From Albula goreensis (taxonomy: Eukaryota > Chordata > Actinopteri > Albuliformes > Albulidae), in NCBI GenBank assembly GCA_022829145.1, contig CM040764.1, positions 16,651,361 through 16,715,360 of the forward strand: DNA of 64,000 nucleotides, in the 5' to 3' direction. The notes beneath the pieces are model-generated. The model saw nothing but the letters and a program-made list of their open reading frames with translations. It had not been told where the DNA came from and did no database searches. Made by a program: the position numbers and the translations under genes. Below are positions 1 through 64,000 of the stretch, in pieces. Position 1 is the stretch's first letter. Each line of letters opens with the position of its first letter.

Positions 1-92
1 ATAATTATCCTTTGTTTTGCCATTCTATGGATAGCCTGCTGAGGTGTTTCATATGCTGCCCTGTTTTTCTGATTCCTGTTTACCCTTTGCAG

Positions 93-1641
93 CCCTCCAA
101 TCACCTTCCAGTTCTGGCCCGTTGGCTGCGCCCTCCTGTCGTGGCCCCTCTCCTCGACCTAACAGCTTCCTGTTTCGAATGGGTCAGAGGGAGGATGCCA
201 GGAGAGGTAGGTAGCAGGGAGGTTAAAACTATTGAGCAGCTCATAACTGCTGAATGGATGCCAAACATATGGTCAGTTACCACTTTGTTGTTAAAAGATA
301 AACTGTGTAAACCAAGCAGGCCTACATCCTCTTCAGCACGACCACAAGGTGCTTTGCAATGGAGTAAACTGTCTTCTGGAAAGAACAGAAAATCTGTTAA
401 TTATTAGCCTTTCTGATATGTGATAAAACATATTCCTTCTTTCCTCCCTCTCTCCTTACCACTCTTCCCTTTCTCCCGTTCTCTGTCAGCAGATGGAGGG
501 GTCACAAAGGCTGAGTGTGAAGAGGCGGCGTCTCCTCCTGCCCCAGGGCTGGAGGGAGAGGAGGCAGAGCTGGTGGAGCAGTTGCGTAAGGTGGGAGAAC
601 ACACAGACCACTGATCTCTCACATACCACAAACCCTCAGCACACCACACCAAGGCTGGGAAAGGAGGGCTGTGTCCATCTGCGGATGTCATGCCAACGTC
701 TGCTCCTGAATATTTAATTAGACCCCTCATTTATCTCATCTGACATCTTCATATCATGGGTGGCAATTGAAGACTGTTCCTTTGTCCTGGTTTGAGATGT
801 TTTAACTGTGGTCTGATCAACATGTGAATCAGTGCTGGCACATTAAGCTAATTACTTAAATCATGGGAACTAAAATCCAGAATACACACAGGCCCTCAAG
901 GACCGGAACTGTCCACCCCGGTTACAGCACAACACTGCACTGTACTAAGACAGCATTTTACAAACTGGCCATTCATTCTGCACAGAAAACTTCTTCCATT
1001 TTCCCACCATGAATCTTCCGTGCTACGATCTGAACATGTGTCCCTGTGTAATAAATTCTATTTAAGTGTGTGTGTGACCTGAGGTTGCCTGAGGGTGTTC
1101 TCCCTGTCAGGCTCCTGTTGTTAACACTACAGAGACAGGCAGTTATTTAGAGATTTCAATACACTCTCGGCATTCTGTCTGAGAATGACATTTATAGCAG
1201 GCAAGTGGCAGCTTCGGCACTGATCGGGATCTCAGAGGACAGTGTGTGGAAGTGTGATATATTTAATACACACCTCTTGTCTGTACAATTTTATGTTTGA
1301 ATCACAAGTATCATCTCAGCCTTGTTAACGCTGAGTTGATGTAATTGGTTAGAAAATACTTTCTTCTCACAAGGTCTTGCCAGGGTTATAGCAGAGAGGT
1401 AACAGCTGAGCATGCAAGGTTTCTGAAGTTATATGTCAATTCAGCATGATAGGACGGTGTAGGAATATGTCCTCAAAGTCCCATCTGTGCTTTGTCTTCA
1501 GAACATCGAGTCCCGGCTGAAGGTGTCATTGCCTAGCGACCTGGGAGCAGCTTTGACGGATGGGGTTGTGCTCTGCCACCTGGCCAATCACGTGCGGCCA
1601 AGATCCGTGCCCAGCATCCATGTGCCTTCACCTGCAGTGGT

Positions 1642-1675
<34 letters not shown>

Positions 1676-2785
1676 ATTATGCTGGCTCTGCCTTTGTCAC
1701 TGCTTCATGTGATACACCTTTTAAACATCATTCAGAGTCGTTCTGTTTGTGATGGATTTTGTCACTGTCTCTCCATCGGTCCAGCCCAAATTGACGATGG
1801 CCAAGTGTCGGCGGAATGTGGAGAACTTCCTGGAGGCATGTCGCAGGCTAGGAGTTCCACAGGTGAGGCCAAGTGACATTGCTGCAAAAGTGCATGTGTG
1901 CATGCATGCATGCATGCTGGTATGCTCACATCAGGTTAGGAGGGATTGATCAATCAGAGATCTATACTACAGTCATTGTGTTCATGTATAGATTGTCAAT
2001 GGTATTTTTATATTTGAAATGATTTTTTCTTTGACTACAGATGTTTCCAGACATAGCAATCTCAATAATCTATGTTTTAAGAAAGGCTTGGCTGTAGTGT
2101 GAAGTGCTGCTTTACTTTAAATGACATGCAGGTTACTGAGTAATCCTGGTGTGTGTGGGAATGAGTGAGCGAGCTGATGTGTGTGCTCACGCGTGTGTGT
2201 ATGGGTGTGTGCTGTGGAACCCTGTTCCCGCCACACTTTTACTCAAACACAATCTTGAACGAGTGCCTTGAACACACTATCCCCCTTTAGTGCCTATTTC
2301 CTGCTACTAACAATCTCTATATCTCTCCCTCCCCTCCCCCTCATTCCTCCCTCTCTCTTCCCCACTCTCTCTCTCTCTCTCTCTCTCTCCCTCCCTCTTG
2401 CTCCCTCCAGTCCTGTCAGCCATGATCATTGTCATCTTTATTAGTTCATTATTATCGTGCCATCTGTATATTTTTTGGGTTTTGCTTCTGAAAACTTATG
2501 TTGCACATTTGGTTCATCATTATTTGTATGATTACACATATTATTATTTCATATTTATTATTTTACTTATACCATTCATTGACCCATCCTTATTTTCCTG
2601 CACTGTTTTATCCCCTCACCCCCTGCCACTCAACCCAGGCCCAGCTGTGTCTTCCCCTACACATCCTAGAGGAAAAGGGGCTCCCTCTGGTGGCCGGGAC
2701 AGTAAGTGCACTGTTGGAGCTGGCCCCCCCGAAACACACCTCCACCTCCTCTTCTACCTACACCACCTCCTCCCTTGCCATTTAG
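93..2785 (+). CDS. lrch3: LRCH3-type leucine-rich repeat and calponin-homology protein, C-terminal part (5' end outside window)
   Basis: Five 3' coding exons are visible: 93-206, 493-590, 1502-1639, 1785-1862 and 2639-2785. All junction phases agree; for example the last G of exon 206 joins AT at 493 to give Asp. The first exon carries a Ser/Pro-rich stretch ending RPNSFLFRMGQR, a motif I associate with the LRCH linker. The next exons form the C-terminal calponin-homology domain (QLRK-NIESRLKVSLP, GVVLCHLANHVRP, then KCRRNVENFLEACRRLGVPQ and LPLHILEEKG). The stop is TAG at 2783. LRCH proteins are membrane/cytoskeleton-associated scaffolds that bind DOCK proteins (family knowledge). The leucine-rich repeats must lie upstream of the window. 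The family call is strong; LRCH3 rather than LRCH1, 2 or 4 rests mainly on the neighbouring rpl35a, as in human 3q29. Confidence 0.85.
1644..1674. repeat. (GT)n microsatellite directly after an lrch3 splice donor
   Basis: An uninterrupted GT run begins five bases inside the intron that follows exon 1502-1639 (donor GTCAGT). Confidence 0.95.
1896..1918. repeat. (GCAT)n short tandem repeat
   Basis: Repeated CATG/GCAT tetramers in the lrch3 intron, just after exon 1785-1862. Confidence 0.7.
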
Positions 2786-3259
2786 GATGGACAGACACAC
2801 ACAAAGAGACAGACATGAGGATCCTCCAGTGGATCTGACAAACGCCCACCCTCACTCCCAAAACCCTGGACTTTTCCCTCCCACTTTGACTGACCCCCAA
2901 AACCTGTGGGGGAAGGACTCCCCTCAAACACCCAACCCCCACCCCATAGAGACTGCCACATCCTCAGTATAGTGTACCTCCTTAGAGACAAAGTGAAGAA
3001 GAAGAGGAGAAGGAGGAAGAGGAGAGATTCTCGGCTGTGAGGGTATGGATGTTCTGGAGCCAGAGACTTCAGGTCAGTGATCGCTTCCTCAGGACAGACG
3101 GACTGGACAGACGGACACAGATACAGTCATTCCAGACAGAGAGAGGAAGGAATAAGGAGAGAGGTTTCTTCTTTTTTCATTTTTGAATTCTCCACTTCAT
3201 TTTTATTCCTTCCCTGTGTTCTCTCTTGAGGGGTGTTTCTGTCTCTGGGTCATATTTGT

Positions 3260-3299
3260 TTATTATTATTATTATTATTAATATTATTATTATTATTAT
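3260..3299. repeat. (ATT)n microsatellite
   Basis: About 13 ATT triplets with one ATTAAT interruption, in the lrch3 3' UTR. Confidence 0.9.
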
Positions 3300-3556
3300 C
3301 GTCACACGTACAAGCGTCGTGTGAGATGAAAGGGGGATATATGGTTGGAGTTGTGTTGCCATTCTAAATCAGAGGGTTTTTTCCCCCCTCTGTATGTCTA
3401 TATGTGAGGGTGTCACATGACCTGGGGTGTCCAATCCCTAATCAGGAAATTTTGATGGAGCTGGGCTCTCTAACGGTTTGATGGGGGAACAAAAGATCAT
3501 TGTGTAGTTAAATTAAGTTGTGCACATGCCCAAAGTATCTGCTCTTTGAATCAATG

Positions 3557-3746
3557 ATCCCAAGCTCAAATCCTGGAGGGCGGCAGTGTCTGCTGGTTTT
3601 AGTATGAACCAGAACAGAAGTGGTTCATGAAAGTCATTGATTGACTGATCATATTAATGTTCCATGGCCTTAAATGGCTGCCAATTGAAAGGATATTTTG
3701 CAAACTAGCAGACACCTCTCTGCATAACTGGAGTTTGAGATCCCTT
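3557..3746. mobile_element. Foldback (MITE-like) element in the lrch3 3' UTR
   Basis: The left arm (3557-3602, ATCCCAAGCTCAAATCCTGG...GTCTGCTGGTTTT) is an imperfect inverted copy of the right arm (3697-3746, GCAAACTAGCAGACACC...GGAGTTTGAGATCCC). There is no coding capacity inside. The arm sequence resembles a dispersed non-autonomous repeat I have seen in many teleost genomes, but I cannot assign a family name. Confidence 0.6.
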
Positions 3747-5799
3747 GTTGTGCATTTGGAACACTAAAGTGTCGCATGACTGCATTTTATGACTGTGGCC
3801 TGAAGGTGGCGCTTTGCTGCAGCAGAGAGCACTTGCTCCTGTCTGCAAGTGCAAGGCACTGAGAATATAAGCAGAAAGAGTAAATCATCAGAAACGACAA
3901 GGCTTGGAGCTTAGGAGTGCTACAGAGGTATATCTGGCACCACTGTGTTGGTTTACAGACAGCGAATAGCTGCAATTCAATTGGCCAGTCAACCTGGTAT
4001 GTTAAATGACCCTGCTAGTGTTTCTTTGTATGTCACGCTATGCACAGAGCAGTTGAATAGACACTATAAACTTTATGTTCTATGGTACAATACAGAACCC
4101 TAAGGAGCCACAACACTACACACCAAAACATAACCCAACACTACACCCCCCCAAATGAAACTAAGTATACTCTATACACACCCCAACACTATACACCCAA
4201 ACACAATAAAACACAGCACTGCACACACATTGCAAAATTCAGCACTACACTACTCAGCACTACATGGCCTGACGTAACACAACGCTGTGACAAGCATGTA
4301 ACTGAAGACACTGCAACTACACACAGCACAACCACTCAGAGCTGTGTTAATTGAAATCTTTCTGCTCTTAGTTCTCCATCTATGGGGAGTCGATTGAGGC
4401 AGTGAGGAGTGACTCAGGGTTAATGAGTGTTCAGTCACCTCCTACACCCACACCCACACTCACACACCCAGCTGGAGTTTCACAGCTTTTAACTAACTTT
4501 TTCTGTCTCCAAATCTCCTGTGTAACCTGGGTACACAGGCCTGGCCACGGTCCGTATGCTCTAATGCAATGGAGGGTTATGCTGTTTCACTGACTTATTC
4601 TGGTCACTTTGATTCAATGCTGTTACACAAGCTCACTGACAGGCTTGTGACACGAGATTCATACAGTGTACATGCAGACCTGTCTGATTTGTGCAGTGCT
4701 GTTAAACTGACTGACTGACTCATTCCCGTCACACAGACCGAGACCTGTCACATTCACTCACCAGCTCACTGGTGATTTACTGCCTCAGACCAGGTACTGC
4801 CACAGAGCCTCTGGACTGACCAATATTCTGCCCTAGTAGCATATTAGCCATGCACTTAGGCAAGAAAACCAGTCCTAGACCAGCACCTGGACCAATCTGA
4901 CTCACACACAATGGGTGGAGATTCAGTGGAGTGACATACAGGGGAGGCAGTCTGACAGGTTATCACTGAGAATGACAGTGATCTCACCTCTGTGTTAATA
5001 TGTAGCAGACTGGGGCTGGGGTTACAAGGGCTTATGGGTAAATATTATGGGGATAACTGTGGGGGATCTTTCTTCACTTCTTTTTTGCATGCTGGACGTA
5101 CATGCACAGTTTGGGGAAAAAAAACATTCACCGTACAACAATACAGAAAGAAAAAAAATAGAATTATGTTTTAACATCTTAACTTCATGATTTTACAGGC
5201 TTTGGTCTTTGAAAATGGAAGTTAAGGATAAAATATTTGTAATTGTTATTATTATAAATGAGCTTTTCATTGATGTATAGATATTTTTTATGTTTTTACC
5301 TGAGATGGTGTGTATCAGCTGTTTCCATGGCCACAACTGTGGACCCTCCAACACTGTAGGGTTGTTCACTACGTGATTCTGTACAGTTAATTACATTCCA
5401 TGTGTTTACAATTATGTACTGCTTTCTGTACACTGTAGAGGACTTCCTTTCCTTTACCACAATGCCCCCTTACTGTGTGGAATCTCTTTTTTCCCTATAC
5501 ACTTTAAAAAAATTTTTACAGCATATTTTGAACAGTTGTCCATCAAAACATACTATATCTGGTTTGAAATAAAGAGTTTAAAAGTTTCCTAGAGTTTTAC
5601 TGTGTCTTATATTTTCAGATAGTTAATTGAAACTACAAATCTTACTCTTGTTTATACAATTACTTCTGCATGTATAGGTTAATGAAACATTATCTCATGA
5701 CCACAGACAGCCTTTCTGTAGTATTGAACTATTTTGCTGCTTTAGTTCTTCATGAATTTAAAACCTTAATGAATTAGAAAGGAAGCAGCAGCCATGCGT

Positions 5800-6092
5800 G
5801 TTGAAAAGGATCCCATCTTTATTAAAATGTAGTGGCCATTCTGACATTGTTGCTGTACTTAAATATAATAAATTCATCATGACATCATTACATAAAAATG
5901 GACTGCAAAGTATAGATCAAACACCTTTCCAAATTTGGAGTAGAATTATTTGTCTTCAAGGTTAATTGTAAAAGTGTATTTTATATTAATTTTTTTGGGA
6001 GAAAAATTAAAAAAAAAATACATTTGGATTAGGATTTGGAATGTGATGACCTTTCTAAAATGGACCAAATGTTCTTATAAAAAATCTCTTTT
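5800..6092 (-). other. 3' UTR of the minus-strand coiled-coil gene
   Basis: Minus-strand sequence after the proposed TGA at 6093-6095 is AT-rich and non-coding. A poly(A) signal AATAAA reads on the minus strand at 5823-5818. This puts the gene tail to tail with lrch3, whose signal is at 5568, leaving only about 200 bp between the two ends. Confidence 0.45.
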
Positions 6093-9000
6093 TCACAGGC
6101 TTTTATTCACATATCTCATTGCAGTCTGTCCATTCTTCAACTTTAAATGTATTTTTGCTCTCATCTTGGCAAGTTCTTCTTCATCTCTCTGGTCAGCGTT
6201 GAAGACGTTCTGTGGGAGTTTAAGGGGGAGCTTGGTTTAAGGTTTGCAGCCTCATTTGTACCCATGTCAAAAGTACTGAACCATTTCTTGCAAATGTAGC
6301 TGATTTTTATAAATTTTTATAAATAAAATCAGTAAGTTGATTTTGCCCAAAATAAGGCAGAATGATTGTCATTAAACAGATTATTTCTAATTTCAGACAT
6401 CAGTCCACATATCCTTGAAGTGAACATAAAAAGAAGTTTTTCTGTTCTGTGACACTTATTCTGTTTTTATTCTCCACAGAGGATTGGGGGAAGACGTACC
6501 CAGTGTGACGAAAGACTCTTCAGCAGTCTTAAATTAATCTTGTGTGCAGTCTCTTTGCATTCTGAAACATACCAAGAGGGGACACGACAGCCCCCCTCCT
6601 CGTCCATGAAGCAGGAGCCCAGAGCCCTCTCTGGTGTCTGATCTGAAAATAGAGGTAGTGAACTCTACACTTCAAAAATATGGTGAGGACTTTAGTGAGG
6701 AAATTAATTGCTAAATGCTGTGATGTACATAAGTCTTACAAACTGAGTCGTGTAATTTTAGTACCTGTTCGTTCCTGGATTGCTTCCAGGGATGGTGAGG
6801 CAGTAACCAGGCAGGGAGTGGGATGCTGTTCTGATGTGATGTGTGGAAGGACAGGTGTCCTCCTCTGGCCCTCCTCCACAAGCTCCCCTTCTTCTCTGAG
6901 CCACTTTGGCCCTGTAGTTTCACTGGCTTGTGTCTCACTTTCTGTCTCCATCGCTGCACAGTGGAATAGTGAAAGGCAGTTATGTGCGTGCCCAAGCAGG
7001 ATGTTTCCAGCAGTCCAGCAGTACCAGATGCACCCTTTGAGGCAGAAACTCAGCATTGGGCACAGCTGGCTCCACAACGGCCATTTTTCAGACATGGATT
7101 CAGCAGTGTTCAATTGTTTCCAATCATCTTTTGTTTCCTAGGAGTCACACAACAGTTATACAGCTCTATCCACAAGGAATGCTGTGGGTTTAGAACCATG
7201 GCCATAACTTCTCAATCCCTGCAACAAGAAATTTGATTAGCCTATTGGGCCTTGGACCGAGGTCTGTACTAGACTTCAGTTCCAGTTTTGCCTCACATCT
7301 GTTAACTCTGACAGAGTAAAAGTTGAGTAAATGGAAGCCCTGGAGATTTGCTCCACCTCATACCTTGGTTTTTCACAGACTCTGCTGTCGCTGCTCCCTC
7401 ACCGCAGAGATGAGAACTGCGGTACAGGGTCTCCTCTACAGACCCCCTCAGGGCCTGGAGTTCCCTGAGCTCCTCCAAACCACACTAATGAAGATTCAGA
7501 TTTATTCAGGTCAGACTGAGTGACATTGTCAGATTGGAAGAAAAATAACCAAAATTAGTATTTATAATTTCCAAAAATTAAAGCTTTTAGATTTATTTTA
7601 TTGGATTTATTTGGAGCAAAGGTTCAGGCTTCTGTCACACCTGTGCCACTGTTTCTTTTTCATGCGGAAAAGTGCAGAGCTGAGCTGCTTTGCCAGGTCC
7701 TGTCTCTGTAGCTTCAGAAACCTTCCTCTGTGTGTCCAGCTGCCTCTGCTGCCCTGATATGAGTTGCCTCATGTCTTGAAACCGCTGACTGGACTCCTTT
7801 GGGGGACAGAAAAAATTGTGTTATAAGACAGCTTTCAGTATTGATAGTCTGAATGGAAAACTAATGGAAAAATGCTTCTCTGCAAAAGTAATCTTAGTCT
7901 GGGTCTGTTAAGCATTTTGTAAGCTAATTGTTTATGTATATGTATATACATATATACATCATCTGCATTTCTTTCATTTGGTGAGGAGTGAAGAAATGTA
8001 AGATTTCCTTCACCTGGAGCTCTCGATCCTTGTCCTCCAAGGTTCTGGTGAGGTTTTGGATTTTGGCTTCCTGGTCCTGGAGTTTTACCTCACGTTCAGA
8101 GAGCACCAGCTCCAAAAAGGCCATCTCCTCTTTGGCTTCCACCAACAGTTTTTGTGCCTCCTTTTGACAAGGAACACCAGCATCATTACGAGCACAAAAA
8201 ACATGCTCAATTCCAGCCCATAACACTGTCCAGCCCACAGTGTGTCACATACCACCAAGTCCTCTGTCTTTTTGTCCAGAGCCCCATGAAGCTGTGAAAT
8301 GGCCTGGTTGTCCTCTTTGAGGACATGGGATGCATTGACCTCCAGGTCCTGTATGGCTTTTTCAAAATTGAGCCTGACAGTATGCAGCTCCTCATCTCGC
8401 CTTTTTTGCACGGCCTGCAGGTTCTACAAGAACAGGCATGACAGTGTGTCAGCCACAAGAAATACAGCAAAATACAATCCTTGCAGCTATATCAGAGGTG
8501 GGCAATGAATGCTGTATCTGGATTTTACGTCAGCTTCTGCTCTTCATTATGTGATTGTTCTATTAACTTGCATGACCCCAAATTTTACCTCAATTTTCTT
8601 CTTCCGCTTACACAGGAATTAAATCACCCACACCAGAGCCACAATGTCCTCATACTGATCCAGGACTAACTAACCAAAGCAGTGACCCAGAATCAGTTCA
8701 AACAGCTGGGACAGAAGCATTTAAAAACAGACAACAGCTGACTGTTTCTGTAAGCATCAGTTTTGCGACCATAGACCTGTGCTTAAGTGACTCCCAAGGC
8801 CTGTCATTCACCTGCAGCTCTCGATCCTTCTCCTCAAAGGTTCTGGTGAGGCTGTGGACCTTGGCCTCCTGGTCACCCAGTTTACCCACACACTCAGTGT
8901 TGAGCAATTCCTTACATGCTATTTCCTGTTTGGCCTCAAACAGGAGTCTTTCCACTTCCTTTCAATAGGAGTACCAACATCATCAAGAAGGGAAGACAAA

Positions 9001-10752
9001 ATAAACAATCAAAATTCTCTTTCCAGCTCACACTGATCTTCCCACAACAGTCCCATTACGCTTGTGGAAATGTATCACATAAAAACCTTGTTTGGATCAT
9101 GTACCTCCAAGTCCTCTGATTTCCTGTCTAGGGCCTCCTGAAGCTCAGATACGGACTGTTCTGTCCTTTTTAGGATAAGAGACGTGTTCACCTCCAGCTC
9201 CTGCATCTCTTTTTCAAACGTGGCCCTGACGTTGCATAGCTCAAGGTCTCTACTTTTCTGAAGGTCTTTTAAATTCTATTTCAACAGGAATTAAATTGAG
9301 TCAGCCACTGAAAATACCAGCAGACACATGTCTACTAGCTGCAAAGTGTCCTGAGCAACCACTGATCTAGGGCAACCTAATCCATAGACTGACCCCCATT
9401 TATTTAAATACTGTTCATGGCTATTTCAAGAAAACAACCAGACAACACCAGCCATATTAGATGTTTCGTCCCCAGTTCTGTTGAAAATCTCTGATTGTGC
9501 ATACATTGAACTCTTAACTGTTCTGGCCCAGGATATCTCAATCATATTGTTACTAGCACATCTCAGAGAAAGGAGATGGAGTTGTAACACATTGGAGTGA
9601 GAAGTCACTTCGACATGACCAATGAGTCTCGGAAGCGGTGCTCGTTCTTTAGCATTCCCCAAATGTCAATCACCTGGATCTCTTGATCCTGCTCTTCCAG
9701 GGTTCTCATGAGGTTCTGGACTTTGACCTCTTGGTCCTTCATTTTAGCCTCATAGTCAGTGAACAACATCTCCATAAGGCCCGTCTGTTCTTTTGCCTCC
9801 TTCAGACATTTCTGCAGCTCCTTTTAGCGAGGAGGACCCACATCATACATTGAAAAAACTCAACATCATTGAGTGTGTGGTAAAAGTGTCTCAAGAATAA
9901 TTTCCAGGCTAAATCAGTTTGGGAATATTTGGACATATGAATATCATGTACCTTTGACTCCTCTGTCTTCCTTTTTAGTACTTCCTGAAGTTGAGAAATA
10001 GCCTCGTTGTGCTCTTTGAGGACACATGATGTGTTTTCTGCCAACTCCTGAATTGCTTTTTCCAAGGCCACTCTGACATCGTGTAGTGCCAGTTCACGCC
10101 TTTTCTGTAGAGCTTGCAGCTTCTACATCAACAGGCATTTGTGTGAATTAGCCGAGATGCATCAAAACAGGTCCTACATTTCAAAGTCTGAAGGAACGTA
10201 CCTCCAAGTCCTCAAACCTCCTGTCAAGTGCTTCCTGCAGCCGAGATATGACAGTGTCCTTCTCGTGCAGGGAACCACACATCCCCATCTCCAGCTCCTG
10301 CTTTGACAGGTGCAGCTGTTCAAACACATGCTCCACATGACCAAGTTCAGGGCTGTCCTCACTTGACAGCTCATTCAATCCCTGTTATGACAACAAGAGT
10401 ATGTAAAAATGCAGAGAACCGCATCTGTGCCTAAGCAGCGGTGTGGCCAGCAGAGTTTGTGGCCAACAGATGTATTTGAGGACATTAAAATGTACATCTC
10501 ACTCCACAGATGACCCAGATGCTGAACTGGGTCATCCCATACTGCTCTTTGTGCCTCAAACATCCTGTAAAAAAATTGTGGAATGGGCCTTTTTCATTTT
10601 CATTTCAATTTTGAATTATCTATAAATGAAAGTAAATGGGAACATAATCATAAATAAATCATTCATCTCTAAACAGAGACAGTCACCTCCACTAAAAGGT
10701 GACTCCATACGTTGAAGGATTGTTTGACTTTCTCTGCTGTCATCATGTCCAT
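6093..10752 (-). CDS. Coiled-coil protein with three tandem 106-residue repeats; resembles CDK5RAP2/myomegalin coils only weakly
   Basis: Thirteen exons, read on the minus strand: 10752-10687, 10381-10202, 10122-9952, 9820-9674, 9275-9105, 8958-8812, 8423-8253, 8160-8014, 7796-7641, 7484-7403, 6953-6765, 6642-6500 and 6209-6093. All phases fit and give about 628 residues. Exons 3-8 are three copies of a 57-codon exon (core KRRxxxLHxVRxxFEKAIQ, then ISQLQEALxxKxEDL) followed by a 49-codon exon (core EAKxQNLTRTLEDKDRELQ). Exon 2 (60 codons, ending RLQEALDRRFEDLE) is a diverged copy of the first type. Exon 10 (EELRELQALRGSVEETLY) recalls the short helical motif of CDK5RAP2 and myomegalin. The start chosen is MDMMTAEKVK (G at -3, G at +4), because joining the upstream exon creates TGA. 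No transmembrane segment or enzymatic motif is seen. A centrosomal or microtubule role is only inference. Confidence 0.6.
7403..7484 (-). CDS. Exon of the coiled-coil gene with a CDK5RAP2-like helical motif
   Basis: Acceptor CATTAG and donor GTGAGG flank 82 nt encoding EELRELQALRGSVEETLYRS and a few more residues. The pattern L-x-x-L-R-x-x-(L/V)-E-(E/D)-(S/T) is like the repeated helices I remember in CDK5RAP2 and myomegalin. Phase 0 in and phase 1 out match the neighbouring exons 7796-7641 and 6953-6765. Confidence 0.5.
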
Positions 10753-11197
10753 GTCAAATTTTCTGAAAGAAAACACACGACACATCATTGGCTACACTAA
10801 AAATGTCAGGAAAACAATTATGAGTATTACAATAGATTGCATTTGGCAAGCTTTAGTCACATTATATTTTGAATAAATATTGAATATATTCAATAAAGGT
10901 CATTATTTATTATATAGTTATATTAAATGATACATTTTATGAATGAGGTTTATTTCTTATCCTGTCCGCCCAACTAAACCCACATTCCTTTTGCAAAGAT
11001 TTATGGTCAGAGCAAAGATATATTTCTTTATTTATTTTCTCATATTATTAAGTCATATCTTTTTTAGTTTACATTAATTGACAGAATTTTGCCATTTCTT
11101 TTCCTATCTGAACAAATACACATACCATATGTGCATTTAGAAGGCACTACATCATCTTAGAACAGAGGATAGTTATATTCATTTGATTTGAACTTAC

Positions 11198-11347
11198 CAA
11201 CGCATCAGGTTGTCAGTGTCTGCTTCTCTGCACTTGTAAATCAATTCTAAATAGTAAGAGTCAGTTTTATGACAAAATAGTCTCAGAATTCATATCATAA
11301 CCAAAATAGAATACTCCGTAAACAATCGTACCCTGAACGTCACAGTC
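11198..11347 (-). other. Possible 5' exons of the coiled-coil gene (11347-11332 and 11246-11198)
   Basis: Two segments have good minus-strand splice sites: TTGTTGCAG/GTACGA around 16 nt and TATTTAG/GTAAGT around 49 nt. Together they keep an open frame (DCDVQELIYKCREADTDNLM), but splicing to the 10762 acceptor makes TG+A, a stop. They may be 5' UTR, an alternative first part, or coincidence. Confidence 0.35.
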
Positions 11348-11949
11348 CTGCAACAAATACGTTTCCAAAATTCTTATTGCAATATGTCCAATTATTGACA
11401 TTCAACCAATAAAATAGTGGTTCATATATGTTGTCACAGTAACAAAGTTTTGGTATGGTTTAAATGTTGGTTGGATAGAAGGTGCTGCATTGCAGATTAT
11501 ACGATTATTATTAGAACATTAGAATTATATAATCTATGACTCTGGTGCTAATGGCATTTTGTATTTTATGCGCCATAATAAATCCATTGAAAAATATATT
11601 TTTTAAAAAGTATCGATGGATAATAAAAGTTATTCGAGACTGCTCAAAAGTTTAAATACTTTAAAAGTTGAAATTTTAAAATTGTAAATCAATATGAAAT
11701 ATCTTTCCGTTGCAGTACATTTTGTAAAACAGTTTACCTATAATGCTTTACATTTTGTTCTGACACTTTTGCACACAATATTAATGTCCACATTATCGAA
11801 CTAATAACTAACAAATTGTTTCCGCTCCAGCCCAAATGATTCACTTTCAAAATGAAATTATTCTGTTCTTTAGATCCATTGATGTAACCTCTTATAAAAA
11901 CAGAACCTGCACACATTTTGCCTGTTATCAGATTAGTTTATTCACTAAC

Positions 11950-12190
11950 ACTCAACAGACTTGATCATTTTTCCCGGTGTTTCAAGAGTTTAAGCAGGAA
12001 TATTCAGCAATAGTTGACAACTTGATACAGACAATATACAAGCCACACAACTCCAACAGGCATTCTAGCAAAGCGTCGCGGTAAATATTCAATCGTGGCA
12101 AAATTGCTACCTTCAATATTATTACAGGCACTAGTTCAGTCACTCGGGGTCCTTCGTGTCATTCATTTCCCAGCATTCCCTCGTGCTTTC
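11950..12190. promoter_or_regulatory. Possible bidirectional promoter between the coiled-coil gene (-) and rpl35a (+)
   Basis: The interval lies between the presumed 5' ends of two divergent genes. TTCCCAGCATTCC at 12167-12179 resembles the ZNF143/SBS core, common at housekeeping bidirectional promoters, and sits about 10-20 bp upstream of the TOP tract that should mark the rpl35a start site. No TATA box is seen. Confidence 0.35.
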
Positions 12191-12219
12191 TTTTTTCTCC
12201 ATATTTGATAGCCGTACAG
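12186..12219 (+). other. rpl35a: rpl35a non-coding first exon with 5'-TOP tract
   Basis: A terminal oligopyrimidine tract (CTTTCTTTTTTCTCC, 12186-12200) is followed by a short exon ending ACAG at 12219 and a GTGAGG donor. This matches the usual structure of vertebrate ribosomal protein genes, where TOP mRNAs are under mTOR/LARP1 translational control. It would join the acceptor TTTGCAG before 12986, the exon that holds the ATG. Confidence 0.55.
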
Positions 12220-13005
12220 GTGAGGAATGCTAACAAGTGAAATCAGTGTGTTGTTAAACAGTTGTAAAGGTATAATGGGTGGAAAATTCCCATCCATTTC
12301 TGCTGGGACGAGTCCCACTTTTACGCACACATTTATGTGTGTACGATTACAACTAGGATGTCAGAAATGATAACTGGATTTCGTCTGAAGTGGGCCGTGG
12401 AAACAGACTGGCTCGTCACCTCCATGCAGGAATCGCATGCACCAGCGAAGTATGCCTGTTATATCTTACGAGAACTCGTTCAATATTTTAATGCCAGTTG
12501 AAGTAGCTGACTTCACCCATTTAGTTCTAGTGCGTGCTTGCTATCCATACAGTACATGTTTGGAAGGAGAGCGCCTTATAAATGTCGAGTGAAGGGATGA
12601 GGCTACACGATTATACCCATCGGACTGAAATCCTTGGGTCAAATTGTTGTCGGCGTTTCTAAAATTGGAAGAGTTGCCAAACGATTTGCCAAAGACTGCT
12701 TGATACACTTTGGTCTTGTGAAATTTTGTATGTCTTGCGTTAGGGTCCTTGAACCACAGCTCGGGTAGTCCGAGCACATGCAGCGACTTGGGGTCAAAGA
12801 CTTACAGCACAGAAATTTTGTAATTTGGCCGACGTACAAAATATGAAAGTCGTGTAGCGTGTACATGACATAAGAATGTTTGTTTTGTGCACTTATTACC
12901 ATTGCAGCAGGGTCAGTTCAGTGCAGTCTTGTTCTTCAACATCTGCTCATTTCCCCACGTGTCGCTCTTTACCCAGGGTTTGCAGCTTGCTGCTTTTGTA
13001 CCACA

Positions 13006-15318
13006 ATGCCAGGAAGGTGAGTACAGCGCACGGAGCAATTAATGATATTTGCAGTTAACTTGTTTTGGGGTTGGCCCTGTGGCTGACATACTGAATTAAT
13101 ACCACCTGTTTTTACATTTACATTTGGTTGCTAATACTCAACTGTTTTTGGACCTCGTACGAGGTTGTGGTTTTAGCATTTAGTGCTCAGCTTTAGGGGT
13201 TAGTTATCTACCTGGACATGACTGTGTGAAGTGTGAACAACTTTAAAACATGCTTCCATTTTGCCAGTTAAGATGTATTGATGCACCATATAGGTTGGAT
13301 GGACTAAAGATTGTACATTATGCAGTATCCATGTAATGCTGTGGGGTGATGTAGTTCTGGGGGCTGACTGTACTCTCTGCTCAGACTGTGGAGCAAGGCC
13401 ATCTTCACTGGGTACAAGCGCGGGCTGAGGAACCAGCGTGAGCAAACAGCCCTGCTGAAGGTGGAGGGGTTGTACACGCGTGAAGAGACAGACTTCTACC
13501 TGGGCAAGCGCTGCGCCTTCGTCTACAAAGCCAAAAGGTGAGCCTCCTTTGGGGTTGCTACACTGTGAAAACCCCCCTGCCGCAGTCTCTGTGGTGGTAG
13601 TGGGAAGTGTGGTTCCTGAGAGCTTTATCATTTACTCAGACTTGGCTCTCTCATATATTAGACTCCAGTGAGGTATTTCATACAGGGACACAAGCAGGCA
13701 TTAGTTGTCATTCATGAACCGGAAGAATGTAACTAAGATGTCTAATCACATGATTGGGTTGATGAAGTGATCATAAGTAGGTATTGGAATTAAAATGAGG
13801 TAGATATGGCCCTTTAGGGACACAGCTCCTTACATGTGTGAAGTTGGGGCTTAAATAGCATGGGTCCTGCTTGGTGCTTTTTGAACTTACTGTTGTAAGG
13901 TTAATTTCATATTGTGCTTTGCCTTTATGTGTTGCCTGTTCATTCCATGTGTAATGAATATGGTGTCAACTAAGGCATACATTAAATCTTGTGGTGGTCT
14001 TTTAGAGGTGTTCACCATGGCATCTCATTCTAGGCTACAGCAAGCACATGTAATAAGTATGAACAGATTTTAAGGTAGAGTAAAGCGTTCTGGACTAGGG
14101 CAGCTCTGCAGAGGTATTTGGCACTTGTTACTGGTCCCTTTTGAGTGGGGTGGTTCCACATACTATCCTCCAAGTATAAGCACTTGCCACTTCAGAGTAC
14201 TGTCAAACTTCCAATATAAGAATGCGTTATGAACTGACAAGTCCAGCTATTGTATGAGCCTGGCTGTAGCATTAGTAAGTATGCCTATTCAATGTACTGG
14301 GCATTTTTTACTGATGGATAGGTGTGAATGTGGAAAAACCAAAGCAAATCACTCTTGCATGCAGAAAAACTCAATATAAGCTAGACAAGCGGGCATGTCC
14401 TAGTAATTTGTGTGGAAATGCTGTTTGTGGATGGGTGCAGGTTAAGATTGCAGTCTCATTTCCTCTCCAGGAACACAGTAACCCCTGGCGGCAAGCCGAA
14501 CAAGACGAGGGTGATCTGGGGGAAAGTCACACGCGCCCATGGCAGCAGCGGGATGCTGCGTGCGAAGTTCAGCAGCAACCTGCCCTCCAAGGCCATTGGA
14601 CACAGAGTACGAGTGGTGAGCCTCACCCCATTCCGCCACACCCCCTCATTCAGCCCTCCCCAGGGCAGGCAATACCTAATAGAGCTTCTGGAGATGTTCA
14701 TTAACAGCTTTGGTCTGAGCTTCCCAAAATCTGATTGGCACCAGGTGATTTGATGGTGGATTCGGTCAGTTCAGGTAATTTAGGGAACTTGCTCATCAGT
14801 TTCAGGTCCTGTCTAGCTTTGCCTTTATGTGTTGCCTGTTCATTTCACTTGTGATGAATGTGGTGTCAGCAAAGGCATACAGCAAGTCTTGTGGTGGTCT
14901 CACGGAGGCAGTTTGAGTGGCCTTTGTTTAAGGCCACGACAAGAACAGAAAGCCAGCATAATGAAAAGACCTAACTCAAGACGTGTCTCAGTATGATGCT
15001 CAGTATACACCGAACCCTTGAGAGTAATCAAATCAATATGGAATATGGTGAATAGCCTGTGTCCTGCTATTTTTAAGGCCTGAATCTACATTGGTCTTCT
15101 CCACCTCCTGGTTTTACAAGCTAAACATAACTAATACTTGATTGAGGAAAAATGTCATTTTTCCCACAAACCTACTGTGAAAATTATTTAAATTTTCCTG
15201 TTTTTCCCAGCTTAACTTTCCAAAGTTGTAATCCCCTCACTTAGACATATACTGAAAGGTTAACCTACATATTATGTTTTGGCTTCTCTTTCAGATGCTG
15301 TACCCTTCACGAGTCTGA
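13006..15318 (+). CDS. rpl35a: 60S ribosomal protein L35a (eL33)
   Basis: Coding exons are 13006-13016, 13385-13537, 14471-14615 and 15295-15318. They total 333 nt, giving 110 residues, the same length as human RPL35A. The protein starts [20 protein letters not shown], continues through [20 protein letters not shown] and [19 protein letters not shown], and ends RVRVMLYPSRV. It is a structural protein of the large ribosomal subunit, acting in the cytoplasm after nucleolar assembly. The ATG lies four residues before an intron, a common layout in ribosomal protein genes. Introns 2 and 3 each contain an H/ACA snoRNA candidate. Overlapping AATAAA signals occur at about 15340-15349, soon after the TGA at 15316. 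Identification is near certain. Confidence 0.97.
13918..14051 (+). ncRNA. H/ACA snoRNA candidate in rpl35a intron 2
   Basis: The 5' hairpin is closed by TGCCTT (13920-13925) pairing with AAGGCA, with an inner TTCATT/AATGAA stem. A hinge ACATTA fits the H box ANANNA. The second domain begins CTTG and pairs with CAAG just before an ACA trinucleotide at 14046-14048, three bases from the proposed 3' end. It is about 134 nt and strongly similar to the element in intron 3. The 3' hairpin is less clean than in that copy. The target pseudouridine is not determined. Confidence 0.6.
14818..14950 (+). ncRNA. H/ACA snoRNA in rpl35a intron 3
   Basis: A two-hairpin H/ACA fold can be drawn. The 5' hairpin is closed by TGCCTTT/AAAGGCA with an inner TTCAT/ATGAA stem. 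The hinge ACAGCA fits ANANNA. The 3' hairpin is closed by CTTGT/ACAAG with an inner GGCC/GGCC helix. The ACA box is at 14945-14947, three bases from the 3' end. Length is about 133 nt. Intronic location in a ribosomal protein gene is typical of vertebrate snoRNA hosts, with release by splicing and trimming. I do not recognise the SNORA family. Confidence 0.75.
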
Positions 15319-15349
15319 CTGTCATTTAATGTGTTGTAAAATAAATAAA

Positions 15350-17400
15350 AGTAAATATATTCTAGATACTGTGGGTGGAGTACTTTTTTGGGGGAAGGGG
15401 GCGGATATCTAGATATCCATATTTCATTTGAGCAGTGTGTGTGTCAGTGATGTCATCATAGCATATGACAGGCCATTCGGTCCAGCTAGACTCACTCTGG
15501 AGAACTGCATGGCAACTAACACAGTCAATGCCAGTGAATTTTAAAAAGCTATTTTAATATCATCTTTGCTGGTTTTGGCAAGTTATTAAGCTCATACAAT
15601 GACTGGCAAGTATTGCATTTGCAGTGTGTGAGATTCTCCCAAGGGCAGCCCTGGTTGCCAATTACAGTATGTTGTAAAAGAGGAGAAGGGGCAAAGGTTT
15701 GGACACAATGGCCACATTTCAAACAGCCACACTAATCCAGATTCAGCCAGTGCATGTTGCTTTTCTGCATCCCCTTCAGGCTCATGATCCTCTTTGGGTC
15801 CATTTTGGTAAACCATTGTGGTCAAGGGTGGGTTATCTTATTGAAATATGAATAATGCTGGGAGTAAATTAACATGGAGGCACTGTACAGGGTTTAGCAC
15901 CTTTGAGTCCTTATGGGGGAGAAGCAAATGGACCACAAGTGATGTGTTACTGCCCTTCAGTGACATGACTTAATTATATGGGACATGTAACAGCACCACT
16001 TCCTGTTTTAGGTACTGTCCTGTGCCAACATTTCATAGCAGTCTCTTAATTCCCTTCAGCCTTTTTTTCTGTCCCTTTCAGTTTTCATATTGAAATATGT
16101 TGTTGGCATTTGCCGTGACAGATTAAACTTTTTGCATACAAATACAGGTGTGGGTGAATTAAAAACATTTAGATGATTGTAACCCTTTGTAAACCTGGTG
16201 TTTATAGGAAGGCTGCCTCTTGAAAAATTTGTAACAGAGGTCATTGCATGGTAATGCATAACCTGCTATAATGAACACAAGACCTGGACTTGAATGCCAG
16301 ATGGTACCTTCAATAATGCCTGTTCCATTGTAATTAAAATGGGTGGGTTTGTTACGGTATGAACGTCCATCTCAGAGGAGTCACTGGGTCTGATGATTGC
16401 TCTGCAATGTGGAATTGACGCCAAAGAATACGAAACTATTTCGAGTGATTGGGTGCACACTGTGATGCGAACACTGACAATGGAAACATCTTTTGGAAAT
16501 GATGCCCACACGAACTGGAGTTATGCTTTTATTCACATCGAGATGAAGTGAAGTACTCCATGGCTTCTCCATTCACATATTAACATTACTGAACTGTTTT
16601 GGGAAATTTTAAAATGTACATTGTAGAGTAGATGTTCACCTCTATCTCCAAAAACTGGAGGCCTTTTCTTTTAGAATGGCAAGGCTACACAATAGCTATG
16701 TGGAATTTAACTATGCTATGTTTCTGAACTGTGCCCTGCAACATGTACTTAAGAGCATACATACAAAGTTTGACGAATTTGGCCCCTGGTTCCGAGGAAT
16801 TATTTGTGGCATAGGTGCAGTGAAAGAGTTTTTCCACCAGAGGGCAGGCTTCCTCCAACGACGGACTGATGGTAATGTCCCAAATGATCTAAACTTGAGA
16901 ATCAGAAGTCAGTCGCTATCGGGGTTAGGGTCAAATCTATCTCATGGCAGGAGATAAAGTGAAATTCAGCTTAGGCAATGACTTAAAACAATGTATAGGA
17001 TAAAATAAGTGTAATAGAATTACAACTTTTTATTATTTTCCGTGAATCAAGTGGCTGAATTCTTTCTTGTGTTGACTGAATAGAAATTGATTTTATTAGG
17101 TATGGGATAATATATCATTTAAAGTATAGTCAGGCAGAGCTGATGTACTGTAACCCTGAGCAGTGACCCAACCCCACTGCATGCCCTCTACCATGTTTAA
17201 TTTTGGACTAAAACTCGACAGTATTTTGTTCATGTCATAATTTTACTGTACTATACATTGTCGGTATCATATAGAACATTTCCCTTCAAACTCATTATTG
17301 AAAATCGTAGTTCTCCCAAATTCCTTTTGTGAGAAAGGGATATGCAGACTGAAACCAACGGTGAAAATGTTTGGACACAGCCACCAGTAGAGATCTTTAT
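15350..17400. other. Intergenic region between rpl35a and dvl3; no gene seen
   Basis: Open frames on both strands are short and unlike known proteins, and I see no paired splice sites with coding potential. The stretch is AT-rich without long simple repeats. The dvl3 promoter probably lies near its right end. Confidence 0.5.
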
Positions 17401-17559
17401 TAGTGAATCAAATCAACTTCACTCAGGAACTCTGGGAGGGCACGCGGCTGAACATATTTCCCTTACAATTTTTTTCTTCATTCCATTTTTCTTTTCCTCA
17501 TTTTTCCTCGTTCGTTTTCTCTTTCTCCTGCAGAGGGAGTAACTGGAATATCGAGGGGG

Positions 17560-17931
17560 TAGGTTTTATTCACACACACACATAGACACACATCGGCGCA
17601 CAGCTGGTGGAGAAAGAAACCAGCGAGCACTCCGCCGAGAATAACTTTCCTCCTGTTAAGTAACAAGAGTCATCAAAGGCAGGTACTATTCTGGTTAATA
17701 TTTGTGTGTTTTAAGATTTGAAAACGTGCTTGATTGCGCACAACAATCTTGCTCGCGTACTGGTCGGTCGGAGAGCCGACTGTCTCCAACGCAACCAGGG
17801 CAAAGGATTAACTCCCGTCCAGAGATCTGTGTGTGAAGAGAACGAGTAAAGCGTAGATCCGGCGCCGGGGAGGCTGCTAGAGCGACCCGGGGGCTGGATG
17901 AACTCGGCCCTCCTCTCCCCAGCGGCCCGCA
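17560..17931 (+). promoter_or_regulatory. dvl3: dvl3 promoter / 5' UTR region
   Basis: Sequence just before the dvl3 ATG is clearly richer in GC and CpG than the flanks (GGCGCCGG, GCGGCCCGC, several CGs), as expected for a CpG-type vertebrate promoter and 5' UTR. The transcription start was not located. Confidence 0.45.
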
Positions 17932-20488
17932 ATGGGGGAGACAAAAATCATCTACCACCTCGACGACCAAGAGACTCCGTACCTGGTCAAACTACCCATT
18001 GCATCGGACCGGGTCACTCTTGCGGACTTCAAAAATGTCCTCAATAAACCCAACTACAAGTTTTTCTTCAAATCCATGGACGATGACTTCGGGTAAGGTT
18101 GTCGAACAGCTTTCCATCTTTTACTCGTGTTGCCCATGTTACAGGCTTGTTTGTTGTGCTTTTATAAAACCTAAATTTACTTTTTTCATATTTTCTTTTC
18201 CTCTATGAGTATAATCTAGTTAGCTAGCTAGCCTAGCCTACTTATTTTTGGCCCCTCTTTGGTGCCCTTTGTATTGTCCTGTTTTGGGGTTTGGGGAGAT
18301 ATTGTTCATTCGTCCAAAGGGGGATGGGTGGTAGGAGTGTTGGAGATAATCGTGGACCCTCTACGATTTAGAAAAAGGATTTGAGGTGTCATGGAAGCCA
18401 ATTTTTTCTCCATGCTAACCGCGTCCATCTTGGAAATGGACGCCTCCTATATAAGGCTATTGGCAGCGTTGGAGAAGGGGAGGGGAGGAGAGGAAAGGGG
18501 GATGAAATGTGGAGCAGTTTGCTTTGGAAGTCTCAGTTTTTTTAGGAAGACCGACGAGTGTCAAAGGGGCTGTTTTGGTGCCAATAGGGGTGGAGGTGTT
18601 CTGTGGGGTGCGGAAGGTCAGCTAAACTGGTTGATGTTTTGGGTCTTAAGAGAGTAGTGGGGTCAGGCCACTACAATAAAGCAAAGCTCGCCATATGCTC
18701 AGCGGGGGTGGAGGTTGTGACATCATCGCTTATCTTTGAAGGAAAAAAAGAAACAATGATGACAAGTCATAAGTGCACACAGCTCGTGCTTTACATTACC
18801 ACAGAATTCGCGACGGTTTTTCCCCAATGAAGCGCAAAGGGGACACCTTTTTCACGCTCTCTTTCGATGTGCCGTTGTCCTGCCACACTGTAAAGTTAAC
18901 TCATGTTCTCTAAGCACACAGTCGCGTAGTTCTCTCTGCTCTCCGTTCAGAAACGCTCTAAACTCTGCACAAACTTAGTAAACAAGGAATACATAGCTGG
19001 GAATTTCAGGGGGCGAGTGAAAATGGCGGATAGAAACGGAATGGGAGGGGGTAGTTGACGGACTGGATTCTTTTGTTGTCAAAAGAAAGAAAGGAAACGT
19101 CTCCTTTTGTATTTTTACTTTTTTCTCTGAGGCACTTTGCTAACAGCTCTTCTAGTTTTGCGGAATGAGGTTCTTTTAGCAGTGGAGAGGAATGGTCTGC
19201 CTCACTTGGAATTCCGGAGTTGGATATACCATTCGCCGGGGAATACAGCACGTTGTCCGTTGATACAATGAGCAGATGTAGGCCGGAGCCTCCGACTGTG
19301 AATTACCATCAACTTTTTGAGTCCCCTCCCTCTGAGCAGCTGCCTCTCTAAATGCAAATACGTACAAAGCATCGGTTTTGCTGTTGTTGGCAAGGTTTGC
19401 ATTTATCTCCCAAAACACATACGGTCGAATTCCACGCCCACAAGCTTAAGATTTGAGAGGCAGGACTGCGCTTTTCACAGTTATGGTTCTCTCTGCGCAT
19501 GTGCTTGCCCTGTCAAATCGAGACATAGCTGCATTGAAGCTGGAGAGGCACATCATTTTGGTACCCGTGGAAATGTCTCGTGTGTGAACCTTTCACATTG
19601 ACGTAGCGCATTAGATCATTGCAGGGATGATGGTAGGAGTGTTAAGGACGTCATCATAGAAACTCATGCATTCCTGCATGTTAAATATTGTCCCAAAAAA
19701 GTGTCAGAGATTTGATAGTTTTCCAATTTTATACCCATCCTTTGCTGAACATTTATTATATCTTGTGTTTGATACAGATAAGGTATAGTACATGATGTCA
19801 ATTGTGTAAAGTTTTCACCTTTGAAGTTGCTATGATAACATGTGTCATAAACACTTAGACATTCACACTCAAGCAGACATTGACTTTCACACATATGCAC
19901 ACACCTTTGCATACACACTCTCTCACAAAAATGTGTATACATTTCTGAGCACTGATTGCATATGTACTTTGTATGTATGTATGTTTGTGTTGCTTTTTTT
20001 GGTTCAAAAGAGAAAATGTTAGCGACTGCTGTCATGCAACTGTTTCCATGGTCTGTGTCTGCCCAGTTCAGTTTGAATTTAGTTACATCACCTGTGCTAG
20101 AAGAAATGCATGAGAGCTTTTGAAGTTGAGATCCCTCGGTTTCTGCTGCAATGGCATAAACATACAGCACAGCAGTCTCCACTGTCCAGTGCACATCGCC
20201 ACAGGCAGACTTTGGATCGGGATACTGGCAGTCGGCAGCAGTGTGGAACTCACAGTTGTGTTAATTATTTATTTTTGCTTATGTGCTTGGCAGACTTCCT
20301 TATTCAGAGTGAGTCCACAGTCCACATAATACTGCATTCTTATGCCATTTGGGAGGAAACTTACAGCTGTCCCTTACAGATCAAATGTGGATGGATGATA
20401 AACCTGCTTGTCTGGCCAGGCCAGCTGTCTTCTGTTTCCCCTTATCTGATATTGTGGGTGAATGGTGATTGACACCTAATTTGTGCCA

Positions 20489-20579
<91 letters not shown>

Positions 20580-21912
20580 ACACTTACTGCTGTACTGCAG
20601 GGCTTGGCATCAGGTAGCACTCTTGACTCCAGCGGCCCAGTCTGGCAAAGGGCATGTGGATAGATTCATTGAGGTGTCATGTAGCTCATCCTGACATTTT
20701 TTTTAATGATATATCACTGTATGCAGTTTGAAAATGGTGTTGAACTTTCATCCAGACATGTGTGTAAAAGTATGAGTATTTTGACCATAAATATTGATTT
20801 TATTGATTTTAACATACATTCTTACATATATTACAGAGGTGACACAGCTGTCATTTTCATTACGATGTTGGACAAAAGATGGGGCTGTACTATTTCAACG
20901 AGTGGTCCAAACTGTTGCATTATACTCTGCTTCAGTTTTGCAATGATTTCTTGATGTAAAATCTGGAAGCACTTGTGTCTGGAATGGGCCCTTAACTGAG
21001 CCGAGGTTTTGTCAAGTCTGATTTATGTCAGACGATTTTGTTGGTTTAGTCAGCTTTGTTTTTTCACACACCCACTTTACTCAGTTGTCATATTTTTCAG
21101 AATTTTAAATGGAATGTTGCTTTATTGGCAGAGCGCATGCACTGGAAGCTTGATGGAGTTGTGCCACATTGGAGTGGAAAGTCTGTCATGCTCATACTAG
21201 ACCACCCTGCTCAAAAGGTGTTATATAAATTATTAAAAATGTACATGTGCATTTGCCCCCAGGATGTACATGTTGAATTCACAGTGTATACGGTTTAATA
21301 GTATGTTTTGTTATCATGAAAAAGATACTCAGACTTTCATTTCAGGCCCCCTAAGATGGCTATCCTCTGTCTGTTGGACCCTCCCACCTTTGGAAAATGG
21401 CAAGCTATTGCTCACATCTGCTCAGTATACTATCAATCAATATCACATATGTATAAGACATCATAAATGTGTAATAAATATAACTTTTCATAAAGGTTTT
21501 GTGTATTTCCATTCAAACTTATTTTAATGTATGTGATATGGAAATGTGAAATTAAAAAGCGAGCATATTTTTCAGTTTTTCGAAAAACCCCTTTGCAGAT
21601 CTTTGGGCAGCAACGCGTAATGCTGTGTAGAGCGCTGTAGACTGTGTCTTATGACATGTAAGACTGTTACACCCTGAGAGCACAGTTAAACTGTGTTGTT
21701 AGAATGGAGTTAATGTCTCTGTTGCCGAAAGGAACAGTTAAATGCTATACTGGCAGAAAGTGGTACAGCTGGGGGTGCGGCAGGGACTCTGGGGTCTGAC
21801 TTGATCCAGGAGAGGACAAAGCTGCCAGAAGGGTGTTTGCTTTGGGAGGTGATTCACTCTGGCCTTCCCATCAGAGAGAGAGAGAGAGAGCGAGGGAGGG
21901 AGGGAGAGAGAG

Positions 21913-21955
<43 letters not shown>

Positions 21956-22277
21956 GTGTGCTGAGGACGATCAGCTGGGGACACATTGCTCTGAAGTAGA
22001 AAGCCTTTTTCACTTGCAGGCTCTTTTTGCCTCCTTTCTCACCCCTTTCTCTCTTCCTCCCTACCCCTCCTCCCACTCTGTTTCTTCTGAATCAATGTTT
22101 TTTTAAAGGAAGCTGACCTACTTTCTCCTGTTTTATTTTCTAGACTTGTCCTCACTTTTGTCTGTGTGTCCATGTACATGTGTGAGCACTTGAATGTAAG
22201 TGTTTGGATATTGGCACATTAGATAAGCGAATAAGTCCTGGGCTTTTCCATTTTTTATACACTGACCCACGTACATA

Positions 22278-22354
<77 letters not shown>

Positions 22355-25300
22355 GCACACACTGAAGCATGGGCCTAGGCACTAATCCATTTTTGCAGCC
22401 CTGCCTCACTCTCAGTGTCTTGGGCCTTATATTTCTGCAGTGAATTTAATTTTACCATCTAATCAGTGTGGGTCATGAAAGCCTGGCCATTTCATGAGCA
22501 GTCAATTCCATTTCCAGATCAATAGAGCGGCCGCACCTGAGCGAGCAGGACCAACAGCCCGAACAGGCCCACTGGGAGCAGGGGGAGGGGCAGGGATTAG
22601 GAACATGTGGACCAACACAACTGGCAGTTGAAGGCCCCCTCTGTTGGCATGCCATTTCATTTTGAACTTAATATTCGGGTTGTTTCTGTTCTCCTCACTG
22701 TCAGGCCCTAACTTGAAGCCTGACCAGTTTGCCGTTTGTGCTTTGCTGATAAAACAGCGGTCAGTAACTGCTTCTGATGATTCATGCGATGCAGGAGAGC
22801 TTGCTGTAGGGTGATGTGACTTGCATACCGTGATTGATGAGTTTAACTGGCTTACCCACATTTTCCCTGCTAGGAGTGATCTCATTGTTGCCTCATCAAT
22901 GTTATACCTTGGCCACAGCCAGTAAATGGGTTTGTTTTTCATCATACGCAGCAAAGAGAACACTACCTCGAGGGTCTATGTGTTTTGTGGGTTCTTTTTA
23001 AACAGCAACACGTTTAGGTCTTGGGATCAAGGTGTGTGGATTCTTTTCCCAGCCAATAACATACATTAAGTACTGAGAAACACCAAAACCCTCCTTTGGT
23101 CCAGATTCTGAAACCTCTGACATAGATATTTAGAGCTAGAAAGGTTGCCTCCCTCAAAATAAAGGCAGTTTTAATGGCTCTGCTGAAATTGGAATTCCAA
23201 AGCACATTCCACTGCCCAAGAGCAACCTTTCACCTGTTGTCCTAGCTAGCTCATTTGCACCCCAGGCCATGGAGTATCTGAGCTCAAGTGGCTAAGGGCT
23301 GTTTATTCCTCTACGAAAGTGAGAGATGGGCTGATGGAGAGAGAGACAGTGGAGGATAGGGACGAGGTGAGAAGGGCAGTAGAAAAACGTGTGTGACTAC
23401 TCATGCATTCTGCTTCAGAGAAATGGATCCCCAGTGGACAGTCCTCGTGACACACACATACACACACACTCTGATGGGAAGGCCAGATTGAATAATCTCC
23501 CAAACCAAACACCCTTCTGGAAGCCATATTCTCTCCTGGATCAAGTCAGACTTCTCTCTCACAAAATTTAACTGTGCTCTCTTACAACACCACTCAGCTG
23601 TGCTCTTTGAAAACAGGGTTTAACTGTGCACATAGCTGTGGTGAGAGAGAGAGAGAGAGCGAGACAGGGAGGGAGGGAGGAGTGAGAGAGAGAGAGAGAG
23701 AATGAGGAATGAGAAGTGAGAGGTGTGGTGAGGGAGAAAGGGAAGAAGGGACAGTGGTGTGGTGAGCGAATTTCTTCACAGAGACTGATTGTTGTTGTTT
23801 GTGGCCTGCATAAACCACTCTCCTTAGGGCACACTCATCGCCGCCTGCAGGATTTCACATGCCATGGATCAAGAAACACCCACACTTAATAAAAGTGACC
23901 GAGTTGGCCCAATGTTTACCATATGTTGGACCAATGTTCTGCTGATATCATTTTTCTCAGTGGGCCAGCAAGAGCCAAGAAGAATGCTCCAACATTGGCA
24001 ACCAGGGATGGAAAGCAAAAAATCATCCAAGTTGGCCCTTACAAAAAAACATGTTATTTGGGCCATATTGAGGAGTTGATCCCTGATCAATGTTGGCGGC
24101 TGAATGATAGTTGCCTGTTTGCTCAAGTATTCAGCAGTTTAGCCTACATGCCAGGCTTACACCTCTCTCTCATAGGCCTGATTAAGGAACTGCAACAGAG
24201 CAGAGCAATGAAACTGCCCTTTTACAGGGCATTAATGACAAATAAAATACACTCATCTTCAAACGTAATCTATTCTCATAATCTCAGATGAGTTTTGGAA
24301 TAAATTTGCATTGGCTTTGTAATGCTTCCTGATGCTTACTAATACAGCAGTTGCCACATCCCTGGCATAGTGATTGGTGGTTTCAAGCCCGTAAGGAGGG
24401 AGAGTCTTGGACGTCACTTGAGATTAGCCCATATGGGTTCCCTGACTGGCAATAGTGTAACAATACAGGCAGGTGACAGGGGGCTAAACTGAATCAGTTG
24501 CAGGTGAGCCACACATTGCTATTATTTTCGTCATTGTTGTCAGCACTTTGATTACATTTATTGTTAGTGTTTACAATCACATTTTTCTGATCTGTGTTAT
24601 GTTTAAATGTATTGTTCTATGCTTTGGCATTGTTTACAATTATGTTTTGTGTCAGTAAAGAATGAATGTTAAATTGAGAGCATATGTGTGCTGAACAGTC
24701 AGGGGGTTTGTGTCTGAGCTGAGGGGAAGCCAGTGTATGTGAGAGAGACAGCTGGAGAGTGAGAGAGCGCGAGAGATGGAGAGAGAAAGAGAGGGATGTA
24801 AAGGGAGTTGGCAGTCCTGGGAGCAGTGGTATGGGGCTGGCAGGTTTGGCACAGCCCAGCCATTTCGCACAGACTGGCCAACACAGGCAGGCTCGGCACA
24901 GCTCTACCCTAACATTAAAAAAAGACGAGGGTTGCTTTCAATCCCAAGAATTCACTAACTGAATCTGGAACGTTCACATGATAGATATCTCAGTAAAGAT
25001 GGTGCTACATAATCAAAGATATATTTGTAATATATATTTGGCATGTAGCCTTTATGAGTGAATAGGTGTTATGTTGATATGCTGGTAATAGATTCAGCTG
25101 TGTATACCCCACATGTAGAACCTGACCACAGGTGTACAGGAAGTGCCCATCAGATAATCTGTTATCTGATAGTTATGGTTCTGACTCGAGGCCTACTTCA
25201 CATACAGTAGCGTATCAAAAAATAATATATAATATTACACATTTTTAGCTTTGTGTTTATATTTCAACCTTTTAGTTGGATTTTAAAGTGAATTCATTTC

Positions 25301-28300
25301 ACAATGTTTGTGCTTCATTCTGCTGTCAGCTTTTGTTCAGGATGTCATGGCTTATTTTCTTACTCATAGTGAAAATGAAAGTCCTTATCATAATCAACAT
25401 TAAGATTCTGTCCTCTCGCCACCTTTCAATGGCATGTCGCCTGCTTGTTCCTGATCCATGGAAACTGTTTCTATGGTAATGGGGTCATGTGAGGTCAGTG
25501 TGCCTTTCATAGAGCAGCTGGGAGTGGTGTGGGTGGTAGAGTGGTCGTAATGGGTAAATGTAAAAATGTTTATTGTGACATGGTTTAATTTGATTTTTGC
25601 TTGTGTTTCCCTCTCTCTGGCTCTATGTGTTTGCGCATGTGTGTGTTGATGTGTCTGTGTGTGATTATGTTACAAGGTGCTGTTTGCTTCTGTTGTTTGT
25701 GTCAGGCCTGGACCTGTGTGTTCACATTCTACTGTTAGTCAGTCCCTGCATCTCTCCTTTCTCCCTCTCCCCCTCTTCTTTTCCTCTTTCCCTTCTTTTC
25801 TGAAAATTCAAATTCAGAAAGCTTTATTGGTTGGATAGCAAAAGAGAATGACAACAACAGAATTACCTGGGTTATCATTTACAGAGCATTGCTTTGGGAA
25901 ATGCAGAAGTGCCTGCCCCCTTCTTTGTCCTGAGATTTTCTATAATTGGAGAGGCCCGTCAGAGGGCTCTTTGTTCCTCAGGCTGCATCAGACAGCTGTG
26001 TGTTTCAATGAGTGTGTGTTACTCTACTCCTCAACTCAAATTCTATTTCCCAGGTGGGTGCAATTTTCGGTGGCAGCCTGGTTATTTACAGGAAAATGTG
26101 TTTCCCTAATTTGAATTTAGGAAGTTAATGTTGGCTAACTTGTAACTGGCTGCTATCAGAGTGGATTTTGCCTTTTTTAAGACACACTATGCCCTGTGTT
26201 ATTATCCCTTTTAGTTTTATTCACAACCAACTTGAATTTTCTGACTAACTTCATTCAGACTTAAATTGATATAAGAAGTACAAGACAGTCTTTCATGTTT
26301 TTGTTTATTGCTGGGGCCTATCTCTGTTGGTACTGCTCTAGTGTTTGCTGAAGGCCTTATTCCAATGGAATGTAAATGCATAGAGGATGCATATTAAGTC
26401 TATATTATGGGTAAGGTGCTGAAAATCATTAATGCACTATTCTTTTGATTCCTTGATGTTGAACTTTGTTGGATCCAATCTTGGTTGATGCCCCTAAGTA
26501 AAGAAATCTGTTCTTGTGTTTCCAGTCCTAATGACACACTTAGTTCTGGATTCAATCAACATGTATCCTTAACGTTGACTCACAAATCAATTAAATTTCA
26601 GTTTTTCTCTTTGGGCATTGTTGCTATTTGGCAAGTTGGGACTGAGAAAAAAACTTGAATGAGCACAAATTATGATTGAATCCAGGCCTTAGTTTGAGTG
26701 CATATTTCTTTTGTTAAACCTCTTTTGTAGTGCTTATTTCATCCTGTGCATCACAAGGTCTCATGTAATGCAGAATTATTGAATATTTAATCACATCTTG
26801 ATAGCTCTCAGTTATTTTGGTGAATCATATTCTTGTTAAGGTGAAGGTAATGTCTGTTCTGTCACATATGGTAACATTTTTTGCAAGGTTACAGAGTTAG
26901 ACAGTGCAGGATTCCCACTGTTTCTACAAGGGGAACTGAAATCATAATTTTGAAAATGGTCTCCACCTCCCTCCTCTTGCATGTGTATTTTAAGCCAATC
27001 ACTGTGTTTTTTTTTTTTTTTTTTTTTAACGGTGTGGCGGGATTTTCAATGACTACTGCATGCCCACCTTAGACAGCCTTTTTAAACACAAGCAAAAGGC
27101 GAAACCCTCGAACTGCCCCAGACATTTTGGAATAAGAAATCCAAACAGAATGGCAGGGTGTTGGCAGGTGTGTGCCCTGCCGGCGCATCGTTAGTGATGA
27201 TTGATCATGGTGATTTAGTGATATGTTCAGTGAATAATGCTGCACACTCTGAGGAACCAGCTGGGCTACATGTGACCTTCCTGTGGATCTCCTGCAGGAG
27301 GGCTTCTGTCATTCTCTTTTCATCCAGCAAATTAGGCATTGGAGCCAGGGTGTGTGGTCTCTTTAGCCAGTCATTGAGTAAAATGAAGTTATGTGCTGAA
27401 ACACATCATGCCTGGAGTCTGACAGCTACTTCCTGTGGATTGAGTTTTCAGTTGGCTGGTCTGAGTGATTGTTGTCACCGTGTTCACACCCCTCCCTCTC
27501 TCCTTTCCCTGTCAGGGTGGTGAAGGAGGAAATTTCAGATGACAATGCCAAACTGCCATGTTTCAATGGAAGAGTGGTGTCCTGGGTGAGTGCCTCCCTG
27601 TTTTCTCCTCCCCACCCCACCACCCCATGTCTCTGTGTCCATGTTTCCTTGTCCTTGCAGTTTGTGTACAATTTGGAAGGCAAGCCCTGTATTCATTCAG
27701 GCATCTCAGGTTAGAAGTGCTGATCTGGGGCCAGTTTTGCCTTTTGGATCATTTGAGCCTACATCAGTAATCCTACACAGAGAAGCTAAACGAATATAGG
27801 CCCAAAACACATGTAGAACACTGATCATATTGCCAGACCATCACAGATACAGTCTGACAGACTTTAATAAGTCAATAAAGTGTCTTGGGGTAGTAAACTA
27901 AAGTTGTCTATCTCTTACTTTTTTATTTGTTTTTGGTTCTGTGTCCTCTCCCTGTCTCTCTTGGCTCTTTCTATTGCACTCTCTCTGTCTTTCTCTCTCT
28001 CTCCCCCCCAGTAAGTGTCTGTATGTCAAATTGCCTACAAGTGTTTGTTAATTTCATCACAGCTGGTGAACTCTAGTACATTTCCCCATGGACTGAGAAA
28101 GTGTGCATGTGTGTGTGTGTGTGTGCATGCGCGCATGTGTAACTGAGCTTGTATATGAGTGAATGTGTGTTGCTGTACACTTGCATGTGTATTTGAAAGG
28201 TTGCTTATGCCTGTGGTTGAAAGAAGTAAACTAAACTGAGAGGAGGACACGAGGAGGAGGTCTGGTGTCTACTATCACTCCATAGAAAGTCTTTGAAGAA

Positions 28301-30044
28301 GGTTAATAGTAATTTTTTAATAAGCATTCTCAAGGACATGCACACCCTTTCACACACTGGCTTTCACTACCTGAATAAACTTTTTCTCCCTGAGTTTCCC
28401 TTTGGGGGAGAGGAGCAGAAGATGTATTCTCCATTTCCTGTCGATTCCCTTCAGCCATAAAACACAAGATTTCCAACATCCCCACATGCCTGCCCAGGGA
28501 ATTAAAGCAGGATTCACAAATGTGGAACTCCCCCGATCGGTTGCTCAGTTGGCAGTATTTTGCAAACAGTCATTGACGTTCCTGGAACCATTAGTGGAAG
28601 AAAGATAGTGGTTCTGGAACCTTGCATGTTCTGAGAGGAGCGAGACCTGGTGGTCAGAGTGGGGAACTGCATGACAGCTTTGTTCCTTTGCTCTCTGCTG
28701 TTGAAATGGAGAGAAAGAGTACTGTGTCCTGGCTGACCTAGCTGATTAGATTAGCTAACTGGAATCACAGGATTTCTCAACAACACCCCTGAAATATCAG
28801 CTCGTAATGAGAATATTGAATCAAACGGGGGATTGGGAAGGAGGAATGGACATAGACATTGCTGTCCTTTTTTAAGGGGGTTACTGAGTCAGACTGAGTC
28901 TGTCTGTCCATTTCTCTCAATGTGTTCATTCATGTTGCTCTGTGACCAAAGCTAGTCTAATGATAGTCATTATACATATCACATTCCTGTCCCCCTCACC
29001 AAACACACGCTCACATACACACAAGCATGCACACATGTCCCTGTCTTTGACGTACACATACAAACACACCCACACTAGTGTCTGAAAGTGTACAGTTTGG
29101 GAAATGGGTCCTTTGTGACCATCAGTCCTTGTTTTCTCCTGACTGTGTTTTTGTCCTTTGTATTTTATTTGGAATTATCCAACATGACAATGCACTCCAT
29201 CCTTAAAGTTGCAACACAGTGGAAGCTTGAGTTTTTGAATTACAATTGGAAAAAGGTGATAAAAAGCACAAACACAACAGACCAGGCTGATCCCAATCAG
29301 ATTTAAGGAAATCTTGGCCAAAAAACAACAAAGTTGACAAAGTTGGTCTCATACTCAAAGGTTGTGCATAAGGAATAAACACTAGTTCTTGCCTCTCTGT
29401 CTGTATGGCTGTTTGTCAATCTATTGTTATATTCAGTCATTTTCTGCATATTGTGTATGTCTCTCTCTCTGTTGCTCTAATGGAGTTGTCCCACCACCAT
29501 GAGTGTTTTAGTGTTGTCTCTTACTGAAACTTGTGAAGTCAGATGGCACAGTTAAGGCAGAGACAATCCTTCCCATGCTGACCACATGCCTCTGTTAAAA
29601 TTAAGTTTTTTTCATATTATAAAAAGACATTAAAAAAAAGGTGAAACACTAACCAAACAAAAGCGAACATCGACTAGGATCCTCCTGTGAAGACCATGTA
29701 TTTATTCGTCATAAAAATAATAATGATAGTGGTTGTTTGTTTGTCTGTCTGCCTGTCTCTCTCCTCAGCTGGTGTCGGCGGATGGCTCCCACTCGGATGG
29801 GGGCTCTGTGTGTGCAGACAGCCAGGTGGACCTGCCCCCTCCTCTGGAGAGGACCGGGGGCATCGGGGACTCCAGACCCCCATCCTTCCAGTCAGTACTA
29901 CACACCCACCCATGTGTGCGCACGTGTTAATGTCTGTCTGTCTGTCCAATTACGGCCTCTGTCTCTTATCTCGGGGGGTGCACCTGTCTGTGTGTGTGTC
30001 CTTCCTGTCTGTCTGTGTGTAGTTTCCTGCTATCCCCCCCCTCC

Positions 30045-30081
<37 letters not shown>

Positions 30082-30227
30082 AGATTGTGTGATTTGACAG
30101 TAATGGGACGCTGAGTGGAAACAGGGGCTTAGGGCTCCTTCTGGTGTTGAAATCTGGGCAGTGATCCCGGGCTCCCTCACTGCACAAATGAATTACAGGA
30201 TGCTTAAACTACGTGTGCCCCACGATC

Positions 30228-30282
<55 letters not shown>

Positions 30283-33200
30283 ATGGATGTGTGCTGTTGT
30301 GAGCCACTGCATTCTGTAAATTCCAATCCACAGTTAAATTAAACAATTTTTAGATTTGGATTAGCATGGAGAACAAGCCCCCACTGTAATGACTTCCAGT
30401 CTGGGATCAGGCGCAGTGTGATAGAGGAACCTCATATGCCAGGCTTTTATCAATTTTTTCTGCTCTCCCAGTTCAGCGTGATAAACTTTTTAGACTGTTA
30501 CAAATAAATAACAATTCTAACCAATAACATTTCAGTGGAGGTAGGCCCAACCCAGAAAGCTGTACTTAATGGAGACGTGTGCCAAATATAACTTCCTTTA
30601 ACCTCCCTCTGACCGATGACACTGCTTGTACTAGACAGTGTGCGAGAGAGTGTTTGACATTTAACTGAATGTTTTCCCTTATCTGGAAACAGTGCAGAGG
30701 TTAAGTCAAATTTTTACCTTCTAAATGTTTTACCACATATTTTAATCTGCCATGAAATCTTCTAAATGATTTCTCTGCTCCTCTCCTTATTCCTTCTTTG
30801 CTTGACTCCTTTCCTCTCACTGTGCCTCTCTCTCTCTTTCTCAGTGCGAATGCTGTGGGCAGTCAGGATAATCTGGACACGGAGACTGAGACTGAATCGG
30901 TGGTTTCGCTGCGGAGAGACAGGGACAGGGACAGGGAGAGGGAGAGAGAGAGGCCGCACAGGAGAGATACGCACGACCATGGTGAGATTCTTCTCAGCCG
31001 GCCTGACTGTGGCCAACCATAAATGCTTGGAATATTAAAAATGCATCCCTCCATTTTGTGGTTGGGCCCCATGATGGAGTATTAAATCCCGTTAGTGCCA
31101 GCTCTGGCTGCAGCTAGCAGCCCTGCAGGGCCAAGCACAGTAAGCTGTAGCGATGTTCAGGGTGCCATTACTCACAAGCAACCACAGCTGGTCAGCCAGG
31201 CTCCCGCAGTCTGTCTGCACTAAGCTACACAAAAAGAAGCGTCTGCCTCTGATTCATGTATGTGCAAGCACAGCCGGGTGACAGCAGTTAGAAAAGAAAC
31301 AGCGGCACGGCCCTCTAGGTGGAGCAAAGAGTGAAGGCACATGTTTGTGACACAACTGTGTAAGCAGCTGTGACGAGTCCAGTGAGAGGTCTGCATTAGT
31401 GGGCAGAGAACTGAGGAAAATGTGCATAATCCAATTAAACTTATTAGTGTCATTGCTCTCTAGTGAAGCCTGTTTTTGTGAACTGAACATATGTTGACTC
31501 CAGTAGCATAGTCAATATGTAACTGCTGTCACATCTGCCATGTGAATTTGGAGTCATGTTTGGTCACATCCTCCTTAGTCTGTTGGGCAGGTTTGTGTCT
31601 CAGCCTCATCTCATATCTTCATCAGTCTTGTTTTCATCCCTTACTCCATGTCTCTGTGGCCCCCTGCAGGGGGAAGGATGAATGGGCATCCCCGGCCTGA
31701 GCGGAGGGCGGAGCTGGGCGGGTACGAAAGCTCCTCTACAGTGATGAGCAGTGAGCTGGAGACCACCAGCTTCTTTGACTCCGAGGATGACGACTCAACC
31801 AGCCGGTGAGGCCTCTGGGTCTGTGCTGACCTAATCTCAATGCTGATGAGTCGGCATCATGGGATTTTGTTGCATGTGTCTCTCATTTGGAGTGATGTCA
31901 CAGAAGGAGTGATGTCACATCTCTCCCTCAGGTTCAGCAGCTCCACCGAGCAGAGCACCTCCTCCCGTCTGATGAGACGACATCGACGTCGCCGTAGGAA
32001 ACCAAAATCATCACGCATGGAGAGGGTGAGAAAAATGGGCACACAGACATACAACACTGCTGTCAGTTGTTGCTGTTATATAAGTGTGTGTTACCTCACC
32101 CGTCTCTCCCTCTTTATCTCTCACACTCTTTTTTACCTCTTCCCTCTCTCCCCCTTTCTTCCGTGCCTCTTTCTCCTTGTCTCTCCAGTCGTCCTCGTTC
32201 AGCAGTATCACAGACTCCACCATGTCTTTGAACATCATCACTGTCACTTTAAACATGGGTGAGTACATCTGTCTGTCTGCCTCCCGGCTGTGTCAGTGTT
32301 CACACACTCCCTGAAAGCCCTCACATTTAGAGAAATAACATCAAGGACTTGAAAGTAATTGGAAATATAAATATTTACACAAGTACTGTGAATTGCTTGA
32401 ATTGTTTGTGGACGATGATCTGGTAAAACTTAAGTCCATGTTCTAAGTAAACTATGTCTGGGGAAACTGATTCTTGATCTGAATACACACAATTCTCCAA
32501 ATATTTGCGGTTTGGAAGGATATTGACAGAACTGATCCTGGGACAGTGTTCATTTTCCGGAATATTTGGGCCATTATTCTGCTTCTTTATTATTGCTCAA
32601 TTTCATGATATCTCATGATCGTTTACTATTTATGGGTCCTTGAATTTCGGGTGGGGGGGGGGGGTGAAAGGACCGGAAAAGTCCTTGAACCTGTGAACAG
32701 GTAAGTGTGTGTTTCAGAAGTCTTATGGTCTTACTGCTTGTTTATTATAACAATATATAGAAGTCATTAATGTACAGGATGCAGGTGGTTGCACACTCTT
32801 GTGTTATGGCAGACTTAGATACATAATGCACCAGTTAGGGCTGTTGATCATTATCCTCATTAAATTACAAGTTTTTCATTCCTTGTGTGACAGATTAAGT
32901 TCTTTATAGTCAGGGAAACATAGATGTCTAGTTTTTGAATATTTCATATAACACAAGCAGTTCAAAGTGCACCTCAGCCTCCCCAGTCTTTCATTGGCTA
33001 CATATTCATGCTCCTTTTGGTAACCTTGACACGCTGTCCCTCTCTCTCTGCAGAGAAGTATAACTTCCTGGGCATCAGCATAGTGGGCCAGAGCAATGAG
33101 AGAGGGGATGGGGGGATCTACATCGGCTCCATCATGAAGGGCGGGGCCGTGGCAGCTGACGGACGCATCGAGCCCGGAGACATGCTGCTGCAGGTGAGCG

Positions 33201-36200
33201 GGTGGGAGGGGCAGTCTGTGTGAAGGTGGGGGTGTGGTCTGATTTGTAAAATAACCACACATTGAAATTTGCTCCTACAGCAGTTATTAGCTCCTATATT
33301 GTTTTTATAGAAACTAATAAATCAACAGCAGTGGGAGCATGTTTCAGTGTATGGACATTACTTTTTTATTTTCTGTTTCTTTTTCAATTTCATTTTTTAA
33401 CTATTGAACCTGCAAAAACTTATGGTTAACTTATGTCAGTCTTGTAATGGGGGATACAGTCCCGCAGGGGTACAGAGAGGGTGTCCTTACTATGTTTCAG
33501 TTGCCTCTCTCTCCCCCCTCCCTCCCTTTCTTTCATTTGCCTTTTTCCCCAGGTGAATGACATCAACTTTGAGAACATGAGCAACGATGACGCTGTGAGA
33601 GTGTTGAGGGAGATTGTACACAAGCCGGGGTGAGACAGAGCAAGCACAGATCCTATGCTAATTGTGTGTCCACAACTAGTGACTTGACAGCATCTCTTTG
33701 ATTGTGTGTGAAATGTCATTTCCTTTGAAACAATTAAATGCATAATTGTGAGACAAATGTGGAGAAAGTCATATTTTTTCCACACACATGCTCATTTTAT
33801 CCTTTTCTCAGTTCAGATTCTTCTTTGTTTTGCTTTGCTCCCCGCTGTGTTGTATTACTTGTGTGCCAGAGCTCAGCAGTTGAAAATAAAATCACTCAGC
33901 TGGGGGACACAAAGTTTAAAAATGACAAACACATGGTGGGTGGGTCGGTGCTTCACAGAAGAAGGAATGTGTTGAAACTCGGCCCTCATAGGCATTTAGA
34001 AAAGCAGTCCATGGAAAAGCAGTGTTTTTACAGGTGCAGTTGGGTAGATGTTCAAATGGGAAGTATTGTTTTTTTTTAAAGGTTGTGTTGTTCCTCTCTG
34101 TGTTTGTAGTCCCATCACCCTGACAGTGGCTAAGTGCTGGGACCCAAACCCTCGAGGCTGCTTCACACTGCCCCGGAGTGAGTCTTTCTTAAAACCCTTT
34201 GAATAGAACTAGAGTTTTTATCCATTGTGTCCCTCTCCCTATCAGTCTCCACCCCCTTCCCCAATATGGAGTGGTATGCTCACTGTGGCATACACCACCA
34301 TGTGTTTGTGTGGGTGCGTTTCATTGGGGTGTAACTCAGGGTAACTGTCTTCTCCCTTCCCCCTCCTCATCCATAGAGATGAACTATATGGCGTACTGCC
34401 CCGCCCAACCAGGTACCTCGCTGGTGCTGCATTACCTGCCCCACGCCCCACACCCCATCCCACCTGCAGCCGCCCCCTTTCATGTTACCTGCCCCCTTTC
34501 CTCTCTACTCAGCTCCTCCCCTGCCTGAGCCCTCCTGTCTTTGGCCTCATCCTTATTTAGCCCCTCCCTCCCCCCAAGCCTGGCTGCTCTGTGGAGCATA
34601 CCTCCTGTCTGTCTGTCTTTGCGTGTGCATGTGCATGTGTGTATGTGTGTGCATTGATGATTCTGTGTACAGGCTGTTAAATGTTTCTTATGTAGAGGTC
34701 TCCCTTTCTCTTGCTGTTTTTTTTTTTATTTCATCTTTCTTGAAAGAGGAGAAAGGGATAAACACACCAGGATGAAATAAACTGTAATGCAGTTAAGTTT
34801 ATCCCCTCTCTTTTTCTCTCCATCTCTCTTTCTGTTTCTCCCTCCCATTCCTTCTCTCTCTCTCTCTCTGTTGGATTCTCTTTGTGTATTTTCTGCTTTT
34901 TTGTGTCTGCAAACATTAATGTGTGGGAGAGTGTGGGAGGCTGTTGCATGTGTGTTGGTGTGATGGTGTATTGACTGCTGAGAACCTCGCTTCTCCTCAC
35001 GGAACCCCCAACCCTCCACAGGTGAGCCAATCCGACCCATAGACCCTGCTGCGTGGGTGTCCCACACCGCAGCCATGACGGGGGCATACCCAGTGTACGG
35101 TATGAGCCCTTCCATGAGCACCATCACCTCCACCAGCTCCTCCATCACCAGCTCCATCCCTGAGACTGAGCGTAAGTGTTACCTGCCCTGGAAATTCATC
35201 TGTGAACGGGGACTCAAACCTGTGGAATCCACATTCAAACCTGCACTCTCCTCCACTCACTTCTACACACAGAACACACATACAAACACTGTCCCTCTCT
35301 CTCATAAGATGCACACAGTCATACATACATACAGTCTTTCTGTCTCACACACACGCACATACACATTCATCTTTTCACCCTACCTTCTGTCTCAAATACA
35401 CAAACACAGATGTGCATATCTGCAGATGTCAGCATGACTGGCTCTGTGTCTCTGTTTTACTGGCTGCTCTGTCACTCCCCACTCACCCTGTCTGTGTTCC
35501 CAGGCTTCGACGATTTCCACCTGTCCATCCACAGTGACATGGCAACTGTTGCCAAGGCAATGGCCTCCCCAGAGTCAGGACTGGAGGTGCGAGACAGGAT
35601 GTGGCTGAAGATCACCATCCCCAATGCTTTCATAGGTACTGTCCATCTCACACTGCATGCTTCTGTAAGAGATGGTATGCATGATGGTAAGGTACATTTG
35701 GGTCTGGTGTGTTTTGGGAAGGTGTTGTCGGTGTGCTTTTGAAAGAATTTGTCAGTTTTTCCCTTGTTAAGGCATAGTGTGTATTGGTAATAAACACATG
35801 CTTGATCAGCATATTATATGTGTTTTTGGAAGGTTATGTATCGTATGTTTTGGTGACCTAGGTTCAGATGTAGTGGACTGGCTCTTTCACCATGTGGAGG
35901 GTTTCACTGACCGACGTGAGGCACGCAAATACGCCAGCAACCTGCTGAAGGCCGGCTACATCCGCCACACCGTCAACAAGATCACCTTCTCTGAGCAGTG
36001 CTACTACATCTTCGGAGACCTGTGTGGCAGTGAGTGTCTGTCCATCCATCTCTTTCTGTTGGCAGGATGTCTCTCGGACTCCCTGTGTTCATGAGAGGAG
36101 TTGCCTTGCATTTACATGCATGGAAAGACTCAATATCCACTCTCACTCTCCTCCTCCCTCTTTCCCATCTCTCTCTCTCTCAGACATGGCTAATCTGGCC

Positions 36201-37131
36201 CTGCATGACCATGATGGCTCCAGTGGGGCCTCTGATCAGGACACCCTGGCCCCACTGCCCCACCCTGGCGTGGCCCCCTGGCCCCTGGCTTTCCCCTACC
36301 AGTACCCCATCCCCCACCCCTACAACCCAACCCCCCCACCCCTGCACGAGCCGCCTCACAGCTACTCCACTGCAGGGGGAGGTAGTGCTGGCAGTCAACA
36401 CAGCGAAGGTGAGCCTCTAGGAACTGCGCAAACACACACACACACACACACACCTATTTGCGCATGCACAATCACTCACATACATAAATGCATACGGAAA
36501 CTCTCACATGGCAACATGTGTGAGAAGTACTTCAACAAACACATATACACACATGTAGACAGGTACTGCCACACACACTCAAATACACAAGTACACACAC
36601 ACACAAAAATACACACGTGGACACCAAGTCTCCTTGCGAACTGGCATGAGTATGTGTTTTTGAGTTTGTTTCTTTATCCATTTTTTTATACAATATGTTT
36701 ATATTGATAGAAAAATGAGAGCGAATGAACTGATTGGATGAATGTCTCTCACAGGGAGTCGCAGCAGTGGTTCGAACCGCAGTGCAGGGGGTAAGAAGGA
36801 GGCAAAGGGGGCGGAGTCCAAGTCAGGAGGCAGTGGCAGTGAGTCGGAGCAGAGACGAGAGAAAGCTCCAAGTGAACGCTCTTTGGCGCCCCCTAGTGAG
36901 CGGAGCATCCACAGCACCCACAGCCTGCGCAGCACCCACTCCCACAGCCTGATGTATGGCCCCCCAGGCCTGCCGCCACAGCCCCAGCCACAGCTTCCCC
37001 TCGCCCAGGCCCCACCCGGGTCCCCCCCTGGCCGTGACCTGGGCTCTGTGCCCCCTGAGCTCACAGCCTCCCGTCAGTCCTTCCGCATGGCCATGGGAAA
37101 CCCCAGTGAGTTTTTTGTGGATGTCATGTGA
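17932..37131 (+). CDS. dvl3: Dishevelled 3, Wnt signalling scaffold
   Basis: Fifteen coding exons: 17932-18092, 27516-27585, 29769-29890, 30845-30981, 31670-31805, 31932-32025, 32189-32258, 33054-33193, 33553-33629, 34110-34177, 35022-35171, 35504-35635, 35862-36029, 36184-36408 and 36755-37131. They sum to 2127 nt, giving 708 residues (human DVL3 is about 716). Domains in order: DIX (residues 1-82, start [11 protein letters not shown]); an acidic Ser-rich segment; a polybasic [11 protein letters not shown] run (about 225); PDZ (about 245-335, carboxylate loop [10 protein letters not shown]); DEP (about 418-495, [14 protein letters not shown]); a Pro/Ser/His-rich tail ending EFFVDVM. Dvl polymerises through DIX and relays Frizzled signals to Axin (canonical) and Rac/Rho (planar polarity) at the membrane. 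The [12 protein letters not shown]-terminus fits DVL3 better than DVL1 or DVL2. The a/b copy of the fish duplication is not decided. Confidence 0.95.
20492..20572. repeat. (GT)n microsatellite, about 80 bp
   Basis: Uninterrupted GT dinucleotides end in GCGCGC. This is in dvl3 intron 1. Confidence 0.97.
21794..22003 (+). repeat. Interspersed repeat copy A in dvl3 intron 1
   Basis: The segment beginning GTCTGACTTGATCCAGGAGAG and ending CTCTGAAGTAGAA is highly similar to the reverse complement of 23405-23551. A (GA)n(GT)n compound microsatellite (21881-21952) has expanded in its middle. Confidence 0.7.
21881..21952. repeat. Compound (GA)n(GT)n microsatellite
   Basis: GA repeats with a few interruptions run directly into about 17 GT repeats. 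Confidence 0.95.
22282..22351. repeat. (CA)n microsatellite, about 70 bp
   Basis: Uninterrupted CA dinucleotides in dvl3 intron 1. Confidence 0.97.
23405..23551 (-). repeat. Interspersed repeat copy B, inverted relative to copy A
   Basis: Its reverse complement aligns with 21794-22003: GTCTGACTTGATCCAGGAGAG, CCAGAAGGGTGTTTG, CTGGCCTTCCCATCAGAG, then a short GT run and CTGGGGA...TCTCTGAAG. It lacks the GA expansion. Confidence 0.7.
23641..23702. repeat. (GA)n-rich tract
   Basis: GA/GGGA-rich purine run on the plus strand in dvl3 intron 1. Confidence 0.85.
25806..26117. repeat. Probable dispersed repeat (AATTCAAATT ... AATTTGAATT)
   Basis: It begins AATTCAAATTCAGAAAGCTTTATTGG, close to the dispersed fish repeat end ATTCAAAT...GCTTTATTGG, and the far end carries the inverted AATTTGAATT. 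The interior has no coding frame I recognise. Family and exact ends are uncertain. Confidence 0.4.
27714..27900. repeat. Fragment of a dispersed MITE-like repeat
   Basis: It starts AGAAGTGCTGATCTGGGGCC followed by AGTTTTGCC, an end sequence I associate with a common teleost non-autonomous repeat. An inverted matching end (CAGATCAGCACTCCTA) occurs separately near 48288 in ap2m1. Low certainty. Confidence 0.35.
30047..30079. repeat. (GT)n microsatellite
   Basis: GT run in the dvl3 intron after exon 29769-29890. Confidence 0.95.
30231..30280. repeat. (GT)n microsatellite
   Basis: Second GT run in the same dvl3 intron. Confidence 0.95.
34377..34412 (+). CDS. dvl3: Candidate 36-nt cassette exon of dvl3 (12 residues)
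   Basis: A strong pyrimidine tract and TCCATAG acceptor precede 36 nt, followed by an AG/GTACCT donor. The length is a multiple of three. It enters with the phase left by exon 34110-34177 and leaves with the phase needed by 35022-35171, so it can be included or skipped. Inclusion inserts [11 protein letters not shown] plus a replaced flanking residue between the PDZ and DEP domains (LPR-K...G-EPIRP instead of LPR-S-EPIRP). I do not recall this insert in human DVL3. Expression is not shown by sequence alone. Confidence 0.5.
36435..36452. repeat. Short (CA)n tract
   Basis: CA repeats just after the donor of dvl3 exon 36184-36408. Confidence 0.85.
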
Positions 37132-39300
37132 CTTGGGAGAGGATTGGGGCAAGCAGTGGACACTGATGGGCAGGGATAATGAAATACGGATAACAGTCAT
37201 GATACCACCTTCATCACCTTGCATGCGGAAAACCAAGGAGAACTTCACCGATCATAGAGTCTGTTGCTAAGAACTACGACAAGAAAATTGACAGTGTTGA
37301 GCGCACTTTCTGGGTCAAGTTTCCGGACCCCTGTTGGATACCCATGATGTTCTGCTGATCTCCATCAGTGTTCTTCTGGTTATTTACTATGTGCTCTGTG
37401 ATTGGTGGAGTTCTTCTTCTCGTTTTTTTGTACCAATAAGGTAATGACATGATTGTCTTATCTCAATTTTATTAGTCCTGCTACTGGAAGCAGGAGAAAG
37501 TGATAAAGAGATGGGCAGAGAGAGGGAGAGAGATGGGAAGAGAGAGAGTGAGAGAGAGGCTTGCTCCTCCATTCCACCTCTCTGGAGCAGACCTCTGCTA
37601 CTTTCTTCAGTGAAGAAGATGGACAGGAATCACAATGGCTCTCATTTCACATTTTCCCATTGCTTTTTCTCTTTATTTCCTTTCTCCCCCCATGGATCTG
37701 ATGGTTGTAACGGCTGTTCTCTTCATTCGTTTTGAGCCTCCTGTCCTGTGTCTACCCCCTTCCTCTGCTGGGCTGGGCCCCTCTCCCCCAACACCATTTT
37801 GCTTTTCTTTTTTGTAAAAACTTGGAAAAATATGAGAAGAGATGCAGAACAAAGGAGTGAAGAAGAGGAGGAACAGGAGGAGATAATACCTCTCTGATTC
37901 TAAATGACTGGATAAATGACTCATTTAAAAAAAATGAACAAAATCAAAAACAAAGACTAACGCTGACTGAGATGATTGTTATTTTGTGCTTCTTTTTTCA
38001 TTTTACTTGTCTGTAGAGAAATATAGAGGGAGAGAAAGAGAAAATAAGCAGGTTTTGGTGCCAAACATATGTTGTTGCCTCACATTTGCAAAGAGAAAGA
38101 GTGTGTGTGTGTGTGTGTGTGTGTGCGTGTGTGTGTTTGAATGGCATGTCAGAAGGAGGAAGACCCTTGGTAAGACCATTGTTCTGTCAAAGGTAGACTT
38201 CACCATAAAATCCATATTTGATGGTATTTGTATGCTACAAAATTAATATGCCTACAGATAATATGGTCCTAAAAGTGCCAATTACAGCATCCTGGAGAAG
38301 TCTGTTTTATAGCTTGTTTTACCATGTTATCGAAGCACAAATCAATATACCATAAAATGCTGATTTTTAAAGGCAAATCCCATACCCAAGTGTAACATCC
38401 TGATCTGATATCTATGGTTAAGTTGTTGCAATCTTTGTTTTTTTTTTTATTATTATTATTTTTGGGGTTGAATTACAGTATCGTACCACAGCAACACTTG
38501 TGCCAGTGCAAGAGCCTAAGCTTTTACTGCTGTTTCCATGGGAACAGACATCCCTTCTGCAGCTCCAGAGTTTCAGGTTGACCTATCACAAGCGTTCAAA
38601 ACATGCTGCACTATCCAGTTATTTGATAGTCACCAGTGTCAGTTTATTTAGCCATGCACATTTAGCACATTTCCAGATTCAGAACCATGCATATTCTTGT
38701 CTATAAAATGTGCGCTGAACTGAAAGGGCTGCATGGTCTGCCAGCAGTCCTGCTAGGGTCGTTGGGCTATTTAAAATATTGACTCAAATATCTCAGTAGC
38801 CGGGTGAGAAGGTTATTCTAGAAACACAGATTAAATGTAGCAGTCTTTTTTTCATTTCTGAGTGAAGTAAACTCCAGTCTGCCTGTGAACAGTTTGTGTC
38901 CTTTCCCCCTGTAAAACTTTGGATCTCTCCGTGGACTGCAATTTCTCTTTCTCCCTCTCTTTGTCCCAAGTACATTTCAACAGGTTTTAATGTTTCTTTT
39001 AATCTGCCATCATCATTAATATTAACAATTCTGTATCTTTCCCCCACAGTTTGATGTCTCATTGTATCATTGTACATTTCACTGCTCCCCAATTTATTTT
39101 TCATTTCTTTCTGAGTACATTTATGTCTCCAGTTCTGAATTATTAGCATCTGATAATGTATAGTGATAAACGGTCGAGTTTCATACAGACTGTACTGTAC
39201 GATGTTTTATGAAAAAAATGTTTTTATTTATAAACATAGTTTTATTGCATAACTACTTGTGTTTTTCCTTGTGTTGAGTCCTCTGCTAGCTTTTGAGTCT
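37132..39300 (+). other. dvl3: dvl3 3' UTR (end not determined)
   Basis: Non-coding sequence follows the TGA at 37129. It contains GA-rich and (GT)n tracts. I found no clear AATAAA before the ap2m1 promoter, so the right boundary is a guess from change in composition. Confidence 0.35.
38101..38137. repeat. (GT)n microsatellite
   Basis: GT run with one GC interruption, in the probable dvl3 3' UTR. Confidence 0.93.
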
Positions 39301-39450
39301 GTGTCTGTATCACCAAGTCCTTTCAAGATGGAAATTTTTTTCATGTGTGTGTATGCCTGCATACTTGTGTACATTTGTATATGAACTTGTGTGATGAATT
39401 CCACTGAATGACAGAGGAATGTGAGGAGAATTGCGCAAGTAATGGACTCC

Positions 39451-39451
<1 letters not shown>

Positions 39452-39480
<29 letters not shown>
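39452..39480. repeat. (GT)n microsatellite
   Basis: GT run between dvl3 and ap2m1. Confidence 0.93.
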
Positions 39481-39483
<3 letters not shown>

Positions 39484-39989
39484 AGACAGAGAGAGGAGTC
39501 CCATGGGAAAAATGGAATGGAGAGTGGATCATCTTTGTGTCAGCAAAACCTGCATGTTTGAGGTTGGCAGGGTGGATGAGAGATGGGGATTATTCTGATG
39601 TGTGCTTGAATAGGTTTAAGAGTGTGTTTTTGTTTATGTGCGGTTACCAGTTGTACAGACTTGCCTTTTTTCTTTTTGCAGTCTTTGACTGAAGAGACCA
39701 CACACTTGCACTGTGGCAGCAAAACATGCTGAACATCAGAAAGTTAAGTTCAGAGAAATACTTTAAGCTGTTAAAGCAACACCGACAGTTTGTGTCCTAT
39801 TCTTTCTTGACTTGGACCCAGTTGCTCTTGGCTTGCAGGATGCATGCCTGAAGTGTTGTATTACAATATATTGGCTCTAAAAGCAGGAAAGTGATGCTAC
39901 TTAAGTAGATACTGCCAAGGCAAATTTGCATCGTGGGTTCTAAATTCGACCTGTGCTGCAGAGCTTTGCTTGTTTCTTTGTGAAAGTGA

Positions 39990-40100
39990 GACGTCATCAC
40001 GTCGTGACGCCTGTCAGCTGACAGGGTATCTGAGGAAGGAAGGGCAGGCAGACATCTTGAATCGAAAGGGAGGGTGGTGTGTGATGAGGCGAGCGACTCA
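39990..40100 (+). promoter_or_regulatory. ap2m1: ap2m1 promoter region
   Basis: CpG-containing sequence upstream of the non-coding first exon. It includes a CRE-like GACGTCATCACGTCGTGACG block (39990-40009) and directly after it a perfect 16-bp palindrome CCTGTCAGCTGACAGG (40010-40025). No TATA box is seen. Placement follows from the splice donor at 40177. Confidence 0.45.
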
Positions 40101-40177
40101 GTGAGGGGATATTGTAAATAGCTTCACTTGGCAGGAAGAGGACGTTACATTTTCGTGTGAAGGAAAGTGATAACGAG
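40080..40177 (+). other. ap2m1: ap2m1 non-coding first exon
   Basis: A good donor, GATAACGAG/GTAAGT, ends at 40177. The next exon begins after CCCCTCAG at 42591 and contains the ATG 48 nt later. A 5'-untranslated first exon is usual for vertebrate AP2M1. The start site is approximate. Confidence 0.5.
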
Positions 40178-42623
40178 GTAAGTTCAGCCGTATATGTCGA
40201 GGGTCGCAATGCTGCACAACTCGACCGCTGGGGTAGACCTATCGAGCCAGTCGGGGCATAACAGATGAACCCTATCTTGGCTGGCGGGGGCCAGACGGTC
40301 GCAGTGGGGCACCAAGCTTGGGAAAAAAATCGACGAAGGTCAGGGAGGGAGACTCGAACCAGTAACTGGCCAATGGCAAATATATTTCGTTCCAGTAGTG
40401 TGATATTTGTTTTACATAAAATACAACCAAACGACAAAAAAGTGAAGGTATAATGTTAACATGTCTGCAGGCTAGATTTCTAGTTGTATCTATCCTAGTT
40501 ATCCTATCGTTACTTATCCTACTTCGTTAGATGACCGAGCATAGCTAATGTTACCGACACTTGTATTTTATTGCGCTTGTTAGCTGGTTGGTGTGGACAG
40601 GTAGTTTGTTACCTAGCCAGAACAGTTCAATAATGTATGTATCTTTCATCGCGTTCGCCTCACCCGCAGCCATGGGTATCAGGAGTACCGCCTCGTCTAT
40701 ATCTTTGAAGAGACGCCAGTCCTGCCGGTGGGGATGATGCTGCGTTTGGTCTATGATGTACTAGGCTCACTATCTATCAGGGCGGTAACGTAGCTTACAC
40801 AGGGTGGAGGGCAATGATATTGCTTTAAGCTTTCCGTCGACCTCCGTCAGAGGTTGCTCTTGGTTTGCAACATTATTTGGCTAACATTAGGTCACATTAA
40901 GTATGGTAGTCATGGAAACATAGGGCCAATTCATTCAGATTGGACTGATCTTTTCTGCTGATATATACGCGCAGGAAATAAAGCCATCGTATCTAGTCAG
41001 ATAAACTGTCCTAACACTATGTTCATCTCGTAAAGAGAACTGGCAACCCAATCTATCAAGTGGACCTAACGTCATATAAAAGGCTAGTTCTTCTTCGACT
41101 TCCTAAATCAAATGGCCATATTAGCTCGAGGCCCAAATGCTCATTTAACGGTGAATGCTCACGCCATACGAACTGCTAGCCATATTACAGACGATTCTAC
41201 ATCCGCAAGCCAATGTCGGCTAAATTTACGCAATTTGTGAACATCATCTCGCTATGAAAAATGCTTAAATGACCGCCCAGGCGCCAAGTCTGGCAACGGA
41301 TGACCTTGGTTAGTTAGTTAACGTTAGAGCTATCACTACGATAGTGTTGTGGTTGCTACGTTGTAAATAATATCAACGTGTAACGGTAACGTTTGGCACG
41401 ACCTGAAGGCTTATTTGTTATCCTAGCTAGCATGCTACTATTTGAAAATACGACAGGGAGATAAAGCTTGTGATCGTGGCTTATTTATGTTGCCTAGGTT
41501 TTATCTTTGCAATGTGCTATATATAGCCAACGTTAGCTTGCCACCAAATGTTGTTAGCTTCTTACTTAGCTTAACAAGCAACTCGGTGGAGGCTACTGCC
41601 AACTTCTAATCCGCTGTTTGTGGCGAGTCGGGGTTTTGAGTCTAGCTAGCTGTGTAGTCTGTTGTAGCTATATCCGCTCATTGCAGAGTAAAATCGCTAA
41701 CCATAATAACACTTATCTAAAAGAGGTGTATTTTTACCTTGTCAATGAATTCAAAGTTCCTGTGCGTTTGAAGTCGTGCGCTTGGTCCAAGGGCTAATTT
41801 AGTTAACTCATCCCCTTTCCATCACACTCTTCTAGCTGTCACGACACTGGTATTGACATGAGTACATAGTGTGTAATGGAATAGGCGCGCGTTCTCTGGT
41901 GGTATCACTGATGAGACCGTAACACTGCTGGTTGCTAAGACGCCACTGTTCTGTCCTTATCTCTCCGTGTGGAGGTCGGACGCAGAAGGTTGTGTATGGG
42001 GGGACCTGGCTGGATGGATGGCTCAGAATAAATGCCTTTGTTCAGATGTGGCTGTACGGATGAAAAGATGTTGCTGGTGTTTAGCTGACATCCGGAGGAA
42101 AATTACTCCCCTCCTGGTGGAAATCAGATGTTTTCAGACAGGGTAGCAATCTCCAGCTCTCCCCCTTTTGTCTCTCATCCTCCCGCTTTCATTTTGTCTG
42201 TTCATCCCCCTTTTGTTTCTTCCTTTTTTGTCTCTCTCCTTCCTGTCCTCTCCATCTCTGACCCTGTAATTATGTGGGGAGTACAAGTTCCTGTATATAT
42301 CTACGTAATAAGAAGGACCAAATTCTTTTTTAAAAATTATAAAATCACATTTGTAGCTCCAGAACAGGTAGTCCTAGACTTTTGGGGTCTTTTCATCTTT
42401 TGCTGAGATTTGTGGGGTTGGCCTGAGAAAGGGGAAGAATAAGAAGGGCTTGCTCAGGGTAGCCAGTTTAAAGTGACAGCATGTAAAATAAGTTATTTCA
42501 GATGGCCAAGTGATGTAAGTAGCTGAGCTGTATCGTAGAATTTCAGAATGTGGTCGCACAGTGTACTGTAAGTTCATTTTCTCCCCTCAGGTGTTTTGGA
42601 TCACCATGCTCTGTGATGACTGA

Positions 42624-52149
<9,526 letters not shown>

Positions 52150-52640
52150 CACCCTCCCGCAGTGGGGGGCGGGGCGGGGGAATTCTGAAACACGTGAAAG
52201 AAAGTGGGAAAACAGGCCGTTAATTTCTCGTCGTTTCTCTGGCTTTCCTTTCCCCATCACTGCCTCCCTTCCTTCATCCATCCATCCATCCATCCATCCA
52301 TCCTTTCCCCACAGGCCAGGATATAGATTCAAACACAAAATGGAGGAACAGTTGTGAAAATGAATCAAAATGTTATTAAAAAAAAAAAAAAAAGCATATT
52401 ATCTGTGTATTAAAATGGAATGTAATCGTCTTGTTTTGGAAGGAAGGCATGGAAACGGAAAGCTGTTTAACACTCTCTCCCTTGTGACACTTGTATCATT
52501 CCACAAGGGGGTGCACTGGACTGAGTTCCTTCGCACGCACCTCACTTTTCTAGGTCTGACTTTCTTTTTTTGTGGTCAGTATTAAACGCTGTTTGCTCTT
52601 CCTCACTGTCTATCCTAATAAATTACAGCACCCTGTCTCC
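52150..52640 (+). other. ap2m1: ap2m1 3' UTR
   Basis: It runs from the TAG at 52147 to just past AATAAA at 52618-52623. It includes an (ATCC)n tract at 52275-52303. Later signals could extend it, but pcyt1a transcripts end from the other side near 53.5 kb. Confidence 0.6.
52275..52303. repeat. (ATCC)n microsatellite
   Basis: About seven ATCC repeats in the ap2m1 3' UTR. Confidence 0.95.
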
Positions 52641-52959
52641 CTGGTAGAGCTCACCCCGCCCTTCCTGTCTTTCACACTATAGTGCTGCCACTACTGCCTG
52701 CACTGTGTAATTGTATTGGCTGTTAACAGATAAGATGCTGGTGATGCAAATTCTGCAGTTTTACTTGTCCTTCCCCCATTCACTTTCTACTCATGAAGCG
52801 GGGGAAGGGGGCTGCAGCATTACAGCTTCTCCTTCGAAATTCCGTTCTTTCTCTCCTTTACCATCCGTCCATCCTTTTTCATCTTTCCCATTTACCCAGT
52901 GTCCCTCATCTCTGGTCTCAGGCTTTGGACAGCAAAACTGAGGATTTTCTTTAGATTGT

Positions 52960-52960
<1 letters not shown>

Positions 52961-52998
<38 letters not shown>
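52961..52998. repeat. Poly(T) tract, 38 bp
   Basis: Uninterrupted T run between the convergent ap2m1 and pcyt1a ends. It could be a retroposed poly(A) tail in reverse orientation. Confidence 0.9.
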
Positions 52999-52999
<1 letters not shown>

Positions 53000-53489
53000 T
53001 TTTTTGAACCCCCCGTGCTTCAGCTTTCATGTTTGTGACAAAACAGTTGAGGTTTAAAGAAACAGTAAAGGCAGTGAAGAGAAGGTTGTGTGTTTGTGTG
53101 GTTTCTCAGTATGGGTATGAGGCGGATTTGGGGCATTGTGTGTGAAGGACAGTCCCCCCCCCCCATCTGGCAGATGGGAAGTGGAGTAGTCCAGTGCCAG
53201 ACTGGCTCTTAGCCTCACGTTCACCTGCTTATACCATGTGTAACCCTTAAAGCTTAAGTGATTGAAGTGTTTTCTCTGTCCTGCTGGTGTTACCCAGGGG
53301 TCAGATGCTGCGTCTTTGATTCAAACAGACATTCCCTGAGGTGTCAGAGAAAGGCATTATGGGAGACCAGGGAGCAGAAGGTAATGCTTTCTCTCCATCT
53401 AAAAACTTTACAAAATTAAAAGGTAGTCCTCGTTGACCTGGTTTGTCTCATTTTCCAAAGACCTTTCAAGACAGGTAACGCTCAAATAA

Positions 53490-55397
53490 AATCCATAGTA
53501 CAGTCCATTTTTATTTGTATAAGCATTTCTGTTTCATTTACATGTAATTTCTAATACGTCACCAATTTACATTATTCTAGAAATTTAGGGGCCAAAACAA
53601 GCAAATCAAACCAAAGTGGAGAGGTGCTCCCCAATTAAAATTAAACGAACATTTGTTTGGTGCTAAAAATTAAGGGAAAAAACTCTTCCTGTAGTTGCTG
53701 ATGTACATGTTCCAGTGTGTATAGATTATATCAGTTCAGTGAAAAACTAATAATTCAACAGTTGTTTCAGGAATAAAACAATATAATCAAACCATTACAA
53801 ATGAAAGCATACTAAAACTGAATTTAATCTATTATGTAAATATACATTATAGTGTACTATGGGTTATAAAATGTGTGTTTTAAAACAGAGACCGGAATAC
53901 TCAGTATAATGTACTCATGTTCACAGCGGAGCAACAGACAGGCAGAAATGATTCAGACACAACCTTGTACAGTTATAAACATGGCCGTAAAAGATGGGCT
54001 GAAATCAGGCATGTCAGTCACAGCAGGGAGGTAGAGCCTTCTGCTGCCAATTTCCAAACGAACACAGAAAATGTCTCCTTATACTGTAGAGTAGTAAAAT
54101 ATCATAACCACATAATTAACACCACTCCTAAATATGGCTTTATGCATTTGTGTTCATGTTGGTTCTCATATGTTTTTCCCTGTGAGAACAGTCCAGGAAG
54201 TTGTGAATATGGCACCTGTTTTGTTATTGCTGTTCAGTATCAAGACGTTCAATGAAAAAAGAGTGGAGGGTGGTGTGGTGGGTAGGAATAAAAAAAAAGT
54301 GCTTTTGTTCACTGTGCGTGTGTATGTGCATGTGTAGCAAAAGCCCCTCATACATTACAACCAAACACAATAGAAATGCTGTTGGTGACTTGTGGTATAC
54401 AGTGGTCAAAGTTCCAAGGTTTTACAATGATGTGCTCTCGTAATACATTTTGAACAGTCATAAAATGTGTCCGCATACAGCTGTCAAACAATGAACACCC
54501 TTGTTGAATGGGATAGTCCTGCTGGAAAAGGGCAAAACCAGCTGTGTCAGGAGGGAAAGGAGAGAGGCACAGAAGAATATTCATGAAGATGGTAGTATGG
54601 CCCGTTCTTTGTTAGTATATGTGTCTGGGTTTCTGGCTGTATTTGTTTTTGTTTGGCTGTGGAGTGGCATAAGACTGGTAGTGGCACAGTGACTGGATGT
54701 CCACCAGTAAGCCAAAATGAGTTGATGCCCGACTCGCCTTTACTCCTCTGAGGATGTCAGACCGGTGAAGGCGCACCGTACCCGGGGACAGGTGTTAGCA
54801 GATTAAGCCCACACAGTAGGTGGTGGTCTCTGGAAAGACAAGTAGAGGGTAGAGGTGGACTTGCTCTGGACCTCAAAAGGGGACAGGAAACTGATGATTC
54901 AAGAACCAAATCCTGAGGGATTCCTACTGCTCAGCTTTCATTACTTGGCCTTATTTATGCCTTACATAGAAATGTGGCAGACAAGGGGGAAATAGAAAGG
55001 CTGGGCAATAAAATTATATTAATTGATTGTTTTGAATGTTATTTTTGATGATATTTTATTGTCTTAGTGTTATTTATTTTGATACCAGGCCAGGTTAATG
55101 AGTAAAATGTGCAATCTTTGTCTCTAAATGACTTTTGAAAAATTTGAGATTAACTAATTAAAGTTACTGAATTTTGTCATTATGCAATTTGAGAAATGAA
55201 TAAATCCTTGTACATTGTACATTTGATAATTTATCAATATTGAGACAAGCAAGGACAACTATTGTGATATTGATTTCTGTTAAATCACCCAGCCCTAACA
55301 GAGAGAGAGAGGGACAGACCTGGGAGTAAGTGCAACTGTTAAAGAGCTAGAAAACAAGGAATCCAAGAGAGAGTCTTGGGCAAAAGAGCAAGGGGGT
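53490..55397 (-). other. pcyt1a: pcyt1a 3' UTR
   Basis: Minus-strand sequence after the TAG at 55398-55400. A poly(A) signal AATAAA reads on the minus strand at 53515-53510. The interval carries a terminal-inverted-repeat element at 54999-55297. The end is approximate, and earlier signals are possible. Confidence 0.45.
54999..55297. mobile_element. Non-autonomous TIR element in the pcyt1a 3' UTR
   Basis: Ends are GGCTGGGCAATAAAATT on the left and ATTTAACAGAAATCAATATC-related sequence closing in ATCACCCAGCCCTA on the right, so CTGGGCAAT and ATCACCCAG form terminal inverted repeats. The interior is AT-rich and non-coding. The GGGCTGGGCGAT-type terminus is widespread in fish genomes. The superfamily is not determined. 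Confidence 0.6.
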
Positions 55398-60299
<4,902 letters not shown>

Positions 60300-61487
60300 T
60301 GTCTGCAACGAGGAGAAGTTGCGTAGGTACAACCGCTCATTAAAATCTGCAGTCGCGCTCCGTACACCGACCATACCACGAAAACTTTGTGGCTCTGTAG
60401 GTGGCGACGTTTCACTGCACAACGAAGAAACCCGAGCACCAGGTTTATCTGGTCGGATCGTGTTACATAATCCAAAGTTGTTGACCTCCCTCATGCCATG
60501 GATTCCACAGCACAACAGACGTACCGAGACACTTGTTCAGCCAGCCTCGCCCGCACACTGGACTATTATAGGCTATTCGAAGGGGAAATAGGAAATATTT
60601 ATTCACTTTCTGCTTTAATGAATGGTAAACTGCTTAATATACTATATATGAATGTAATATAGGCAGGAAGTAAATGCATTTAATTGAGATGGAGATGAAA
60701 TGCTAAACAAAAGATGTAAAACAAAGTGGGTTGTTTTCATTGAGCAAACCATATATCAATTAATCTTCATTGTTCCCTCAGTTTCGGTCCTAACGCCAGC
60801 AGGGCCAACGATACCACAGTAACTTGTGTTGTCTACGGTTGCCGTCTTGATTTTGATTAAATGACTGAATATGACGGCAAATCCTAGCCCCAGGTAAACG
60901 TTACGTGTTTATAACATTCCAACTGAACAGTATCACAGTAACCGAGATAGGTCCAGTTCATATTCAAATGTTATGAAAGTTCCACTCGAAAGTGAACCGA
61001 GTGAACCTGTCAAAGATAGCTTGAAAAATGTCACCGGGGCAGCACAGATATGGTAACGTTCATGTGCACAGGCAACACAGAGCTACCGATAGGTACCTAT
61101 GGTAGAGAGATAATGTTACCGTCTCAAAAGCGAGTTTCCCTATGACATTTAAATTATGGGGTCACAGTTCAATTGAAACTTTATGCAGAATTAGCTTCGT
61201 AACAAGTCTGCTCTTATCTTGAACAAGACATCCTGCACGAAACCGAAAACATTAACATTACCTTTTCTCAGTGATTACTCTTATACTGATAACGGTAATC
61301 ACTAAACGAGGGCAGAGGCAATTACATTAGCTATAGGCGCTGACCAGCGAACCGAGTCTAAAGTTCATTCACCAAAAATGGCTATCCTCTACCGTCGCTA
61401 TTTTCCTATGAGAACAGACCTGTTATTCTTGCAAGCAATAAACTTCTCACATCTCCAAACTAAATGGATTGTTAGTAAGAAACATAC

Positions 61488-61560
61488 CGCTAGCGTACGG
61501 AGACTGACAGTGACCGCACCTTCCCAGTAATGGTTGTAGAATCAAATGGCGTTTATTGCG
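61488..61560 (-). other. pcyt1a: Possible non-coding first exon of pcyt1a
   Basis: A minus-strand donor, GCTAGCG/GTATGT, ends at 61488 in a CpG-containing stretch. The ATG-bearing exon has an acceptor (CGTTGCAG) only three bases before the ATG at 60299, so an upstream untranslated exon is needed. This is the best donor I see in the right place. Its 5' limit is a guess. Confidence 0.35.
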
Positions 61561-61599
61561 GAGGCTTGGTAGCTAACAGCTAGATGGAAAGCAAAATGT

Positions 61600-62820
61600 G
61601 AAACCGTGATTCAGCTGAGCTGTACTGCTCGGTACTGGCTGGCTGTCCAGAAATGTACATTTGTCAAACAGCAATGTAAAGTCAACAGTCAATTTCAAGT
61701 TTAAGAAAGCTAATGTTAAAGAAATAGCTGTTCTGATTGATAAAAAGCTCATTTGGAGGCTAAATTTATTTATCAAATGATATCGCTCCGCTTGTCAGGT
61801 GGTGCCTCTTGAGTAATTTTTATAAGATCATGCGACAGGACACACGTCGTGGGAATATTAGCTAGCACGTATCCAACACTAGTTGAATTGTTCTGTAGTG
61901 AGTTGTAAATACCTATACAACACTGAGTGACACAACTCGGCAACTTGCTAAGCTCGCGTAAATGCAGTCAGACAGAAGTCACAAACCTAAGTCTTGTGTT
62001 GTGAAGCACTTGGTCTCCTGTGAGTACAGCCAGTCCCGTGTTACCCTGTCCCGGACTTGAGTACTGCCCTATTGCCCCAGCTGTGCCTTTAGACGTTTCA
62101 CTATGTTACCGGGACTGAGGGCTAGGCGTGTTGATATCGGTAATGCAGCCGGATTAGGCTACCGACTGGCTGTTTTAAAGAGACAGCGGTCCAGTGGTGT
62201 GACAGCTATGCAGGAACTACATGTAGGAAGTGAGGTGGCCTCGCAGATACAAAGTATCCGCCCATCTTTTGTTTTGTGCTGTCTCCTGGTGGTTGAATCT
62301 GAAATAGCAAGGTAATTAGCACAGTATTGAATACTAATAATTCAAAAAGGAAAAAAGGTATAGAGCGAATTCATATTTGCTTAGGAACCCAATCATTCAG
62401 CTAGATTTCAGTACCAGTTTTACCTTGTTCTTCTGATATATTTGGAATTATTCACAAATCTCGATGTAGGTCTTCCTCCTGAAATTCTTCAGCTGACAGA
62501 AGAATCTGAATGCTATATGCAGCTAATGTTATGGGGGAAGTGATAATCTTACCGGAGCCTTTGTTTACACATTGGTGGAATATCGTCCTCTGAAAAATGA
62601 GTTATACAAACTAAATTGCTGAATTTACATACTCCATAGTTGATTTCCACTGCATTCCACATTTACATCACTTTCTCTCAGAATACATCAAAGCCCTATG
62701 TCTGCATGCACATAATTCTTTATTTCAGTTCCTATTTAAACAAGAGTAATGCAGAACATGTTATTTTGTCAACGAGTTCTTTGAAAGCAAGTTGATTCTA
62801 TGCAGCTGTTCTATATTCGC
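61600..62820. other. Upstream region of pcyt1a; no gene recognised
   Basis: Moderately CpG-containing near 62.0-62.2 kb, suggesting a promoter or unannotated first exon, but I could not assign coding sequence or convincing paired splice sites on either strand. Confidence 0.35.
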
Positions 62821-62826
62821 CTTGCC

Positions 62827-62827
<1 letters not shown>

Positions 62828-62900
<73 letters not shown>
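62828..62900. repeat. (GT)n microsatellite, about 72 bp
   Basis: Uninterrupted GT run. Confidence 0.97.
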
Positions 62901-62902
<2 letters not shown>

Positions 62903-62929
62903 ATCCTTGCAGACTAACCAACTAAAAAC

Positions 62930-63796
62930 ACATACACAAAAACTCATTTTTTATTTCCTTTTTTAATTGGTCTTGCTTTCACATCAGCAGAAAATGCATA
63001 TTTTTCCTTTGCACGTGGCACAGACTTCAGGCAGTTGGAGCCAAACTTCATTTCCTGTAGAGCCAATGCGCCCTCTGGTGCCTGGATGCAGTAAAATGCC
63101 ACCTTGCGAGAGCTGGCATAAGGGTGGGAACCCTGTTTTGGGGCAACCAGTTAGGCAAACATCTAGAGTGGAATGAAAACCAGTCACCCTTAAGCTTTCC
63201 CACCCTCAAGATCCAGAGGCACAATCCCTACTTTTGGTAATAAAACACAGAAACCAATGGACGTTCAGAACTTGAGTACTTCACCATCACAGAATGAGGA
63301 TACATAAATACAGGGAAGAATTAAGACATATCTCTTACAATTTCAGTTCCATTTGTATATGGTTGTGGAATTAAGTCATTTTCATTTTCTGACAAGTTGC
63401 ACTTGTGCAAGACTTATGCTATCAGTCCTCGAAGATGACCAGCGCTAAAGTCAGAAGCATACCATTCCCAGGGGGGAACAACAGCGAACAGAAAAACATC
63501 AAAAATGCACTCTCCTTCTTCTAGAATAAAGAGGAAATTATATGCAGTTAGAATGGGGTCTGTACAGAGAAAGCAAAGTAGAGTCCACTTCGTCAAATCA
63601 GACCTTTGAGCTGAACTCAGATCAGAATTACAATTACAGATTATTTCAAAAACAGGATTACAAAATTGTGCGAGACTTCACTCTTTGATCAGGGTCCCAG
63701 ATTGGAATGCAAGGATTGTACATTGTATGGCTTTCTAATCCACAAATTTTGTTCCCATTTAAGGCACAAGAAAGGGGGTTCGACAGCTTTAAATGT

Positions 63797-63833
<37 letters not shown>

Positions 63834-64000
63834 TCAAGGATGATAAACAAAGGGACAGCCAGCAGTAGACAGGTCTTTAGCCTCGCCAAGTCTGGTGTAA
63901 CTGTTCTGCTGGGTAGAGTGAGGATTGCTGGGATATCACCGGACTGTAAGGGAGGTTGCAGACTGGTGGACGGATGAGGCCTTCATTTTACATGCCCATT
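62930..64000. other. Right end of window; no gene recognised
   Basis: There is a minus-strand AATAAA near 62950 and no coding exon, so this could be the 3' UTR of a minus-strand gene whose body lies beyond the window. The sequence itself does not prove it. Confidence 0.25.
63798..63830. repeat. Poly(A) tract, 33 bp
   Basis: Uninterrupted A run, possibly a retroposed tail. Confidence 0.9.

Follow-up and report, generated by a model that had tools for sequence, protein, structure and literature searches.

The family of coiled-coil proteins represented by CDK5RAP2 and myomegalin (PDE4DIP) is the closest described system to the locus presented here. The CM1 region (Pfam Cnn_1N) binds gamma-tubulin ring complexes, and an EB1-binding motif of the SxIP type is a feature of CDK5RAP2. 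Two papers (PMC4067907, PMC5773923) describe NBPF as a piece of PDE4DIP that was copied elsewhere and whose unit was then multiplied. In a 64,000-nt stretch of the Albula goreensis genome (hereafter the window), we find a predicted functional protein-coding gene of elopomorph fishes which, judged from sequence, probably derives from a portion of a CDK5RAP2/myomegalin-family gene; the probability that we give to this reading is about 0.78.

Gene model and repeat units

The gene is predicted on the minus strand, flanked by lrch3 and rpl35a, with 13 exons and about 641 codons (Table 1). All 13 exons are open, with AG/GT borders wherever these were tested. The end of exon 1 was set at 10687 because the relatives have WSHLLVE or WSNLLIE there. 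An earlier sequence-only reading had predicted a protein of 628 residues; the revised model, in which exon 11 starts at 6953, has 641 residues.

Table 1. Exon map of the predicted gene (positions are those of the window)
Exon	Position	Strand	Remarks
1	10687..10752	-	Start codon ATG at 10752; N-terminus MDMMTAEKVKQSFNVWSHLLVE; has aligned counterparts in Anguilla P0003 and Aldrovandia P0002
A0	10202..10381	-	60 codons in phase 0; equivalent to the cdk5rap2/pde4dip 180-nt A exon
A1	9952..10122	-	57 codons
B1	9674..9820	-	49 codons
A2	9105..9275	-	57 codons
B2	8812..8958	-	49 codons
A3	8253..8423	-	57 codons
B3	8014..8160	-	49 codons here and 45 in Anguilla and Synaphobranchus
9	7641..7796	-	52 codons; possibly equals the parental C exon
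10	7364..7484	-	121 nt; alignment with relatives
11	6765..6953	-	189 nt; start picked by eye from alignment with relatives
12	6500..6642	-	143 nt; 3' end is the least certain
13	6093..6209	-	Includes stop codon; C-terminus RAKIHLKLKNG common to relatives

The seven coil exons named in that reading are in place, with lengths of 180, 171, 147, 171, 147, 171 and 147 nt, each preceded by AG, followed by GT and open in phase 0. Pairs of A units are 47–58% and pairs of B units 45–59% identical in amino acid sequence. We shuffled each unit pair 10000 times, keeping residues inside their heptad classes. The A pairs share 27–33 identities over 57 positions against shuffle maxima of 18–20, and the B pairs share 22–29 over 49 against 19–22; the weakest pair, B1–B2, has 22 identities against a maximum of 19. 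The proposal that the 60-codon exon (A0) is a fourth copy of the A type holds as well, since A0 shares 18, 24 and 20 identities with A1, A2 and A3 (three residues gapped), where the shuffle maxima are 17, 21 and 16 and none of 10000 shuffles reaches the observed value in any comparison. The suggested comparison of substitution rates between units gave dN/dS values of 0.16–0.44 (NG86). The earlier reading is right that the tandem exon pairs are real, that their duplication is old and that the frame has been preserved.

Relatives in elopomorph fishes

Five matching proteins were found in Synaphobranchus, Aldrovandia and Anguilla, with E-values from 4.2e-68 to 2.5e-107. Two of them, P0004 and P0005, are extra models of the Anguilla gene and were left out of the unit analysis. 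The order A0-(AB)x3 is seen in all three aligned relatives, although the Aldrovandia model holds just 25 residues of A1, and three units are present in every species sampled. The layout is shared with Anguilla and Synaphobranchus, and less fully with Aldrovandia, which shows the gene to be real and old.

A profile search for wider relatives listed four of these five proteins (P0001–P0004) and nothing further at E up to 10, among 7996 candidates of 0.55–1.75 times the query length. A search with the N-terminal part (37 candidates) returned Aldrovandia alone and missed the known relatives in Synaphobranchus and Anguilla. Within these narrow searches, the gene is seen to date in eels and closely related fishes only. 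Titles and abstract openings among the papers listed gave no description of it.

Constancy of exon length

The exact exon lengths had been read as a sign of selection on the length or register of a rod. The lengths are indeed exact here, 57 or 49 codons in all six units, and five of six units keep them in each of Synaphobranchus and Anguilla. In a crude register scan, 12 heptads and two hendecads fit the 106-residue unit; each unit seems to shift the register forward by one, which would also suit such selection. However, B3 is four codons shorter in both eels, and in the Aldrovandia model A1 and A3 have 25 and 54 residues, by loss or by gene prediction. Constant lengths are moreover usual in the family, where the A, B and C exons measure 180, 195 and 192 nt in all three genes; A1–A3 (171 nt) and B1–B3 (147 nt) depart from these lengths. 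The evidence for selection on length is therefore weak, and we consider this explanation doubtful.

The A exon and the CDK5RAP2/PDE4DIP family

The likeness to CDK5RAP2 and myomegalin, earlier called weak, turns out to be more than that: the A exon is the family's 180-nt coil exon and shares its boundaries and phase. A exons of 180 nt in phase 0 occur in all three family genes of the Albula goreensis genome, and A0 has the same length and phase. A whole-genome search with A0 (five candidates scored) gave a sole significant non-self match, the cdk5rap2-like exon at C1:40632720-40632896 (41% identity, E 2.1e-6). Next came the pde4dip-like exon on C24, with an E of 0.42, and then A2 of the gene itself, with 0.48; the pde4dip-like A exon on C13 was absent from the matches listed.

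When a profile of 15 A units was run over 3867 ORFs in the three CM1-gene regions, the A exons of these genes ranked first (E 1.2e-13, 4.4e-11 and 5.1e-5), and the next-best ORF had a whole-sequence E of 0.24 and a single-domain E of 0.027. Among forty heptad-preserving profiles with shuffled columns, the highest score was 13.0 bits; the real profile scored 48.3, 40.1 and 20.7 bits. The 25-residue A1 of Aldrovandia fell below the length limits and was left out of the profile and the trees.

In the cdk5rap2-like gene (C1, near 40.63 Mb), the A exon aligns with A0 ungapped at 39–41% identity, and the adjoining coil exons are likewise in phase 0. This gene has CM1 and contains the A exon once, whereas the new gene, which is without CM1 and has its own ends, carries three A-B pairs. 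In the pde4dip-like genes (C24, near 11.79 Mb; C13, near 11.83 Mb), the 180-nt A exon is followed by B (195 nt) and C (192 nt), but A-B-C is single-copy, CM1 is present and identity to A0 is lower (33% and 27%). A known gene with these exons in single copy had been named as a finding that would speak against the repeat; the A exon does occur once in the parent genes, but it is repeated in the new gene. For the A exon, these comparisons argue for membership of the family by descent, while the B and C exons give weaker or ambiguous signals.

B units, exon 9 and the remaining exons

The B-unit profile matched best a cdk5rap2 exon that lies upstream of A, at E 9.1e-5, and scored E 0.034 (C24) and 0.43 (C1) on the exon after A. 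Tested singly, seven of the 12 B units (five were left out) divide between the exon after A, which has the highest z for three (one tied), and the upstream exon, highest for four; the B units do not point to any single parental exon. Exon 9 compares with the cdk5rap2-like C exon at a global z of 5.0, but its two-sequence profile gives E 0.019 for the C exon against 0.016 for another ORF. For exons 1 and 10–13, nothing below E 0.9 was found in the three family-gene regions. The three B units of Aldrovandia cluster in the B tree (0.87), as they would after separate duplication or gene conversion, so a single ancient triplication of the A-B pair is not certain.

Origin of the gene

The new gene probably retains coil exons of its parent's middle part, without the N-terminal CM1 and with ends of its own. 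The 180-nt A exon, retained as A0, would have yielded a copy shorter by three codons; this copy would have become coupled to a B coil exon and then multiplied with it in tandem to three units, before the split of Anguilla and Synaphobranchus and perhaps earlier.

Alternatively, the gene could be what remains, after loss of its ends, of a full further cdk5rap2/pde4dip member, a copy from an ancient whole-genome duplication, instead of a moved partial duplicate. A tree built on 14 A exons sets the gene's units apart from the three parental exons (support 92), in keeping with the descent proposed above. The branches between them are long, so that the split could be old, and one pde4dip-like gene lies on the same contig, 4.8 Mb away. 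However, this tree is unrooted and has 60 columns, and neither CM1 nor any other family exon could be recognised on the flanks of the locus. Three A units of Anguilla and A3 of Aldrovandia, all full or almost full in length, were left out of the tree. We regard such a remnant as the less probable history.

Convergence of a generic coiled coil unrelated to the family is improbable. Pieces of the human proteins do match poorly (BLASTP E 2e-4 at best, with most matches above 0.01; phmmer, over a set of six proteins, no better than E 1.1e-5), and the B units and exon 9 are weakly specific. For the A units, we reject convergence on the whole-genome search, in which A0 singles out the cdk5rap2-like exon, ungapped and with matching exon ends and length, and on the heptad-preserving shuffles, which fail to reproduce the likeness. 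Decay to a pseudogene is very improbable given 13 exons that are all open and bordered by AG/GT wherever tested, the dN/dS range between units and the relatives in three other genera. A diverged IQCG, the dynein regulatory complex gene (DRC9), would suit the slot and orientation, as in human the IQCG gene is flanked by LRCH3 and RPL35A and has the opposite orientation to them, but it is hardly credible: neither a sequence match nor an IQ motif was found (best E in the window 2.9 with a human sequence), and the same genome carries IQCG-like exons elsewhere, on C11 (E 2e-10) and C14 (E 2e-18).

A myosin heavy chain, the name given to one Anguilla model, is also rejected, as the Pfam scan returned no myosin family. 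A PDB search at E up to 1, run with residues 1–485 of a 660-residue first model, gave four weak matches, none of them a myosin chain.

Domains and possible role of the rod

Scanned against Pfam at E up to 1, this first model gave three families, every one below its cut-off; Cnn_1N and the Olduvai (DUF1220) domain were not among them. The three Cnn_1N matches of the genome all lie outside the window (17 candidates scored), and the predicted 641-residue protein lacks an S-x-I-P motif. AlphaFold2 placed helices at residues 41–242 and 247–367 of the Synaphobranchus protein, with a mean pLDDT of 61.

The interpretation as a coiled-coil rod is retained. The 378 residues from A0 to B3 would form a long, probably two-stranded rod, to which each 106-residue unit would add about 16 nm. 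Such a rod may space or scaffold partners, perhaps at the centrosome or Golgi as its relatives do, and without CM1 it would not be able to activate gamma-tubulin ring complexes by that route.

Comparison with NBPF

NBPF follows a similar plan of PDE4DIP descent and multiplied units, but it uses another piece (Olduvai), expanded in primates and varies greatly in copy number between species, whereas the new gene has three units in every species sampled and no Olduvai domain in the Pfam scan. Our reading suggests a second case, besides NBPF, of a CDK5RAP2/myomegalin-family piece re-used as a separate repeat-bearing gene. A fuller parallel, in which a family piece was independently relocated, its exon pair multiplied and fixed, and an elopomorph-only rod took on a new centrosomal, Golgi or ciliary role, is a speculation that we consider rather unlikely. 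With single-copy counterparts of the A exon in the same genome, the growth of a coiled-coil rod by exon-pair duplication becomes traceable. The eel annotation labels the gene "myosin heavy chain-like" or "AglZ-like", and the descent proposed here would supply an origin for it.

Repeat exons and their conservation

The minus-strand coiled-coil gene between lrch3 and rpl35a comprises 13 exons encoding about 641 residues, and contains the seven repeat exons proposed by the sequence-only reading, at the positions given there. All seven have AG/GT borders, are in phase 0 and measure 180, 171, 147, 171, 147, 171 and 147 nt (A0, then A and B units in alternation). Pairwise protein identity among units is 47–58% for A and 45–59% for B, and both A-A and B-B identities exceed the highest of 10000 shuffles per pair in which residues were kept within heptad classes; in the weakest pair, B1-B2, 22 of 49 residues are identical against a shuffle maximum of 19. 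A0, suspected earlier to be a fourth A copy, is borne out as one by 18, 24 and 20 identities with A1, A2 and A3 (shuffles as high: 0 of 10000 each). The third codon position is the least conserved in 5 of 6 unit comparisons, B1-B3 being the exception, and dN/dS between repeat units (NG86), suggested by the same reading, is 0.16–0.44. In the intron comparison (n = 7), only the 3' ends of the two B-to-A introns are alignable (77.5% over 40 nt), a pattern that fits an ancient duplication of genomic segments. A 58-base stretch in the B2-A3 intron is 84% identical to locus L002 on contig C20 and is perhaps a dispersed repeat.

Five database proteins, all from elopomorphs, matched the gene. Synaphobranchus kaupii and Aldrovandia affinis contribute one each and Anguilla anguilla three models; their annotations read hypothetical, myosin heavy chain-like or AglZ-like. 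Limits on sequence length and on word sharing narrowed the protein searches, one of which missed known relatives. Restriction to elopomorphs is a pattern seen among these five matches, the eukaryotic genome search having covered the window's genome alone. Synaphobranchus P0001, Aldrovandia P0002 and Anguilla P0003 were aligned with the window's 668-residue model predating the exon 11 correction; P0004 and P0005, additional models of the Anguilla gene, were omitted. The order A0-(AB)x3 is common to the aligned proteins, and in the Aldrovandia model A1 has only 25 residues and A3 has 54. A possible non-coding upstream exon reads ADTDN, similar by eye only to TDTDN in the 5' extension of P0003; spliced to exon 1, this reading runs into a stop codon in the window's sequence.

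Probable origin from the CDK5RAP2/PDE4DIP family

The genome has Cnn_1N (CM1) matches at three loci, and 50 kb was examined at each. Comparison with pieces of the human proteins suggests that the CM1 regions are cdk5rap2-like on contig C1 (66% over 50 residues) and pde4dip-like on C24 and C13 (up to 77% and 56%), although the lowest E-value of the human PDE4DIP piece (1.4e-23, 29%) fell in the A/B exon region of C1, which counts against a clean split. In all three family genes, an A exon of 180 nt in phase 0 is followed by a B exon of 195 nt and a C exon of 192 nt.

A0 aligned along all 60 codons with a single C1 exon (39% over a 64-residue match, E 6e-8, 150 kb searched). With A0 as the genome-wide query, this exon was the sole significant non-self match (41%, E 2.1e-6), followed by its C24 counterpart (E 0.42) and the neighbouring A2 (E 0.48); five candidates passed the first look, the C13 counterpart not among them. 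A profile of 15 A units, excluding Aldrovandia's 25-residue A1, ranked the A exons of the three family genes first to third among 3867 ORFs (E 1.2e-13, 4.4e-11 and 5.1e-5); the next ORF reached 0.24 by whole-sequence E and 0.027 by single-domain E. These exons scored 48.3, 40.1 and 20.7 bits, against at most 13.0 for 40 column-shuffled profiles. In an unrooted tree of 14 A exons (60 columns), the new gene's units stand apart from the three parents (support 92), with A0 units (98) and A1-A3 units (98) distinct.

The parentage of the B units is less clear than that of the A units. The B profile scored best (E 9.1e-5) on a cdk5rap2 exon lying upstream of A; the exon after A gave 0.034 (C24) and 0.43 (C1), and two other ORFs rank between these and the upstream exon. 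Among seven of 12 B units tested singly, three favour the exon after A (one tied) and four the upstream exon. Exon 9 resembles the C exon of cdk5rap2 (z 5.0), a likeness that is non-unique in the profile search.

The case is similar to that of NBPF. According to PMC4067907, a duplicate of PDE4DIP's DUF1220 copy was placed in another genomic environment, with large expansion in primates; PMC5773923 describes the one DUF1220 copy of PDE4DIP as likely ancestral. In contrast to NBPF, the new gene uses another piece of the family, since the Olduvai domain was not found in it.

The exact constancy of exon length, taken earlier to suggest selection on rod length or register, is real but weak as such an indication, because B3 departs from it in two species (45 residues in Synaphobranchus and Anguilla) and the parental A, B and C exons are as constant, each having one length across all three family genes.

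Age of the duplications

Between Synaphobranchus and Anguilla, the best match of each unit is the same-position unit (7 of 7), which places the duplications before the split of these two eels. Between the window and Synaphobranchus, same-position matching fails for A2, B1 and B3 and is tied for B2. Aldrovandia's three B units cluster in the B tree (support 0.87), which a separate duplication or gene conversion would produce; relative to deeper splits, the duplications may thus be of differing age.

Predicted rod and possible role

The Synaphobranchus protein has predicted helices across the repeats (residues 41–242 and 247–367, mean pLDDT 61). A simple scan suggests a hydrophobic register shift of +1 per 106-residue unit, which is compatible with 12 heptads plus two hendecads. 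Neither CM1 in the gene nor SxIP in its predicted protein was found, which points to a spacer or scaffold rod as the likely role; by descent, such a rod would possibly act at the centrosome or Golgi.

Genomic neighbourhood

Features in and around the coiled-coil gene (window positions)
Feature	Position	Strand	Evidence
Calponin-homology exon, read as lrch3	1463-1873	+	E 3.5e-4; 21.2 bits, under cut-off of 26
58-base stretch in B2-A3 intron	about 8493-8550		
Possible non-coding upstream exon	about 11198-11260	-	
rpl35a	13.4-14.7 kb		Ribosomal_L35Ae, E 2e-18 and 6e-17
SNORA13-family H/ACA snoRNA matches (two)	13920-14051, 14820-14950	+	75.2, 73.6 bits; gathering 53
Dishevelled-family exons	31810-32259, 36742-37128	+	PF02377, PF12316
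ORF near mir-737 match	46521-46955		No Pfam family at E up to 0.01
mir-737 precursor match	47290-47352	+	65.7 bits; gathering 60

The two snoRNA matches are separated by about 900 bases and fall within rpl35a or next to it, and the dishevelled-family exons belong to a dvl gene beyond it. The ORF near the mir-737 match is presumably ap2m1. In human, the slot between LRCH3 and RPL35A is occupied by IQCG; IQCG-like exons of the Albula genome are located on contigs C14 (locus L025) and C11 (L026), perhaps as two paralogues.
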